From contig NZ_QPIG01000002.1 of assembly GCF_003337215.1 (NCBI RefSeq), positions 248,001-312,000 of the forward strand: a stretch of 64,000 nucleotides of DNA, in the 5' to 3' direction. The notes beneath the pieces were generated by a model. That model was not told the origin of the DNA and did no database searches. It worked only from the letters and a program-made list of their open reading frames with translations. Both the position numbers and the translations under genes were made by a program. The DNA comes from Oceanihabitans sediminis (GTDB taxonomy: Bacteria; Bacteroidota; Bacteroidia; Flavobacteriales; Flavobacteriaceae). Below are positions 1 through 64,000 of this stretch, piece by piece (the first letter of the stretch is position 1; each line of letters opens with the position of its first letter).

Positions 1-31
1 AACGTTCTACATTCCTTCAGAATAAAACAAA

Positions 32-60
32 AAAAAGAGCCCTTTAAAAGGACTCTTTTT
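32..60 (-). terminator. Terminator of the copper operon
   Basis: A-rich run, then the stem AAAAAGAG-C-CCTTT / AAAGG-A-CTCTTTTT, with T-tracts on both strands. It lies 20 bases past the stop of the last copper gene, so it ends that minus-strand transcript. It could also work for a plus-strand gene off the left edge. Confidence 0.85.
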
Positions 61-81
61 TATTATCGAATGAATATTTAA

Positions 82-519
82 TTAATGTACTTCAGCTTTT
101 ACTTCACCTGACTGATTCATTTGCATGTCATGGTCGTATTTACAACATCCAGGTAAATTTTCGTATGCAGCTAAGTCACCTGCTACTTTTTCAGTATCAT
201 ATCCTGAAGCAGCAATAGCATTGTGAATAGACATCACATCTGTTTTAGTTTCATCAAATGATACATCAATTTTCTTTTTGTCTACATCCCAATTTGCTTC
301 CGCTACACCTTCTACGCTGTTTGCTGCTTTTTCAATAGTTGTTTTACACATACCGCAGTTTCCTCTTACTCCAAAAGAAATCTCAGCCGCAGCTACTTCT
401 TTTGTTACTTCAGACGTTACTTCTGTTACTGTTGTTTCAACTTCTTTTTTGGCTTCATCTTTACAACTTGTTAAGCCCATTGCAGCTATTACCGCTACAC
501 TTAAAATTACTCTCTTCAT
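82..519 (-). CDS. Heavy-metal-associated (HMA) domain lipoprotein
   Basis: 145 residues. The N-terminus is a lipoprotein signal with lipobox LTSC (Cys at about 19), so the mature protein is probably membrane-anchored. After a short acidic Thr/Val/Glu-rich linker comes one HMA ferredoxin-like domain (about 46-115) with the metal motif GNCGMCKTTIE, i.e. CxxC binding of Cu(I) or a similar soft metal. The C-terminus has further Cys/His (GCCKYDHDM), a possible second site. Likely role (inference): a metallochaperone delivering copper to the pump or ATPase encoded upstream in the same operon. It is the last gene of the operon, 34 bases after cusB, and is followed directly by the terminator. Confidence 0.85.
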   Translation of the reverse strand: MKRVILSVAVIAAMGLTSCKDEAKKEVETTVTEVTSEVTKEVAAAEISFGVRGNCGMCKTTIEKAANSVEGVAEANWDVDKKKIDVSFDETKTDVMSIHNAIAASGYDTEKVAGDLAAYENLPGCCKYDHDMQMNQSGEVKAEVH

Positions 520-553
520 GTTTAAATATTTAATTATTAATAATTGGTTTTAC

Positions 554-2287
554 TTATTCTATTACTTGTTTTACTTCACCACATCGCAACATAGCGTCGC
601 CAAAATACGGATTTAAAACTTTTTCTTCCTTACTCAACCAATAAGCCCCTGTATCATTATCAACCATTGGGCAGTATTGATGATAGACCTTTTCATTTAT
701 ACCGAATACTTCAATAGCATTGGTTAAATGTGTTGAAAGGCTTTTAAAACTTCTTCTTTGATCGGCTATTTCACTTGTGTTTGAAATGGATGTCGCAGAA
801 TTTTTTATTTCCTTTTCAAGAACCATCCAATGCTCGTGTGCTTCCTTATCTTTTACCAATTTCATATCTACTTTTGATAAATGGCTTAATAACTTTTTCG
901 CTTCCTCTGCACTGTTATTGGTGTCATCTTTTACCAAGGCATCTTTTAGTTGATTATAATCGTTAAAAACTGCTTTTAATTGATTCTGAAAGTCTTTTGA
1001 AACGGTAACTCTTTCGTTTAAATTGAAGTGCGCTTCTTTGGATTCATTTTTATCTGATTTATGATTCATCATAGACTTTTTACCTTGTAATTGAGCTGCT
1101 GCATCTACAGTAAATGTTCCATTCGTAACAATTTCATCGCCATTTTCTAATCCGTCTACAACCTGATAATTTTCACCCATTTTAGAACCTAAGGTAATTT
1201 CACGCATTTCGAAAACAGTTTCGTTGGGATCCGGTTTTAAATACACCAATGAACGCTCTCCAGTCCATAACACAGCCGTCGACGGAATAGTCAGCACTTC
1301 TTTAGTGTTTGAAGCAACGCCTTTTATTTTACCCGAAACAAACATGCCTGGCTTAAACAAATTATCCTTATTACTCAACACCACTCTTAGAGTTACCGTA
1401 CGTGTTTTCGTATTTAAAGTTGGATCTATAAAATCTACTTTTCCTGTGAATTCTTTATTAGGATACGCGTTTGTTACGACAGAAACCTCTTGCCCTTTCT
1501 TTAGTAATTCAATTTGATTTTCATAAACATCAAAATTCGCCCAAACAGTAGACAGATTAGCGATTTTAAGCAATGGCTGACCTTGCTTTACATAATCCCC
1601 TTGCTCGATAAGTTTTTCAGTCACAGTTCCTGAAACCGTAGCATAAATAGGCACGTTTTCTTGCACTTTTCCTGAAGATTCTATCTGACTGATTTGATTC
1701 TCTGAAAGCTTCCAAAGTTTTAGTTTATTACGAACCGCTTTATACAAAGCAGGCTGTGATTCTTTTAAAGAGGAAGCAGTAAGCAACTCTTGTTGTGCTG
1801 CATATAATTCAGGAGAATAAATAGTAGCCAACAACTGACCTCTACGCACCTCTTCTCCTGTGAAACTCACATTCAATCGTTCTATACGTCCTGAAAAATA
1901 ACTCACTTGCACAGCGTTAGCTTCTTCGTTTTCTACAATTTTTCCAGATAATTTAATGGCATTATCTTCAGCTTCACCACTGCCTACAACAGATGTTTGC
2001 ACATTAGCCAAAGCCATTGCATTATCTGTTAGTTTGAATTGATCGGCAGCCAAGCCATCTGCTCCTGCTTCGGCTGGTATTAAGTCCATTCCGCAAATAG
2101 GACAATCGCCAAATTCTGGCTGCATAATTTGAGGATGCATAGAACAAGTCCACATTTGATTTGATTCTGCAACAGCATCATGGTTATGCTCATTCTCGGT
2201 ATGAGATGAACCGCCAAATAAGAACCATCCTAATAGAATTCCTATAGCTAACAAACCTATGTATATAACTACTTTATTATTTTTCAT
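554..2287 (-). CDS. cusB: CusB-like RND efflux periplasmic adaptor
   Basis: 577 residues. An N-terminal membrane anchor (about 5-25) is followed by a His-rich stretch and a heavy-metal-binding YHS-like domain, motif WTCSMHPQIM...CPICGMDLIP (about 46-72). The middle is an HlyD/membrane-fusion adaptor (barrel-sandwich hybrid, alpha-hairpin, beta-barrel; about 110-400). The C-terminal 160 residues look like DUF3347, with the motif YHQYCPM. The protein should link the inner-membrane CusA pump to the outer-membrane CusC channel and pass on Cu(I)/Ag(I). The start overlaps the end of the upstream DUF305 gene by 11 bases, so the two are translationally coupled. The metal-binding zinc-ribbon-like module also occurs twice in the CopA of this operon. 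Confidence 0.9.
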   Translation of the reverse strand: MKNNKVVIYIGLLAIGILLGWFLFGGSSHTENEHNHDAVAESNQMWTCSMHPQIMQPEFGDCPICGMDLIPAEAGADGLAADQFKLTDNAMALANVQTSVVGSGEAEDNAIKLSGKIVENEEANAVQVSYFSGRIERLNVSFTGEEVRRGQLLATIYSPELYAAQQELLTASSLKESQPALYKAVRNKLKLWKLSENQISQIESSGKVQENVPIYATVSGTVTEKLIEQGDYVKQGQPLLKIANLSTVWANFDVYENQIELLKKGQEVSVVTNAYPNKEFTGKVDFIDPTLNTKTRTVTLRVVLSNKDNLFKPGMFVSGKIKGVASNTKEVLTIPSTAVLWTGERSLVYLKPDPNETVFEMREITLGSKMGENYQVVDGLENGDEIVTNGTFTVDAAAQLQGKKSMMNHKSDKNESKEAHFNLNERVTVSKDFQNQLKAVFNDYNQLKDALVKDDTNNSAEEAKKLLSHLSKVDMKLVKDKEAHEHWMVLEKEIKNSATSISNTSEIADQRRSFKSLSTHLTNAIEVFGINEKVYHQYCPMVDNDTGAYWLSKEEKVLNPYFGDAMLRCGEVKQVIE

Positions 2288-2768
2288 TTTCCAATCGTTT
2301 TATCATGATTTTCATTTCTTCAATTTCTTTTCTTTGAGCTTCAATAATAGCATCTGCTAATTTTCTAACCTCTGGATCTTTAATGTCAGCCCGCTCACTA
2401 GTTAATATGGCAATGGAGTGATGTGGAATCATCCCTTTTAACCACAACAAATCACCAACAACAGGTGCTTGAACTCTCACCAACCCTAAAGCTCCAATAA
2501 ATAGCAGTAAGCTCCCAACTAGTATCCCAATATTCTTTTTTTTATTTGTATACATATTCCGCATAAAGAACCACATAATTACCGCCATCGTAGAAATCCC
2601 TAAGCACACCATATAAAATCGTGTCATACTAAAATAGACATGATCAATCGCATAGGTATTTAAGTACATCGTTATATACATAACTATAAATGAACACCCT
2701 AACATTAGGAAGAACTTAGTGTAGCTCCCCATGCCTTTCTTTTCTGTATTATGTTCTTGTGAATTCAT
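2277..2768 (-). CDS. DUF305-type membrane protein
   Basis: 163 residues with about four predicted transmembrane segments in the first 100 residues (around 16-38, 45-67, 78-92). A C-terminal soluble helix pair follows, carrying the DUF305 hallmark MIPHHSIAI, then a run of charged helix (EAQRKEIEEMKIMIKRL). DUF305 proteins are four-helix, ferritin-like-fold proteins often found in copper loci; the conserved His/Met residues suggest metal binding but the biochemical role is unknown. It sits between copA (12 bases upstream) and cusB (overlapping), which supports a copper-related function. Confidence 0.8.
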   Translation of the reverse strand: MNSQEHNTEKKGMGSYTKFFLMLGCSFIVMYITMYLNTYAIDHVYFSMTRFYMVCLGISTMAVIMWFFMRNMYTNKKKNIGILVGSLLLFIGALGLVRVQAPVVGDLLWLKGMIPHHSIAILTSERADIKDPEVRKLADAIIEAQRKEIEEMKIMIKRLENEK

Positions 2769-2780
2769 ACTGTTATGGTT

Positions 2781-5498
2781 TTAAATGTTAATAGTTCTTA
2801 ATCTTAAAGCATTAGCAATTACCGAAACCGAGCTAAAACTCATTGCTAAAGCTGCAATCATTGGGGATAATAACAATCCGAAAACAGGAAATAAAACACC
2901 TGCAGCAACGGGCACACCTAAAGTGTTATAGACTAATGCAAAAAATAAGTTTTGTTTGATGTTTTTCATCACACCGTGACTTAAATTCTTCGCTTTTACG
3001 ATGCCATTTAAATCACCTTTTACAAGCGTAATTTCTGCACTTTCTATAGCGACATCTGTCCCCGTTCCCATAGCTATTCCGACGTCACTTTTCGCCAATG
3101 CAGGCGCATCGTTAATCCCGTCACCTGCCATAGCAACTACTTTTCCTTCGTTCTGTAATTTCTCTACCACCTTTAACTTGTCTTCAGGTAACATACTGGC
3201 TTTGAAATCGGCAAGATGTAATTCAGAAGCAACGGCTTGAGCGGTATCATGATTATCACCTGTAAGCATAATCACAGCAATACCTTTATCTTGAAGTTCT
3301 TTAATTGCCTTCGCACTAGTTGCTTTAATTTTATCGCCAATAACCACATAACCAACAACCATTTTGTCTACGGCTAAATAAGACACCGTCTTTCCTTGTT
3401 TTTGATAGGTTTTAGCTTCAGCCTCCATTTCAGACGAGATGGCAGCATTCGCATACTTCATCATTTCTGGGTTTCCTAAAGCTGTGGTTTTACCATTCAC
3501 TTTACCTTCAACACCTTTACCAGTAACCGCACTAAAAGCCTCTGATTTTAATACTTCCGTTTTCTTTTCCTTTCCGAATTTTACCGTAGCTTCAGCTAAA
3601 GGGTGTTCAGAATTACTATTTAAAGACACTATATATTGAAGCACTTGCTCTTCGGTATAATCGGTCCCAAAAGCACCAACTTTTTCAACGGTTGGTCGTC
3701 CTTCTGTTATCGTTCCAGTTTTATCAATAATAAGGGTATCTACTTTATCCAATTTCTCTAAAGCTTCCGCATTTTTAATCAGCACTCCATTTTGAGCACC
3801 CTTTCCAACACCAACCATAACAGACATGGGCGTTGCTAATCCTAAAGCGCAAGGACAAGCAATAATTAACACCGCAATGGCATTAACAAAGGCATAAACA
3901 TAAACAGGTTCTGGTCCCCAAATAGCCCAAACCCCAAAGGTTATTAGAGAAATCAAGACTACGGCAGGCACAAAATAACCCGATACTCTATCCGCTAGAT
4001 TCTGAATTGGCGCACGACTTCTACTCGCATCATTCACCATATGAATAATTTGAGACAGTAAGGTGTCGCTACCTACTTTTTCAGCTTTCATAAGAAACAC
4101 CTGATTCCCATTTATAGTTCCACTACTCACCTTATCACCTTCCACTTTATTTACAGGAATTGGCTCTCCAGTAATCATCGATTCATCAATAGTCGTTTCA
4201 CCTTCAGTTATAGAACCATCTACAGGAATTTTATCTCCTGGTTTTACTTTAAGAATATCGCCCAATTCTATTTTATCGATACTCACCTCAACATCTTCAC
4301 CATGAACAACTTTGGTTGCCTTATTAGGTGCTAGTTTTAACAACTCTTTTACTGCCGAATTGGTTTTACTATGGGCACGAGCTTCCAAAAGCTGACCTAA
4401 AAGCACCAAGGTTAAAATAACCGTTGCCGCTTCAAAATACACGTGAACAGCTCCTGATTCTGATACAAATTGCTCCGGAAAAATTCCAGGAAACAACATG
4501 CCAAATACACTAAACAGCCACGAAGCTCCTGCTCCAATTCCAATCAGTGTAAACATGTTTAGATTCCATGTTTTGATACTTCTATAAGCACGTTCAAAGA
4601 ACATCCATGTGGCATAAAACACCACTGGAATAGATAATGCAAACTGAATCCAGTTCCAGTTTTGTTGCTCCATAATATCGTACAGCGGATTATTTGGAAC
4701 CATCTCACTCATAGCTATAATGAAAATTGGTAGTGTGAATGCAAAAGCAATCCAAAACTTTTTCAGCAGCTTATTGTAGGTCTTTTCTTCAGAAGATAAA
4801 TCGGCTTGCATGGGCACTAAATCCATTCCGCAAATAGGACAAGCTCCTGCTTCGTCTTCAACTATTTCAGGATGCATTGGGCAGGTCCATTGTTCGGAAT
4901 TGATTGCTGACAAGTTTTGTTCTTCCACCAAATCCATTCCACATACCGGACAATCGCCAGGCTTGTCATAGGTTTTATCACCTTCACAATGCATCGGACA
5001 ATAAAATGTACCGGTTCCTTCTCCCTTTGGTTTTGCCGCTTTTTCTTCGTGCTTAGGTTGTTCTCCTGGATGGTGAATACTATAACTCCCGCCATCTTTT
5101 TTTAAGGCCTCTTGAAAAGTTTCTAAAGGAATATGAGATGCCATTTTAATAAGCGCTTCCTTCTTTTCTAAATTCACCGTTGCTTTTAAAACACCTTCCA
5201 CTTCGGAAAGCGTTTTTTCAACGTGACTCCGGCAACCATTGCAGGTCATTCCGTGTATCTTATACGTATGTAGCATAGCGCCTTCATTTAGCTTGTGAAT
5301 GGAATAGGTGTCTCCTTCCTTTTTTAAAGCCTCTTGAAAAGTCTCCAAAGGAATATGAGATGCCATTTCAATAACAGCTTCCTTCTTTTCTAAATTCACC
5401 GTTGCTTTTGAAACACCTTCCACTTCGGAAAGCGTTTTTTCAACGTGACTCCGGCAACCATTGCAGGTCATTCCGTGTATATGATATGTGTGTTTCAT
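2781..5498 (-). CDS. copA: Copper-translocating P1B-type ATPase
   Basis: 905 residues. Order: two HMA domains (about 1-70 and 75-145) each with GMTCNGC, two heavy-metal-binding CPMH...CPVCGMDL modules (about 168-232), then the P-type ATPase core. Visible core motifs: TGEP (actuator), CPC in the ion-binding helix (ACPCALGLATP), phosphorylated Asp in DKTGTITEG, SEHPLAEA of the nucleotide domain, and GDGINDAPAL. It should pump Cu(I)/Ag(I) out of the cytoplasm. The N-terminal soft-metal modules and the CPC motif fit copper rather than zinc. The two HMA domains are nearly identical and reflect a 222-base tandem duplication. Minus strand; spaced 83 bases from cusC with a palindrome in between. Confidence 0.95.
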   Translation of the reverse strand: MKHTYHIHGMTCNGCRSHVEKTLSEVEGVSKATVNLEKKEAVIEMASHIPLETFQEALKKEGDTYSIHKLNEGAMLHTYKIHGMTCNGCRSHVEKTLSEVEGVLKATVNLEKKEALIKMASHIPLETFQEALKKDGGSYSIHHPGEQPKHEEKAAKPKGEGTGTFYCPMHCEGDKTYDKPGDCPVCGMDLVEEQNLSAINSEQWTCPMHPEIVEDEAGACPICGMDLVPMQADLSSEEKTYNKLLKKFWIAFAFTLPIFIIAMSEMVPNNPLYDIMEQQNWNWIQFALSIPVVFYATWMFFERAYRSIKTWNLNMFTLIGIGAGASWLFSVFGMLFPGIFPEQFVSESGAVHVYFEAATVILTLVLLGQLLEARAHSKTNSAVKELLKLAPNKATKVVHGEDVEVSIDKIELGDILKVKPGDKIPVDGSITEGETTIDESMITGEPIPVNKVEGDKVSSGTINGNQVFLMKAEKVGSDTLLSQIIHMVNDASRSRAPIQNLADRVSGYFVPAVVLISLITFGVWAIWGPEPVYVYAFVNAIAVLIIACPCALGLATPMSVMVGVGKGAQNGVLIKNAEALEKLDKVDTLIIDKTGTITEGRPTVEKVGAFGTDYTEEQVLQYIVSLNSNSEHPLAEATVKFGKEKKTEVLKSEAFSAVTGKGVEGKVNGKTTALGNPEMMKYANAAISSEMEAEAKTYQKQGKTVSYLAVDKMVVGYVVIGDKIKATSAKAIKELQDKGIAVIMLTGDNHDTAQAVASELHLADFKASMLPEDKLKVVEKLQNEGKVVAMAGDGINDAPALAKSDVGIAMGTGTDVAIESAEITLVKGDLNGIVKAKNLSHGVMKNIKQNLFFALVYNTLGVPVAAGVLFPVFGLLLSPMIAALAMSFSSVSVIANALRLRTINI
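5055..5498 (-). repeat. 222-base tandem duplication of the HMA domain in copA
   Basis: Two adjacent 222-base units (5277-5498 and 5055-5276) encode residues 1-74 and 75-148 of CopA. Long stretches match base for base, for example the segment around GGCAACCATTGCAGGTCATT. The period is exactly 74 codons, so the frame is kept. Differences cluster near the ends of each unit. This looks like a recent in-frame duplication. Confidence 0.9.
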
Positions 5499-5515
5499 AA
5501 TTGTTATGTTATAGG

Positions 5516-5542
5516 CCTAACAGGTTTTAAACACCTGTTAGG
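5516..5542. repeat. Perfect 10-bp inverted repeat between cusC and copA
   Basis: CCTAACAGGT, then a 7-base AT loop, then ACCTGTTAGG. No T-tract follows on either strand, so it is more likely an mRNA-processing/stability hairpin or a copy of a dispersed intergenic palindrome than a terminator. It falls between two genes of one operon. Confidence 0.75.
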
Positions 5543-5581
5543 TCAGTTATTCATTTTAAAGCTAATCATAAAATGCAACAA

Positions 5582-6811
5582 TTAATTCGTCACATAATTT
5601 ATGAAGGCCGATTGCACAAAATAATTTTTTACGGATTCCATTTGATTCATTTGAAACTTCAATTGCAATTCTTGAATGTCTAAAACATCATTAAAATCAA
5701 TTGTTCCTGTTTCGTAATTTTTAATTAGAATTTCTTCGGCATCTTCTGCGCGTTTTAAGTTTTGAACTTGCGTATCAAAAGAAATTCGCGATTGATTACG
5801 TTGAGAAATGGCTTTCGCTAATTCGGACTTCAACATATTCAATCGTTCAGCTTTTTGCGATTGAATTTCTTGTTTTCGCAAATCGTTTTGAATGGTCTGC
5901 GATTTATACTTTTTATTAAAGATAGGAATTGATACTGAAACCATTGGCATGACCATATCCTTATAAGAACTTGTAATCATCGGACTGTTTTCTTGATTGA
6001 TATATTCCACTCCGAAACCAATCATTGGTCCTCCCTCTTTTTTATTCAGTAATTCTGACTGATTTACCGATTCATACAACTTGTCGTATTTAAGTAACTC
6101 CGGATTAACCTGTAAGCTATCGTAGCTATAATAGCTATCGTCTTGCGGAATTTCTAAAGTAGACAGCACAGACACCTTGCTATCATAATCTCGATTCAGT
6201 AAACTATTTAAAGCCGCTTGTAAGCCTTCGGATTTCTGAGTCAACACTTCTTTTTGTTCTTGTAACTCGTTTTGTCTAATCTGAAGTTTTAAAACATCTA
6301 CTGCCGATGCCTTCCCGACTTCTAATGAGGTTAATGCAATCTGCTCATAGGATTGCAAAAGGCTAATATTCTTTTCTAAAACCTTTTGTTTGGCGTCAAT
6401 TTCATAAAGCTGATAATACAATTGCGAAACTGACAGCGCTAACTTTCGTTTCGCTATAGTTATTTCTATGTACTGTGCATCGGCCATAGAAGAGGCATAA
6501 TTTTCTCGTGCCGTAATAGTTCCAAACCAAGGCAACATTTGCATTACCGATACTCTAAAACGTTCCATTGGCATGTTCATTTCTGGTGATACCGCCATGA
6601 AACCGAAATTAAATTCGGTATTTGGAATACTATTGACTTCGTTAACTTTCTCTGAAGCAATTTTATGCTGAAAATCGATTTTTTGAATTTCAGGATTGTT
6701 TTCTAAAGCTTCGTTAATTAACACGCCTAAATCTTGTGAATTTCCTTTTAAAACAAAGAAAAAAGAAAGAGATATAAGGACGACTTTTATATATGATTTT
6801 ATATTTTTCAT
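5582..6811 (-). CDS. cusC: TolC-family outer-membrane channel (CusC-like)
   Basis: 409 residues with an N-terminal signal peptide (KVVLISLSFFFVLKGNSQ). The remainder is the repeated helical-hairpin pattern of outer-membrane efflux proteins, with two OEP halves and coiled-coil-rich segments (LQIRQNELQEQKEVLTQK and similar). A conserved ENNPEIQ motif sits near the mature N-terminus. It should form the trimeric outer-membrane duct of the CusCBA complex. Its start codon overlaps the cusA stop (ATGA), showing translational coupling to the pump gene. It is a little shorter than E. coli CusC (about 460), and no acylated Cys is seen. Confidence 0.88.
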   Translation of the reverse strand: MKNIKSYIKVVLISLSFFFVLKGNSQDLGVLINEALENNPEIQKIDFQHKIASEKVNEVNSIPNTEFNFGFMAVSPEMNMPMERFRVSVMQMLPWFGTITARENYASSMADAQYIEITIAKRKLALSVSQLYYQLYEIDAKQKVLEKNISLLQSYEQIALTSLEVGKASAVDVLKLQIRQNELQEQKEVLTQKSEGLQAALNSLLNRDYDSKVSVLSTLEIPQDDSYYSYDSLQVNPELLKYDKLYESVNQSELLNKKEGGPMIGFGVEYINQENSPMITSSYKDMVMPMVSVSIPIFNKKYKSQTIQNDLRKQEIQSQKAERLNMLKSELAKAISQRNQSRISFDTQVQNLKRAEDAEEILIKNYETGTIDFNDVLDIQELQLKFQMNQMESVKNYFVQSAFINYVTN

Positions 6812-9800
6812 TTAGATATTCTTTTAAGTTTAGCTTCCGCTCTCCAGCTATACAGCACAGGTACAACAAACAGAGTTATTAGCGCGATAAGCATTCCTCC
6901 GAAACTTGGAATAGCCATTGGTATCATAATATCACTTCCGCGTCCTGTTGAGGTTAATACTGGTAGTAATGCCAAAATGGTTGTAGCTGTTGTCATTAAA
7001 CATGGTCTGATACGTTTTTCTCCTGCTTCTACAATCGATGCTCTAATTTCTTTCTTGGTATCAGGTGAATTTCTATCGAAAGTTTGCGTTAAATACGTTG
7101 CCATAACCACACCATCATCGGTAGCAATTCCGAAAAGTGCAATAAACCCAACCCAAACAGCCACACTTAAATTAATGGCGTGCATTTGGAATAAATCTCG
7201 CAGGTTTTCACCAAAGAAATTGAAGTTTAAAAACCAGTCTTGACCATAGAGCCAAATCATAATAAATCCGCCACCAAATGCCACAGCAATTCCCGTAAAT
7301 ACCATTAATGAGGTGGTTACCGAACGGAATTGGAAGTACAGAATTAAAAATATAATGGCTAAAGCTAAAGGAACCACAACCGATAGTGTTTTTTCTGCAC
7401 GCAGCTGATTTTCATAGGTTCCAGTAAACTCATAACTAATTCCTTTTGGCACGATTAACTTTCCGGATTTAATATGCTCTTGAATCAACGCTTGCGCACT
7501 TTCAACCACATTAACTTCAGCGAAACCTTCTAATTTGTCAAACAATACATATCCTACTAAGAAGGTGTCTTCACTTTTAATTACTTGCGGACCTTGCTCA
7601 TAACGAATACTTGCTAATTCACTTAAAGGCACTGGATTTCCTTTTTCAACAGGAATATAAATTTGCTCTAAATCGGAAGGGTTTCCTCGTAATTCTCTTG
7701 GGTAACGTACACGTACTCCGTAACGCTCTCTACCTTCGACCGTTTGGGTAAGCGACATGCCACCAACAGCGACTTTTAAAACCTCCTGCACATCGGCAAT
7801 AGAAATTCCGTAACGCGCAATTTTCTCTCTATCAATATCAATCAACAAATACGGTTTACCAACAATCCTATCGGCAAAAACAGCTTCTTGTTTTACACCT
7901 TCGGCATGTTTAAGAATATCTTCTAATTGCACTCCAAAAGCTTCAATCTGTTTTAAATCTTGACCTTTTACTTTTATTCCCATTGGTGCTCGCATTCCTG
8001 TTTGAAGCATTACCAATCGGGTTTCAATAGGTTGCAATCTAGGTGCAGATGTTACTCCTGGTAATTTAGTTACTCTTACAATTTCATCCCAAATATCATC
8101 AGGTGATTTTATTTCTGGTCGCCAATTTCGGAAGAATTCACCATCCTTATCTGGAATGAGTTGCGCGTTCGTGATTTTGGTTGAAGTGGAATTGATTACC
8201 GATTTGTTGATGTTTTCATTTGAACTTTCAACTAAATTTTCATTATAAACCAATCGTCCATCTTTCAATTCAAACAATCCATCATCATTCACTTTATAAC
8301 GCTGACGTTCGTTATCTTCATTCAGCATATATTCTGGCTTATACTGAATAATATTCTCGTACATAGATAGTGGGGCTGGATCTAAAGCAGACTCTGTTCT
8401 ACCGGCTTTTCCAACCACCGTTTCGATTTCTGGAATACTAGCAACTGCCATGTCTAATTGTTGTAGCACACGTTTGTTTTCTTCCACTCCAGAATGCGGC
8501 ATGGATGTCGGCATTAGTAAAAAGGAACCTTCATTTAATGATGGCATAAACTCTTTACCTGTGTTTTTCATAATGAAGAATCCTGCCACAATAATTGCGG
8601 TTGGAACAGATAAAAACAATACTTTATTATCTAAACACCATCTCAAAATCCGAGTATAGAATTTGATAAATAATGAAAATGCACCTAATAGTCCGAAGCA
8701 AATGACTCCAACAAAAATCAGGTTCCAGAAGATGCTTTTATCGACACCCAACGGTCTCCAATATTCCGCTAAAAGAAAGACGATAGCAGATGCTGAAATA
8801 ACAATATTAATCAGGTTTGCTCGTTTTGCATCAACAATATCTTGAAGTTTTAAAATACCTGTAACTCCAAATGCTATTAAAACAATCCCCAACCAATAGC
8901 CATAGAAAAGCCCAGCTATTCCCGCGAGGATTAAAGCTGTGTTTAAAATATAGCTGAAACTCTTTTTAATACTTTTTCTTCTGAATAAAAATGCTGCAAA
9001 CGGCGGAATTAAGAATAAAGCCACAAGTATGGAAGCCGTTAAAGCAAAAGTCTTTGTAAATGCTAATGGTCGGAATAATTTTCCTTCGGCACCAATCATC
9101 GTAAATACAGGAATGAAACTAATAATAGTGGTCATTACTGCGGTTACGATAGCTCCAGAAACTTCTGCTGTGGCATTATAAACGACAGTATTTATAGACT
9201 CTTTACCGTCATCATCATCGAGATGTCGAATAATGTTTTCGGATAATATCACCCCCACATCAACCATAGTACCAATAGCAATGGCAATACCTGATAAAGC
9301 AACAATATTGGCGTCGACATTAAAGAGTTTCATGGCTATAAATACCATGAGCACCGCAACAGGTAGCAGTCCGGAAATTAAAATGGAAGCACGCAGATTG
9401 AACACCATGATGATAATCACCAAAATGGTAATTAAAATCTCCAAGGTTAGCGCTTCGTTTAAGGTTCCTAAAGTTTCTTGAATCAGCTCGGAGCGATCAT
9501 AAAAAGGAACAACGGTTAGCTGAGACGTTCTGCCGTCGGCTAAAACTTTAGAAGGTAATCCTGTACTTAACTCACTAATTTTTTCTTTAACGTTATTAAT
9601 GACTTCCATTGGGTTGGCTCCATAACGTGCCACTACAACCCCACCAACGACCTCAGCACCTTCTTTATCTAAGATCCCTCTTCGTGCTTCAGGACCTAAA
9701 GCTACTTTAGCAATATCTTTAATTCGAATAGATTTGTAATCTTCCGAAGTCACCACAGCATTTTCAATGTCTGATACAGACTTTACATAGCCTAAACCAC

Positions 9801-10548
9801 GGACTAAATATTCGGCTTGATTAATTTCTAAAGTTTGAGCTCCAATATCTTTATTACTATCCTTGACTGCTTTTACCACTTGGTTTAAACCAATATTGTA
9901 TTGACGCATCAATTCGGGGTTCACATCAATTTGATATTCCTGGACGTAACCACCAATAGACGCTACTTCAGAAACACCACTTGCAGATGACAAGGCATAT
10001 TTCACATAGTAATCTTGAATGCTTCGCAGTTCGTGTAGATCCCAACCACCAGTTACATTTCCATTTTCGTCACGACCTTCTAAGGTGTACCAATAGATTT
10101 GCCCTAAACCGGTTGCATCTGGACCTAATGTTGGCATAACACCGTCTGGCAGCAATCCGCTAGGTAGGGAATTCAGTTTTTCTAAAATCCGACTACGACT
10201 CCAATAGAATTCTACATCCTCTTCAAAAATAATATAGATGCTAGAAAACCCAAACATAGACGAGCTACGAATGGTTTTTACCCCTGGAATTCCAAGCAAG
10301 GTTGTAGTTAAAGGATAGGTAATTTGGTCCTCAATATCTTGAGGTGAAATGCCATCCCATTTGGTGAATACAATTTGTTGGTTTTCACCAATATCCGGAA
10401 TAGCATCTACGGCTACAGGATTGCTTGGTAAAAATCCAGTATCCCAATTAGAAGGTGCGTTTACTGTTCCCCAACCTATAAAAAGGACAAGTAATAATAC
10501 GGCTACGAGTTTATTCTCTATTAGAAATTTAATGCTTTTATTCAGCAT
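6808..10548 (-). CDS. cusA: CusA-type heavy-metal RND efflux pump (Cu/Ag)
   Basis: 1246 residues, longer than E. coli CusA (about 1047). Twelve or more membrane helices and two large periplasmic loops in the HME-RND arrangement. The fourth transmembrane segment reads GIAIAIGTMVDVGVILSEN, which matches the CusA/SilA monovalent-metal signature and not the CzcA DFGxxxDG signature seen in the second pump of this window. The extra length comes from a hydrophobic insertion after about residue 530 (several additional transmembrane segments) and a loop around 770-830. It exports Cu(I)/Ag(I) from the periplasm or cytoplasm with CusB and CusC. It overlaps cusC by 4 bases. Confidence 0.93.
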   Translation of the reverse strand: MLNKSIKFLIENKLVAVLLLVLFIGWGTVNAPSNWDTGFLPSNPVAVDAIPDIGENQQIVFTKWDGISPQDIEDQITYPLTTTLLGIPGVKTIRSSSMFGFSSIYIIFEEDVEFYWSRSRILEKLNSLPSGLLPDGVMPTLGPDATGLGQIYWYTLEGRDENGNVTGGWDLHELRSIQDYYVKYALSSASGVSEVASIGGYVQEYQIDVNPELMRQYNIGLNQVVKAVKDSNKDIGAQTLEINQAEYLVRGLGYVKSVSDIENAVVTSEDYKSIRIKDIAKVALGPEARRGILDKEGAEVVGGVVVARYGANPMEVINNVKEKISELSTGLPSKVLADGRTSQLTVVPFYDRSELIQETLGTLNEALTLEILITILVIIIMVFNLRASILISGLLPVAVLMVFIAMKLFNVDANIVALSGIAIAIGTMVDVGVILSENIIRHLDDDDGKESINTVVYNATAEVSGAIVTAVMTTIISFIPVFTMIGAEGKLFRPLAFTKTFALTASILVALFLIPPFAAFLFRRKSIKKSFSYILNTALILAGIAGLFYGYWLGIVLIAFGVTGILKLQDIVDAKRANLINIVISASAIVFLLAEYWRPLGVDKSIFWNLIFVGVICFGLLGAFSLFIKFYTRILRWCLDNKVLFLSVPTAIIVAGFFIMKNTGKEFMPSLNEGSFLLMPTSMPHSGVEENKRVLQQLDMAVASIPEIETVVGKAGRTESALDPAPLSMYENIIQYKPEYMLNEDNERQRYKVNDDGLFELKDGRLVYNENLVESSNENINKSVINSTSTKITNAQLIPDKDGEFFRNWRPEIKSPDDIWDEIVRVTKLPGVTSAPRLQPIETRLVMLQTGMRAPMGIKVKGQDLKQIEAFGVQLEDILKHAEGVKQEAVFADRIVGKPYLLIDIDREKIARYGISIADVQEVLKVAVGGMSLTQTVEGRERYGVRVRYPRELRGNPSDLEQIYIPVEKGNPVPLSELASIRYEQGPQVIKSEDTFLVGYVLFDKLEGFAEVNVVESAQALIQEHIKSGKLIVPKGISYEFTGTYENQLRAEKTLSVVVPLALAIIFLILYFQFRSVTTSLMVFTGIAVAFGGGFIMIWLYGQDWFLNFNFFGENLRDLFQMHAINLSVAVWVGFIALFGIATDDGVVMATYLTQTFDRNSPDTKKEIRASIVEAGEKRIRPCLMTTATTILALLPVLTSTGRGSDIMIPMAIPSFGGMLIALITLFVVPVLYSWRAEAKLKRISK

Positions 10549-10655
10549 GAGTTTTGATTATTAAACAGTTAGACATTGGCGTATAGAAAACACCGAATAC
10601 AAGAAATCATCCTAATGAATTGAATCACTGGATAACACAGTCTATTGTTTAAAAA

Positions 10656-11069
10656 TCAAATTAAGTAAGTCTCGTCAAGTTTGAAGATCTCTTTGGCGAC
10701 GAGGGGTGGTTTATAGGCCTCGAAAGACGTTTTCTTTTTATCAACACTTTCAAAAAGGTTGATATAGCTGTATACAAATGAAGCTATAAAAACTTGTTGC
10801 TCAAGCGTGATTTGCTCCGCATGAAGTTGTAATTCATCTTGACCGTCTACAACAACCTGCTCATCACTACAACAGTTCTTTTTAGTAACAGAACAACCTT
10901 CCGTTAACGGGTTCTCCATGTCCATACCACAAGTTTTAACTTGTTGGAAAATAGCTGTATCCATTAATGTGTCTCCACAAAAATGCATATCAATAGTAAA
11001 TGACATTGTAGAGAATAACACTACAATCGCCATGGACAAAGACACTATTTTATGGATTAGTTGTTTCAT
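10656..11069 (-). CDS. HYC_CC_PP-type small exported protein
   Basis: 137 residues. An N-terminal signal peptide or anchor (about 8-27) is followed by HFCGD, a Cys pair (KKNCCSDEQ) and a late PP motif (YKPPLV). These three landmarks define a small family recurrently found at the head of metal-efflux operons in Bacteroidota. Several Cys, His and Met residues suggest soft-metal binding in the periplasm, but no biochemical function is known to me. It is the first gene of the copper operon, 107 bases before cusA, with a good -7 box just upstream. A diverged relative (22,558-22,953) heads the czc operon in the island. Confidence 0.75.
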   Translation of the reverse strand: MKQLIHKIVSLSMAIVVLFSTMSFTIDMHFCGDTLMDTAIFQQVKTCGMDMENPLTEGCSVTKKNCCSDEQVVVDGQDELQLHAEQITLEQQVFIASFVYSYINLFESVDKKKTSFEAYKPPLVAKEIFKLDETYLI

Positions 11070-11077
11070 ATAAGTAA

Positions 11078-11085
11078 CAAAGATA
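11078..11085 (-). promoter_or_regulatory. -7 box of the copper operon
   Basis: On the minus strand this reads TATCTTTG, a perfect match to the Bacteroidota TAnnTTTG -7 element, only 8 bases before the start codon at 11,069. I see no clear TTG -33 element at the expected distance. It lies outside the island, so the insertion did not separate the operon from it. Confidence 0.6.
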
Positions 11086-11137
11086 GGGAATTTTAATATT
11101 ACTTGATTTTGTTTAACAGTAATTTAGATAATATAGG

Positions 11138-11152
11138 TTATTTCCCGATACA
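11138..11152. repeat. attL: left 15-bp direct repeat of the island
   Basis: TTATTTCCCGATACA, identical to 31,562-31,576, where it is the last five codons (Cys-Ile-Gly-Lys-stop, read on the minus strand) of mnmE. Flanking bases diverge at once on the right and after one mismatch on the left. It is in non-coding DNA between the copper operon promoter and the first island gene. Confidence 0.9.
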
Positions 11153-11188
11153 ATATGTAATTTACCTTATATTTATTGGGGTTAGAGC

Positions 11189-11203
11189 ATTTGGGCAACA
11201 AAT
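11189..11203 (+). repeat. Candidate integrase arm site, left end
   Basis: ATTTGGGCAACAAAT, 36 bases inside attL. The same core (TTTGGGCAACAAA) recurs at the right end (31,431-31,447), with two looser copies beside it. Flanks ATTTG/CAAAT are complementary around GGCAA. Repeats near both att cores are typical of tyrosine-integrase arm-type sites. Confidence 0.55.
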
Positions 11204-11273
11204 AGGATACAAAAAACACCTAAAAAGGATAAATTAAAGACAATTATTAATAAATTCAATTACGAATATAGCA

Positions 11274-11302
11274 TAAAAAAACCACTCATAAAGAGTGGTT
11301 TC
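11274..11302 (-). terminator. Terminator after the DUF6266 gene
   Basis: Stem AACCACTC/GAGTGGTT with a short loop; on the minus strand a T-run follows. It lies 21 bases past the stop at 11,323. Confidence 0.85.
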
Positions 11303-11322
11303 ATACATAAAAACATCAACCG

Positions 11323-11964
11323 TTAATTAGCTGTTCCAGAGCCTAAATAAACGCTGTTTGACACTGTATTACCTTCAGCAGTAATAAATGCCATAAAAAG
11401 CTCGACTGTATCACCTGCATAGGTACTTGGAATTGTAATGATTTGAGATCCTACAGTTCTATCAGCACCATCAAGAATATACATTGATTCCTTTTTACTT
11501 GGATTGTAAACTAAAATCATTGCTTTATCAGTTGCATTTGCATTACCTTCAGCAGAGTTATCATCCCAAGTAAATTCTACTTGTCCCGCAGTTGCTAAAT
11601 CTGTTGCAGGGTTCAATGCTCCAGATAGATTACCTCTACTTAATAAAGCTAAAGAATAATCTACAGTAAAGTTTGGTGCAGCTCCTGTAATCGCATTATT
11701 CAATACATAAGACATTGCTGCATTAAACTCTGTTTTTTGCACCGCATAAGATTTATACCCTTTCTTGATAAAACCTAAATTCGGTTGAAGATACTCCAAA
11801 GTAACAGTAAACTTGTTTCTTTGGTTAACTTGTCCTTCTGTTCGTGGATTTGCCACACTTGAAGGTTTAATTCTCAAATAGTCAATACCTTTCCAAGAAG
11901 CACCAACTACGTTTCCTACTTTACCCGATACACCGCCCAGGATTCCTTGTGAAATAACACCCAT
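11323..11964 (-). CDS. DUF6266 family protein
   Basis: 213 residues. The N-terminus (MGVISQGILGGVSGKVGNVV, then WKG and the RxxP region, then NPRTEGQ...QRNKF) is the recognisable start of DUF6266, a family of unknown function common in Bacteroidota and often carried on mobile elements. No signal peptide, membrane segment or catalytic motif is visible; the remainder is rich in beta-type, Thr/Ser/Asn-containing sequence. It is the gene nearest the left end of the island, with its own terminator. I cannot say what it does. Confidence 0.7.
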   Translation of the reverse strand: MGVISQGILGGVSGKVGNVVGASWKGIDYLRIKPSSVANPRTEGQVNQRNKFTVTLEYLQPNLGFIKKGYKSYAVQKTEFNAAMSYVLNNAITGAAPNFTVDYSLALLSRGNLSGALNPATDLATAGQVEFTWDDNSAEGNANATDKAMILVYNPSKKESMYILDGADRTVGSQIITIPSTYAGDTVELFMAFITAEGNTVSNSVYLGSGTAN

Positions 11965-12052
11965 TGTATATAAAATTTAAAATTAATACTTGTTCGAAGT
12001 TGGTTCGGACTTGGTACGGTCTTTAACCAACACAAGTAATATATGGCAAATA

Positions 12053-12526
12053 CTATGCTAATAGATTGATTTGGTTTTTGTTGCCCTTTGTTGCCCGATT
12101 TTGCTTTTTAGAAAATAGATTTTGTATGTATGACACCTTTAAATCTGCCATTTTTGAAATTACTTTTTGAAGTTGAGCTTCTTTTTTACAAATTGCTGAC
12201 ACTATATTAATATGCTTTTGTAACTCAAATTCATCATTTAACAACGAGGTGTAACTGTTTTTTAAGGTGTTTCGGCAATCATCTATTGAGATAAACGGAA
12301 TAACACTCCCTTTTAAATAATAAGCATAAAAACCGCCTATTTGCAACATCATTGATAAATGGTAAAGGGTTTGTTTTTCTTCTTCGGTTGATGTAGATAC
12401 CACAAAACAATTAGGACAAGGATTTATTAAAGGCTTTCCGCTGTTTTGCCCTTTGTTTAGGATAAAAAAATGAGGGTTTGAGTAAGTTCTTCCGATTTGG
12501 TGTGTTTTTAGTTCAAAAGTTGACAT
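12053..12526 (-). CDS. Hypothetical protein with CPNC motif
   Basis: 157 residues, not recognised. It has a CxxC (NPCPNCF) near residue 38, possibly a zinc knuckle with later Cys residues, a central hydrophobic stretch (LSMMLQIGGFYAYYL, too short and polar for a sure membrane helix) and a basic C-terminal tail (KKQNRATKGNKNQ). The basic tail may suggest nucleic-acid contact. It lies between the DUF6266 gene and the gene-free kilobase. The DNA coding the tail contains two GGCAACAAA copies that resemble the candidate integrase arm sites in the opposite orientation. Composition is as AT-rich as the rest of the element's backbone. Confidence 0.55.
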   Translation of the reverse strand: MSTFELKTHQIGRTYSNPHFFILNKGQNSGKPLINPCPNCFVVSTSTEEEKQTLYHLSMMLQIGGFYAYYLKGSVIPFISIDDCRNTLKNSYTSLLNDEFELQKHINIVSAICKKEAQLQKVISKMADLKVSYIQNLFSKKQNRATKGNKNQINLLA

Positions 12527-13261
12527 AGCTATCCAATTTAAAATTGCTTCGCTACGCTTCGCACCATTAATTTTTTAAAAGAAAAACAATAAAAAAAGAA
12601 AGCCTAATGCTCTTGTGGCGTGGATAAGGCTGTCAAGGTTTTTGGATAAAAGTTTTTTGAGATTAATTGTTTAATGATTGTGAAAAATGCTTTTGAAAAA
12701 AGTTTTATTCAAAACCCGTAGGGCTTGACCTTTATAGCCTTGCGCGTTGGCAGAAGGAAGCCACATATATTTGCTACCTTTTTTTATTATTTTTTTTGTT
12801 CAACTTAATTCACTTTTTGGGGCATAAACTCTTAAAAAAATAGGTTGTTTTCAATTTGAGCGTGGGATGAAGCGTTTGTATGGGTAGCGTTTTAAATAGT
12901 TGTTTGATAAAACAGCATTTAAACAAGCTACTTATACAGGACTTTTAGGCAATAGCTTTTTGTTTTTTTGAGGTACGATAAAAAGCAATATGCTATGTCG
13001 TATTACTGCATTTTCTTAACCTATTTTTTTATAACCGCTGACTTGGGTGGTGGGGAAAAGTGGACTTTTATATTTGTTAACGAAATGAAACAAACAAAGA
13101 CTTGAGGTAAGGAATACTTGGACTTAACGATGGTTTTGTGCAGTTTGAATGAGATAACCAATATAATACTAAACTTAATCAATCTTTTAAATTTGCTATT
13201 GTTTAATGCTTGTTCAAAATATGGTTATATGTTCGGATGTGAGCGTTGGAATAGCGGATAT

Positions 13262-13355
13262 TTTACATAATACCAGTTATAGCGACAAAAATATAATAAA
13301 ACGCCGTAGGCTACCTTTGAAAGGATTTTTGCTCCTATAACTTGTATTATGTAAA
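13262..13355. repeat. 21-bp inverted repeat, one mismatch
   Basis: Left arm TTTACATAATACCAGTTATAG (13,262-13,282), right arm its reverse complement at 13,335-13,355 with one mismatch, 52-base loop. The loop contains a further short dyad around CGTAGGCTACC. It would fold as a strong hairpin in single strand. Not a terminator: no T-tract follows on either side. Confidence 0.8.
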
Positions 13356-13366
13356 CATAGCTTGGG

Positions 13367-13484
13367 GTAGTTTTTGGTGTGAGGGATGGCAACAGCTCTT
13401 TGCTTTTTTATTGTACTACTTTTAAAATATAATAGCAAATAAAATAAGCAATGTGCTGTGTGAGGGTTGGCAACCAAAAACTAC
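13367..13484. repeat. 118-bp imperfect palindrome with an inward direct repeat
   Basis: All arms share one centre (13,425.5). The outer arms GTAGTTTTTGGT/ACCAAAAACTAC are perfect over 12 bp; the inner arms ACAGCTCTTTGCTTTTTT (13,392-13,409) and 13,442-13,459 pair with three mismatches. Between them the two sides are not complementary; they are direct copies of TGTGAGGG(A/T)TGGCAAC (13,378-13,393 and 13,459-13,474). A folded strand would show the same sequence twice in an internal loop. Confidence 0.8.
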
Positions 13485-13565
13485 AAGTGCGGTGGATAGC
13501 GGAACAAAACAAAAGACAGAGGATTTTGAGGTACGAAAAAACTGGGTTTTGGGTTGTGGGGACAA

Positions 13566-15512
13566 TTACCAACTCATTCGTTGTAATCTAACTGCATTTA
13601 AAATTGCTAATAATGCTACGCCTACATCTGCAAAAACTGCTTCCCACATTGTGGCTAAACCACCTGCTCCTAATATCAAGACAATAACTTTAACTCCAAA
13701 CGCTAAAATGATATTTTGCCAAACAATTTTTCTTGTAGAACGACTTATTTTAATGGCTCTAACTACTTTTGAAGGCTGGTCGGTTTGAATGATAACGTCT
13801 GCTGTTTCAATAGCTACATCACTACCTAAACCACCCATTGCAATACCAACGTTACTTGCTGCTAAAACAGGTGCATCGTTAATACCATCACCTATAAAGG
13901 CTATTTTGTTTTCAGGATTTTTCTTTAAAATTTCAACTTCGTTTAATTTATCTTCTGGAAGTAAACCACCTTTAGCATTTTCGATATTCAACTCTTTAGC
14001 GACTTGTTGCGTGATGGAATCTTTATCACCGGAAAGCATCATAATATTTTTAATGCCTACTTTGTGTAATGCTGTAATAGTTTCTTTTGCATCTTCCTTT
14101 AATTCATCTGCTATGACTACATAACCTGCAAATTGATTATCGATTGCAACTAATACTATCGATTCTACAATAGATTCCGTTTCAGATGGAACATTTATAT
14201 TATTCGCAGTCATTAAGGCTTTATTTCCTACTAAAACTGTTTTACCATTAACAACGCCTTTTAAACCTTTACCTGCAATTTCAGAAACGTCTTGTGCTTT
14301 AAAATCTTCTCCTTCAGCTTTGTACTCTAAAATGGCTTTAGCAATTGGATGCGTGGATTGTTCTTCCAACGCCATTAAGTATTGCATAAATTCGGTTTCA
14401 TTCCAACCAATTGCTTTTACTTCTTTGATTTTAAAAACACCTTTGGTAACGGTTCCTGTTTTGTCCATTACCAAAGTATTTATTTTGGTCATAGCATCTA
14501 AAAATGAAGCACCTTTAAATAATATTCCATTTTTTGAAGCTGCTCCCAATCCACCGAAATATCCTAATGGAATTGAAATCACTAACGCACAAGGACAAGA
14601 TATTACCAAGAAAATTAATGCTCTGTATAACCAATCTCTAAACACATAATCATCTACAAAAAAGTAAGGTATAAAAGTAACACCAATAGCTAAAAACACT
14701 ACAATTGGTGTGTAGATACGAGCAAACTGTCTGATGAATAATTCTGTTTTAGATTTACGTGCTGTTGCATTTTGAACCAAGTCTAATATTCTCGCAATAG
14801 AACTGTCTTCAAACTTATTGGTTACCTCAACTTCAATAACGCTTTCCAAATTAATACTACCCGCGTAAACCTTTGCTTCTTTTTGAATGGAATCTGGTTT
14901 GCTTTCTCCTGTTAACGCAGCTGTATTTAAAGATGCTTTTTCGGATAATAAAATGCCATCCAATGGAATTTTTTCACCTACACGAATTTGAATTTTCTCT
15001 CCAATATTGACAACTTCAGGCGAAACACTTTTATAATCTCCCTCACGAAATACATTGGCTTCTTTAGGTCTAACATCTAATAATGCTTTTATATTTCCTT
15101 TTGCACGATTTACAGCAGCACTTTGAAATAATTCGCCTACTGCATAAAATAGCATTACTGCAACACCTTCGGGATATTCACCAATAACAAATGCACCAAT
15201 GGTTGCTATAGACATTAAAAAGAACTCTGTAAAAACATCACCTTTTTTAATACTAATCCAACCCTCTTTTACAACAGGAAACCCTACAGGAAGATATGCA
15301 ATACCATACCAAGCAATACGAATCCAATCCTTAAAGAATGAAACATCAAAATAATCTAAACCTATACCAATGATAAGCATTGTAAAACTTATTATTGCAG
15401 GCACGTAGGTTTTGAATGCACTTCCATTACCGTGATTATGACCATCATTATGCGTGTGTTGCACTTCTGAATTTGGTTTTAAATCTCTTAAATTGACTTT
15501 CTTTTTTTTCAT
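13566..15512 (-). CDS. zntA: Zn/Cd/Co P1B-type ATPase (ZntA/CadA-like)
   Basis: 648 residues. There is no HMA domain; instead a short His-rich N-terminus (HTHNDGHNHGNG, about 19-30) is a likely metal-sensing tail. Core motifs: TGES, SCPCALVISIP in the ion-binding helix, DKTGTVTKG, THP, GDGINDAPVL. The last membrane helices carry the Lys...Asp pattern of zinc-class pumps (GVKVIVLIL ... ADVGVALLAILNAVRL). It should export Zn(II)/Cd(II)/Co(II) from the cytoplasm and complement the CzcCBA system upstream. Its start overlaps the end of the DUF3703 gene (ATGA). It is the last gene of the czc operon and is followed by the gene-free kilobase. Confidence 0.92.
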   Translation of the reverse strand: MKKKKVNLRDLKPNSEVQHTHNDGHNHGNGSAFKTYVPAIISFTMLIIGIGLDYFDVSFFKDWIRIAWYGIAYLPVGFPVVKEGWISIKKGDVFTEFFLMSIATIGAFVIGEYPEGVAVMLFYAVGELFQSAAVNRAKGNIKALLDVRPKEANVFREGDYKSVSPEVVNIGEKIQIRVGEKIPLDGILLSEKASLNTAALTGESKPDSIQKEAKVYAGSINLESVIEVEVTNKFEDSSIARILDLVQNATARKSKTELFIRQFARIYTPIVVFLAIGVTFIPYFFVDDYVFRDWLYRALIFLVISCPCALVISIPLGYFGGLGAASKNGILFKGASFLDAMTKINTLVMDKTGTVTKGVFKIKEVKAIGWNETEFMQYLMALEEQSTHPIAKAILEYKAEGEDFKAQDVSEIAGKGLKGVVNGKTVLVGNKALMTANNINVPSETESIVESIVLVAIDNQFAGYVVIADELKEDAKETITALHKVGIKNIMMLSGDKDSITQQVAKELNIENAKGGLLPEDKLNEVEILKKNPENKIAFIGDGINDAPVLAASNVGIAMGGLGSDVAIETADVIIQTDQPSKVVRAIKISRSTRKIVWQNIILAFGVKVIVLILGAGGLATMWEAVFADVGVALLAILNAVRLQRMSW

Positions 15513-15871
15513 TTAATATCTAATAATTTTTCAATGTCATTGGGAATAGGCATTCGTTTTAATGGTGGCACGTTTGCTCCACCAGTATTACCAAGTGGAA
15601 CGTGATTTATAAATGATTTCCAGCCACCCACAAGCAACCTAATTATTTGACCTATTACTTCTTTCGTATCTTTTTGTATAAATCCAAACTTTAGCATAAG
15701 CCAATGTGAATAGGTATGTTCTATAGGATAAGATTGTCCTATTATATGACTACGTTCTAAATGATACCAAGCATTACCAAACTGCTTATTTTCTAAACAG
15801 AAACTGTATTGTTTTAATTCTTGGTTATACGCCTGTTTTAGATGTTTAGGTATTTTAGTATTAAACTTCAT
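15509..15871 (-). CDS. DUF3703 family protein
   Basis: About 120 residues from the ATG at 15,871; the frame is open 42 bases further upstream, but this start gives the usual N-terminus MKFNTKIP. Conserved blocks are AWYHLERSHIIGQ, HxxMLKFG-like THSHWLML, GGWKSFINHVPLGNTGG and MPIP. DUF3703 proteins are found beside Zn/Cd efflux genes; their conserved His residues suggest metal contact, but the function is unknown. It is translationally coupled to the ZntA-like ATPase (4-base overlap), which argues for a joint role. No signal peptide, so probably cytoplasmic. Confidence 0.8.
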   Translation of the reverse strand: MKFNTKIPKHLKQAYNQELKQYSFCLENKQFGNAWYHLERSHIIGQSYPIEHTYSHWLMLKFGFIQKDTKEVIGQIIRLLVGGWKSFINHVPLGNTGGANVPPLKRMPIPNDIEKLLDIK

Positions 15872-15927
15872 ATCCTCTAATTTTGGATAAATGTACTTTA
15901 ATAGTAAGTGCAATGGAAGTGCAATAA

Positions 15928-16341
15928 TTAGACACTACACTTATCGCAAATACCTTTTACCACCAAATTTACATTCTCTGACACAAAACCATCTGGCACT
16001 TTTATTTGAGGTATTTTATGTTCTGTTAAGCAAATGGTTTCATTGCAATTATTACAATGAAAATGTAAATGCAAATCGTTTTTAATATCACAATTACATC
16101 CCTCTTCGCATAACGCATATTTTGTTATCCCTGTGCCATCGTCTATTTGATGGACTATTCCTTTATCTTCAAATGTTTTAATAGTTCTGTATAAGGTAGT
16201 TCTATCTGCTTTTTCAAAAGCATTTTCAATGTCACTTAATGTTACTGCTATTTCTTTTTCTGCAAGAAACTTATATATAAGCAAACGCATTGCCGTAGGG
16301 CGAACCCTTTTGTCTTCTAAAAATTTTTCTATTTCAGTCAT
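15928..16341 (-). CDS. Fur-family metal-responsive repressor
   Basis: 137 residues. The N-terminal winged helix (about 1-80; RPTAMRLLIYKFLAEKE, DRTTLYRTIKTFEDKGIV) is the Fur/Zur/PerR DNA-binding domain. The dimerisation domain has HLHFHCNNCNETICL with a CxxC and a C-terminal ICDKC, giving a structural zinc site and a His-rich regulatory site. Being within a Zn/Cd efflux operon it most likely senses zinc (Zur-like) or controls this operon. Known Zur repressors act on uptake genes, so its position in an export operon is unusual for the family. It is followed 57 bases later by the DUF3703 gene and preceded by the PII-like gene. Confidence 0.85.
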   Translation of the reverse strand: MTEIEKFLEDKRVRPTAMRLLIYKFLAEKEIAVTLSDIENAFEKADRTTLYRTIKTFEDKGIVHQIDDGTGITKYALCEEGCNCDIKNDLHLHFHCNNCNETICLTEHKIPQIKVPDGFVSENVNLVVKGICDKCSV

Positions 16342-16361
16342 TAACTTGTGATTTTAACCAT

Positions 16362-16691
16362 CTATTTCCCTATGGATTCTCCCGTTTTAATGTGAAAGGC
16401 ATCTTCTATATTTGCGATATAAATAATCCCGTCTCCTGGTTCTTCCGTTTTACCATTTCTTAGAATTGTTTCAATTGCGGCTTGGGCTTCCTCATTTTGA
16501 CAAACCAGTTCCAGCTTGACCACTGGACTATCTGTCACGTGAAAATCCAGCGACGGTCTTGCGCCTTTTGCCTTGAACGCTCCCGTGCCTTCTGCTTGTG
16601 ACAGGGTCATACTTTTAAAACCACTATCAGCAAGAGCTTCAATTACCCTTTGGATCCGGTTCGGTTTTATAAATGCTTTTATTTCCTTCAT
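16362..16691 (-). CDS. PII-like protein of the metal-efflux type
   Basis: 109 residues with the PII fold pattern: MKEIKAFIKPNRIQRVIEAL at the start, a T-loop region (GTGAFKAKGARPSLDF) and the C-terminal GDGIIYIANIEDAFHIKTGE. The T-loop lacks the uridylylated Tyr context of GlnB/GlnK (YRGAEY). PII homologues of this kind, the PII-NG group, are known to lie next to CusABC/CzcCBA-type efflux genes, exactly the setting here (107 bases after czcB, 20 bases before the fur-like gene). Probable role (inference): a small trimeric sensor tuning the pump or its regulator. Cytoplasmic. Confidence 0.82.
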   Translation of the reverse strand: MKEIKAFIKPNRIQRVIEALADSGFKSMTLSQAEGTGAFKAKGARPSLDFHVTDSPVVKLELVCQNEEAQAAIETILRNGKTEEPGDGIIYIANIEDAFHIKTGESIGK

Positions 16692-16798
16692 TTTTTTAAA
16701 TTTTTAATCGATTTTGAACCGAGCCTGTTTTTTAATTTTTAACTAACTTATTAAGACGATAAACAAACCCGGAATCAAAATCTTTGATGGTGATTGAA

Positions 16799-18007
16799 TT
16801 AATGTGCGTGTTCCAGTTCGCCTTTAACCATTTCCGAAGACAGGTTATAAGCTCCGTTTATGACCACTTTGGCATCCTTTGAAACTTCGGCAGGAAGATT
16901 GACTTCAACAAAGCCTAAATCAGTAATACCAACCGTTACGGGTATCATTTTGAATTTCATTTTGCCCGCTTCCATTTCTTCGTCTTCATCCAAAATGAAA
17001 ATGAAGGATTGCTCGCCTTCTTTTATGATAGCAGCTTCAGGAATAGCGAAACCTTTTTTCTCGCCCTGCACTATGCGCCCTTCCACATACATTCCCGGCA
17101 ATAGGTTTTTATCCTTGTTTTCAATATCCGCCAAGACTTCCAAAGCCTTTGGGTCGGTGTTAAAGGTTTTACCAACAGACCGAACGGTGGCTTTAAGCAA
17201 ATTGTCCGGGTGGGAGGCCGTGGAAAAATATATTTGTTGCCCTTTCTCTATTTGGTATATGTCCTTTTCATATACTTTAAAATTGACGTAAATTTTTGAG
17301 TTATCGCTTATTGAGAACATTTTGGATTGTGCGCCCACATAATCGCCCAAACTTATATTTACTTCTGCCACGTATCCACTTATTGGCGTGGTAATGGGAA
17401 CAGCGGAATATATTTGACCTTCCGCCACTTTGTCGGGATTAATGCCCAACAGTTTCAATTGGGAACGCAACCCATTGACACTGGATGTGGTGGAACGAAA
17501 TTTTGACTGCGCCATCTGAAATTCCTTGCCAGAAGAAACGCCTTTATCATAAAGGGTCTGCTTGCGTTCAAAATCCTGTTTCAAAAAGACCAGTTCGTCA
17601 TTTTTTTCCTGAAATTCCTGTTGCATTGCAATGATATCGGGATGCTCAATATATGCCAATACCTGTCCTTTACTTACATTATCTCCAGGTACTACCTTAA
17701 TGGAACTCACATTTCCACCAACAAACGGACTGATGTTCGCCTTATCCTGTGGAAAAAGTTCCAGCGTTCCTGTTACCTTAATGTTGTTTCCTAAAGTTCG
17801 TTCCTCCAGAGTTTTCGTTTTTAAACCGATGTTTTCGGCCTGTTGCTTTGTAAGTTCCACAACTCCTTCTTCCTCGTCGTGGCCTTCGCCGTGCGCATCT
17901 TCCCCAACCTCCGCTTCGTTATGCCCGAGTTCAGATTTTGGGGCATCGTTACAACTCATAAACATAAGTGTAAATAATACGGTACTTACTAATAGTATAT
18001 TCTTCAT
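16799..18007 (-). CDS. czcB: CzcB-like RND adaptor lipoprotein
   Basis: About 402 residues from the ATG at 18,007. The frame is open 108 bases further, but that would overlap the czcA-czcC gene and give a polar leader; the ATG gives a lipoprotein signal (LLVSTVLFTLMFMSCNDA). After a His/Glu-rich stretch (HNEAEVGEDAHGEGHDEE), plausibly a metal-binding region, the HlyD/MFP fold follows (GTLELFPQ..., lipoyl halves, coiled-coil hairpin about 130-190, beta-barrel). It should bridge the CzcA pump and the CzcC channel. It follows the fusion gene by 16 bases. The DNA is more GC-rich than its surroundings, as in the whole czc block. Confidence 0.9.
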   Translation of the reverse strand: MKNILLVSTVLFTLMFMSCNDAPKSELGHNEAEVGEDAHGEGHDEEEGVVELTKQQAENIGLKTKTLEERTLGNNIKVTGTLELFPQDKANISPFVGGNVSSIKVVPGDNVSKGQVLAYIEHPDIIAMQQEFQEKNDELVFLKQDFERKQTLYDKGVSSGKEFQMAQSKFRSTTSSVNGLRSQLKLLGINPDKVAEGQIYSAVPITTPISGYVAEVNISLGDYVGAQSKMFSISDNSKIYVNFKVYEKDIYQIEKGQQIYFSTASHPDNLLKATVRSVGKTFNTDPKALEVLADIENKDKNLLPGMYVEGRIVQGEKKGFAIPEAAIIKEGEQSFIFILDEDEEMEAGKMKFKMIPVTVGITDLGFVEVNLPAEVSKDAKVVINGAYNLSSEMVKGELEHAH

Positions 18008-18023
18008 TTTTCTCTTTTTATGA

Positions 18024-21000
18024 TTATAGATTACCCAATTGATATTGTACCTCAATAGACTGTTGGTTATACTGATTGAGGTATTGTAAATGGTTTTGTT
18101 TGATACGGATGGCACTGTTTAGAATTGTAATGTAATTAACGTAATCAATTTCGCCTTCCTTGGATGCCAACTGTGCCGTGGCTATCTGTTCCTCTGCCAA
18201 TAGCAGTGCGCCTTCTTTATAATATTGCAAGGTCTTCTTAGTTTTTTCGAGGGATTGGAGCAATTGCGAAACACGGCTTTCCGTAACTTCTTTTTGTTCC
18301 AAATATTGATATTCTGCCATCATTGCGTCTGCCTTAGCTGACTTGACTCTTGCCTTTTGCGGAAAAAACCATAGTGGAATGCTAATGCCTGCCTGAAAAG
18401 TATTGAAGCCTGACACTTCATCTACAACTTGTCTGCCATACGATAAACTAAATTTAGGTAGAAATTGGGATTTTTCGACACCCACGTTTGCCTTGCTTAC
18501 TTCGGCATTTTGCAAGGCATATTGCAACATTGGATTATTTGCCACTGAAGTTGAATCTAATGTAGCCATAAAATCCAATGGCTCGTAAACGCCATCAACC
18601 GTCTCGATGTTTTCATCGGTTCCCAAATATTGCTTTAAGGCACGTTTGGCGATTTCAATATCATCGAAAGCTTGTTGTTTTAATACTTGTATCTGCTGAA
18701 ATTCGGAAGAGGCTGCAATAAACTCCAACTTGCCTGTTTCTCCTGTGTCATACCTAAGTTGGGCAGCGTTCTTAAAATTGGCATAAGTACTGTCCAATTG
18801 GTCAGCAAAACGCAACTGTGCCTTGTAATAATTAATTTGGTCATACGCCTGCATCACATTACGCACCAACTGTTGTTCACTTGCCACAAAAAACTTTTCT
18901 CCCAAGGCAATACGTTCTTTGTAAAATTTCGATTTTGAAAACCCGGAAAGCAAATCAATATTTCCCTGTTGCACACCAACGGTTGTTTGAACTCCAGGAA
19001 GATTATTGCCATATTCTTCCTTGCCTGTAAAAACTTCGGTGCTGCCAAGGTCAAAACTGGTGCCTTTCATCGCCTTTTCCCGTTCAATAAATGCCTGACT
19101 TTCCTTGAGCGTAGGATAATTCTGTTTTGCCATAGCAATGGCCTCATCAATGGTCAAGGTCTTTGGAATTGTACCATCTTGACTATTGTCTTGGGCAAAT
19201 GAAGTTCCAGAAGCCATCAAACCTCCAACCATCAATAATACCGTTATAATGTTTGTTGACCTGTTGACATAGCTTATATCCCCCTTTGTATTGTTTCGTT
19301 CCTTTCTCGATTCCAGCCAATAGTAAAGAATAGGAATAACCACCAAGGTCAAAAATGTTGCCGTAAGCATTCCTCCAATGACTACTGTTGCCAATGGTCG
19401 CTGTACTTCTGCACCACCAGAGGTGGAAACCGCCATTGGGATAAAGCCCATAATTGTGGTAATGGCAGTCAATAAAATGGGACGTAAACGTTCGTGCGTA
19501 GCTTCGTATATACGTTTTTTTAAATCTGTCATTCCACTTTCTTTTAGTTCATTGAATTTGTTTATGAGTATCAGACCGTTTAAAACCGCTACTCCAAAGA
19601 GTACGATAAACCCGACCCCTGCCGAAATACTGAAAGGCATTCCACGGATCAACAAAATGAAAACCCCGCCTATTGCCGCCAAAGGCACTGCCATATAAAT
19701 CATCAAAGCCTGTGAAAATGAATTTAAAGCGAAATAAAGCAGGATAAATATTGTTAGTAGAACGATGGGCACTACTATCATCAATCGGTCTGATGCACGT
19801 TGCAGGTTTTCAAATGATCCTCCATAAGTGACGTAATAACCTGGTGGCAGTTCCACTTCCGTTTCCAGTTTTTGCTGAATTTCCTCGACCATCGATTTTA
19901 CATCGCGTCCACGAACATTTACACCCACAGATATACGACGCATAGTGTTGTCTCTTGAAATTTGCATTGGCCCAGCTTTATAACTGATATCCGCAACTTC
20001 CTTTAGAGGCACTTGAGCACCGTTCGGCAGGTCTATGTAAAGGTTTTTTAAGCTATTGATGTCTTGCCTAAAGTCCTCTGCCAACCTGATAACCACATCA
20101 AAACGCTTTTCGCCTTCAAAAATCACACCTGCCTTTTCGCCTGCAAAGGCGGCACTTACATAATCATTCAATTTATCCACGGTTACACCGTATTGTGCCA
20201 TTTTTGCGCGGTTATACACCACTGTCATTTGTGGCAAACCGCTTGTAGCCTCTACGTTAAGGTCTGCTGCACCCGGTACTTCACGTATTACCGCTGCGAT
20301 TTCCTGTACCTTATCTGCCAACACATCCAAATCTTCTCCGTACAATTTGATTGCCACGTCCTCACGAACTCCAGTTAGCAACTCATTAAAACGAAGTTCC
20401 ACGGGCTGGGTAAATACAAAATTGACACCGGGAACAACCGAAATCTTTTCTTGTATTTTTTCAATGAGTTCTTCTTTGCTGTCGGCGGAAGTCCATTTGC
20501 TTTTATCTTTTTCAAGAATAATGTAACTATCCGCAATGTCCATTGGCATCGGGTCGGTTGGGATTTCGGCTACCCCGATTCTTGAAACTACAGTTTTAAC
20601 TTCAGGAAATTCATTTATTAGATTTTCGAGTTTCTTTGAAGCCTCGATGGTCTCTGTAAGACTGCTCCCCGGTTTTATTAATGCTTGAAACGCAATATCG
20701 CCCTCATCAAATTTCGGGATAAATTCAGCTCCCATATTTTTGAATACAAATCCTGCAATCAATAGCAAGGCAACCGCACCTATTACGACCCCTGCTTTAA
20801 AACGAAGTGAAAAATTCAGTATGGGCAGATACACGCGATTCAAAAGGCCCATAATTTTATCGCTTATCCTATCCATCCGATTTTCAAATCTGGCAAACCA
20901 ACTATTTTGGTTTTTGGCAGGTTTTAAAAATAATGACGACATCATTGGCACATAGGTAAGACAAAGGATGATAGCGCCTAAAACTGCAAATCCAAAGGTA

Positions 21001-22439
21001 AAGGCCATTGGGCGGAACATTTTTCCTTCCACACCTGTCAAGAACAAAATAGGTGTAAAAACAATGAGAACGATTAGTTGACCGAAAAAGGCAGAATTCA
21101 TCATTTTACTAGAAGAATCATAGGCTATTTCATCCATCTCGGATTGTCCCATAATTGCATTGGATTTCTTCATCCGTTGATGAATGTGAAAAACCGTTCC
21201 CTCCACTATAATTACCGCGCCGTCAACAATAATTCCAAAATCAATTGCACCCAAGGACATTAAATTTGCCCAAATACCAAATTGCTTCATCAAAATAAAT
21301 GCGAACAATAAACACAAGGGGATTATCGAAGCTGCTATCAAACCGCCACGGAAGCTACCTAAAAGGAGTACCAAAACGAATATTACGATGAGTGCCCCTT
21401 CAATTAGATTTGTTTTAACGGTACTTGTGGTTCTCTCAATCAGTTCGCTTTGGCTTAAAAATGTATCGATATACACGCCTTCAGGCAAGGATTTTTGGAT
21501 TTCGGCTATACGCTTTTCAACATTTTCTATAACGTTACTTGGGTTCTGTCCTTTCAACATTAATATTTGGCCACCCACAGATTCGTGACCATCCTGGGTA
21601 AATGCACCATAACGCACTTGGTTACCGTAACCCACTTTTTCGGCAACGTCCCTTACCAAAACAGGGCTTCCATTTTGAGTGGTCACAACGGTGTTTTCCA
21701 AATCGGCGATACTTCGTGCCAGCCCTTCCCCACGGATAAAATTGGCTTGGTGGTTTTTTTCAATATAAGCTCCACCCGTATTGGCATTGTTCACTTTAAG
21801 GGCTTCAAAGACCTGGTGCATTGTGATGCCAAAACTTTTTAGTTTAGCAGGATTAAGAGCGACTTCATATTGTTTTACATAGCCTCCAAAAGCATTTACT
21901 TCAACAACTCCCGGGACTAACGCCATCTGGCGTTTCACGATCCAGTCTTGAATGGTGCGCAGTTCCATTGCGTCATATTTTTCTTCGTACCCTTCTTTAA
22001 CCTTTAAGGTATATTGCAATATTTCGCCCAAGCCCGTGGTAATGGGCGCCATAAAAGGCGTGCCAAAACCTTCAGGGATTTCTTCCGCAACTGCGGTTAA
22101 TTTTTCTTGTACCAACTGTCGTGGCAGGTAGGTTCCTGCTTCGTCTTTAAAAACAATGGTTACCACGGACAGTCCAAAACGAGAGATCGAACGCAGTTCG
22201 ATAACGTCTGGAAGATTTGCCATTGCCAATTCTACGGGAAAGGTTACAAATTGCTCAATATCCTCCGTTCCCAAATTAGGGGCAGTTGTTATAACTTGAA
22301 CTTGATTGTTGGTAATATCAGGCACGGAACCCAAATTTATAGTGGCCATTGAGTATATGCCTGTGCCAATAAGCACCACTATAAATAGCCCAATAATAAA
22401 TTTATTATTAATGGAAAATGAAATGATTTTATTAATCAT
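18024..22439 (-). CDS. czcA: CzcA-CzcC fusion: RND pump joined to TolC-like channel
   Basis: 1471 residues. Residues 1 to about 1050 are an HME-RND pump; the TM4 signature AIDFGIIVDGAVIIVEG (two Asp plus Glu) is the divalent Zn/Co/Cd type. After the last RND helix a linker leads to a second signal-peptide-like segment (about 1062-1082, IITVLLMVGGLMASGTSFAQ) ending in an AxA-like SFAQ site, and then a full TolC-type domain of about 390 residues. The frame is continuous. Such fusions are known in Bacteroidota; signal peptidase cleavage at the internal site could release a normal CzcC (inference). It lies between a HYC_CC_PP-like gene (22,558) and czcB. Confidence 0.92.
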   Translation of the reverse strand: MINKIISFSINNKFIIGLFIVVLIGTGIYSMATINLGSVPDITNNQVQVITTAPNLGTEDIEQFVTFPVELAMANLPDVIELRSISRFGLSVVTIVFKDEAGTYLPRQLVQEKLTAVAEEIPEGFGTPFMAPITTGLGEILQYTLKVKEGYEEKYDAMELRTIQDWIVKRQMALVPGVVEVNAFGGYVKQYEVALNPAKLKSFGITMHQVFEALKVNNANTGGAYIEKNHQANFIRGEGLARSIADLENTVVTTQNGSPVLVRDVAEKVGYGNQVRYGAFTQDGHESVGGQILMLKGQNPSNVIENVEKRIAEIQKSLPEGVYIDTFLSQSELIERTTSTVKTNLIEGALIVIFVLVLLLGSFRGGLIAASIIPLCLLFAFILMKQFGIWANLMSLGAIDFGIIVDGAVIIVEGTVFHIHQRMKKSNAIMGQSEMDEIAYDSSSKMMNSAFFGQLIVLIVFTPILFLTGVEGKMFRPMAFTFGFAVLGAIILCLTYVPMMSSLFLKPAKNQNSWFARFENRMDRISDKIMGLLNRVYLPILNFSLRFKAGVVIGAVALLLIAGFVFKNMGAEFIPKFDEGDIAFQALIKPGSSLTETIEASKKLENLINEFPEVKTVVSRIGVAEIPTDPMPMDIADSYIILEKDKSKWTSADSKEELIEKIQEKISVVPGVNFVFTQPVELRFNELLTGVREDVAIKLYGEDLDVLADKVQEIAAVIREVPGAADLNVEATSGLPQMTVVYNRAKMAQYGVTVDKLNDYVSAAFAGEKAGVIFEGEKRFDVVIRLAEDFRQDINSLKNLYIDLPNGAQVPLKEVADISYKAGPMQISRDNTMRRISVGVNVRGRDVKSMVEEIQQKLETEVELPPGYYVTYGGSFENLQRASDRLMIVVPIVLLTIFILLYFALNSFSQALMIYMAVPLAAIGGVFILLIRGMPFSISAGVGFIVLFGVAVLNGLILINKFNELKESGMTDLKKRIYEATHERLRPILLTAITTIMGFIPMAVSTSGGAEVQRPLATVVIGGMLTATFLTLVVIPILYYWLESRKERNNTKGDISYVNRSTNIITVLLMVGGLMASGTSFAQDNSQDGTIPKTLTIDEAIAMAKQNYPTLKESQAFIEREKAMKGTSFDLGSTEVFTGKEEYGNNLPGVQTTVGVQQGNIDLLSGFSKSKFYKERIALGEKFFVASEQQLVRNVMQAYDQINYYKAQLRFADQLDSTYANFKNAAQLRYDTGETGKLEFIAASSEFQQIQVLKQQAFDDIEIAKRALKQYLGTDENIETVDGVYEPLDFMATLDSTSVANNPMLQYALQNAEVSKANVGVEKSQFLPKFSLSYGRQVVDEVSGFNTFQAGISIPLWFFPQKARVKSAKADAMMAEYQYLEQKEVTESRVSQLLQSLEKTKKTLQYYKEGALLLAEEQIATAQLASKEGEIDYVNYITILNSAIRIKQNHLQYLNQYNQQSIEVQYQLGNL

Positions 22440-22557
22440 AAATATGTATTAATTCAGTTGAAAATTTACGGTGCGAATGGGTGCAACGCATTTATAAAGC
22501 AATGCTTACTTTGAGAAGCATCACGTTAGGATATAGCTATCCTTAAAAAAAACTGAA

Positions 22558-22953
22558 TTATACTTGAGGGGGTTGGAAGAGGGATTCCAGATATCTGGAA
22601 GAGAAGTTAACTGTATATAAATTGAACGGCTCTTTATCTTCAAACTTTGGTCGATTGATTAGGGCCGGATTGTTGTTCGCAATAAATAACACTAAAGGAT
22701 GACAACATTGATTATGAGAATGAACGGGTGTATTCTCCTCATCTGGGTTATTATGATGCCCTTCATCTTTTGCATTATTGTCAATGTAATCTTCAACTAC
22801 ATATTCAAGGAAAGAGTCGCCAAAAACTTTATGGTTTTGATAATGGGTAATGATATTTGAGATATCTTTTATTGGCCCACAAAAATCCATATCAAGGCTA
22901 ATTCCCTGAAAAAAGAATAAAATTGACATTGATATGGAAAAGAATATTTTCAT
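22558..22953 (-). CDS. HYC_CC_PP-like small exported protein heading the czc operon
   Basis: 131 residues with an N-terminal signal peptide (about 1-20). Landmarks are DMDFCG near the start, a His/Asp/Glu-rich middle (DEGHHNNPDEENTPVHSHNQCC) and a terminal QPPQV. These match, loosely, the HYC / CC / PP pattern of the first gene of the copper operon (10,656-11,069), with the first His replaced by Asp. The His-rich segment suggests divalent metal binding. It lies 118 bases before czcA and has its own -7 box, separating the metal operon from the pAgo gene 62 bases upstream. Confidence 0.65.
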   Translation of the reverse strand: MKIFFSISMSILFFFQGISLDMDFCGPIKDISNIITHYQNHKVFGDSFLEYVVEDYIDNNAKDEGHHNNPDEENTPVHSHNQCCHPLVLFIANNNPALINRPKFEDKEPFNLYTVNFSSRYLESLFQPPQV

Positions 22954-22962
22954 AAAGTTTCA

Positions 22963-22970
22963 CAAAGATA
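22963..22970 (-). promoter_or_regulatory. -7 box of the czc operon
   Basis: TATCTTTG on the minus strand, 9 bases before the start codon at 22,953, matching the Bacteroidota TAnnTTTG element. The -33 region is weak. It suggests that czc transcription does not depend on the pAgo unit. Confidence 0.55.
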
Positions 22971-23015
22971 CAAATTATTGAATGCAATGGTTGTGCAAAG
23001 AAAAAAGGCTTCGGA

Positions 23016-25079
23016 TTATAAAAACCATAAGGTTTCTTGACCAAAAGGTGGTATTTCCTTGCTTTCAAAACGAGGTGCTATTTCTGCAACCATTTCAGGA
23101 TATTTAATTGTTATTGGTACGTTTTGTTGACGTAAGGATTTCCAATATAGCCTACTAAATTGATACACTTGCTCTATTAGCTTTCTAATCATTTTACTAT
23201 CATTTAAAGCCTCTGGTGTAGGACTTGATATTTTAAGTTTTATTGGAAATGAATAACTTGAATGACTTGGGTATTTTACAGTATTGTTATACCTCAAATT
23301 ATTAAAGAGTAAATATTTATATTCTCCTTTAGGGCCAATATTTATATATGTGCCACTCATTGGAATTAACTCACCATTCCAATTTTGGTCAAAAGCAATA
23401 ATATCTTGTGATTTAGTTTTATTAATATTAAGAACAAAAAGAGGACAAGGCAATTGAAGTTTATCCATCATTTCTAAAACAGGTTGTATTTCTTCATCCT
23501 TCATATCCTTATAAAAGTGAATCACTATTTTTTCGGGTGACTTATTCGTTGGAACATATTGCCAAATAGCATCACTTAAAGCATTGCCTAATTGTTTAAC
23601 ATCTGATTTACTGAAATAATGAAATTCATTAAACCTTCCATTATTTTTAAAACTGAATGCACTTGCTACATAACGAATGTTTTCTTCGGTATTTTTAAAA
23701 GCACCAACACCAATTACCAATTCATTTTTTGGTTTTACATTAAGTTGCCAAGGTGTACCATCTAATTTTGCTAATAAGGCTAATGATATATTGGTTAAAT
23801 CGTAAATAAATTTATGTTGGTTTCTTCTAAATCTATCAAACTCTATTACTTGAGATATTATTCTTTTATATAATAGCTGTTCTTTAACCTTGTAATACAC
23901 TAACTTTTTTTCAAGATTAGGTTCGTGCTTGTTAAAAGGGCTTAAATAAATAGCAACGTAATTAATGTTAGGGTCTGATTTAAAGTCTTTTATACCTTGT
24001 GAAATTTGAGGTAATGGATTTTCTAAATCATCAAATACTATATTGACATCATTATCGAAATGTGCTAAAACACCTGCATAAATGTTTAAACCTTTATACC
24101 AACTTGTACCATCTTCCAATAATTTTTGCAATGCTTCTACTTCTTTAGCATAACTTGTATGATGTATAAAGAAGAAATGCACATTATCTAACTGACAAGG
24201 ATTTAAAGGTTTTAAGTTCTTAAAATCTATTTTGGGATTTCTACCAACACCATTTTGGAACAATAAATCATTACTTTCATCAGTTACTTCACCAATGCGA
24301 TTTATTTCTACTGGCAGGTAATCATCATTATTTACAGGGATAACTTTCTTAAATTCATCACTTAAAATGAAATGTTGAATAAACTTATCAATTTTGTTTT
24401 TGTACCCAATATATTTATTGGAATCATCTTTGGGTTCTGGTTTAATTTTAAACGCATTACGTAAATCGTTATTCAAAATGGCAAAAGCCTTTGTGTTATC
24501 ATCAATAAATTCCTTTTCCTTATGATATTTTAATAACCTCATTTTATATACAACTTTATTAAGATTTGTTGTTGAGGTATGTTTTATAATTTCAGAAATA
24601 GGTTTTTTAAACACTTTAGCCATACCATCATAAGAAATAACTAACTCACCATATTCACTAACTTCTTTAATTTGTACTTTGACCGTAAACTTATAATACT
24701 GCGCGAAACTTTTATTTTGATATGATCTATTACCAATCCAAATTTGATTATCATTCACAAAGTTTTGACCAACAAGTTTTTTAATGCTATTAAAGAATTT
24801 TTTGATACGCCAATTATAATAGTGTTTAATTAAGTCGGTTGGTTGTTCCTTTAGATTGAGTGATAAGGGATGATAGCCTTCTTTTTCGTAAATAAACGAT
24901 GTGTATATGAAATCAGGGTTTTCTTCTTTTATACCAGGAAACAATTCTTCAATATTGGTTGGAAACTTTGTTTTATAGAGCTTTTGAGCATTACCAATTT
25001 TCTCTTTACTTAAATAAAAAGTTATTGGTTTGTCTGGTAAATCAAACGTTATGATATTGAAATAAAGTTCCTGACTCAT
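23016..25079 (-). CDS. Long prokaryotic Argonaute (pAgo), predicted catalytically inactive
   Basis: 687 residues. N/PAZ-like half to about 290, MID about 295-445, PIWI about 446-687. MID has Y395, K399, Q410 and K438, spaced 4/11/28 exactly as the 5'-phosphate pocket I recall from RsAgo (Y463/K467/Q478/K506). PIWI landmarks include LAKLDGTPWQL, LVIGVGAFK, IVIHFYKDM, FSRLYWKS and a hydrophobic C-terminus ending WFL. The catalytic DEDX set appears lost: first Asp is G459 (IGVG where active enzymes have a GxD), third Asp is Y523 (HFY for HRD), last position is P661/E662. It should bind a guide and target without cutting. It lies 20 bases after an XRE gene on the same strand; no nuclease, Sir2, TIR or membrane effector adjoins it. 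Whether guide and target are RNA or DNA cannot be read from sequence. Confidence 0.93.
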   Translation of the reverse strand: MSQELYFNIITFDLPDKPITFYLSKEKIGNAQKLYKTKFPTNIEELFPGIKEENPDFIYTSFIYEKEGYHPLSLNLKEQPTDLIKHYYNWRIKKFFNSIKKLVGQNFVNDNQIWIGNRSYQNKSFAQYYKFTVKVQIKEVSEYGELVISYDGMAKVFKKPISEIIKHTSTTNLNKVVYKMRLLKYHKEKEFIDDNTKAFAILNNDLRNAFKIKPEPKDDSNKYIGYKNKIDKFIQHFILSDEFKKVIPVNNDDYLPVEINRIGEVTDESNDLLFQNGVGRNPKIDFKNLKPLNPCQLDNVHFFFIHHTSYAKEVEALQKLLEDGTSWYKGLNIYAGVLAHFDNDVNIVFDDLENPLPQISQGIKDFKSDPNINYVAIYLSPFNKHEPNLEKKLVYYKVKEQLLYKRIISQVIEFDRFRRNQHKFIYDLTNISLALLAKLDGTPWQLNVKPKNELVIGVGAFKNTEENIRYVASAFSFKNNGRFNEFHYFSKSDVKQLGNALSDAIWQYVPTNKSPEKIVIHFYKDMKDEEIQPVLEMMDKLQLPCPLFVLNINKTKSQDIIAFDQNWNGELIPMSGTYINIGPKGEYKYLLFNNLRYNNTVKYPSHSSYSFPIKLKISSPTPEALNDSKMIRKLIEQVYQFSRLYWKSLRQQNVPITIKYPEMVAEIAPRFESKEIPPFGQETLWFL

Positions 25080-25099
25080 AATACTTGGGTTTATTAATT

Positions 25100-25393
25100 C
25101 TACTTCTTGCTCAATCTATTAATTTTTTGTTCTACAATTTTGAGGATTTCCGTACTGTTCTTTTCATCTTTTAACATAAAGACAATTTTATCTGCCATCC
25201 AGAATTGAAGCAATTCATTTTTATTTTGTTTTAATACTTTGGCTAATGCTTCAGCTTGTTCTTTACGAGCCATACGAGTACCACGTTCAATTTTACTTAA
25301 AAGTGCCGTATCAATATTCATTTGAGAAGCAACTTCTCTTAATAATAATTGCTTTTCTTCTCGTATTTCTCTGATGTATTCTCCAAACGTCAT
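25100..25393 (-). CDS. XRE-family HTH regulator upstream of pAgo
   Basis: 97 residues from the ATG at 25,393 (MTFGEYIREIREEK); a TTG 24 bases earlier would place the start on the probable operator. Residues about 1-65 are a Cro/C1 helix-turn-helix (LREVASQMNIDTALLSKIERG), followed by a helical tail (ILKIVEQKINRLSKK). HTH proteins of this shape are common next to restriction-modification and other defence genes in Bacteroidota. It probably represses its own operon and thus sets pAgo dosage; a DNA-binding partner function for pAgo is an alternative. It is separated from the replication operon by 163 bases. Confidence 0.85.
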   Translation of the reverse strand: MTFGEYIREIREEKQLLLREVASQMNIDTALLSKIERGTRMARKEQAEALAKVLKQNKNELLQFWMADKIVFMLKDEKNSTEILKIVEQKINRLSKK

Positions 25394-25405
25394 TTTGGGG
25401 ATATT

Positions 25406-25417
25406 TTGACTTGTCAA
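25406..25417. promoter_or_regulatory. Candidate operator for the XRE protein
   Basis: TTGAC-TT-GTCAA, a perfect 5+5 dyad 13 bases upstream of the XRE start codon, extended by AT-rich flanks. The position is typical for autorepression by Cro/C1-type proteins. A -7 box for this unit is not clear; the nearest (TATCTTTT, minus strand, around 25,457-25,464) has one mismatch. Confidence 0.5.
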
Positions 25418-25480
25418 TATTTGTCTAATGTAAGAAAAAGAAAATAAGAACTAACAAAAAGATATTAACAATTATAAACA

Positions 25481-25555
25481 GGAAATGAGGAAGTTAAGGA
25501 TTTGAGGATATAAAGTATTTTTATAAATCCTCGTTTCCTTAAAATCCTCAAAATC
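25481..25555. repeat. Long imperfect hairpin between DUF3987 and XRE genes
   Basis: Left arm 25,481-25,509 and right arm 25,528-25,555 share reverse-complementary blocks ATCCTC, TCCTTAA and CCTCA with a few mismatches. It begins two bases past the DUF3987 stop. There is no clear T-tract; it may attenuate transcription between the replication operon and XRE-pAgo. Confidence 0.5.
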
Positions 25556-25556
25556 C

Positions 25557-27296
25557 TTATTGTGCTTTTGTGGGATTTGTATAATTGTTATGTGCTTCCC
25601 TATGTATTAGACCAGCATCAACAAATTTAGTAATATAGCCTTCTGCTGTTTTATGAGGAATCTTGTTTTTGTCGGCTATATTTAGGTAATCTTGTCTTGA
25701 AAATTGATAAGGTAGTGCTTCTAAAAAACGTTCTTTACGATTGGCTCTTTTTACTTCTTTTTGTTCGATAGGTAAATCGTTAAACACCTTACTACTGTGC
25801 TTTACTAATACGCTTATCATTTCCAATGTATTTTCAAAATCTATATCCTCACAATATCTTACTTGGTTTACATCACCATCTTCCATAATGCGAAATACAG
25901 AAAACAACATTATAATTCTAAATGCTATTAACCCCAAACGTCTAACAGTTGCTATATAGTCATCGGGTTGAAGATTTAGATATTTGGTTTGTAGTTTTTC
26001 AAAAAATACATTGAATTTTTGTTGTTGCTCTGTTGTTAGCCTTACTTCAATAGGTCGGTTGTTTTTTAAAGTTTTATATAGCTCAAAAAATTCCTTTCCT
26101 AATTGGTCGTAGTATTCATCTAAACCATTTGCTATGCCTGTTTGAAAAACGTTTTTCCAAGTCGGTTTGATATTCATATAATAAAACATAAAACGACTAA
26201 ACAACCCATTTTCAGCACTTGGAACCAACGCTTGAATTTGCTTTGGTGTACCTGATAGGACTGTTGATAAGCAAGGTCTTTCAATATCAACATATTCTCT
26301 ATCTGTTCTTCGATAATAACTAATGGTTTCGTGGTGGAATGCTTTACGAAAACCATCTGAATAATTACCGTAATCACTTTTAAAGGCTTGTGCTAAAGTA
26401 TCTCCTTCGGTTTCAAAAATTAACCCTCTACCTTCATTATCCGATATTAATTGATAAACACCTGTTACACTATTATTAGCAGGGATAAACAACATTCTTT
26501 CAGGTGGTTTATTTGGTTTCTCCATTGTTTCACTTTTACCCTTATTCATATTATAAGTTGCCATTTCAACTTGATGTTGTTGTTTTAGGATTTTGGATTG
26601 TTCACGTTGTTGTTTGTGAACAGGATTTACCAAATTTTTAATTTGGTTTAATCTTCCTTTTCCTGCTGAAGCTGGTGCAGTAACAAATAAATACAAATTG
26701 CTAAATACTTTACTTTGGTCATACACACCAAATAGTTTTGGAAAACAGGCACTAAATGCTGTTAATGCTCCCAACAATAAAATATCACGTTCTTCATTAC
26801 TGCTTGAAGGTTGTATTACTTGTTGCAAAAATGTTGGAATATTGTTGTAAACTGTTGTTGGTATTGTTGGCAATGGTTGTTTTACTTCTTCTGACTGTTG
26901 CAACACTTCAACAACTTGTTGTTGCTGTTGTGGTTTAATACCAACTTGATGTAAATGGTGGTATAAAGTACCAATGCTTATACCGTGTCCTTTTGCTTGT
27001 AAGCATTTATTATACTGTTCGTCGCATTCTTTATGGTCGTAACCTGAATAATTTCTACTTATTCTATGGTAGTAATCACGTCCAGCTTCTCCGTATTCTT
27101 CTGAAACTGCAAATCCAATATCACGCCATTTTTCATACGTATCTGTAATGTCTATACCTGATTGTTCTAATGCGCTGACATATGATTCAATATCATTTGC
27201 AACAACTGTTGTTGGGTTGTTGTTGATTGGTTTTTTAGGTACTTCTTTTTGCTCTGGAACAGCTAACCAATCTTTTGGGTTAAATATTTTTGTCAT
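25557..27296 (-). CDS. DUF3987 protein with PriCT_2-like N-terminus
   Basis: 579 residues. About 35-115 resembles PriCT_2, the primase C-terminal helical domain (DIESYVSALEQSGIDITDTY, WRDIGFAVSEEYGE, CLQAKGHGISIGTLYHH). A Gln-rich linker follows, then DUF3987 with a P-loop-like VTAPASAGKGRLN (about residue 200), FETEGDTLAQAF and LSGTPKQIQALVP. DUF3987 proteins are helicase/primase-associated proteins of Bacteroidota integrative elements and plasmids; here it probably helps replicate the excised island. The start overlaps the BT4734 stop (ATGA), so the pair is likely one functional unit. The end of the protein looks like a winged-helix segment (DYLNIADKNKIPHKTAEGYI). Confidence 0.82.
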   Translation of the reverse strand: MTKIFNPKDWLAVPEQKEVPKKPINNNPTTVVANDIESYVSALEQSGIDITDTYEKWRDIGFAVSEEYGEAGRDYYHRISRNYSGYDHKECDEQYNKCLQAKGHGISIGTLYHHLHQVGIKPQQQQQVVEVLQQSEEVKQPLPTIPTTVYNNIPTFLQQVIQPSSSNEERDILLLGALTAFSACFPKLFGVYDQSKVFSNLYLFVTAPASAGKGRLNQIKNLVNPVHKQQREQSKILKQQHQVEMATYNMNKGKSETMEKPNKPPERMLFIPANNSVTGVYQLISDNEGRGLIFETEGDTLAQAFKSDYGNYSDGFRKAFHHETISYYRRTDREYVDIERPCLSTVLSGTPKQIQALVPSAENGLFSRFMFYYMNIKPTWKNVFQTGIANGLDEYYDQLGKEFFELYKTLKNNRPIEVRLTTEQQQKFNVFFEKLQTKYLNLQPDDYIATVRRLGLIAFRIIMLFSVFRIMEDGDVNQVRYCEDIDFENTLEMISVLVKHSSKVFNDLPIEQKEVKRANRKERFLEALPYQFSRQDYLNIADKNKIPHKTAEGYITKFVDAGLIHREAHNNYTNPTKAQ

Positions 27297-28201
27297 AATT
27301 TCTGATGTCTTTTATGTAGGTATGCCAATGGATCGTGGGATAAAAAACACGCTCTGGAAATGTCTTTACCTGATTGGTCTACCTCAATGTTATATGTTTG
27401 CTTTATGTAATTGGCCACCGCAATAAAATATTCATTGTGTGACACTTGGGATAAATCGATTCTAATTATCCATTTTAAGCCTTCTCCTGAAGGTGATGTA
27501 AACAACAATTCGGTTTCGAAATATTCATCGTTTAATAATTGTTGTTTTAGTTCTTCAAGATTTTCTAAATGGTCAAAATCGATTGTCAATAATGATGAGT
27601 GTTCAATTAAACTATCATCATTTCGTTTAGAAAACACACCTGAAAATGTTACATAATCAAAATGATTTGCTTTAAATTTTCGTGCTTCTTTTGGGTCTTT
27701 AATCGCTCTAAATTGCTCTGTGATACTTTTATACTTATCGCTTGTAATACGCTCCAATATTTGATGTAATCGTACTTTTTCAGTTGGAAACACATTTCTA
27801 ATTGGTGCTTTGTAAAAACTGCTGTAAGCATACCAAGTATCATCGGGTTCATCTAACCAGGATAATTCATCTTCTTTTTTAACTTCAAAATTTAGATGCA
27901 GTACCTCATTGATTTTTAGTAACAATTCTTCTTCATTAATGATTTTAAAATGATAGGATGCGAAATCGAATACATCACCTTTAAAATCGGTTAGTTCTGT
28001 ATCATAATGTATTGCCTTATTATCTACAACATTAATTTGTAATGTTGATTTACCACCGTTAAAAGGGTTACGGGTTATCCCGCAGTCCCTTCCTTTTACG
28101 GAAAGGACTGTTGTTTCAGGATAATACTGCCTTAATACATAGGCATAGATATTTAACCCATAATGCGTTTTCTTTAAAATGCTTTCTTTACTTATTTCCA
28201 T
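27293..28201 (-). CDS. BT4734/VirE_N-type protein, primase-like
   Basis: 302 residues. About 120-290 matches the BT4734/BF3469 (VirE N-terminal) family, with LLTIDFDHL, LLFTSPSGEGLKWIIRI and SRACFLSHDPLAYLH. The DxD-like FDH, the SGEG loop and the final SR...D resemble the archaeo-eukaryotic primase fold, so a priming activity is a reasonable inference. The first 100 residues have CHC2-like features of uncertain meaning (GRDCGITRNPFNGGKSTLQI). It is coupled by overlaps to the HTH gene upstream (14 bases) and to DUF3987 downstream (4 bases). Together they look like a primase-helicase replication module of the island. Confidence 0.8.
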   Translation of the reverse strand: MEISKESILKKTHYGLNIYAYVLRQYYPETTVLSVKGRDCGITRNPFNGGKSTLQINVVDNKAIHYDTELTDFKGDVFDFASYHFKIINEEELLLKINEVLHLNFEVKKEDELSWLDEPDDTWYAYSSFYKAPIRNVFPTEKVRLHQILERITSDKYKSITEQFRAIKDPKEARKFKANHFDYVTFSGVFSKRNDDSLIEHSSLLTIDFDHLENLEELKQQLLNDEYFETELLFTSPSGEGLKWIIRIDLSQVSHNEYFIAVANYIKQTYNIEVDQSGKDISRACFLSHDPLAYLHKRHQKL

Positions 28202-28484
28202 CGCATTTAAAATTTGGGTTATAATAATTGCTTTGTAATAGTTCCTCTATATCTGATACCTTGTAATAAAATTTACCTTGTATCTTACTATATGGAATCG
28301 TACCATTTGTTCGGAACGTTTGTAATGTACGTTGGCTAATATGTAGCGTTTGCATTACGTCCTGATTATCAATCCACGTATCTTTTAAGCATTCTGCTCT
28401 CGATGCTCTTATTAATTCGATACGTGCTTTTATATCCTTAATCTCTTGTGAGAGTGCCAAGAGTAAATCGATTATTTCAGTCAT
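28188..28484 (-). CDS. Small MerR/excisionase-like HTH protein
   Basis: 98 residues. N-terminal helix (about 1-35) then a helix-turn-helix of the HTH_17/MerR-like type: WIDNQDVMQTLHISQRTLQTFR followed by the wing GTIPYSKIQGKFYYKVSDIEELL. Such proteins act as recombination directionality factors or transcription regulators in Bacteroidota integrative elements. It is one of two adjacent HTH genes of the same architecture; their 4-base overlap suggests a hetero-oligomer or a duplicated regulator. No metal-sensing Cys pattern, so it is not a metal-type MerR. Confidence 0.8.
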   Translation of the reverse strand: MTEIIDLLLALSQEIKDIKARIELIRASRAECLKDTWIDNQDVMQTLHISQRTLQTFRTNGTIPYSKIQGKFYYKVSDIEELLQSNYYNPNFKCDGNK

Positions 28485-28783
28485 AACTTTACCTTTCCTT
28501 TTTTGATTAAGTAATTAGCTGCCTGTTGCTCGATTTCGTCTTGGGAATCCATACGGTTACGCAATAACCATTGGTCTAATTCCTGACGTTGGAAATAGAT
28601 TTTTTTACCATTCGGTTTATAGTGTGGAATGGCTCCCGTACTTGTAAGTTTATACAAGTGCGATTGTGATAGTTCTAAATACTGGCAAGTTTCATTGAAA
28701 TTCAATACTTGCTTTTGCAACGTTTGTTGTTCTTGTAACAACTTTTCGATGCGTTCTAATTTTTCGATGATTGTAATGTCCAT
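28481..28783 (-). CDS. Excisionase-family HTH protein
   Basis: 100 residues. A coiled-coil-like N-terminal helix (about 3-25, LERIEKLLQEQQTLQKQ) precedes the HTH_17 domain (NFNETCQYLELSQSHLYKLT, GAIPHYKPNGKKIYFQRQELDQWL). The pattern is that of Xis/MerR-like DNA-binding proteins at the head of replication operons in Bacteroidota integrative elements. It is the first gene of a run of four overlapping genes (28,783 to 25,557), and two dyads lie just upstream. It probably regulates the operon or assists excision. Confidence 0.8.
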   Translation of the reverse strand: MDITIIEKLERIEKLLQEQQTLQKQVLNFNETCQYLELSQSHLYKLTSTGAIPHYKPNGKKIYFQRQELDQWLLRNRMDSQDEIEQQAANYLIKKGKVKL

Positions 28784-28809
28784 CTTTTATTGTTATTTGA
28801 ATAAATGAG

Positions 28810-28845
28810 GACATCAGGCCTAATGTCATCCTTGGTTATCAAGGA
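28810..28845. promoter_or_regulatory. Two adjacent dyads upstream of the replication operon
   Basis: GACATCAGGCCTAATGTC (28,810-28,827; near-perfect 18-bp palindrome around AGGCCT) and TCCTTG...CAAGGA (28,829-28,845). They start 27 bases upstream of the first HTH gene, so they are candidate operators for the HTH proteins of this operon. Confidence 0.5.
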
Positions 28846-28939
28846 CAATACAAAGGTTGAAAATTGGCTATCTAATTTTAGTAAGAGTGTAAAATGAGGG
28901 TAAGACAACAGTAAGATTTCTTACTAATCTTACTGTTTT

Positions 28940-29887
28940 TTATTGCAGTTGTTGGATGATTCTATCTATTACTTCCTTTTCTTTAGGATTATGAACCTTA
29001 TTTTTATACAGATTATTAGCCTTTAAAGGCGTACCTGTTTTGGTGATAAATTTACCAGAACGTTCAATTGAAGTAGGATTGAAACTATTAAAAAAAGGTT
29101 TTAGCTTTTTTACCACATAACTAAACTGTGTGGTTTCGCATTGAAGGTAAATTTGGAAATCTATTACTCTAAAATCTTTAGATAACAACAATTTTTGCAA
29201 TTGCTCAACCGTTGAACGATTATCTAACAAATCAATTTTAAGGTTTAATTGCTTTAGTACAGTTAATAAGGTTGAGGTGTCTTTGTTTTTATATCCAAAT
29301 GAGGTTTTGGGTTTTGCTGTAGCTCTCGGTTCTTTTTTAATAACTATTTCTTTAATGTTCGTTTTTACTATCTGATTAATATTAAAGGTAGTGTCATTAA
29401 AATATTTTTCCGCTATTTCTAAAATTGTGAATTTTGAATCTTCTGAAAACTGACCATATTGTTCTTGCAGTTCAGCATATAATCGGATTACAGATACTTT
29501 TAAGTAATTGATGATATAATTGTCGTCAATATTAAAATCTGCTGTTATCGCTCTATTATTTATATAATTTGCGATGTCATTTAAGTACTTATCAAACTTG
29601 TTAAGAAGAATAGTAAAACTGTATTTATTTTCTGGAACTGTAGCATTTTCAGGAAATTCCTTTACAAATGATACTACTGTCCTTTCTGTTTCATTAAATA
29701 TCAGCTTATGGTAGTATTCTTTTTTAGCATTTAAAGGCTTTTTAAAGTTTACTTTAAAAACCGCGTTATTAGCTTTTGGATTCAGTTTGAAATCAGACAA
29801 TAAGTGCTTAAAATCCTTTTCCTTTCTATTATCTCTATGTAAGCCATTGGTTATAGAAACCAAACTTGAAAATATACTTCCTTTCAT
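28940..29887 (-). CDS. Hypothetical protein downstream of the integrase
   Basis: 315 residues, no recognised domain. It has an internal basic stretch (KEIVIKKEPRATAKPKTSFGYK, about 180-200, likely a linker) and a C-terminal part (about 205-315: LLTVLKQLNLKIDLLDNRST, then FQIYLQCETTQFSYVVKKLKPFF) that recurs in proteins encoded beside integrases of Bacteroidota elements (recollection, not a search). The middle (ISNYINN-type segments, NDYIINYLKVSVIRLYAELQEQYG) resembles helical RteC-like regulators only loosely. Its start codon overlaps the integrase stop by one base, so it is co-transcribed with the integrase and may act in excision control. Confidence 0.6.
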   Translation of the reverse strand: MKGSIFSSLVSITNGLHRDNRKEKDFKHLLSDFKLNPKANNAVFKVNFKKPLNAKKEYYHKLIFNETERTVVSFVKEFPENATVPENKYSFTILLNKFDKYLNDIANYINNRAITADFNIDDNYIINYLKVSVIRLYAELQEQYGQFSEDSKFTILEIAEKYFNDTTFNINQIVKTNIKEIVIKKEPRATAKPKTSFGYKNKDTSTLLTVLKQLNLKIDLLDNRSTVEQLQKLLLSKDFRVIDFQIYLQCETTQFSYVVKKLKPFFNSFNPTSIERSGKFITKTGTPLKANNLYKNKVHNPKEKEVIDRIIQQLQ

Positions 29888-30981
29888 TATAAATCTAGTT
29901 GAATACGGTTGGCAGCTTCTTTCTTTTTATCATCAATTACTTTCGCATAAATTTGTGTAGTTCTAAGCTCTTTATGCCCTAATAATTTTGATACTGTATA
30001 AATATCTGTTCCTAAAGTTAATTGTAATGTTGCATACGTATGACGCGCACAATGGAAGGTAATTTCTTTTTGGATACCTGCCCTTAACATCCATTGTTGT
30101 AATTTCAAGTTAGACCAAGCACTATAATTTAAGCCTTTAAATACTTTTTCTTTAGGCTCCCCTTTTTCTCCTAACAACTCTCTGGCTTGATCTGATATTG
30201 GTAGGGTTTCAACTCCTTTGGTTTTCTTCTGTCTGAATCGGATATAATATCCCATTTCTTTAGAGTGTTGAATTTCTGACCAAGTCAGTTTTTCTATATC
30301 TGACCAACGTAATCCAGTTAAGGCTGATAGAATGAATGCCGTTTTTAAAATTGGTAGTTCACAATCTGTATTTACCGCTTGTTGTAGTTCATCTAGTGTT
30401 AGAAACTCTCGTTGAGGTTCGCCTTGCTTGAATCCATCAATTCCTTTAGCTGGATTTTCTTTTAAAATACCATCAGCAACAGCTTGTTTTAATGCTGCAT
30501 TAAACTTTCCATAATATGAGTATTTGGTGTTTTGTGATAGTTTCTTTCCTGCTCTGGATGTAGCTTTTGTATCTAAATAATTTTTAAAATTTTGAACAAA
30601 TACTCTATCTACATCATTAAAACTTGTATCGGCTGGAGAGAAGATTTTTAAATGTTTGAGCATACTATTCCAACTCCCATAATTACCGGAACTTGTATTT
30701 TTCTTTTCTGCTAAAGCTGATACATAGGAAATGAAATTGCCTTTTAACTTCTCTAAATCTTGAAATCCATAAATACCGGTCTGCATTTCTAGCTGTCTTT
30801 GAGCACATATTGCTTCCGCTAGTTGTTTTGTTTTCTTGTTTGCCTCTCTTTCTGTTTTTGTTTTTGGATTTGGCGTTAGGTACAGACGTAAATATTCGGT
30901 CTTACGATTTCCTTTGTGATAGTAGTCTAAGTAAAGACTTATTTTATTATTCTTTTTGCGTTGCCTTAATGTTACTTTCAT
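29887..30981 (-). CDS. int: Tyrosine-recombinase integrase
   Basis: 364 residues. The N-terminal arm-binding domain (about 1-75) and core-binding SAM-like domain (about 90-190) precede the catalytic domain with Arg in TGLRWSDIEKL, His-x-x-Arg in CARHTYATL, His in GHKELRTTQIY and the Tyr nucleophile at the end of that motif. All catalytic residues are present, so it should be active. This is the Bacteroidota integrase type of CTn and IME elements. It lies 7 bases downstream of the excisionase-like gene and near the attR core in the mnmE 3' end. It should catalyse recombination between the 15-bp cores. Confidence 0.93.
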   Translation of the reverse strand: MKVTLRQRKKNNKISLYLDYYHKGNRKTEYLRLYLTPNPKTKTEREANKKTKQLAEAICAQRQLEMQTGIYGFQDLEKLKGNFISYVSALAEKKNTSSGNYGSWNSMLKHLKIFSPADTSFNDVDRVFVQNFKNYLDTKATSRAGKKLSQNTKYSYYGKFNAALKQAVADGILKENPAKGIDGFKQGEPQREFLTLDELQQAVNTDCELPILKTAFILSALTGLRWSDIEKLTWSEIQHSKEMGYYIRFRQKKTKGVETLPISDQARELLGEKGEPKEKVFKGLNYSAWSNLKLQQWMLRAGIQKEITFHCARHTYATLQLTLGTDIYTVSKLLGHKELRTTQIYAKVIDDKKKEAANRIQLDL

Positions 30982-30987
30982 AATGTG

Positions 30988-31353
30988 CTAATTAAAAAGG
31001 TTCTCTATTTGCCATCTTGCAAGAATTCGTTTTCTACCAAAGGGCACCGCTTTTAATCGCCCTTGTTTAATCATTCTTTGAATGGTCCATCTACTAACAC
31101 CAATCAATTGAGAAGCTTCCGTAACACTTAAAAAGTCTTTATTGTGTACAGCATTAAGATCAGGATTAGAAACAACTTCATGTTGTTTCTTCATGTCCTG
31201 GGTAAGCGTGGCTTGAATTTTTTGGTTACGCTTACGTGCTTTGTATGCCTTTTTAGCACAAGTATCTCCACAGTACTTTGTTACTGTGGTTCGTGCTACA
31301 AAAGCATTACCGCAATGCATACAAGTTTTAGGAATATATAAATTACTGCTCAT
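30988..31353 (-). CDS. Zinc-ribbon/HTH excisionase-like protein
   Basis: About 121 residues from the ATG at 31,353 (MSSNLYIPKTCMHCGN). The frame is open 63 bases further, but that stretch is made of 10-base DNA repeats and is unlikely to be translated. An N-terminal Cys4 zinc-ribbon-like segment (CMHCGN ... YCGDTC) is followed by a basic stretch and a C-terminal HTH_17 domain (LSVTEASQLIGVSRWTIQRM, KQGRLKAVPFGRKRILARW). This is the shape of Xis-like recombination directionality factors. It precedes the integrase by only 7 bases, an operon expected for paired Xis/Int. Confidence 0.78.
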   Translation of the reverse strand: MSSNLYIPKTCMHCGNAFVARTTVTKYCGDTCAKKAYKARKRNQKIQATLTQDMKKQHEVVSNPDLNAVHNKDFLSVTEASQLIGVSRWTIQRMIKQGRLKAVPFGRKRILARWQIENLFN

Positions 31354-31355
31354 AA

Positions 31356-31405
31356 ATGGTGCTTTATGTAGCGTCATGGTGCAACATGGGGCAATATGGT
31401 GCATC
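31356..31405 (+). repeat. Helically phased ATGGTGC repeats upstream of the Xis-like gene
   Basis: ATGGTGC-type units start at 31,356, 31,376, 31,386 and 31,396, i.e. 10-base spacing with one unit skipped: ATGGTGCAAC, ATGGGGCAAT, ATGGTGCATC. Spacing of about one helical turn puts them on one face of the DNA. They begin three bases upstream of the chosen start codon, a plausible binding array for the Xis-like protein. Confidence 0.65.
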
Positions 31406-31430
31406 ATTTCGCCCATCTTATTGCCAACGG

Positions 31431-31479
31431 ATTTTGGGCAACAAAATCACATATTTGGCAACAGATGAGCAACAAATTT
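31431..31479 (+). repeat. Candidate integrase arm sites, right end
   Basis: ATTTTGGGCAACAAAAT (31,431-31,447), ATTTGGCAACAGAT (31,453-31,466) and GAGCAACAAATTT (31,467-31,479) are three copies of a G(G)CAACA core. The first matches the single copy near attL (11,189-11,203). They lie 83-131 bases inside attR. Confidence 0.55.
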
Positions 31480-31561
31480 AGAACATAAAAGGCAAATATC
31501 CAATAAGAAAGAATATATAAACCCTTGAATAACAAGCAACAAAGAAAGAAGTGAAGGGTGT

Positions 31562-31576
31562 TTATTTCCCGATACA
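31562..31576. repeat. attR: right 15-bp direct repeat inside mnmE
   Basis: TTATTTCCCGATACA, identical to 11,138-11,152. Read on the minus strand it is TGT-ATC-GGG-AAA-TAA, the last four codons and stop of mnmE, including the conserved catalytic Cys of the C-terminal CIGK. Confidence 0.9.
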
Positions 31577-32950
31577 GAAATTAGCAAAAATATTCCCTAG
31601 TAAATCATCACTTGTAATTTCTCCGGTGATTTCTCCAAAGTGATATAAAGCCTGTCTTATATCTATTGCCAATAAATCTCCGGATAAATCAGATTCTAGT
31701 CCGTATTTAACTTTAGAAACTTCTTCAAAAGCCTTTTGTAAGGCGTCATAATGTCTAGAGTTGGTAACAATCGTTTCGTTGTTTCGTAAAGCGCCAGTAT
31801 TAACAAAACCTAGCAATTTATCTTTTAACTCTTCTACTCCTGTTCCTGACTTGGCAGATAACAAATGAAGGTTTTCAATAGAAGTATTAAGGTTTTTGCT
31901 ATCTGATTCAGATAGCTTATCCACCTTATTCGCTATGATTACTAATGGTTTTAACGGATATTTATTCTTTATTCTTTCGATTTCAACAATAAATTTTTCG
32001 CTATTTGTTATGAATTTCTCTGCATCAAACAAATAAACAACTACTTGTGCTTGTTCTATTTTCTCAAAAGTCTTTTTAATACCAATACTTTCAACTACAT
32101 CTTTCGTATCTCTAATTCCTGCGGTATCAATAAACCTAAATCCCATTCCGCCAATTACTATCTCGTCTTCAATAGTATCTCTTGTAGTACCTGCTATATC
32201 GCTTACAATGGCTCTTTCTTCATTCAAAAGCGCATTAAGCAAGGTGGATTTACCTACGTTTGGTTCTCCTACAATTGCAACAGGAATTCCGTTTTTAATA
32301 ACATTTCCGACAGAAAAACTATCTATTAATCGTTTTAAAACAAAGATGATTCTATCTACCAAAGCTTTAAATTGGGTTCTATCTGCAAACTCAACGTCCT
32401 CTTCTGCAAAATCTAATTCTAGTTCAATTAATGAAGCAAAATTTAAAAGTTCTTCACGAAGTTTCGCTATTTCACTTGAAAAACCACCACGCATTTGTTG
32501 CATGGCAATTTGGTGTGAAGCTTCATTATCACTTGCAATTAAATCTGCTACAGCTTCTGCCTGACTAAGATCTAATTTTCCGTTTAAAAATGCGCGTAGC
32601 GTAAATTCTCCAGCGTTTGCCATTCTGCAGCCATTACGTAAAAACAATTGTAAAATTTCTTGCTGAATAAATACAGAACCATGACAAGAAATTTCAACTA
32701 CGTCTTCACCTGTATAGGAATTTGGATTTTTAAATACAGAAACTAATACTTCATCTAAAGTCTTATTTCCGTCCTTTATATGCCCCAATAAAATGGTATG
32801 GGTTTTTTGTTTGGTCAAGTCTTTATTGTGAATAGACTGAAAAAACTTCGAGCAAATAGAAATTGCTTCTGGGCCAGAAAGTCGTATAACAGCTATTGCC
32901 CCTGCTCCAGAAGGTGTCGCTAATGCAATTATAGTATCATTTAATATCAT
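31562..32950 (-). CDS. mnmE: tRNA uridine-5-carboxymethylaminomethyl(34) synthesis GTPase
   Basis: 462 residues, normal family length. N-terminal tetrahydrofolate-binding domain (DTIIALATPSGAGAIAVIRL), central helical domain, inserted G domain with Walker A GEPNVGKSTLLN, DTAG (FIDTAGIRDT), NKVD and a C-terminal FCIGK whose Cys is the conserved catalytic residue. With MnmG it installs the cmnm5 group on U34 of several tRNAs. The last 15 bases form the right boundary of the genomic island; the gene is complete, so insertion left it functional. It has a -7 box just upstream and overlaps no neighbour. Confidence 0.96.
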   Translation of the reverse strand: MILNDTIIALATPSGAGAIAVIRLSGPEAISICSKFFQSIHNKDLTKQKTHTILLGHIKDGNKTLDEVLVSVFKNPNSYTGEDVVEISCHGSVFIQQEILQLFLRNGCRMANAGEFTLRAFLNGKLDLSQAEAVADLIASDNEASHQIAMQQMRGGFSSEIAKLREELLNFASLIELELDFAEEDVEFADRTQFKALVDRIIFVLKRLIDSFSVGNVIKNGIPVAIVGEPNVGKSTLLNALLNEERAIVSDIAGTTRDTIEDEIVIGGMGFRFIDTAGIRDTKDVVESIGIKKTFEKIEQAQVVVYLFDAEKFITNSEKFIVEIERIKNKYPLKPLVIIANKVDKLSESDSKNLNTSIENLHLLSAKSGTGVEELKDKLLGFVNTGALRNNETIVTNSRHYDALQKAFEEVSKVKYGLESDLSGDLLAIDIRQALYHFGEITGEITSDDLLGNIFANFCIGK

Positions 32951-32954
32951 AGTA

Positions 32955-32962
32955 CAAAAGTA
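32955..32962 (-). promoter_or_regulatory. -7 box of mnmE
   Basis: TACTTTTG on the minus strand, four bases before the start codon. It implies a very short leader. Confidence 0.5.
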
Positions 32963-33023
32963 AGCAATTGTTAAATTAAAACTAACATAATTGCTTTTTG
33001 AAATTAAATAGAGATTAACCCCT

Positions 33024-33031
33024 TATATTTG
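33024..33031 (+). promoter_or_regulatory. -7 box of the TlpA-like gene
   Basis: TATATTTG, 16 bases before the start codon at 33,048, with a TTTTTG run ending 23 bases further upstream as a possible -33 element. Confidence 0.55.
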
Positions 33032-33047
33032 TTCAAAAATTAAATTT

Positions 33048-34172
33048 ATGCAACGTATTTTATACTTTTTATGTATTTCAATTATTCTAACTTCTTGTGC
33101 ACAAAATAATCTAGATGGATATTTAGTGAGCGGAAAATTAGACAAAGTAAAAAACAACGAACTTGTTCAGATAGTTAGATCTGAAGGTAGAACGACAGTT
33201 GTTTTAGACTCGACAAGAATTACAAATAGTACTTTTGAATTTAAAGGAAAGATTGATAACCCAGATATGTATTTTATAGCTATAGAAGGAATACCTGGCG
33301 GCCTACCATTTATACTTGAAAACGAAAAGATAGATTTAACTATTTACACAGATAGTGTTTATGCTTCTGTTATTGATGGCGGAAAAGAAAATAAGTTATT
33401 GAGCGATTATCAAGATTATGCTAAAAACTTACGTACTAAAACCTCTAAAATTGATGAAGCATTTAGATTAGCTTACCAAAACCAAGACTCGGTTAAAATG
33501 GCTAGTTTACGTACAGATTATGAAAACTTAATGAAAGAAGGTCTAGCTAATGACATACAATTTGTTTCTACAAATACCGATGCTGTTTTATCAGGATTTA
33601 TTCTTGAAAGTGCAACAATGAACAACAAAATGGAGTTTGCACAAATTGAAGATTTATACAACAGTCTTGACGATAATATAAAAAACGCTAGAACTGGTAA
33701 AGCTGTTTCTAAATATTTAAATGAAAATAGAAATACTGCGATAGGAAGTATAGCACCTAACTTTACTGCTCCTTCTCCAGAAGGTGAAGCTATTACTTTA
33801 AATGATATTAAAGGAAAAGTTACTATCATAGATTTTTGGGCTGCTTGGTGTGGACCATGTAGGAGAGAAAACCCTAACGTAGTAGAGGTATATAAAAAAT
33901 ACCATGATAAAGGATTAGAAATTATTGGTGTTTCTTTAGATGGAACTCCACAACAAAAGGATGCAAAACAAGCATGGATAGATGCTATTGAACAAGATAA
34001 CTTAACTTGGCATCAAGTTTCTAACTTAAAATATTTTAATGACCCTATTGCAAGAGAATATAATATCAATGCAATTCCTGCTACTTTCATTATAGATGAA
34101 GACGGGAAGATTATAGCTAAAAATTTAAGAGGCCCTGCTTTAGAACAAAAAATATCAGAATTACTAGATTAG
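33048..34172 (+). CDS. TlpA-family thiol-disulfide reductase with DUF4369 domain
   Basis: 374 residues. Lipoprotein-type signal (ILTSCAQ, Cys at about 18). A DUF4369 domain (about 25-130: GYLVSGKLDKVKNNE ... YFIAIEGIPGGLPFILENEKI) and a helical linker are followed by a C-terminal thioredoxin-like domain with the redox motif AAWCGPCRRENP and cis-Pro region INAIPATFIID. It probably keeps periplasmic thiols reduced or serves cytochrome c maturation; the exact partner is unknown. It faces away from mnmE, with its own promoter, and ends at a strong bidirectional terminator shared with the convergent rhomboid gene. Confidence 0.9.
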   Translation: MQRILYFLCISIILTSCAQNNLDGYLVSGKLDKVKNNELVQIVRSEGRTTVVLDSTRITNSTFEFKGKIDNPDMYFIAIEGIPGGLPFILENEKIDLTIYTDSVYASVIDGGKENKLLSDYQDYAKNLRTKTSKIDEAFRLAYQNQDSVKMASLRTDYENLMKEGLANDIQFVSTNTDAVLSGFILESATMNNKMEFAQIEDLYNSLDDNIKNARTGKAVSKYLNENRNTAIGSIAPNFTAPSPEGEAITLNDIKGKVTIIDFWAAWCGPCRRENPNVVEVYKKYHDKGLEIIGVSLDGTPQQKDAKQAWIDAIEQDNLTWHQVSNLKYFNDPIAREYNINAIPATFIIDEDGKIIAKNLRGPALEQKISELLD

Positions 34173-34191
34173 TAAGCATCTGATTACATAT

Positions 34192-34225
34192 AAAAAAGCC
34201 TTCTAAAATTAGAAGGCTTTTTTTA
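34192..34225. terminator. Bidirectional terminator between TlpA-like and rhomboid genes
   Basis: AAAAAAGCCTTCT - loop - AGAAGGCTTTTTTT: perfect stem with T-tracts on both strands, placed between two convergent stops. Confidence 0.92.
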
Positions 34226-34228
34226 TGT

Positions 34229-34879
34229 TTAAATTTTCCCCATTCGTTTTAAAACGAATAATAAAACAATTGGAATTGCTAATAAACCTATCATTAAAAG
34301 ATTCTCTTGAAACAGCCAATTAGCTAAAAACAAGGTTATAACATAACCACCAATAGCGCCGCCAAAATGTGCATCGTGGCCAATATTGTCGGCTTTATTT
34401 TTCATTCCGTAAATAGAATATAATAAATAACCTATTCCGAAAATATAAGCAGGAATTGGTATTGGAATAAAAAACATGTACAAGCTCATTTCCGGACGCA
34501 ATAAAATAGCAGAATATAATATTCCTGTTACTGCTCCACTCGCTCCTACCGCACTATAGTGATATTCATTTTTATGAAAATACAAAGACAATAAACTTCC
34601 AAGAATTAAACTTCCCACATACACTAGCACAAAACCTAGTGATCCTATATATTGAATAACAACATCAGCAAAAAAGAAAAGCGTTAACATATTAAATATT
34701 AGGTGCTGCGTATCTACATGCAAAAAACCCGAACTAAACATCCTAAATTGCTCCCCTCGCTTAATTCCTCCAATATTGAATTTATACTTTTCAAAGAAAC
34801 TATAATCGCCAAAGCCTTTGTATGAGATTAATACATTTGCTACTATAATTACTATTGTTACAATACTTAAATTGCCCAT
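34229..34879 (-). CDS. Rhomboid-family intramembrane serine protease
   Basis: 216 residues with about six membrane helices. The catalytic Ser is in GASGAV (S114) and the catalytic His in the helix GHDAHFGGAIGG (H171 by comparison with the family AHxGG motif); GFLHVDTQHL matches the conserved L1-loop/TM2 entry HxxxxHxxxN region. It cleaves transmembrane substrates within the membrane; the substrates are not known here. A divergent promoter pair lies upstream, shared with the acyltransferase gene. Confidence 0.9.
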   Translation of the reverse strand: MGNLSIVTIVIIVANVLISYKGFGDYSFFEKYKFNIGGIKRGEQFRMFSSGFLHVDTQHLIFNMLTLFFFADVVIQYIGSLGFVLVYVGSLILGSLLSLYFHKNEYHYSAVGASGAVTGILYSAILLRPEMSLYMFFIPIPIPAYIFGIGYLLYSIYGMKNKADNIGHDAHFGGAIGGYVITLFLANWLFQENLLMIGLLAIPIVLLFVLKRMGKI

Positions 34880-34899
34880 ATATTTTTAAAGTTTTGAGT

Positions 34900-34918
34900 C
34901 AAATATAACATATATTTG
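34900..34918. promoter_or_regulatory. Divergent -7 boxes: rhomboid (minus) and acyltransferase (plus)
   Basis: CAAATATA at 34,900-34,907 is TATATTTG on the minus strand; TATATTTG at 34,911-34,918 is on the plus strand. Both fit TAnnTTTG and lie 21 and 25 bases from the two starts. Confidence 0.55.
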
Positions 34919-34942
34919 TTCTTGCAAAACTAAAATTATTTC

Positions 34943-35833
34943 ATGCAGTTTCTTGTTTACATTATAATTTATCCACTTTTATGGGTAATCTCCATTCTTC
35001 CGTTTAGATTATTATATGCTATTTCAGACTTCTTGTTTGTGGTTGTTTATTATATCATTGGTTACAGAAAAAAGACGGTTACTTACAACTTAAAGCTTGT
35101 GTTTCCAGAGAAATCTGATAGTGAAATTAAAGATATTCAGAAAAAATTCTATGCTCACTTATGTGATATGATATTAGAATCTATTAAATCACTAACAATT
35201 TCTGAAGAAGAAATGATAAAGAGATTTAAACTTCTAAACGTTGAAGAAATACATAAGCTAGAAGTGTTAAATAAAAACATCGTTTTACAATGTGGACATT
35301 ATGGTAATTTTGAGTGGATTTTTATCCTTCAAAAATTCGTAAACCATAAAGGGTATGGAGTATACAAGCGCTTAGCGAATAAATACTTTGATAAATTAAT
35401 TAAAAGAAAAAGAGCGAAGTATAATACAGAGCTTATAACCACCAAAGAAACTATTCAAACATTATTGCATTCTAAAGCTAAAGGAGAGTTGTCTATTAGC
35501 GGATTTATCTCGGATCAATCACCTAAAAAAGATAAGGCTTACTATTGGAATGAATTTTTAGGCATCAAGGTTCCAATTCATACCGGAGCAGAAATGCTTG
35601 CAAAAAAACTAGATAGCGCGGTAGTTTTCTTTGCTGTAAAAAAAATAAAACGAGGATATTACGAAACTACCTTCCAAACAATTGCCGTTAATCCGTTGGA
35701 ATATAAAAACTACGAGTTAACAGATAGATATTTAAAACTTGTAGAAGAACAAATTTATGAAGCTCCTGAATATTATTTATGGACCCATAAACGATTCAAA
35801 CATAAAGATGAAGTTCCTGCTGAATTTCAATAG
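34943..35833 (+). CDS. LpxL/HtrB-like lysophospholipid acyltransferase
   Basis: 296 residues. N-terminal membrane segment(s) (about 3-45), then the lipid A late-acyltransferase domain with the catalytic motif HYGNFE (H-x4-E), about residue 117, and ISGFISDQSPKKD as the second conserved block. In Gram-negative bacteria these enzymes add secondary acyl chains to lipid A at the inner membrane; in Flavobacteriaceae they may also act on other lipids. Ends with the typical W-x-H-KR motif (YLWTHKRFKHK). Confidence 0.88.
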   Translation: MQFLVYIIIYPLLWVISILPFRLLYAISDFLFVVVYYIIGYRKKTVTYNLKLVFPEKSDSEIKDIQKKFYAHLCDMILESIKSLTISEEEMIKRFKLLNVEEIHKLEVLNKNIVLQCGHYGNFEWIFILQKFVNHKGYGVYKRLANKYFDKLIKRKRAKYNTELITTKETIQTLLHSKAKGELSISGFISDQSPKKDKAYYWNEFLGIKVPIHTGAEMLAKKLDSAVVFFAVKKIKRGYYETTFQTIAVNPLEYKNYELTDRYLKLVEEQIYEAPEYYLWTHKRFKHKDEVPAEFQ

Positions 35834-35842
35834 TTAATAGAC

Positions 35843-35875
35843 AAAAAACTCATCTTAAATCAGAGGAGCTTTTTT
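35843..35875. terminator. Probable terminator between convergent genes
   Basis: Imperfect stem AAAAAACTCATCT / CAGAGGAGCTTTTTT with T-tracts on both sides, between the acyltransferase stop and the small membrane-protein stop. Confidence 0.55.
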
Positions 35876-35876
35876 A

Positions 35877-36161
35877 TTAATCAGCATCAATATCTATTAT
35901 GGTTTCCTCGGTTTTTCCTTTAAATACATATACATAAAACCACATTATTGTAAACGAAGGTATAAAGTCTAAACCAGGAATTATTTCTTCAATAAAAGCA
36001 AAAATACCAGCGTATTTTCCTTTGTCTCCCTTATATAGTCTTGTCATAATATATCCTGAAATTGGTGCCCAAACAATATCTATAAAAGGTATCATTCCTA
36101 CAGCATCTAACAAGATACTTAAAGCTAATATTTTATATTTTTTCTTAGATTGTGAATTCAT
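35877..36161 (-). CDS. Small membrane protein of unknown function
   Basis: 94 residues with two to three hydrophobic segments (ILALSILLDAVGMIPFIDIV, IFAFIEEIIPGLDFIPSFTI, MWFYVYVF) and short charged loops. A short conserved hypothetical type often seen in Flavobacteriaceae. No motif that identifies a function. Stand-alone: its transcript ends near 35,875, and folE upstream has its own terminator. Confidence 0.65.
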   Translation of the reverse strand: MNSQSKKKYKILALSILLDAVGMIPFIDIVWAPISGYIMTRLYKGDKGKYAGIFAFIEEIIPGLDFIPSFTIMWFYVYVFKGKTEETIIDIDAD

Positions 36162-36190
36162 AGTAATTTTTTATCAAACATATTAATACA

Positions 36191-36218
36191 AAAAAAGTGC
36201 CAACATTAGTAGGCACTT
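36191..36218 (-). terminator. Terminator after folE
   Basis: Stem AAGTGCC/GGCACTT; on the minus strand a T-run follows. Confidence 0.85.
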
Positions 36219-36249
36219 AATAAGTATAAACATTTTACTAATTGTTACA

Positions 36250-36846
36250 CTAAGAGAGCTTCTGCCCTATTAGGTTTAAAAATTCGTTTCTAGTTTCAAT
36301 CTTTTCAAATTGTCCTCTAAAACCAGAAGTTGTAGTTACTGAATTTTGTTTTTGTACTCCACGCATCATCATACACATATGCGAAGCTTCAATAACAACC
36401 GCTACTCCTTCAGGTTTCAACGTATCATTAATACAGTCTAAAATTTGATGGGTTAATCGTTCCTGCACCTGTAAACGCCTTGCAAAAATATCTACGATTC
36501 TTGGCAACTTACTCAAGCCAACAATTTGTCCGTTAGGAATATATGCAATATGTGCTTTTCCGAAAAAAGGTAAAATATGATGCTCACATAATGAATACAA
36601 CTCAATATCTTTAACAATAACCATATCTTTATAATCCTCTTTAAACATTGCTCCTCGAAGCACTTCTGCAGGATCTTGATGGTAACCCTGAGTAAGAAAC
36701 TGCATGGCTTTTGCTGCACGTTCTGGAGTTTTAACCAAGCCTTCGCGCTTTGTGTCTTCACCTAAATCTTCAATGATACTTTTGTATTGTTGTTTAATAT
36801 CTTCGGTTACTTGAATATTATATTCTTCAAATTGTTTGTATGGCAT
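36250..36846 (-). CDS. folE: GTP cyclohydrolase I
   Basis: 198 residues, normal length for the enzyme that opens GTP to dihydroneopterin triphosphate, the first step of folate and tetrahydrobiopterin synthesis. Zinc-site and catalytic motifs: [32 protein letters not shown] and the Cys-containing [13 protein letters not shown]. Cytoplasmic homodecamer in known members. Own terminator downstream; 186 bases of non-coding DNA separate it from the divergent ABC ATPase gene. Confidence 0.96.
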
Positions 36847-37031
36847 CTTTTCTAAATTTACTGCATAAAAATACGGAAAAATAAATAAGTGAACGGCAAT
36901 AAAGAACTAAATGAAACGAATATACTATACGTTAATTTCTTTCAAACTACTTGCTAATTACAAATCTAAAAACATATAAAGTTGCTGATTTAAGCATAAA
37001 GTATTACTTTCATTGTTTGATTTAAAAATGC

Positions 37032-37694
37032 ATGATTCAAGCTAAAAACATACATAAATATTACGACGATTTACACGTTTTAAAAGGTGTAGATTTACAC
37101 ATAAAAAAAGGAGAAGTAGTTTCAATTGTAGGAGCTTCGGGAGCAGGAAAAACTACTCTTTTACAAATCTTAGGAACCTTAGATAAGGCTTCGAAAAAAG
37201 AAAAGACTGTATTTAAAATCAAGGATACAGATATTACCAATTTAAACGATAAAGCACTCGCTAAATTCAGAAATGAAAATATCGGTTTTATCTTTCAGTT
37301 TCATCAATTACTACCTGAATTTACAGCATTAGAAAATGTTTGTATTCCTGCCTTTATAAAGGGAACAAAACCTTCGGAAGCGGAAAAACGCGCAAAAGAA
37401 CTTTTAGATTTTTTAGGACTTTCGCATAGATATAAGCACAAACCCAATGAACTTTCTGGAGGAGAGCAACAACGTGTCGCTGTAGCTAGAGCTTTAGTTA
37501 ATAATCCGGATTTAATTTTTGCAGACGAACCTTCCGGAAACCTAGATAGTAGCTCTGCTGAAAACCTTCACAACCTGTTTTTTAAACTACGTGATGAATT
37601 CGGACAAACCTTTGTAATTGTAACACATAACGAAGAGTTAGCCGATATGGCCGATAGAAAACTAACAATGGTTGATGGGAAGATTGTGGTGTAA
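37032..37694 (+). CDS. LolD-like ABC transporter ATP-binding protein
   Basis: 220 residues. Walker [13 protein letters not shown]-loop, signature [14 protein letters not shown], Walker [13 protein letters not shown] and H-loop IVTHN. The size and the pattern are of the LolD/MacB-type ATPase subfamily (lipoprotein release or peptide export). No permease gene is next to it, so the membrane partner must be elsewhere. It is followed closely by a TIGR02757 gene on the same strand, so the two may be co-transcribed. Confidence 0.88.
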
Positions 37695-37711
37695 AAGTGA
37701 ATTCTATACCT

Positions 37712-38485
37712 ATGAAAAAACTAAACCAAAAAGACTTAAAAGAATTTCTTGATAGCAAGGTAGAACAATACAATAATGTAAGGTTTATAGATAGTGACCC
37801 TATTCAAATACCTCATGAGTTCTCTAAAAAAGAAGATATAGAAATCGCTAGTTTTTTAACTGCAACAATAGCTTGGGGAAATAGAAAAAGCATTATCAAT
37901 AATGCGAAGCGAATGATGCAATTATTAGATCACGCACCTTATGATTTTATTATAAACCACCATGAAACTGATTTAGAGAAATTAGAAGGTTTTGTTCATA
38001 GAACTTTTAATGATCAAGATTTCATGCAGTTTGTACGCAGCTTAAAACATATATACACAAAACATAATGGATTAGAAACTGTCTTTGTAAAGCATGCTGA
38101 AGAAAATTCACTTCAAAAATCAATTCATCACTTTAAAAAAGTCTTTTTTGAAATAGAACATTTACAAAGAACACAAAAACATGTAAGCGATCCTTTGAAA
38201 AATTCTGCAGCGAAAAGAATAAATATGTTTTTACGTTGGCTAATTAGAAAGGATAATGCCGGAGTAGATTTTGGTATTTGGAATAATCTCTCCCCTACGC
38301 AACTATCTTGCCCCTTAGATGTTCACTCTAGTAATGTAGCTAGAAAGCTTGGTTTATTAAACAGAAAGCAAAATGATGCTAAAGCTTTATTAGAGTTAGA
38401 TACTTCCTTACGTAAACTGGATGCCAATGACCCTGTAAAATATGATTTTGCATTATTTGGCCTAGGCGTTTTTGAAGGGTTTTAA
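37712..38485 (+). CDS. TIGR02757 family protein
   Basis: 257 residues from the ATG at 37,712 (MKKLNQKDLKEFL); a GTG 15 bases earlier, 2 bases after the ABC stop, is less likely. Characteristic blocks of the family are FLTATIAWGNRKSI, NVARKLGLLNRKQND and KYDFALFGLGV near the end. It resembles the HhH-type DNA glycosylase family by length and helix content, but no catalytic Lys/Asp pair is visible. Function unknown, conserved in Bacteroidota. Confidence 0.85.
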   Translation: MKKLNQKDLKEFLDSKVEQYNNVRFIDSDPIQIPHEFSKKEDIEIASFLTATIAWGNRKSIINNAKRMMQLLDHAPYDFIINHHETDLEKLEGFVHRTFNDQDFMQFVRSLKHIYTKHNGLETVFVKHAEENSLQKSIHHFKKVFFEIEHLQRTQKHVSDPLKNSAAKRINMFLRWLIRKDNAGVDFGIWNNLSPTQLSCPLDVHSSNVARKLGLLNRKQNDAKALLELDTSLRKLDANDPVKYDFALFGLGVFEGF

Positions 38486-38491
38486 ATTATT

Positions 38492-38824
38492 TTACCTTTT
38501 GAGCTTTTTATATTGTTTTAATAACGATTGATTCAGCTTTTCTTGACTTTCATAAAGTTTTCCACTAAAACCTATGCATTGCCCATCTTTTAATCGGGCT
38601 TCCGATTTATTAGAAAGCATATAACTTCCATCTGGATTTACAATAGTACCGTTGTTTAATTCTTTAGCCTCTTCTAATTGAATAATTTTTCCATCTACTT
38701 GCGCAAAAACTTTTCCATCTAACAAAATACAATAATTAGCATCTTCAATTTTATTTTTATCCTGAGAATAAAGGCTTCCTATAGATAAGAAAGCAAAAAG
38801 CATTAGTAATAAAATATTTTTCAT
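38492..38824 (-). CDS. DUF6799-like secreted protein
   Basis: 110 residues with an N-terminal signal peptide (LLLMLFAFLSIGSLYSQD). The mature part shows two repeats of a short beta-motif (CILLDGKVFAQVDGKIIQL and TIVNPDGSYMLSNKSEARL), as in DUF6799, and a late ECIG-like GQCIGF. Function unknown. It is 6 bases downstream (convergent) of the TIGR02757 gene. Confidence 0.65.
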   Translation of the reverse strand: MKNILLLMLFAFLSIGSLYSQDKNKIEDANYCILLDGKVFAQVDGKIIQLEEAKELNNGTIVNPDGSYMLSNKSEARLKDGQCIGFSGKLYESQEKLNQSLLKQYKKLKR

Positions 38825-38897
38825 AACAAATAGAATTAATGAGTATTAAAGATATAACTTTTTTCCTTTTGTTTTATTGCTTTAACAGAAGCATAAC

Positions 38898-38934
38898 AAA
38901 AAAAACGGGTGAAGAACCTATTATTCTTCAGCCG
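38898..38934 (-). terminator. Terminator after the M61 peptidase gene
   Basis: Stem CGGGTGAAGAA / TTCTTCAGCCG with one bulge; minus-strand T-run (A-run 38,898-38,905). Confidence 0.85.
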
Positions 38935-38963
38935 ATTGATAAAGTTATTCCGTTATCTAATTA

Positions 38964-40859
38964 CTATCCTTTTAACCAGACTTTACGTAAAGCATTTTGT
39001 GCTTCGGTAGCATTCGGACTTGCTTGTAATTTTTTTCCATTGGCAAAAGATGGAGTAAGTGTAGTTTTAATACCCACTTCTTCACCATTTCTATCTAAAA
39101 CCACATGAATTTCTTGTCCTGCTTGCCATACATACATAGTACTTATAACTTGTTGAGCAGTATTCATATTTAGTTCTACTCCGTCAACAGACTTTAGCAC
39201 ATCCCCTGGCTTCACTCCATTGTCATTCCAAAAGCTATTGTTTACAACAGCTGGCGAAAATGCTATTTCTAATGTCTGCATATTTGGTACAAAAATAAAT
39301 TCGCCATCATTTTGAATATAGTTAGTTTCCACTTGGCCATCAATAAAACCTAATCCAACTTTAGCAAAGAACTTATTATAATCTATTGGTGTTGTACCTT
39401 CTACGTGCGTTTTTAAAAATTCTCCAATCGAAGGGTAAGTCATTGCAGTAATTTCTTCTATAAGAGTATCATCATTAAACGGCTTGTTTTTTCCGTATTT
39501 AGTAGAAAGTTCTTTCATTAGAGAAAGCATACTTCTATTTCCATCACTTTCCTCTCTCATTAAAATATCGATACACATTCCAATTAAAGCTCCTTTTAAA
39601 TACACATTATAATACTGTGAAGCATAAGGCTCGTCTAAAACATTTTCACTCATTACCGTGAAACTCATGGTGTCATCTAGATTGGCAGCAGTTCTTATTT
39701 TATCTAAAACCGAAGCATAGAATTCATCTTCACTCATTAAACCTTCATATACTTGAAAATGTTGCGCAAAATATTCTGTCACCCCTTCGTACATCCATAA
39801 ATGCTTAGAAAAAGTTGGTTGGTGATAATCAAAATAATGAACATCATCACTATGTACACTTAATGGTGTTACAATATGAAAAAACTCATGCGCAACAACA
39901 TCTATCATACTTTTATCCAAATCTGGTTTTGAAGAATCTTCTGGAAGCACTACAACAGTAGAGGTATGATGCTCTAAAGCTCCGAAACCTTTAGGAGATT
40001 CTGGTCCGCCATCACTTAAATATAAGAATATATCATAACGAGGTGTGCTATCAATATCTCCTAAATATCTTTTTTGCGCTTGCATCATTTTATACATTGT
40101 TTCTTTTAATGAAGCAGCAGAATGTACATTGTTAGGGGAATAAACGCTTAATACAACTTTTATATCTTCTACTTGAAATTCTTCCACATCCAACTCTCCG
40201 TAAAACATTGGATTATCTGTTATATCAAAGTAACGTGGAGCAAAATAGCTCGTGGTAACAGCACTTCCATCATCACTTGTTTTTGTTCCTACCTCTTGAA
40301 TTGCCGATGAACGAACAAAACTTGCTGGCGCTGTAACATCTAATTTATACTGTGCGTTTTTTAAAGAATCAAAATACCCAATAAAACCATGTAAGTTTAA
40401 AACATAGTTAGTAGGTTCTATATTGGTTCCTGCTGGAGAAAAAGGCTCTTCACCCCCAATTCCACCTGAAGTTTCAACATCAAAAGTGTCATTTACATAA
40501 TAAGTGATTTTATCTAATTTTGTAGCGTTTGAAACTGACCATGAATTCACATCTAATTTGGTTGTAGCTATTTCATTTCCGTCATAATCAAAGGCCTTAA
40601 AGTCATCAACGTACTTTCCGAAATCACTAACAGAGTAAGTTCCTTGTACCACTCTAGGAAGTCTATAAATCACCGTTTCTGTAATAAACCTTCCCGGATC
40701 TACCGTTACAGGAACTTTATCATCAACAACTTTTGTTAAGTCTAATGTGGTTTCAATTGCTGAACTTGTTGCTAAAGCTTCTGCTTTTGCTGACTTTGAA
40801 GAAGTTCCGCAAGCAACAAGCATCGTGCTTAAGCCAATAATGGCAAATACTCTTTTCAT
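38964..40859 (-). CDS. M61-family metallopeptidase lipoprotein
   Basis: 631 residues. Lipobox MLVACGTS (Cys17). M61 N-terminal beta-domain (about 30-230), zinc site HEFFH (324-328) inside VVAHEFFHIVTP, the downstream WMYEGVTEYFA (second Glu zinc ligand), and a C-terminal PDZ domain (about 540-600: NGVKPGDVLKSVDGVELNM). Peptidases of this family are glycyl aminopeptidases; substrate here unknown. Probably outer-membrane or periplasm anchored. Monocistronic, with its own terminator downstream. Confidence 0.92.
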   Translation of the reverse strand: MKRVFAIIGLSTMLVACGTSSKSAKAEALATSSAIETTLDLTKVVDDKVPVTVDPGRFITETVIYRLPRVVQGTYSVSDFGKYVDDFKAFDYDGNEIATTKLDVNSWSVSNATKLDKITYYVNDTFDVETSGGIGGEEPFSPAGTNIEPTNYVLNLHGFIGYFDSLKNAQYKLDVTAPASFVRSSAIQEVGTKTSDDGSAVTTSYFAPRYFDITDNPMFYGELDVEEFQVEDIKVVLSVYSPNNVHSAASLKETMYKMMQAQKRYLGDIDSTPRYDIFLYLSDGGPESPKGFGALEHHTSTVVVLPEDSSKPDLDKSMIDVVAHEFFHIVTPLSVHSDDVHYFDYHQPTFSKHLWMYEGVTEYFAQHFQVYEGLMSEDEFYASVLDKIRTAANLDDTMSFTVMSENVLDEPYASQYYNVYLKGALIGMCIDILMREESDGNRSMLSLMKELSTKYGKNKPFNDDTLIEEITAMTYPSIGEFLKTHVEGTTPIDYNKFFAKVGLGFIDGQVETNYIQNDGEFIFVPNMQTLEIAFSPAVVNNSFWNDNGVKPGDVLKSVDGVELNMNTAQQVISTMYVWQAGQEIHVVLDRNGEEVGIKTTLTPSFANGKKLQASPNATEAQNALRKVWLKG

Positions 40860-41060
40860 TTATAAGGTTTTAAGTTTAAAATATTTCCAAAATATAATTT
40901 TTCAGTTTTTATAACACAGTTTTTTGTTGAAAACAAGCAAAAATTACACTCTGAATTTGCTAAAATAGACAAAGTAAAAAACTAAACTAACAAAATTCAG
41001 AATTAATCTAAAGCTTCACACCGTCAGGGAATATTTACATAAAATAAGTATATTAGCTTC

Positions 41061-42068
41061 ATGCCAAAACCACTTATTAGCATTCTAACTCCTTTTAAAA
41101 ACACCGAGAAATATCTTGCTTCCTGTATAGAATCTATACAAGAACAACATTATAGTAATTGGGAGCTTATGATTGTTGATGACAGCTCAACAGATAACAG
41201 CTATTCGGTAGTTAAAAGTTATGCAGAAAAAGATCCTAGAATAAAACTTTTAAAGAACGCTGGCAACGGAATTATTGATGCATTACGAATGGCTTTTAAA
41301 AATTGTAATGGGGATTACATTACCAGAATGGATAGCGACGATATTATGCATGAAGACAAGCTACAAACGCTATTAGATGGCTTACTGAAGCACGGGAGAA
41401 AACATGTAGCTGTTGGCTTGGTGAAATATTTTAGTAAGGAAGGAATTAGCAATGGCTATGCTAGATATGAAACCTGGTTGAATAACTTAACAAAATCAGG
41501 AACTAACTATACCGAAATTTACAAAGAATGCGTAATTCCCTCCCCTTGTTGGATGATTCACCGAGAAGATTTTATTGCTGCAGATGCGTTTAACCCTAAC
41601 AGGTATCCAGAAGATTATGACCTAACCTTTAGGTTTTATAAACAGAATTTCACCTGTATTCCTTGTGATAAAGAAATTCATTTATGGCGGGATTACAGCA
41701 CAAGAACCTCTAGAACCCATGAGCATTACGCTCAAAACTATTTTTTAGATATAAAGCTACACTACTTTTTAGAATTGGATTATGATAAAAATAGACTTTT
41801 AACTATTTGGGGCGCAGGAAAAAAAGGAAAAACAATTGCTAAGGCACTGGTTACAAAAGGAATTCCGTTTTATTGGATTTGTAATAATAAAAAGAAAATA
41901 GGAAAACATATTTATAATCAAGAACTACACAGTTTTGAGTACCTTAAACAAATTGAAAACCCACAATGCATTGTAACAGTTGCAAATGCAGAAGCTCAAA
42001 AGGAAATTAGAAATTACTTTAAGGAAGAAAACATGCTTTCATTTAGCGATTACTTTTTCTTTTGCTAA
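41061..42068 (+). CDS. Family 2 glycosyltransferase with C-terminal Rossmann-like domain
   Basis: 335 residues. About 1-225 is a GT-A fold (ISILTPFKNTEKYLASCI, VDDSSTDNSY, the DXD-like RMDSDDIM and a later PEDYDLTFRF). About 245-335 is an extra domain beginning LLTIWGAGKKGKTIAKALV, a GxGxxG-like nucleotide-binding turn, then ICNNKKKIGKHI. It transfers a sugar onto an unknown acceptor, possibly in surface polysaccharide. It sits alone, not in a polysaccharide cluster. Confidence 0.85.
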   Translation: MPKPLISILTPFKNTEKYLASCIESIQEQHYSNWELMIVDDSSTDNSYSVVKSYAEKDPRIKLLKNAGNGIIDALRMAFKNCNGDYITRMDSDDIMHEDKLQTLLDGLLKHGRKHVAVGLVKYFSKEGISNGYARYETWLNNLTKSGTNYTEIYKECVIPSPCWMIHREDFIAADAFNPNRYPEDYDLTFRFYKQNFTCIPCDKEIHLWRDYSTRTSRTHEHYAQNYFLDIKLHYFLELDYDKNRLLTIWGAGKKGKTIAKALVTKGIPFYWICNNKKKIGKHIYNQELHSFEYLKQIENPQCIVTVANAEAQKEIRNYFKEENMLSFSDYFFFC

Positions 42069-42151
42069 TCTTAGTTTTTACTAGTATTTTTCTAAAATGT
42101 AAATCCGTGAATTTTTAGTGACTTAAAAACTTTTTATTCATATTCATTTTT

Positions 42152-42159
42152 TATCTTTG
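42152..42159 (+). promoter_or_regulatory. -7 box of the batA-dihydroorotase operon
   Basis: TATCTTTG, 16 bases before the start at 42,176. Confidence 0.55.
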
Positions 42160-42175
42160 ACCAACCCTCAATAAT

Positions 42176-44098
42176 ATGCAGTTTAAACACCCAGAATTTT
42201 TATACGCATTATTTGCACTGCTAATTCCAATTATTGTTCACTTATTTCAACTTCGTAAATTTCAAAAAGAAAATTTTACCAATGTTGCTTTTCTAAAAAA
42301 AGTTACGCTTCAAACCCGTAAAAGCGCAGTTATAAAAAAATGGTTAACCTTATTTACAAGACTACTTTTATTAGCTGCAACAATTATTGCTTTTGCACAA
42401 CCATATACTTCCAAAAACAATAGCTTAAACACAGGAAAAGAGACGGTTATCTACTTAGATAATAGCTTTAGCTTACAAACAAAAGGCGCTCAAGGTGAAC
42501 TACTTAAGAGATCCATACAAGATATTATTAGTGAAGTTCCTGAAGAAGAAACTATTTCTATTATCACAAACGATAAAACCTTCAAAAACACTACCATAAA
42601 AGCCATCAAAAATGATTTATTACAACTAGAGTACTCGCCTAATCAATTAAATTATGATGCTGTTTTACTAAAAAGTAAAACCTTATTTAGTAAGAAATCT
42701 AATAGCTTAAAAAACTTAGTATTTATTTCAGATTTTCAAGAAACAGAAAGTGCATTTCAACCAAAAAAAGACTCCCTAATTAATATACATGCGGTTGATT
42801 TAAAACCGGTAAATGTTGATAATATTTCTATTGATTCGGTATTTATTTCAAATACATCTGCCACTACTCTAGAGTTAAGTGTGAAATTAAAAAACACCGG
42901 AAATCCGGTAGAAAACATTCCTGTTTCCTTATACAATGAAGGAAAACTAATAGCTAAAACAGCTGTTTCAATGGACGGCGAAGCAATTACAAGCTTCATT
43001 TTAGCAATTAACGAGACTATTGATGGTGAAATAAGCATTGAAGACACGCAACTTCAATTTGATAACAACTTGTACTTCAATATTAACAAGCCTGAAAAAA
43101 TGAATGTTTTAGCTATAAATAATTCAGATGATACTTTTTTAAAACGTATTTTTTCAGAAAACGAATTCAATTATAAAGCTTATAAAAACAAGGATCTGAA
43201 CTATAGCGAAATAGAAAAACAAAACCTTATTATTCTAAACGAATTAGACGAAATTCCAAATGCTTTAATCACAACACTTACTAGTTTTACTAATAATGGA
43301 GGGTATTTACTCATAATTCCATCTGAAGATATTTCTCTTAGTTCATATAACAATTTACTGATAGCTTCAAACTTAGCACTTCATGCTAAAAATACTTCAG
43401 AAAAAAAGATTACTACTATTAACTATTCACATCCATTATATGCTAATGTTTTTGATAAACGTGTAGCTAACTTCCAATACCCTAAAATAAATAGTTTCTA
43501 TACTTTTCGATCGGAGAATACTTCTAAAATTTTACAGTTTGAAGACGCAAAACCCTTTTTAGCGAACAACAAAAACCTATTTGTATTCACTGCTGCTTTA
43601 AATTCAAAAAACTCTAATTTTAAAAGTTCCCCTTTAATTGTTCCTACCCTGTACAATATTGCTAAAAGAAGCTTGCAAATCCCAAAACTATATTACACAA
43701 TAGGAAAAGAAAACAGTTATGATGTACCGGTATCGCTACAACAAGATGATATCTTATCTCTAGTTAAAGAGGATATACGTATGATTCCGAAACAACAATA
43801 TTTCAACAATAAGGTTAGCATAACAACCAACGATATGCCAAACGAAGCGGGAATTTACACCATTAAAAGCAAAACGGAAAGCATTCAAAATATTAGCTAT
43901 AATTTTGATAGAACAGAAAGTAACCTTGTGTATCAAGATATTAGCAAGCTAGAAAACATCAGCTTAAGCAACTCCATTAGTCAATTATTTGATACTTTAA
44001 AAAGTGACTCAAAAATTAACGAGCTATGGAAATGGTTTGTTATTTTTGCACTGGTATTTTTGCTTATAGAAATGCTTATCTTAAAATTTTTTAAATGA
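42176..44098 (+). CDS. BatA-domain membrane protein
   Basis: 640 residues. N-terminal BatA pattern (MQFKHPEFLYALFALLIPII, HLFQLRKFQKE...FTNVAFLKKV, TM at about 60-80), a VWA-like region (VIYLDNSFSL, LVFISDFQETE) and a C-terminal membrane helix (WFVIFALVFLLIEMLILKFFK). Bat proteins are linked to aerotolerance and stress in Bacteroidota; the mechanism is unclear. The VWA metal-site motif DxSxS is degenerate (DNSFS). It overlaps the dihydroorotase-like gene by 4 bases (ATGA). Confidence 0.85.
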   Translation: MQFKHPEFLYALFALLIPIIVHLFQLRKFQKENFTNVAFLKKVTLQTRKSAVIKKWLTLFTRLLLLAATIIAFAQPYTSKNNSLNTGKETVIYLDNSFSLQTKGAQGELLKRSIQDIISEVPEEETISIITNDKTFKNTTIKAIKNDLLQLEYSPNQLNYDAVLLKSKTLFSKKSNSLKNLVFISDFQETESAFQPKKDSLINIHAVDLKPVNVDNISIDSVFISNTSATTLELSVKLKNTGNPVENIPVSLYNEGKLIAKTAVSMDGEAITSFILAINETIDGEISIEDTQLQFDNNLYFNINKPEKMNVLAINNSDDTFLKRIFSENEFNYKAYKNKDLNYSEIEKQNLIILNELDEIPNALITTLTSFTNNGGYLLIIPSEDISLSSYNNLLIASNLALHAKNTSEKKITTINYSHPLYANVFDKRVANFQYPKINSFYTFRSENTSKILQFEDAKPFLANNKNLFVFTAALNSKNSNFKSSPLIVPTLYNIAKRSLQIPKLYYTIGKENSYDVPVSLQQDDILSLVKEDIRMIPKQQYFNNKVSITTNDMPNEAGIYTIKSKTESIQNISYNFDRTESNLVYQDISKLENISLSNSISQLFDTLKSDSKINELWKWFVIFALVFLLIEMLILKFFK

Positions 44099-45351
44099 AT
44101 CTACTTTTAAAATCCGCAAACATTATTGACTCATCAAGCGAGTTTCATAATACGGTACAAGATATTTTAATTGAAAAAGGTGTTATTAGTAATATTGCTA
44201 AAAACATTGAAAACCCTAACAACTACAAAGAAATTAACCTAGAAAATCTTCATGTTTCACAGGGCTGGTTTGATAGCAGTGTTTGCTTTGGCGAACCTGG
44301 CTTTGAAGATAGAGAAACCATTGCAAACGGACTAAAAACTGCAGCGCTTTCTGGGTTTACAGCTGTTGCAATGAATGCAGATACACACCCTGTTTTAGAT
44401 AGCAGTTCTGATATAGCATTTGTAAAAAGTAAAGCACAAAACCATGCAGTACATTTATTGCCAATTGGTGCTTTAACCAACAATAGTGACGGTGAACATC
44501 TATCAGAAATGTTTGATATGAAAAACGCCGGGGCTTGCGCTTTTCAAGACTATAAAAAACCTATTACAAATGCCAATATGCTTAAAATTGCTTTGCAGTA
44601 TGCTAGTAATTTTAACGGATTAGTTTACTCCTATCCACAAGATAATTCTATCACAAGAAGCGGTGTAGTAAACGAAAATATTACAAGTACCAAACTAGGT
44701 TTAAAAGGAAACCCAAATCTAGCAGAAGCTTTACAAGTAGCTAGAGATTTATTTTTATTAGAATACACCAACGGAAAGTTACATATTCCAACAATTTCTA
44801 CAGCAGAAGCAGTAGACCTTATAAGAGAAGCTAAAAAGAAAAAACTAGACGTAAGCTGTAGTGTTGCAATTCATAATCTATTTTTTACAGATGAAGTTTT
44901 AACTAGCTTTGATACAAAATACAAAGTACAACCTCCATTACGAACTAAAAAAGACGTAGAAGCTTTAATTGAAGGAGTAAAAGACGGAACTATAGACATG
45001 GTTACAAGTGATCATAACCCGTTAAATATTGAACTTAAAAACATAGAGTTTGATTATGCTAGCTACGGAACTATAGGTTTAGAAAGTGCTTTTGGAGTAT
45101 TAAATAGTCTTTTTTCTACTAAAAAAACAATAAGTCTGCTTACCAAAGGAAAAGATCGTTTTGGAATAGAAAACACAAGTATTTCTATTGGAAACAAGGC
45201 GAATATGAGTTTATTTAATCCGAATCATAAATATACTTTCGAAAAATCTCATATTCATTCAAAATCTAAAAACAGTATATTTTTAAACACCGAATTAAAA
45301 GGAAGTGTTTATGGTATTATTGCAAACAAAAAAATGATACTTAACGCATGA
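44095..45351 (+). CDS. Dihydroorotase-like protein lacking the metal-binding DxHxH
   Basis: 418 residues with the amidohydrolase fold of the dihydroorotase (PyrC, multifunctional-complex) type: GWFDSSVCFGEPGFEDRETI, LHIPTISTAEAV, SDHNPLN, YGTIGLESAFG. In active enzymes the first block is DxHxHxREPG; here both His and the Arg are replaced (DSSVCFGEPG), so the binuclear metal site cannot form. It may be a structural partner of aspartate transcarbamoylase, like the inactive PyrC' of Pseudomonas, or have another role. Coupled to batA upstream and the small membrane protein downstream (both 4-base overlaps). Confidence 0.85.
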   Translation: MNLLLKSANIIDSSSEFHNTVQDILIEKGVISNIAKNIENPNNYKEINLENLHVSQGWFDSSVCFGEPGFEDRETIANGLKTAALSGFTAVAMNADTHPVLDSSSDIAFVKSKAQNHAVHLLPIGALTNNSDGEHLSEMFDMKNAGACAFQDYKKPITNANMLKIALQYASNFNGLVYSYPQDNSITRSGVVNENITSTKLGLKGNPNLAEALQVARDLFLLEYTNGKLHIPTISTAEAVDLIREAKKKKLDVSCSVAIHNLFFTDEVLTSFDTKYKVQPPLRTKKDVEALIEGVKDGTIDMVTSDHNPLNIELKNIEFDYASYGTIGLESAFGVLNSLFSTKKTISLLTKGKDRFGIENTSISIGNKANMSLFNPNHKYTFEKSHIHSKSKNSIFLNTELKGSVYGIIANKKMILNA

Positions 45352-45680
45352 AAGAGAATAGTATAAAAGAAGGAAAAAACCTAGCAATTATAGCCTACAT
45401 AACCATATTAGGTTCTGTGATTGCTTATTTTTTAAATAACGACAAGAAAAATGCGTTTTCGGCATTTCACATCAGACAAGGCCTAGGCTTATGGCTTATG
45501 TATATGCTTCTTGGTTTTGTTACCAGTTCGATAGATAACTGGTTTGCTACACTAGGATTTTGGATATTTTTTGGAGTATTATTTGTCTTCGGAATTTCAT
45601 CTGCTTTTTCAGGCAAAACACAAGAGGTTCCATTAGTAGGAGCTTATTTTCAAAAAACTTTATCAAAATTAGGTATCTAA
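45348..45680 (+). CDS. Small membrane protein (DUF4870/Tic20-like)
   Basis: 110 residues with three to four transmembrane segments and the conserved start NLAIIAYITILGSVIAYFLN...FSAFHIRQGLGLWL, typical of the DUF4870 group. Function unknown. It is flanked by overlaps: ATGA with the dihydroorotase-like gene and TAATG with the downstream hydrolase, so all four genes (batA to hydrolase) form one operon. Confidence 0.7.
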   Translation: MKENSIKEGKNLAIIAYITILGSVIAYFLNNDKKNAFSAFHIRQGLGLWLMYMLLGFVTSSIDNWFATLGFWIFFGVLFVFGISSAFSGKTQEVPLVGAYFQKTLSKLGI

Positions 45681-46336
45681 TGTCTGCACAAAATCTTTCA
45701 CTTTATCATATAGTTCGTGAGTCTTCTTTAAAAGAGAATGCTCCTTTATTAATTATGTTTCACGGCTACGGAAGCGATGAAAACGATCTATTTTCATTTT
45801 CTTCGGAATTACCTGAAGAATTATTTATCATTTCCGTTAGAGCTCCTCTAGCAATGAAACCATACGGAAATGCTTGGTATACCATTAATTTTGATGACAT
45901 TAACGGCAAATGGAGTGATGATGAAGAAGCAAAACAATCTAGAGATTTAATTGCAAAGTTTATTGATGAAGCTACTACTACTTATCCTGTAAACAAAGAC
46001 AATGTTACGCTTTTAGGCTTTAGCCAAGGAACTATTTTAAGTTATGGCGTAGCACTAAGCTACCCAGAGAAAGTGAATAATATAATAGCCTTAAGTGGTT
46101 ATATTAACCCTGAGTTATTACCTGCCGATGTTGAAACAAAAGACTATTCTAAATTGAATTTCTATTGTTCACATGGTAGTGTAGACCAAGTTATTCCGGT
46201 GGATTGGGCTAGAAAAGCACCTGAGTTTTTAAAAGTACTAAACATCAAACATGAATACAGTGAATTTCCTGTTGGTCATGGTGTTGCTCCGCAAAACTTT
46301 TACGGACTAAAAAAATGGTTAGAAAATAAAATTTAG
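45680..46336 (+). CDS. Alpha/beta-hydrolase, phospholipase/carboxylesterase family
   Basis: 218 residues from the ATG at 45,680, which overlaps the upstream stop (TAATG); the longer open frame from 45,560 overlaps the previous gene and is rejected. Features: oxyanion loop MFHGYGSDENDLF, nucleophile elbow GFSQGT, Asp in HGSVDQVIP and final His in PVGHGV. It should hydrolyse esters of lipids or acyl groups; substrate unknown. Last gene of the batA operon. Its stop overlaps the convergent stop of the next gene by 4 bases. Confidence 0.9.
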   Translation: MSAQNLSLYHIVRESSLKENAPLLIMFHGYGSDENDLFSFSSELPEELFIISVRAPLAMKPYGNAWYTINFDDINGKWSDDEEAKQSRDLIAKFIDEATTTYPVNKDNVTLLGFSQGTILSYGVALSYPEKVNNIIALSGYINPELLPADVETKDYSKLNFYCSHGSVDQVIPVDWARKAPEFLKVLNIKHEYSEFPVGHGVAPQNFYGLKKWLENKI

Positions 46337-46836
46337 TTAGGAGCGTACATTAAGGTATCAATAGGCTCAAAACTTAATTCACCGTTCTCTCCTATTCTAT
46401 ATCTTAAAATTAATTCTCCCCAATATTCTCCATCGGTAAAATTACAGATTAACCATTTGTGATTTAATACTCTGATTGCGTTAATAATCATTTTTCCTCC
46501 TGGCGACATTGCGTCATAAGGAACTAATGGATTGGATCCTTCTTGTAAATTTAATTCATATAAAGATTCTTCAATAAGAGCTATTAACTCATCACTTTCA
46601 TAACCTCTTTTTTCTATATAATTTAAAGCTTCATCTGAATATCCTAAGCTAAATTCAGCAAAGTGAAAGGCTTTATCTTCTGCCGTTTTTATAGAATCTT
46701 TATACTTTTCTATTTTGGCTTTGTACTTTTCTATTTTTACATGATCTGCTTCGTATACGTTTTTAGAATTAACATATTGAAACAGAACAAGAAGTGCTGC
46801 AAATATGAATAAGTACATAAATATTTTATTCTTCAT
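46333..46836 (-). CDS. Hypothetical membrane-anchored hydrolase-like protein
   Basis: 167 residues with one N-terminal membrane segment (about 5-21). A charged coiled-coil-like stretch (KIEKYKAKIEKYKDSIKTAEDKAF, about 34-57) precedes a domain with FTDGEYWGELILRYRI and PIDTLMYAPN at the end. I recognise no family. Probably periplasmic and anchored. Its stop overlaps the convergent hydrolase stop by 4 bases; 12 bases separate it from the MBL gene upstream, so it probably belongs to the MBL operon. Confidence 0.6.
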   Translation of the reverse strand: MKNKIFMYLFIFAALLVLFQYVNSKNVYEADHVKIEKYKAKIEKYKDSIKTAEDKAFHFAEFSLGYSDEALNYIEKRGYESDELIALIEESLYELNLQEGSNPLVPYDAMSPGGKMIINAIRVLNHKWLICNFTDGEYWGELILRYRIGENGELSFEPIDTLMYAPN

Positions 46837-46848
46837 AATAATAGATAA

Positions 46849-47610
46849 TTATAGATTAATGCTTAGTCCATCAAAAGCCAAATATACGTTTTCTGGAAGT
46901 TTTTTCTCTACTTCATCATGAAATCCTAACCAATGACTAATATGTGTTAAATAAGCTTTTTTAGGTTTTACTCTGTCAATAAAAGCAAGCGCTTCTTCTA
47001 GATTAAAATGAGAAGCATGTTTTTGTTCGCGTAAGGCATTTACAACCAAAACATCTAAGTTTTGTAACTTTTCTACTTCTTCATCTTCTACCGTTTTCAT
47101 ATCGGTTAAATATGCAAAGTTTTCAAACCTAAATCCAAAAACCTGTAAAGTATTATGCATTCCGTTTATTGGAGTAACTTTTAAATTCCCTAAATAAAAG
47201 GGATTATTTGTTATAATATGCTCTTCTACTCCTGGAGTTCCCGGATATTTGTTTTCGGTTGCAAAAATATAAGCAAAACGATTTTGAAGCTCATACATTA
47301 CTCTTTTATGAGCATAAATAAGAATATCTCCTTGCTTAAAGAAAAAAGGCCTAATATCATCTAAACCAGCTGTATGATCTGCATGCTCATGGGTGAATAA
47401 AATAGCATCTAGTGTAGTAGCATTTACTCGAAGCATTTGTTGCCTGAAATCTGGTCCGCAATCAACAACATAAACCTTATTTTCATGCTCAATCATTACC
47501 GAAACACGTAATCTTTTATCTTTTGGATTTTTGCTTAAACAAACAGGGTGATTACTACCAATAACTGGAATACCCTGAGAAGTTCCTGTGCCAAGAAAAG
47601 TAATTTTCAA
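46849..47610 (-). CDS. MBL-fold metallo-hydrolase (PhnP/RNase Z-like)
   Basis: About 253 residues, starting at a TTG (47,610; MKITFLGTGTSQGIPV). The TTG is chosen because the family starts there and because the open frame upstream would begin inside a -7 box. Metal motif HEHADHTAGLDDIRP (HxHxDH), further zinc ligands in the HASHFNLEEALAF region and LTHISHW. Homologues include PhnP phosphodiesterases; the substrate here is unknown. Transcribed divergently from the 47,706 gene, with a very short leader. Confidence 0.85.
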   Translation of the reverse strand: MKITFLGTGTSQGIPVIGSNHPVCLSKNPKDKRLRVSVMIEHENKVYVVDCGPDFRQQMLRVNATTLDAILFTHEHADHTAGLDDIRPFFFKQGDILIYAHKRVMYELQNRFAYIFATENKYPGTPGVEEHIITNNPFYLGNLKVTPINGMHNTLQVFGFRFENFAYLTDMKTVEDEEVEKLQNLDVLVVNALREQKHASHFNLEEALAFIDRVKPKKAYLTHISHWLGFHDEVEKKLPENVYLAFDGLSINL

Positions 47611-47628
47611 TTGTTTGATATTTTGAAA

Positions 47629-47676
47629 CAAAAATAAGTTTATTTTTTTGTTTGGTATACTTATTTAATACCTTTG
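47629..47676. promoter_or_regulatory. Divergent promoter: MBL gene and 47,706 gene
   Basis: CAAAAATA at 47,629-47,636 is TATTTTTG on the minus strand (19 bases before the TTG at 47,610). TACCTTTG at 47,669-47,676 is on the plus strand, with TTTG 18 bases further upstream as a -33 element. Confidence 0.6.
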
Positions 47677-47705
47677 TTAGTATACACATAATCCGAAATT
47701 TTAAA

Positions 47706-49157
47706 ATGGAAATAACCATTAAAGGTGATAAAGAATTTGATGATGTTCCATCAATAAGCACAAAAGCGCTTCGAATAAATTTAAACGAAAATATTTACGG
47801 AACCTTTGCCGAAATTGGTGCAGGTCAAGAAACAGTTCGTCAATTTTTTAGAGCAGGAGGCGCTTCAGGAACTATTGCAAAGGCTATGTCTGCTTACGAC
47901 AAGGCTTTTAGTGATTCTATTTATGGTATTGAAAAAGATAGACGCTACGTAACCGAAGCTCGTTTGCGTAAAATGCTAAATCATGAAGTTAGACTAATGG
48001 AAGAGCGTTTAACCAGAGATATGCATCCTAATAAGATATTCTTCTCTTACGCAAATACCGTTGCTACTATTGATTTCGCTAAAAAATACAGAGGTCACGG
48101 TTGGGTTGGAATCAAATACCAAGTAGAACCTGATCAAGATTATAACGAGATTATTTTACACGTTCGTTTTAAAGAAAACGACGCTAGATTACAACAGGAA
48201 ACTTTAGGTGTTTTAGGAACAAACCTTATTTATGGTGCTTTCTATAAATATAAAAAACCTAAAAAATTACTTCAATATTTATACGATCATTTAGATAAAG
48301 ATCAATTAGAAATTGATACCATAAACTTTGCTGGTCCAGCTTTTAAAGATGTAGACAACAGGTTAATGAGTTTACAACTAGTTAAAAATGGAATGACAGA
48401 TGCTGTAATGTTTGCTCCTGATGGAAATAACGTATTGCCTGCAAAAGTTTTATATAAGAAAAATATTTTAGCACTTCGTGGAAGTTTTAGACCGGTAACA
48501 AAGGTTAATATGGACATGTTCCATAAGTCTTACGAAATGTTTATTAAGGAAAACAAAGTAGAAGAAGACAGAACACAGGTAGTTTTTGAAATTACTTTAT
48601 CTAATCTTCGTGCAGAAGGAGAAATAGACGAGCAAGATTTTATGGATAGAGCAAAATTGCTTTGTTCTCTAGGTCAAACCGTTCTAATTTCAAACTTCCA
48701 AGAATATTACAAGTTGGTAGAATATCTAGCACAATACTCTAAGAGTAGAATGGCACTTGCCATGGGGGTTAATAACCTAATAGATGTATTTGACGAAAAA
48801 TACTATCGCCATTTAAGTGGTGGTATTTTAGAAGCATTTGGTAAATTATTCTTTAAAGATTTACGTGTTTACTTATATCCAATGAAAAACGAAGATGGAA
48901 CGCTTACAACTAGCGAAAATCTAAAAGTACATCCAAGGATGAAAGAATTATACAAATTCTTTAAATACAACGGAAAAGTGGTAGATATCACAGAGTATGA
49001 CCCTAGTACATTATCCGTTTTTTCACGTGATGTATTAAAAATGATTGCAAATGGAGAATCTGGATGGGAAGAAATGCTTCCTGAAGGAGTTTCTAAAGTA
49101 ATAAAAGAGAAAAGTTTATTTAGCTGCGAAACGGAAGAAATCTATTTAGATAAATAA
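47706..49157 (+). CDS. Conserved hypothetical protein
   Basis: About 483 residues from the ATG at 47,706 (MEITIKGDKEFDDVPSISTK); the longer frame upstream lies over the promoter. No recognised enzyme motif. It has a long conserved run LRINLNENIYGTFAEIGAGQ with a G-rich turn and FFRAGGASGTIAKAMSAYD. Database annotations of TonB-dependent receptor for this family look wrong: there is no signal peptide or beta-barrel/plug pattern. Cytoplasmic by appearance, conserved in Flavobacteriaceae. Alone on its transcript, ending at a perfect terminator. Confidence 0.75.
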   Translation: MEITIKGDKEFDDVPSISTKALRINLNENIYGTFAEIGAGQETVRQFFRAGGASGTIAKAMSAYDKAFSDSIYGIEKDRRYVTEARLRKMLNHEVRLMEERLTRDMHPNKIFFSYANTVATIDFAKKYRGHGWVGIKYQVEPDQDYNEIILHVRFKENDARLQQETLGVLGTNLIYGAFYKYKKPKKLLQYLYDHLDKDQLEIDTINFAGPAFKDVDNRLMSLQLVKNGMTDAVMFAPDGNNVLPAKVLYKKNILALRGSFRPVTKVNMDMFHKSYEMFIKENKVEEDRTQVVFEITLSNLRAEGEIDEQDFMDRAKLLCSLGQTVLISNFQEYYKLVEYLAQYSKSRMALAMGVNNLIDVFDEKYYRHLSGGILEAFGKLFFKDLRVYLYPMKNEDGTLTTSENLKVHPRMKELYKFFKYNGKVVDITEYDPSTLSVFSRDVLKMIANGESGWEEMLPEGVSKVIKEKSLFSCETEEIYLDK

Positions 49158-49179
49158 ACCGAAAAACTAATAATGAAAT

Positions 49180-49217
49180 AAAAAAGAGCTATTAAAAATA
49201 TAATAGCTCTTTTTTTG
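49180..49217. terminator. Terminator, bidirectional
   Basis: AAAAAGAGCTATTA - loop - TAATAGCTCTTTTTTT, perfect stem between convergent stops at 49,157 and 49,219. Confidence 0.92.
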
Positions 49218-49218
49218 T

Positions 49219-49674
49219 TTACTGCTCTAATATTTGAGCTGCATGATCTTTTGTTTTAACCTTATCAATTACACGCTCAACAACACCGTTTTCGTCTATG
49301 ATAAAAGTTTTGCGGTGAATACCATCAAAGGTTCTTCCCATAAACTTCTTCTCACCCCAAACGCCAAAAACATTCAGCACCACTTTCTCTTCATCTGCTA
49401 ATAAAGGAAAAGGGAATTCATATTTATTTCTAAAATTAGATTGACGTTTTTCTGAATCTGCACTTACTCCAAGTAATTCATAACCTTTTTCTTGTAGCAA
49501 CTCATAGTTATCACGTAGGTTACAAGCTTCTGCCGTACATCCAGGTGTACTTGCTTTAGGATAAAAGAAAACAATTAATTTCTTTCCTTTATAATCACTT
49601 AAAGAAACTGCTTCTCCGTCTTGATTATTCACTGTAAAATCTGGAACCTTATCTCCTGCCTTTAATGTCTTCAT
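49219..49674 (-). CDS. bcp: Thioredoxin-dependent peroxiredoxin (Bcp/PrxQ)
   Basis: 151 residues from the ATG at 49,674 (MKTLKAGDKVPDFTV); a longer frame would overlap the nth start. Peroxidatic Cys in FYPKASTPGCTAEACN with the resolving Cys five residues later (CTAEAC), the PrxQ pattern, and the final FDGIHRKTFIIDENG. It reduces peroxides and organic hydroperoxides using thioredoxin. The gene is divergent to nth with only 31 bases between starts, so they share a promoter region. Confidence 0.93.
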   Translation of the reverse strand: MKTLKAGDKVPDFTVNNQDGEAVSLSDYKGKKLIVFFYPKASTPGCTAEACNLRDNYELLQEKGYELLGVSADSEKRQSNFRNKYEFPFPLLADEEKVVLNVFGVWGEKKFMGRTFDGIHRKTFIIDENGVVERVIDKVKTKDHAAQILEQ

Positions 49675-49705
49675 ATTTCTTATTTTTGCTAACAAAGATA
49701 CAATA

Positions 49706-50365
49706 ATGACCAAACAAGAAAAAGTAGATTTCGTTATAAAGACCTTAGATGAGTTATATCCAGAAATTCCAACTCCATTAGATCATAAAGATCCATACAC
49801 CTTATTAATTGCAGTTTTACTATCTGCGCAATGTACCGATGTGAGAGTAAACAAAACCACTCCCCACCTATTTGCTAAAGCAGATAATCCGTATGATATG
49901 GTAAAATTATCTGTAGAAGAAATCAAGGAAATTATAAAACCTTGCGGATTATCACCTATGAAAAGTAAAGGTATTTACGGTTTGTCTAAAATGTTAATTG
50001 AAGAACACAACGGAGTGGTCCCACAAACCTTTGAAGAGTTAGAGAAATTCCCAGCTGTAGGACACAAAACTGCTGGTGTGGTATTATCACAAGCTTTTGG
50101 TATTCCTGCTTTTCCTGTAGATACGCATATTCATAGACTTATGTACCGTTGGAATTTAAGCAGTGGTAAAAGTGTACAGCAAACTGAAAAAGATGCAAAA
50201 CGTATTTTTCCTAAAGAACATTGGAATGATTTACACCTACAAATGATTTGGTACGGAAGAGAATATTCTCCTGCAAGAGGCTGGGACTTAGAAAAAGACA
50301 TTATTACTAAAACTATTGGTAGAGCTTCCGTTTTAAAGGAATACTATGCAAAGAATAAAAAATAA
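49706..50365 (+). CDS. nth: Endonuclease III (no Fe-S cluster ligands)
   Basis: 219 residues. HhH-GPD glycosylase fold with helix-hairpin-helix AVGHKTAGVVL containing the catalytic Lys, and the catalytic Asp in FPVDTHIHRL. In E. coli Nth the C-terminal four Cys (C-x6-C-x2-C-x5-C) bind [4Fe-4S]. Here the corresponding tail (LQMIWYGREYSPARGWDLEK) has Ser and Asp and no Cys, so the cluster is lost. It removes oxidised pyrimidines and nicks abasic sites. Confidence 0.9.
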   Translation: MTKQEKVDFVIKTLDELYPEIPTPLDHKDPYTLLIAVLLSAQCTDVRVNKTTPHLFAKADNPYDMVKLSVEEIKEIIKPCGLSPMKSKGIYGLSKMLIEEHNGVVPQTFEELEKFPAVGHKTAGVVLSQAFGIPAFPVDTHIHRLMYRWNLSSGKSVQQTEKDAKRIFPKEHWNDLHLQMIWYGREYSPARGWDLEKDIITKTIGRASVLKEYYAKNKK

Positions 50366-50397
50366 AAAAGTCCTGATGACTATTTCAGGACTTTTTT
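50364..50397. terminator. Terminator after nth
   Basis: AAAAAAGTCCTGA - loop - TCAGGACTTTTTT; stem perfect, T-tracts on both strands. It also serves the minus-strand small gene ending at 50,403. Confidence 0.92.
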
Positions 50398-50402
50398 AAA
50401 GT

Positions 50403-50549
50403 TTAATTTAGAAGGGCTTCAAACTTCATTTTATCATATTTCACAATGCGTAAAGCCTTCGAGTAATTTAAAAGAAAGTCTATTGTTTCTTTCTTCGGAT
50501 TCATAGAAATTTGCTCCTTATTAGGATGCTTTGAGTAAAGTTTTGCCAT
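50403..50549 (-). CDS. Conserved small protein downstream of the ECF sigma factor
   Basis: 48 codons from ATG at 50,549 (MAKLYSKHPNKEQISMNPKK), ending at TAA at 50,403. It reads NPKKETIDFLLNYSKALRIV, then YDKMKFEALLN. It is basic in the first half, with a good helix in the second. This 48-residue form is one I recall from flavobacterial genomes downstream of an RNA polymerase sigma factor gene; I cannot search to confirm. The frame ends exactly at the nth terminator. Same strand as the sigma factor, 52 bases downstream. Possibly a regulator of the sigma factor (inference). Confidence 0.7.
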   Translation of the reverse strand: MAKLYSKHPNKEQISMNPKKETIDFLLNYSKALRIVKYDKMKFEALLN

Positions 50550-50600
50550 CTAAAAAAATTTTGGTTCTCCTTTACTAACGCAGCATATTTCAGAATATTG

Positions 50601-51191
50601 TTAATTGGTTAATATTATATTATGCTTATCAATTATTTTACGCATATTTATTAATGCATAACGCATTCTACCTAGTGCAGTGTTTATACTTACACCTGTT
50701 TTTTCAGATATTTCTTTAAAACTCATATCGTTATACATACGCATTACCAATACTTCTTTCTGATCTTCTGGTAACTCTTGAATAACGCGTCTCACATCGC
50801 GTTCTACTTGTTCTTTTATTAAGCTCTTTTCAGCATCTAAAGTAGAATCACTTAAAACAGAAAAAATACTAAACTCGCCACTATTACTAAACTTAGGCAT
50901 TCTATTAGATTTTCTAAAGTGATCAATAACCAGATTATGAGCAATGCGCATCACCCAAGGTAAAAACTTTCCTTCTTCATTATAGGAACCTTTTTTTAGG
51001 GTTTTAATAACTTTTATAAAGGTATCCTGAAAAATATCTTCAGCAATATCCTTATCATATACCTTAGAGTATACAAAGCTATAAATACGTTGTTTGTGTC
51101 TTGTAATTAATATTCCTAGCGCGCTTTCGTCCCCTTTTATGTAGTTACTAACAAGAGTTGCGTCTGTTATAAGTTGATTTTTCATAGCCAT
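50601..51191 (-). CDS. ECF-type RNA polymerase sigma factor
   Basis: 196 residues. Sigma region 2 (LITRHKQRIYSFVYSKVYDKDIAEDIFQDTFIKV, WVMRIAHNLVIDHFRKSN) and region 4 (LPEDQKEVLVMRMYNDMSFKEISEKTGVSINTALGRMRYAL) are intact. No anti-sigma gene is adjacent. A second in-frame ATG two codons in (51,185) is equally possible. In Bacteroidota such sigma-70-like ECF factors serve stress or surface-function regulons; target unknown. A 48-codon gene follows. Confidence 0.9.
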   Translation of the reverse strand: MAMKNQLITDATLVSNYIKGDESALGILITRHKQRIYSFVYSKVYDKDIAEDIFQDTFIKVIKTLKKGSYNEEGKFLPWVMRIAHNLVIDHFRKSNRMPKFSNSGEFSIFSVLSDSTLDAEKSLIKEQVERDVRRVIQELPEDQKEVLVMRMYNDMSFKEISEKTGVSINTALGRMRYALINMRKIIDKHNIILTN

Positions 51192-51388
51192 TACTTTTTT
51201 GCACAGAAGATAGTCTTCGTGTACTTGGGTGTTAATATTTAAAAAGTAATATTAGGCTATAAGCTAGAAATTTTAAGTTTGTTATTAATATAACCAAAGA
51301 TAACAACAATCATTCCTAAAAAACAAAAAAAATATTTTTTTAACGTTTTATTACGCAATAATCAATTTTTAAGCTGAACTACTTATAG

Positions 51389-51396
51389 TATCTTTG
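51389..51396 (+). promoter_or_regulatory. -7 box of uvrA
   Basis: TATCTTTG, 24 bases before the ATG at 51,421. The frame is open from a TTG inside this box, which therefore cannot be the start. Confidence 0.6.
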
Positions 51397-51420
51397 CAAA
51401 ATTACCTTGATAAAAAACTT

Positions 51421-54207
51421 ATGTCTACTAATATAACGGAAGTAAACCCTAAAACAAACATCATTATAAAAGGTGCAAAACTGCATAACCTAAAAAATAT
51501 TGATGTGGTGATACCTAGAAATAAATTAGTTGTTATTACTGGTTTATCCGGATCGGGAAAATCTAGTCTAGCATTTGACACTTTATATGCAGAAGGACAA
51601 AGACGATATGTAGAAAGCTTATCTAGTTATGCCCGTCAGTTCTTAGGAAGACTAAATAAACCGAAAGTAGATTATATTAAAGGAATTGCTCCAGCTATTG
51701 CTATTGAGCAAAAGGTAAACTCTACCAACCCACGATCAACCGTTGGTACTTCTACTGAAATTTATGATTATCTGAAACTACTATTTGCTAGAATTGGAAA
51801 AACCTATTCTCCAAAATCTGGTGAAGAAGTAAAAAAAGATACTGTTTCCGATGTTATCAAGTATGTAAAATCTTTTGATGAAAGAGAAAAGCTACTGCTC
51901 CTCGCTCCTATTCATTTAGAGGAAGGTAGAGAGCTAAAAGATAAATTAAAGGTTCTAAATCAACAAGGTTACGCGAGAATCAAGGTTAAAGATGAAATTC
52001 TTCGTTTAGATGAATCTCAAGATATAGCTGAAGATGCTAAAGATATCTTTTTGGTGGTAGATAGAATAATCACTAAAGATGACGAAGACTTTTATAACAG
52101 ACTAGCAGATGCTACGCAAACTGCCTTTTTTGAAGGTAAAGGCGAATGTTATATTGAAACCTTAAGCACAAATAAACAGAAACACTTCAGTAATAAATTT
52201 GAGCTTGACGACATGGTGTTTTTAGAACCAAACGTTCACCTTTTTAGCTTCAACAACCCTTACGGTGCTTGTCCTAAGTGTGAAGGCTACGGAGATGTTA
52301 TAGGTATAGATGACGATTTAGTTATTCCTAATACAGCACTTTCCGTATACGAGAATGCTATTTTCCCATGGCGAGGAGAAAGTATGTCGTGGTACCGAGA
52401 TCAATTGGTTAATAATTCGCATAAATTTAACTTCCCAATTCATAAACCTTATTTTGAATTAAGCCCTGAACAGAAACAATTAATTTGGGACGGAAACGAA
52501 CATTTTGAAGGGTTAAACGATTTCTTTGCCGAATTAGAAAGCAAAGCTTACAAGATTCAAAACCGAGTAATGCTTTCTCGTTATAGAGGAAAAACGAAAT
52601 GCAAAACTTGTAACGGCAAACGTTTAAGAGCAGAAGCGAATTATATTAAAGTTGGCGGAGCAACAATTACAGATTTAGTTGAAATACCTCTAGATAAACT
52701 AGCTACGTTCTTCAAAGAATTAAAGCTAGACGAAACAGATGAAACTATTTCAAAAAGGCTTCTTAAAGAAATAAACAACAGACTTTCCTTTTTATCTAAT
52801 GTAGGATTAGATTATTTAACTTTAAACAGAAAATCTAACACGCTTTCTGGTGGAGAAAGTCAACGAATAAACCTCGCAACTTCCTTAGGAAGCAGCCTAG
52901 TTGGTTCTATGTATATATTAGACGAACCTAGTATTGGTTTACATCCAAAAGACACAGAGCGTTTAATTTTAGTTTTAAAAGCATTACGCGACCTAGGAAA
53001 TACTGTAATCGTTGTAGAACATGATGAAGATATCATGAAAGAAGCCGACGAAATTATAGATATTGGACCAGAAGCTGGTACTTTTGGAGGTAATGTTGTA
53101 GCTACCGGAACGTATAAAGATATTTTAGCTTCCAACTCTTTAACTGCACAATATTTAAACGAAACCTTAAAAATTGAAGTTCCTAAAAAACGTAGAACTT
53201 CTAAATATGCTATAGAAATTACGGGAGCCAGAGAAAATAACCTTAAAAATATTGATGTTCATTTTCCGCTAAACATGCTAACCGTAGTTACCGGAGTTTC
53301 AGGAAGTGGAAAAAGTACACTTGTTAAAAAAATTCTTTATCCTGCAATTCAAAAGCATCTTACAGGTTTTGGTGATAAACCGGGACAGTTTTCAGAAATA
53401 AAAGGAAACTTCAGCAATATAAAAAACATCGAGTTTATAGATCAAAATCCAATTGGTCGTTCTTCTCGTTCAAACCCTGTAACTTATGTAAAAGCTTACG
53501 ATGATATTCGAGCTTTATATGCAAGTCAGAAACTAAGTAAAATTCGAAATTATGCTGCAAAGCATTTCAGTTTTAACGTAGATGGCGGTCGCTGTGAAAC
53601 CTGTAAAGGAGAAGGTGAAGTAACTATTGAAATGCAATTCATGGCAGATGTGCATTTAGAATGTGAAACTTGTAAAGGAAAACGCTTCAAAAAGGAAGTA
53701 CTTGAAGTAACTTTTGCTGGAAAAACTATTGATGATATTTTAAACCTTACCATCGACGATGCTATTGCTTTCTTTACTGAAAACGGTGAAAAGAAAATTC
53801 AAGGAAAACTACAAGCACTTCAAGATGTAGGTTTAGGCTATGTTACTTTAGGACAGAGCTCCTCTACTCTTTCTGGTGGTGAAGCACAACGAATTAAACT
53901 AGCTACTTTCTTAGGAAAAGGTTCTAGACAAGAAAATGCCCTGTTTATTTTTGACGAGCCTACCACAGGATTACATTTCCACGATATTCAAAAACTACTT
54001 AAATCTTTTTATGCTTTAATTGAAAACGGACATTCTATAATTGTAGTAGAGCACAATTTAGAATTAATTAAATGCGCAGATTACATTCTAGATTTAGGTC
54101 CAGGAGGTGGTGAATATGGAGGGAAACTTGTTGCAGCTGGAACTCCAGAAGAAATTGTAAAAATAAAAGAATCTGTTAGTGCTAAGTATTTGAAAGAAAA
54201 GCTTTAG
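51421..54207 (+). CDS. uvrA: Excinuclease ABC subunit A
   Basis: 928 residues from the ATG at 51,421 (MSTNITEVNPKTNIIIKG). Two ABC ATPase modules each with Walker A (GLSGSGKSSLAFDTLYAEGQ and GVSGSGKSTLVKKILYPAI) and signature (LSGGESQRINLA; LSGGEAQRIKLA). Zinc fingers CPKCEGYG/CKTCNGK and CETCKGEG/CETCKGK are present, as in the family. It recognises bulky DNA damage and loads UvrB. Normal full length. Translation start chosen so that the promoter lies upstream. Confidence 0.96.
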   Translation: MSTNITEVNPKTNIIIKGAKLHNLKNIDVVIPRNKLVVITGLSGSGKSSLAFDTLYAEGQRRYVESLSSYARQFLGRLNKPKVDYIKGIAPAIAIEQKVNSTNPRSTVGTSTEIYDYLKLLFARIGKTYSPKSGEEVKKDTVSDVIKYVKSFDEREKLLLLAPIHLEEGRELKDKLKVLNQQGYARIKVKDEILRLDESQDIAEDAKDIFLVVDRIITKDDEDFYNRLADATQTAFFEGKGECYIETLSTNKQKHFSNKFELDDMVFLEPNVHLFSFNNPYGACPKCEGYGDVIGIDDDLVIPNTALSVYENAIFPWRGESMSWYRDQLVNNSHKFNFPIHKPYFELSPEQKQLIWDGNEHFEGLNDFFAELESKAYKIQNRVMLSRYRGKTKCKTCNGKRLRAEANYIKVGGATITDLVEIPLDKLATFFKELKLDETDETISKRLLKEINNRLSFLSNVGLDYLTLNRKSNTLSGGESQRINLATSLGSSLVGSMYILDEPSIGLHPKDTERLILVLKALRDLGNTVIVVEHDEDIMKEADEIIDIGPEAGTFGGNVVATGTYKDILASNSLTAQYLNETLKIEVPKKRRTSKYAIEITGARENNLKNIDVHFPLNMLTVVTGVSGSGKSTLVKKILYPAIQKHLTGFGDKPGQFSEIKGNFSNIKNIEFIDQNPIGRSSRSNPVTYVKAYDDIRALYASQKLSKIRNYAAKHFSFNVDGGRCETCKGEGEVTIEMQFMADVHLECETCKGKRFKKEVLEVTFAGKTIDDILNLTIDDAIAFFTENGEKKIQGKLQALQDVGLGYVTLGQSSSTLSGGEAQRIKLATFLGKGSRQENALFIFDEPTTGLHFHDIQKLLKSFYALIENGHSIIVVEHNLELIKCADYILDLGPGGGEYGGKLVAAGTPEEIVKIKESVSAKYLKEKL

Positions 54208-54350
54208 TAAGAAGACTTTCCTAAATTATAATAACTTTTCCATTCATTTTATACGTTTCGGTATAAAATAATACTCCCTTATTTCTTATTTACATTTACC
54301 TATTCGAAACAACAACCTTCAATATGTTGATTATTAATTCATTACATTTT

Positions 54351-54366
54351 TGGCACGACAATTGAA
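54351..54366 (+). promoter_or_regulatory. Sigma-54-like -24/-12 promoter
   Basis: TGGCACG-N4-TTGAA. GG and G are ten bases apart (GG at 54,352, G at 54,364), as in the sigma-54 consensus TGGCACG-N4-TTGCA; the only deviation is A instead of C after the -12 G. The start codon is 67 bases downstream. The TAnnTTTG box is absent here. Confidence 0.6.
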
Positions 54367-54432
54367 ACTCCATAAGCAAATAGCGTAAGCCGAAAAGCTA
54401 AATGAGTAGGCAAAATCTAAAACCTGAATACT

Positions 54433-55131
54433 ATGAAAAAATTAGTACTATTATTTACAGGAATGTTAATGACATTAACAACTGTAACAGCTGCAGAAAA
54501 AAAATCTGCAATTCAAAAACAAGGTGAAGATTTAAATATTGCACGCTACAGTTATGCACAACCAATAATGTTTGTAGAGCGTGGTGTGGAGTTTTTAATT
54601 TTCCCTGACGGAAGTTTCGATTTTAATACAAATCTTGACTATACAGATGGCGATATGTATTACAGAACAAGAACACCAAGAAGAAGAACCAATGTAAATG
54701 CAACTTTTGGTGCTCCAGGAAATAGAGTAAACTTTGTTGCTTCTAGCAGACCAAGAGGAACCATTGTAACGCATGATAGAGACGGAAAAGTTCGTAGAAT
54801 AGGGAATGTATTTGTTAACTATAACAGATATGATCAAGTAAAACGACTAGGATCTGTATATATTGGTTACAACAGAATGGGACTGATTGATCAAGTTGGC
54901 GGACTTCATATTCGTTATGACAGACACGGTAACGTAATTGCAATGAACGGTCATGTAAACTATAGCAACCAAGGTTGTGGTATCTGTGGTCATGCTACTT
55001 GTACCGTAAATCACTTTGATGTTTATAACGATTGGGATGACCATCACGACTATGAAGAAGACTTTTACTACTACAAGAAAAACGGAAAAACCATTAAGAA
55101 GAAAAAGCTAAAAAAAGCAAAGAGAAAGTAA
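54433..55131 (+). CDS. Secreted repeat protein with basic tail
   Basis: 232 residues with a signal peptide (LVLLFTGMLMTLTTVTAAE). The middle shows degenerate repeats of the kind RxGxVxxxYxRxxxxxxxG (DGKVRRIGNVFVNYNRYDQV, KRLGSVYIGYNRMGLI, GGLHIRYDRHGNVIAMNG), probably a beta-structure. A CxxC/His cluster follows (GCGICGHATCTVNH, possibly metal-binding), then Asp/His/Glu-rich and Tyr-rich runs, and a Lys-rich tail (GKTIKKKKLKKAKRK). No family recognised; probably exported or surface-exposed. A sigma-54-like promoter lies upstream, and a terminator follows at 55,156. Confidence 0.7.
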   Translation: MKKLVLLFTGMLMTLTTVTAAEKKSAIQKQGEDLNIARYSYAQPIMFVERGVEFLIFPDGSFDFNTNLDYTDGDMYYRTRTPRRRTNVNATFGAPGNRVNFVASSRPRGTIVTHDRDGKVRRIGNVFVNYNRYDQVKRLGSVYIGYNRMGLIDQVGGLHIRYDRHGNVIAMNGHVNYSNQGCGICGHATCTVNHFDVYNDWDDHHDYEEDFYYYKKNGKTIKKKKLKKAKRK

Positions 55132-55155
55132 AATTATCTACTAAATAAATAAAAG

Positions 55156-55199
55156 AAACCTCATGAAGCACTTATGCAAAGAGACTTTGTGAGGTTTTT
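55156..55199 (+). terminator. Terminator after the secreted repeat protein
   Basis: AAACCTCA - 26-base loop with a secondary pairing - TGAGGTTT, followed by T. Confidence 0.65.
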
Positions 55200-55245
55200 A
55201 ATTTTCGATTATTCGAAGATTTTAACAATACCAAATAATTAAACG

Positions 55246-55253
55246 TATCTTTG
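55246..55253 (+). promoter_or_regulatory. -7 box of the RhlE-like helicase gene
   Basis: TATCTTTG, 47 bases before the ATG at 55,301. The leader holds an AT-rich region with TTGTCAT repeats. Confidence 0.55.
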
Positions 55254-55300
55254 CAACTTATAAAAATGACATATATAATTTGTCATTTAACAATTACTAT

Positions 55301-56602
55301 ATGTCATTTAAATCTTTAGGCTTATCGGAAGCCTTATTGAAAGCAATCCAAAAAAAAGGATATACTACACCAAGTCCAATTCAACAAAAAGCAATTCCAC
55401 CAGTATTATTAGGAAAAGATGTTTTAGCATCAGCGCAAACAGGAACAGGAAAAACTGCAGGTTTCACCCTACCATTATTACATTTACTTTCAGAAGAACC
55501 GAACCAAAAGCACAGACCAATTCGTGCTTTAATATTAACTCCAACACGTGAGTTAGCTGCACAAGTTTACGCAAACGTAAAAGAATACAGCGAATTTTTA
55601 AACATCAAATCTGCCGTTATTTTTGGCGGAGTAAACCAAAACCCACAAGCAGCTACCCTTAGACAAGGTGTAGATGTTCTAGTAGCAACCCCAGGAAGAT
55701 TATTAGATTTAGAAAATCAAAAAGTACTTTCCTTAAAACATGTCGAAATTTTTGTTTTAGATGAAGCAGATAGAATGCTAGACATGGGTTTTTTACGAGA
55801 TATTGAACGTGTCATGAAATTAATGCCAAGCAAAAGACAAAATCTAATGTTTTCGGCTACATTTTCAAAAGACATCAAAAAACTAGCAAACGGTATTTTA
55901 GACCATCCTGCTCAAGTAGAAGCTACTCCAGAAAACACAACGGTTGATGCTATTAACCAAAAAGTTTACCGAGTTGCAAAAAGCAAAAAAGCAGCCTTAC
56001 TTTTAAAACTGATTATTGATGGACAATGGAATCAAATATTAGTTTTTACAAGAACGAAACACGGAGCAAACAATTTAACAAAAAAGTTACTTGGCGCAAA
56101 TATTTCTGCAGCTGCAATTCACGGAAATAAAAGTCAAGGAGCTAGAACCAAAGCATTAGCTGGTTTTAAAAGCGGAAAAATAAATGTTCTTGTAGCTACA
56201 GATATTGCTGCAAGAGGTTTAGATATACCTTTACTTCCTCATGTGGTAAACTTTGAATTACCTAATATCTCTGAAGATTATGTACACCGAATTGGTAGAA
56301 CAGGTCGTGCTGGAGCAAAAGGAGAAGCTGTTTCTTTAGTTTGTACCGAAGAGCTAGGTTATTTAAGAGATATCGGAAAATTAGTTGGAATGAAAATTCC
56401 ATCTGAAACATTAGAAGGTTTTGAACCAGACCCTAACGAACCGAAAGCTCCTAAAAAACAAGGGCAAGGAAGAGGTAGAAGTTCTAATGCAAATAATTCT
56501 AATAGCAGAGGAAAAGGAAAAGCTTCATCAAACAAAGCTACCAATAACTCCAATAGAAATAAAAGCGGAAATTCTAGACGCAGTAGAAGTGCAAATTCTT
56601 AA
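55301..56602 (+). CDS. rhlE: DEAD-box RNA helicase (RhlE-like)
   Basis: About 433 residues from the ATG at 55,301 ([16 protein letters not shown]); a TTG 21 bases earlier is weaker. Q-motif GYTTPSPIQ, Walker [13 protein letters not shown] (LDEADRM), SAT (FSATFS), and helicase C motifs [10 protein letters not shown] and [10 protein letters not shown]. The C-terminus is a low-complexity Asn/Ser/Lys/Arg-rich tail that binds RNA in relatives. It unwinds RNA duplexes, with cold-growth or rRNA processing roles in relatives. Stop overlaps the next start (TAATG), so the two are coupled. Confidence 0.93.
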
Positions 56603-56811
56603 TGACCGAAGCTTTAAAAGAAAAAATTATAAAAGTCTGTAAGCAGAAAATGCAGCAAAAAGGAGATAACGTTGGTTTATCCTTTTATGCATTTTTTGCT
56701 AACAAAAATGATAATCCAGAACTTTTGATGGAAGCTGCCACTTGGTGGATTCAAACTCATAAGTTAGATCATTTTGAAAAAGCTAAAAAAGTATTATATT
56801 TAGTTTTATAA
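56602..56811 (+). CDS. Small conserved protein (DUF6500-like)
   Basis: 69 residues, all helical by appearance: [20 protein letters not shown], then [40 protein letters not shown]. Resembles the DUF6500 type; function unknown. Translation starts on the TAATG of the helicase stop, and the VF530 gene follows 2 bases later, so it is in an operon with both. The neighbourhood suggests an RNA/DNA-linked role, without more proof. Confidence 0.6.
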
Positions 56812-56813
56812 TT

Positions 56814-57041
56814 ATGAGTACACAACCAAACAACCCTTTACATGGCGTAAAATTAGAGCAAATAATAAACGAATTAGTTGCTCATTATGGTTGGGAATAT
56901 TTAGGTTATACTATAAATATTCGTTGTTTTACACATGACCCTTCCGTAAAATCTAGTTTAAAATTTTTAAGACGAACTCCTTGGGCTAGAACCAAAGTGG
57001 AGAACTTGTATTTAGAAATGCTTTCTAAAAAGAGAAACTAA
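56814..57041 (+). CDS. VF530-family DNA-binding protein
   Basis: 75 residues. The VF530 (DUF2132) signature is present: [50 protein letters not shown]. Structures of relatives show a small four-helix fold annotated as DNA-binding, with unknown cellular role. Two bases after the DUF6500-like gene, likely a three-gene operon with the DEAD-box helicase. Confidence 0.88.
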
Positions 57042-57175
57042 CTTCCCTCCTCTTATAAAGGAACAAATAATTAATTTCCGTGTTACATAAGTTACATTAC
57101 TACACGATAGTAATGCCTACTTTTACTGTTGTAAATCTATAGTAAATCAAGTCAAACTATTTAAATTATCTAATT

Positions 57176-57616
57176 ATGAAAAACCAATTATTAATGATCC
57201 TTTTTGTTTTTGTAGGATCGGTAATGTACACTCCGGCAACAGCGCAGTCATTAAGTGTAACAGAAATTGAACAATCTATAAAAGCAGAAGGACAATACGC
57301 AATTCTTATTTCTAACGCACGATATTTTCAAGCAGCGGTAAGAACGGGTCAAACCCTTGTGGCTAAAAATCCTGAATTAAATTTTGATATTGTATTAATT
57401 GGACCTGTAGTAAAAGACTTGGCTAAGGATGAAAGTTTAAAACCTTCTATTGAAGTTAGTGAAAAAACAGGTATTCGCTTAGTGGTTTGTGAAGCAGCAA
57501 TGCAACACTTTGAATTAAAACAATCCGACTACCATCACAGCATTCAGTTTACTCCAGATGGATTTATTTATCTTTTTGGGTTACAAGAAAGTGGTTATAA
57601 AACCCTCACATTATAA
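57176..57616 (+). CDS. DsrE-family secreted protein
   Basis: 146 residues with a signal peptide (LLMILFVFVGSVMYTPATAQS), then a DsrE/F-like alpha/beta fold: YAILISNARYFQAAVRTG, FDIVLIGPVVKDLAK, GIRLVVCEAAMQHFELKQ. The conserved Cys of DsrE-type sulfur carriers may be the one in VVCEAA. Exported, function uncertain (sulfur relay or unknown). Monocistronic with a strong terminator. Confidence 0.75.
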   Translation: MKNQLLMILFVFVGSVMYTPATAQSLSVTEIEQSIKAEGQYAILISNARYFQAAVRTGQTLVAKNPELNFDIVLIGPVVKDLAKDESLKPSIEVSEKTGIRLVVCEAAMQHFELKQSDYHHSIQFTPDGFIYLFGLQESGYKTLTL

Positions 57617-57637
57617 TATATTGTGAAAAGCATAAAA

Positions 57638-57671
57638 TAAAAAAGGTTTCCCCGTGGGGAAATCTTTTTTA
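57638..57671. terminator. Bidirectional terminator
   Basis: AAAAAAGGTTTCCCC-GT-GGGGAAATCTTTTTT between convergent stops at 57,616 and 57,689. Confidence 0.92.
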
Positions 57672-57688
57672 TTTTAAGTCAAATTGAA

Positions 57689-58057
57689 TTATAAGGTCAA
57701 TCCTCTCATCAATAATTCTGCTGTTGCAGGATTTGTTGCTAGAGGTACATCATGTACATCACAAATTCGTAATAACATTAACACATCTGGTTCATGTGGA
57801 TGCTTTTCTAAAGGATCTCTAAAAAACAAGACCATATTACACTTTCCTTCTGCCACTCTAGCTGCAATCTGAGCATCGCCACCAAGCGGACCAGAAAGCA
57901 ATCTAGTTACTTCAAATCCTGCTTTTTTCACCTTTTTTCCTGTAGTCCCAGTAGAAATTAGAGAAATTTGTTTTTGAAGAAGCACCTCTTTCCATTCATT
58001 TAAAAATTGAACCATTTCTGCCTTCTTTCCATCATGGGCAATAATTGCAATCTCCAT
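57689..58057 (-). CDS. mgsA: Methylglyoxal synthase
   Basis: 122 residues. Conserved blocks are IAIIAHDGKKAEMVQFL (His-Asp-Lys at the active site), STGTTGKKV, LLSGPLGGDAQIAARV, VLFFRDPLEKHPHEPDV and LLRICDVHDVPLATNPATA. It turns dihydroxyacetone phosphate into methylglyoxal, an overflow bypass of lower glycolysis. Start overlaps the kinase stop (TAATG). The GAPDH and PFK genes upstream on the same strand fit the metabolic theme. Confidence 0.95.
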   Translation of the reverse strand: MEIAIIAHDGKKAEMVQFLNEWKEVLLQKQISLISTGTTGKKVKKAGFEVTRLLSGPLGGDAQIAARVAEGKCNMVLFFRDPLEKHPHEPDVLMLLRICDVHDVPLATNPATAELLMRGLTL

Positions 58058-58920
58058 TATTTTATATTGTTTATATGATATTTTAATAATCCTTCAATTG
58101 GTCTCTTTTCAATATTACCTAGTGAAAATCCCATTTCGTTTGCTACTTCTTTAATTTCCTCTTGTGAGAAATATGCAATAGATCCAGCAAAATGCACAGG
58201 AACTTTTGGTAATACATCTTCAAACTGATATATCATATTTTTTGCAAACACTCGAATACCATCTTTTATTAAATCTGAAATGTATTTTGATTCTTTATTT
58301 GCAAATAAAAACTCTGCGAAAGATGCTAAATAAGCATTTGCATTTGGTTTTTTATAAAGGTTGTATTTGATATAGTCTGCTTCTAAATTATATTCACTAA
58401 CAAAAGACTTCTTTAAATCTTCAGGCATATGATTATAATAATAGTCACGAAGCAATTGTTTTCCGAAGTAATTTCCAGAAGCATCATCCATTATCATATA
58501 ACCTAAAGATGCAACAAGTTGGTGTAAGTCCTTACCATCATAATAACTGCAATTAGACCCCGTTCCTAAAATACAAACAATAGCTGCTTCGTCTTTTTTG
58601 TTAAGCGTTGCTCTTACCGCAGCCATAGTGTCTTCTTGTACTTCGACTTCTGCTTTTTTAAAAATAGATTCTAATAGTGCTTTTAAAAGTTTTTTTGGTT
58701 TCGAAGTTCCACAGCCAGCACCATAAAAGAAAATGTGAGTCACTTCCTTTTTGTGTTCCATTAAAACTTCGCTCTTTTTTATATTCTTTTTAAGCTCTTT
58801 TTCAGAAAGAATCGCTGGATTTAAGCCTTTGGTTCTGACTTTATCAAAACAGGTATTTCCATTTTTATCTACTGCAATCCAATCACTTTTTGTAGAACCA
58901 CTATCAACAATTAATATCAT
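58057..58920 (-). CDS. N-acetylglucosamine kinase-like (BadF/BcrA-type ATPase)
   Basis: 287 residues of the ASKHA fold: LIVDSGSTKSDWIAVD (phosphate 1), AAIVCILGTGSNCSYYDG (phosphate 2), PVHFAGSIAYF (adenosine). Family BadF/BadG/BcrA/BcrD, annotated N-acetylglucosamine kinase in relatives; the conserved KxLNP-like segment (TKGLNPAI) and D-x-x-G support a sugar kinase. The substrate is unproven. Coupled to mgsA (1-base overlap), separated from gap by a terminator. Confidence 0.85.
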   Translation of the reverse strand: MILIVDSGSTKSDWIAVDKNGNTCFDKVRTKGLNPAILSEKELKKNIKKSEVLMEHKKEVTHIFFYGAGCGTSKPKKLLKALLESIFKKAEVEVQEDTMAAVRATLNKKDEAAIVCILGTGSNCSYYDGKDLHQLVASLGYMIMDDASGNYFGKQLLRDYYYNHMPEDLKKSFVSEYNLEADYIKYNLYKKPNANAYLASFAEFLFANKESKYISDLIKDGIRVFAKNMIYQFEDVLPKVPVHFAGSIAYFSQEEIKEVANEMGFSLGNIEKRPIEGLLKYHINNIK

Positions 58921-58931
58921 AGGTTAAAAAT

Positions 58932-58959
58932 AAAAAAAAGCTGCTAATAAAAGCAGCTT
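58932..58959 (-). terminator. Terminator after gap
   Basis: AAGCTGCT - loop - AGCAGCTT with the T-run on the minus strand. Confidence 0.85.
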
Positions 58960-58969
58960 ATACAATAAA

Positions 58970-59977
<1,008 letters not shown>

Positions 59978-60037
59978 TTATATAATTTTTAAGTTTCAGA
60001 AAACTGAAACAATTATTAATATCTATTTTATTTTCTT

Positions 60038-61024
60038 TTAAGTGGTCATGATATCTGAAACTCGAATTAGTTCCATGTTGATTTTAGATTTTCCTTTTAC
60101 TGCTTGATCAAAAGGTGTTAAATCTATAATATCATTTTTAAGACCAACCATATAATTACTTTTTCCTTCTAAGAAGCTTTCTACAGCCTTCACTCCCATT
60201 CTACTAGCAAGAACACGATCGAAACAAGAAGGTGCTCCTCCACGTTGCATATGCCCTAGAACCGAAACACGAACTTCGTATTCTGTCATGTTTGCTTCTA
60301 CATAATCTTTTAGTTCGAAAACATTTTTTCCGGTCTTATCTCCTTCAGCAACAACAACGATGCTAGAAGATTTTCCGGATTTTTTACTTCTTCTTAAAGA
60401 TTCTACCAATCTATCTAAACCTAAATCTTCTTCCGGAATTAAAATTTCTTCTGCTCCTGCTCCAATACCTACGTTTAGTGCAATATGACCTACGTCACGC
60501 CCCATAACTTCCACGAAAAATAGTCGGTTATGCGAGCTTGCTGTATCTCTAATTTTATCAATAACTTCCACTATGGTATTTAAAGCCGTATCATAGCCTA
60601 ATGTATGTGTTGTACCAACAATATCATTATCAATAGTACCGGGAATTCCCATTACAGGAAAATTAAATTCCTTATTAAAAACCATTGCACCATTAAAGCT
60701 TCCGTCACCACCAATAACAACCAGTGCGTCAACCCCTGCTTTTATTAATTGTTTATGAGCTTCCTCTCTACCTTCTTTCGTCCTAAAACCTTTAGAGCGA
60801 GCAGATTTTAAAATGGTTCCTCCTTTATTAATTATACCTTTTACACTACGAGCATTCATCGTTATAAAATCGCCTTCAATCATTCCTTGAAAGCCTCTAT
60901 AAATTCCAATACACTCAATATCATGATATGCACAAGAACGCACAACAGAGCGTATTGCAGCATTCATTCCGGGAGAATCTCCTCCAGAGGTCATAACCCC
61001 AATTTTTTTGATAACTTTAGTCAT
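60038..61024 (-). CDS. pfkA: 6-phosphofructokinase (ATP-dependent)
   Basis: 328 residues. GVMTSGGDSPGMNAAIRSVV, VIGGDGSFNGA, PGTIDNDIVGT (catalytic Asp), EVMGRDVGHIAL, LGHMQRGGAPSCFDRVLASR. The Gly after GGDG (GGDGSF) is typical of the ATP-dependent enzyme. Commits fructose 6-phosphate to glycolysis. First gene of the pfkA-gap pair; the start is the ATG at 61,024. Confidence 0.95.
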   Translation of the reverse strand: MTKVIKKIGVMTSGGDSPGMNAAIRSVVRSCAYHDIECIGIYRGFQGMIEGDFITMNARSVKGIINKGGTILKSARSKGFRTKEGREEAHKQLIKAGVDALVVIGGDGSFNGAMVFNKEFNFPVMGIPGTIDNDIVGTTHTLGYDTALNTIVEVIDKIRDTASSHNRLFFVEVMGRDVGHIALNVGIGAGAEEILIPEEDLGLDRLVESLRRSKKSGKSSSIVVVAEGDKTGKNVFELKDYVEANMTEYEVRVSVLGHMQRGGAPSCFDRVLASRMGVKAVESFLEGKSNYMVGLKNDIIDLTPFDQAVKGKSKINMELIRVSDIMTT

Positions 61025-61175
61025 ATAAGTAACATTATAAGGTAAATCTAATAAAGAAAATCAACAAAAAAGCTAGCATTTGTCATATTTTAACAAAAAG
61101 ATTTGAATATTGAAAATCAGAAGATAATGAAAAGAATTAGTAAGATAATAATTTACTAAATATAAGCTAAAACAC

Positions 61176-64000
61176 CTAGTTTATAGTGTCTTTTTTCTTT
61201 TTAAAACTAATAAAATCAGGCAAAGCACTGTCTTGGTTTTCTTTAGCTTCTTTTTCTTCTGCCATTTTTTTTCTTCCTTTAAATATAATTTGAAGAAGTT
61301 CTTTAAAGGTATCAAAATCTACATTATAAGCAATACCAAGTCCTTGGGTATAACCTATTTCTTCACCAAAATTACGAATACTATTTTCTCTATTGAAAAC
61401 GTTTGCTGTAAAAGTACCTTCTTCGTTTAACAAGAAATCTATTTGTACATCTCCAGCAATTGCTGTCTGGCTTATACCACCTATAGGAACACCTACTTTA
61501 CCATTTACACGAATACGATCGCTAATATTGGTTTGCAGCGTAACTCCTAACCTATCATCCGATTGATACTCCGGAGTATTTTCTCCAAATTCTACGTTTA
61601 AACCAACTTGTAGTTTATTGTCGCTATCTGAAAGTAACCCGTTGATAATTCCGTTTAAACGTTCTTCAATCGTACCATTGATGCTTAACTCGCTTAATCC
61701 ACTAGAGAAAGATCCTGTAGCCAATAAATAAATGGCTTGATTACTTCTATCGTCTTTAGATTCTAATCTATAATCTAACTCGGAACGTACGGTAGAACTT
61801 AGGTTAGGGAATTCAAAATTATAATCAATTTCTGGCTGTTCTAATTCTCCTGTTAAGGCTAATAAAAGGTGCACCGGAATTCTTCTATTTATTGGAGAAT
61901 CTAGCAATGGCGAAGGGTTTGCCTGTGTTTTATAAATTGCTTCAATATTAATTCTTGCTTCAAGAGGCTCTCCATCCCAAGCTAATGTACCTCCAGGAAC
62001 TACGGTAAAATCTTTTTGTAAAATTCCGCCATATCTAAATTTATAAATTCCTTCGAAAACAGAAAAGTCACCATACATATTGAATTTTCCGTTTGTATTA
62101 ATTTCGGCTAATAATCCCCCTTCTCCTCGTCCACGGATGGTACTTCCGTTTTCTTTATCCATGACAATTTCGATTTCGGCGTCTTGGGTAACATCTAAAT
62201 CAAAATCCAATTCTAAACCTGTAATATCTGTGGTTACAATTTCACGCCCTTCTAGTTTGGCTTGTTTTTCTTCTGGACTTAAAAAATGAATATAGGAGTT
62301 GTCTCCAAAAGATTCGTTATCGTTTAACGGAATTATAAATACCGTTCCTTTTTTAGTTTGACCAATTACATTGATTCGTAACTGATTTGCCGGTCCGAAT
62401 ATACTGGCACTACCACCAATAAAACCAGTTCCATAATATAAAAGATCTTCATCTTCTGAAGTATTTAAAACTAGTAATCTGTTTGTTTCTAAGTCTAAGT
62501 CCAAACTCCAATCTCCAAAGTTAACGTGGCTAATGCTTCCGTTTAAAACACCTTTAGTTTCGTAAACAGAATCGGTTAATTTTATTTGATTGAAGAAGAA
62601 AGTTTGATTTTCTAAAGTTACCGAAGAATTATCAGCGAAATCGTAATCTACATTTAATTCTGGAATACCTAAACCTGCTTTATTTAAGGTTAAGCTTCCA
62701 TTCATATTTGGTTTTTTCAGGTTTCCAACAACTTCAACTTTCCCGGTTGCTAAACCTTTTATATCTCTTAAAATTCCTTCTAAGAAAGGGTTTAATGGTT
62801 GTAGATTAAATTCATTCAACAGAAGATCTACGTCTATATTCGAATTACCTGCAGAAACATCAATATTACCTATTGCACTAAAAGATTTTTTCTCATCATC
62901 TTTTATGCTGGCATTCACTATGTAATTAGTAAGTGTTTCGTTCCCCTTTATATTAGCATTAAAAGAACCTAAATTTAATTCGTTAACTTCTAAATCATCA
63001 ATAGTTATAGTAGTTTCTGGCAGATAGCTTCCGTTTTGTTGTACAACATCTAGCCTTCCGTTAACCATTCCTTCTAAGCTTAAATCTTCAATATCGGGGA
63101 TAATATGTTGTAAAAACACATTGGTGAAATTTAACTTCAGGTCTTTATCTTTTTCTCCATTTATGATTCCGGAGAGTTTAATTTCTTCGTCATTATGGTT
63201 TAAAATAAATTGATCTAAATGGAAGTTTTTAAAAGCTTCATCAAAAGTTACTTTATTATGTTTATTGCGATCTTCATTTATAAACCACTTATTGCCTTTA
63301 AAGGTGATATCAGACTTTTTAAACCCTAAAATAGATTGTTTTTCTTCGTTTTTAGTATGGTAAAAACTTAGGTTATATAAGTCACTGTTTGTTTTTCCTC
63401 CTCTAAATTCCGAACGCATAAAAAGCGTATCGTTTAGAGTTACATTAATTAAATTGAATTTAGAAATGTTGTAGAAATTAGTATGCAAACTATCTACTTC
63501 AATATAAGTATTAAATAACGGGTTTTTATTATCTACCTGAAGCTCTATAGCGTTTGCAAAATAGTCTAACCACTCAATTTTAGGGGATTTGAAAGTTAAC
63601 TTAAATTCTTTCTGGTCACTTTCAACCCTTCCTTTTATATAAGTATTACTCGCCAATTGCAACTTTGGAACAAAGACTTCTATAATTTTATTATAGATTT
63701 TAAAATTGAAGTCTATATACTGATTGGTTGCTACTTTCTTGGTGTCGAACCTGGTATATAAACTTCCTACGGCATTGATAAAAAGTTCATCTATATCATC
63801 TATTAGAAAGTTTCCACTCATCTGCCCTTCAATAATATCTGGGGAGTTTACATCTATATATCTTACATTATCTTGAAACGAAGAGCTTATAGCAAAATCT
63901 TCAAAGAAATATTCGTCATTTTCATTTTGATAATAAGTATCAAAAAACTGAATACTCCCAACCGCATTATCTACAGTGGTACCATGCATTTTCATGTCTA
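61176..64000 (-). CDS. tamB: TamB-type translocation/assembly protein, truncated at the right edge
   Basis: At least 940 residues, and the reading frame is still open at the window edge (no in-frame stop between 63,995 and 64,000), so this is the C-terminal part. Repeated beta-strand pattern and the DUF490/TamB C-terminal region: DFDLDVTQDAEIEIVMDKENG, FSVFEGIYKFRYGGILQKDFTVVPGGTLAWDGEP, LLALTGELEQPEIDYNFEFPN, FLLATGSFSSGLSE-like segments. In known bacteria TamB with TamA inserts outer-membrane proteins or transports lipids between membranes. The C-terminal tail ends in a Lys-rich stretch (FKGRKKMAEEKEAKENQDS). Confidence 0.9.
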   Translation of the reverse strand, partial: DMKMHGTTVDNAVGSIQFFDTYYQNENDEYFFEDFAISSSFQDNVRYIDVNSPDIIEGQMSGNFLIDDIDELFINAVGSLYTRFDTKKVATNQYIDFNFKIYNKIIEVFVPKLQLASNTYIKGRVESDQKEFKLTFKSPKIEWLDYFANAIELQVDNKNPLFNTYIEVDSLHTNFYNISKFNLINVTLNDTLFMRSEFRGGKTNSDLYNLSFYHTKNEEKQSILGFKKSDITFKGNKWFINEDRNKHNKVTFDEAFKNFHLDQFILNHNDEEIKLSGIINGEKDKDLKLNFTNVFLQHIIPDIEDLSLEGMVNGRLDVVQQNGSYLPETTITIDDLEVNELNLGSFNANIKGNETLTNYIVNASIKDDEKKSFSAIGNIDVSAGNSNIDVDLLLNEFNLQPLNPFLEGILRDIKGLATGKVEVVGNLKKPNMNGSLTLNKAGLGIPELNVDYDFADNSSVTLENQTFFFNQIKLTDSVYETKGVLNGSISHVNFGDWSLDLDLETNRLLVLNTSEDEDLLYYGTGFIGGSASIFGPANQLRINVIGQTKKGTVFIIPLNDNESFGDNSYIHFLSPEEKQAKLEGREIVTTDITGLELDFDLDVTQDAEIEIVMDKENGSTIRGRGEGGLLAEINTNGKFNMYGDFSVFEGIYKFRYGGILQKDFTVVPGGTLAWDGEPLEARINIEAIYKTQANPSPLLDSPINRRIPVHLLLALTGELEQPEIDYNFEFPNLSSTVRSELDYRLESKDDRSNQAIYLLATGSFSSGLSELSINGTIEERLNGIINGLLSDSDNKLQVGLNVEFGENTPEYQSDDRLGVTLQTNISDRIRVNGKVGVPIGGISQTAIAGDVQIDFLLNEEGTFTANVFNRENSIRNFGEEIGYTQGLGIAYNVDFDTFKELLQIIFKGRKKMAEEKEAKENQDSALPDFISFKKKKDTIN

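Follow-up and report, generated by a model that had tools for sequence, protein, structure and literature searches.

The nth gene of Oceanihabitans sediminis is an intact open reading frame within the window, which here means the whole 64,000-nucleotide stretch of DNA that was analysed. It encodes an endonuclease III orthologue of 219 amino acids that is devoid of the [4Fe-4S] cysteines. The gene lies between a divergent peroxiredoxin gene and a gene for a sigma factor, and the features of this region are as follows.

49219 to 49674, minus strand: AhpC/TSA-type (Bcp-like) peroxiredoxin, divergent from nth (PF00578, 141 bits)
49706 to 50365, plus strand: nth, endonuclease III orthologue without [4Fe-4S] cysteines, 219 amino acids
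50066 to 50068, plus strand: K121 codon, catalytic Lys (E. coli K120), within HhH motif FPAVGHKTAG
50120 to 50122, plus strand: D139 codon, catalytic Asp (E. coli D138), within PVDTH
50601 to 51191, minus strand: sigma-70 family (ECF-like) factor, downstream of nth

The likely start codons of the peroxiredoxin and nth are separated by 31 bp (window 49219-49706). The arrangement was compared with that in 80 close-relative loci, which are the best 80 of 584, have an identity of at least 80% and are therefore close relatives by construction. A divergent peroxiredoxin homologue is found upstream of nth in 77 of the 78 such loci (among the best 80 of 584) that have at least 700 bp of upstream sequence, at a distance of no more than 412 bp in 76 of them and of 1403 bp in one. 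The conservation of this neighbourhood is no more than a hint at oxidative stress. A homologue of the sigma factor occupies the downstream position in 76 of the 79 close-relative loci with enough flank.

The assignment of the protein to endonuclease III rests on family scores and alignment. The HhH-GPD domain (PF00730) is matched at 75.6 bits, and the closest PDB relatives are the endonuclease III entries 1p59 and 1orn (E ~1e-44), along with 2abk. The NCBIfam model for nth, TIGR01083, gives 211.1 bits (E 1.1e-62) against a curated cut-off of 211.7, which places the protein 0.6 bits short of a threshold that is itself straddled by its relatives (46 of 146 order genomes lie above it). The protein scores 32 bits with the MutY model TIGR01084, for which the cut-off is 286.5, and so lacks the MutY family score expected of a clusterless MutY (MutYX). 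Alignment to E. coli Nth places K121 within the helix-hairpin-helix and D139 within the VDTH motif, opposite K120 and D138, and both residues are present in all 322 Nth sequences aligned, a set composed of the 80 close-relative loci, the O. sediminis protein itself, 240 sequences from other Bacteroidota genomes and E. coli Nth. A preliminary description of this DNA had called the gene an endonuclease III that retains its catalytic Lys and Asp, and both statements are borne out.

In E. coli Nth the C-terminal loop wraps the [4Fe-4S] cluster, near the DNA. The same description held that all four cluster cysteines are absent and proposed an alignment to E. coli Nth as a check. With E. coli K-12 Nth as the reference for the cysteine positions, this alignment confirms the claim, since none of the columns of C187, C194, C197 and C203 holds a Cys in the window protein. 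Whereas the E. coli protein ends in ...GRYTCIARKPRCGSCIIEDLCEYK, the O. sediminis protein ends in ...GREYSPARGWDLEKDIITKTIGR, with all four cluster cysteines gone, and the canonical C-x6-C-x2-C-x5-C spacing is not found in it. The PF10576 cluster-loop model matches E. coli Nth at 24.2 bits and the organism's own MutY at 20.6 bits (cut-off 20.5); a match to the window Nth was sought at E≤1 and none was found, though both of these positive controls matched. The only cysteines of the protein are C43 and C80, the latter being the last. The residues found in place of the cluster loop are listed below, together with their counterparts in ligand-free relatives and in relatives with a Cys3His loop (C-x4-H-x4-C-x2-C).

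50264 to 50362, plus strand: tail in the place of the cluster loop, residues 187-219, YSPARGWDLEKDIITKTIGRASVLKEYYAKNKK, no Cys
50267 to 50269, plus strand: S188 codon, corresponding to E. coli C187 and to the first Cys in Cys3His relatives; Ser in 121 of 121 ligand-free relatives
50282 to 50284, plus strand: W193 codon, corresponding to the invariant His in Cys3His relatives; Trp in 100 of 121 ligand-free relatives, His in 34 of 34 Cys3His relatives
50297 to 50299, plus strand: D198 codon, corresponding to the second Cys in Cys3His relatives; Asp in 112 of 121
50306 to 50308, plus strand: T201 codon, corresponding to the third Cys in Cys3His relatives; Thr in 105 of 121

When the 80 close-relative loci are left out, the ligand-free counts become Ser 41/41, Trp 20/41, Asp 32/41 and Thr 25/41, and the Trp at the His place is thus mostly a feature of the close family.

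A sequencing, assembly or frame error near the end of the gene, which the preliminary description had itself raised, could give the false appearance of cysteine loss by hiding a Cys-rich tail. From position 50200 onwards, however, the other two forward frames contain no C-x6-C-x2-C stretch and are repeatedly interrupted by stops. Moreover, the loop GREYSPARGWDLEKDIITKTIGR is carried by all 6 other genomes of the genus, and the four cysteines are absent from 80 of 80 close-relative loci (the best 80 of 584; nearly all Flavobacteriaceae or its genera, with the family assigned by identity, two loci labelled as other groups and a few broadly labelled). This agreement refutes the error explanation, the probability of which is negligible. 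The primary Nth copies from 10 genomes of the family, that of O. sediminis included, consist of nine that are Cys-free and one with the first Cys only. Mean conservation across the window protein and 37 of the 80 close-relative loci is 94% for residues 187-206, compared with 91% for residues 1-186 and 62% for residues 207-219, and the Cys-free loop may be read as a maintained feature. What is added to the earlier description is that the Cys-free trait is common to and conserved across close relatives, and that more distant ones have a Cys3His version of the loop. Two nth genes that are 83% and 81% identical to the window gene are found on contigs of Limnohabitans and Rhizobium metagenome-assembled genomes, respectively (L015, L046), and these contigs are probably mis-binned Flavobacteriaceae.

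The wider set of 322 Nth sequences reveals several ligand states. The set is non-random, as the searches return the best-scoring loci, favouring Cys4 forms, together with the closest 80 of 584, and tails were fetched and read from part of the class (149) and order (146) genomes, so that the counts are not prevalences. Canonical Cys4 tails number 143 (141 with exact spacing and two off by one), and tails with none of the four ligands number 121, of which those outside the 80 close-relative loci span 15 family codes; a stray Cys lies close to the C-terminus in two of the 121. The Cys3His tail occurs in 34 sequences from 19 family codes, in 33 cases with CPxC, and two of its members lie above the TIGR01083 cut-off, at 221.5 and 225.5 bits. 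The first Cys alone is retained in three tails, and one tail is truncated. A rearranged C-x9-H-x2-C-x6-C-x-C loop is found in 16 of 16 sequences from four family codes (f23, f21, f50 and f42) of another class in the phylum and is best described as a separate remodelling of the cluster loop. These rearranged sequences (L273-L284, L299, L302, L303 and L305) fall among the canonical rows on the FastTree tree. A C-x6-C-x-C-x2-C or similar arrangement is seen in four of the 322 (L158, L160, L170 and L270, from genomes G498, G487, G460 and G483), all of family code f111, which holds canonical and Cys-free copies too.

When 32 of the 34 Cys3His sequences are aligned, with identities of 62-78% to the first row, C188, H193, C198 and C201 prove invariant; the two members left out (L196 and L209) have the motif before their stop codon. 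A count of ligands at fixed offsets was made over the lineage's 162 readable tails; all four are present in 34, none in 121 and the first Cys only in seven, four of which have further Cys at other spacings, and not a single tail has two or three (L258 stands outside the 162). Such an all-or-nothing pattern is what would be expected of a shared metal site, and shared ancestry contributes too. The Cys3His set is hence likely to be a metal site. Zinc is the favoured occupant because of the analogy to CPxC knuckles, for which there is precedent of zinc binding, and to NEIL2, but the site may be an iron-sulfur site with a His ligand.

The existence of a different ligand set in these relatives shows that the loop is able to carry one, and it is conceivable that the window Nth still holds a metal or cluster through other ligands, for instance C43 and C80 with S188, D198 or histidines, the more so as all 32 aligned Cys3His relatives have C80. 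Nevertheless, 41 of the 121 ligand-free relatives do not have any cysteine in the whole protein, and the four loop positions have changed together to non-ligand or weak-ligand residues, which makes retention of a metal by such a route very unlikely.

The relationship between these states was addressed with trees built from the protein core alone, the loop being left out; L254 and L270 were dropped from the 322 for gaps or X, and the remainder was thinned to 241 rows. An 87-row tree, with eight canonical rows and the 80 close-relative loci left out, sets the non-canonical lineage apart from the canonical sequences with support of 100/99. A FastTree tree of all 241 rows, 134 of them canonical, gives the same exclusive non-canonical grouping with a local support of only 0.62. 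The canonical rows that are set apart include ones of the same order and class as the non-canonical Nth. The Cys3His, one-Cys and Cys-free proteins would thus group as one Bacteroidota lineage distinct from canonical Nth.

Within this lineage, Cys3His and Cys-free rows are mixed together in the best free tree. A single Cys-free clade is not rejected by the AU test (p-AU 0.645), nor is a single Cys3His clade (p-AU 0.682), and in both cases the constrained tree is better than the free tree. Many independent losses, as suggested by the 15 Cys-free label changes on the free tree (12 when three states are scored), were considered and dropped since the constrained trees are better. The simplest reading would be one departure from the canonical motif for the whole lineage. 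The Cys3His form may represent an intermediate step, a sister state or something gained later; an order in which it preceded the Cys-free state is favoured, since the first Cys of this form is homologous to C187.

The rest of the O. sediminis genome (2.9 Mb, 97% complete) contains two HhH-GPD genes, the window Nth and a MutY of 346 residues, and the search of its HhH-GPD genes for a second Nth found none, leaving the window Nth as the sole one found. No match to the Fpg/Nei family (PF01149) was obtained in this genome by a search that was positive in 8 of 14 control genomes. Backup by Fpg/Nei or by a second Nth was considered, and neither was found. Fpg is the usual partner of MutY, removing 8-oxoguanine opposite C; with MutY present and no Fpg/Nei found, this partner is either missing or unrecognised in O. 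sediminis.

The organism's own MutY retains the C-x6-C-x2-C-x5-C motif, and the Fe-S assembly proteins SufB and SufD are present. Among 32 genomes with Cys-free or one-Cys Nth, MutY was found in 28 and the motif is kept in all 28. Among the 34 with Cys3His Nth, it was found in 32, of which 30 were read, and four cysteines are present in 30 of 30, with 28 loops canonical and two one residue shorter. Altogether the four cysteines are kept in 58 of 58 MutY proteins that were read in genomes whose Nth is non-canonical, O. sediminis among them; 30 loci were listed per set, four of the 32 and two of the 34 genomes gave no true match, the MutY proteins of G314 and G302 were left out, and the motif search covered all frames of each MutY locus. 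As SufB and SufD are present and MutY keeps its motif, the cysteine loss is, by this comparison, confined to Nth, and a missing cluster supply does not account for it. A genome-wide loss of Fe-S assembly as the cause is ruled out on the same grounds.

The role of the [4Fe-4S] cluster in DNA glycosylases is disputed, the alternatives being a structural one and one in redox sensing and DNA charge transport; cysteine mutants made in the laboratory are often unstable, as set out in the accessible part of PMC9268735. According to the same part of that source, Cys-to-Ser changes harm the stability of MutY, and MutY refolded without its cluster is inactive, which is attributed to lost DNA binding. 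Observations of this kind, taken with a TIGR01083 score just below the Nth cut-off, would suit a window Nth that is a decaying or non-enzymatic remnant, be it a DNA-binding protein or a glycosylase of other specificity. Decay has some parallel in the small-genome family f116, where the end is truncated in one of the four copies retrieved and one 300-kb genome has no match. Even there, nth is present in the listed 600-kb genomes. The retention of the catalytic Lys and Asp throughout the 322 sequences, a loop conserved like the core and the failure to find another Nth or an Fpg/Nei in the genome speak against a remnant, which is considered improbable. In the f116 copy concerned (L258, from the 600-kb endosymbiont-sized genome G468) the C-terminus is shifted and shortened, apparently by decay.

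The preferred reading, held with a probability of roughly 85%, is that the nth product is a working cluster-free endonuclease III with a packed loop. The window protein is not a canonical [4Fe-4S] endonuclease III but an orthologue without the cluster, which should function in the same way, and it would be an active bifunctional glycosylase/AP lyase. The path of the lineage is suggested to have led through a Cys3His site, probably of zinc, to loss of the ligands altogether. The fuller sequence of events, in which a [4Fe-4S] site gave way to a Cys3His zinc site and then, in Flavobacteriaceae and allies, to a metal-free plug of Ser, Trp, Asp and Thr while MutY kept its cluster, is put forward tentatively, at a little under even odds.

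The predicted structure is in keeping with a closed tail. AlphaFold2 was run on the window Nth with 38 sequences, yielding five models with mean pLDDT values from 89.6 for the best down to 63.6. The model superimposes on 1orn with a Z of 25.0 over 212 residues and on E. coli Nth (2abk) over 211 of 211 residues with a Z of 24.9 and an rmsd of 2.5. In the AlphaFold2 model the endonuclease III fold is thus followed through the tail, where pLDDT blocks are 85-96 and short helices span residues 199-204 and 207-217, although a known fold can be drawn whether the loop is stable or not. The model would have the C-terminal fold close without metal.

E. coli Nth flips out oxidised pyrimidines, which are attacked by the Lys with assistance from the Asp, and has both glycosylase and AP lyase activity. 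In the window Nth an oxidised pyrimidine would likewise be flipped out, attacked by K121 and acted on with the help of D139. In place of a cluster, packing of the protein alone would hold the C-terminal loop, with S188, W193, D198 and T201 occupying the ligand places of its relatives and the two short helices closing the end of the protein. A lineage evolving without the cluster would have needed to mend the instability that is seen in ligand mutants. In this connection the C199S variant of Deinococcus EndoIII2 has comparable activity but is unstable; it formed a [3Fe-4S] cluster and is thus not cluster-free (PMC9268735, accessible part).

Comparison with known systems helps to place the protein. 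The predicted fold is common to the Nth proteins of E. coli and Geobacillus stearothermophilus (2abk, 1orn and 1p59) over the full length, with Z of about 25, and the likeness extends to the HhH-GPD domain, the catalytic Lys and Asp and an Ala-Arg pair two residues past the first ligand position. A clusterless MutY is represented by the PDB entry 8uuc, titled 'bacterial clusterless MutYX', and by a report of Trasvina-Arenas in 2016, which calls the cluster dispensable in its title, as cited in PMC11078426; together these indicate that the HhH superfamily can dispense with the cluster. Like the window Nth, it is an HhH glycosylase of this superfamily without [4Fe-4S] cysteines. It is, however, an adenine glycosylase, and in the genomes studied here the situation is reversed, with MutY keeping its cysteines and Nth being without them.

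Yeast Ntg1 is an Nth homologue without the cluster motif. In PMC9624242, as far as its accessible text goes, Ntg2 is named among the iron proteins and Ntg1 appears in a reference title. Ntg1 is eukaryotic and shares its cell with the cluster-bearing paralogue Ntg2, whereas the window Nth is the sole one found in its genome. Among the H2TH glycosylases, Fpg/Nei have a Cys4 zinc site, NEIL2 has a Cys3His zinc site and NEIL1 has a zincless finger (PMC9266487, accessible part). Their structural metal site therefore shows the same three states of Cys4, Cys3His and none, but the fold is unrelated to that of Nth, and the Cys4 form binds zinc rather than Fe-S.

E. coli Tag is an HhH protein and H. pylori MagIII is cluster-free. 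The former is described as having a 'zinc snap' in the accessible part of PMC9266487. As with the window Nth, the end of Tag and of MagIII (1pu6/1pu7) is not built on an Fe-S cluster, but both are 3-methyladenine glycosylases, and the ligands and their position differ. No cluster-free or Cys3His endonuclease III of Bacteroidota is described in the literature searched, which comprised titles and the openings of abstracts, with subscription papers mostly uncovered. Cluster loss in the superfamily is already known for MutY and also for yeast Ntg1, and the Nth case adds a variant.

Because laboratory cysteine mutants are unstable, they provide a poor answer to the question of a structural versus a redox role. 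Oceanihabitans sediminis Nth seems to show that nature has already made an endonuclease III without the cluster, and a sole endonuclease III that is cluster-free by evolution beside a four-Cys MutY represents a natural experiment. The availability of Cys4, Cys3His and ligand-free orthologues would allow repair, lesion search and oxidant sensitivity to be compared, and the four-Cys MutY in the same genomes would permit a comparison bearing on the suggestion of the preliminary description that cluster loss may separate the repair activity from a redox or DNA charge-transport role. If the reading of a ligand swap followed by loss is true, the endonuclease III cluster is replaceable scaffolding, and a large group of bacteria can do without any redox signalling that links endonuclease III to MutY. 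There is also a warning to annotators here, as a cluster is generally assumed wherever a gene is called endonuclease III.

Strongly diverged four-Cys Nth-like genes occur as second copies beside the primary Nth in f1 (L265, L267, L268 and L269) and f53 (L271), and these extra copies are perhaps a separate glycosylase subfamily. A scan of viral contigs gave four loci, whose matching stretches have 22-45% identity and stop short of the loop.
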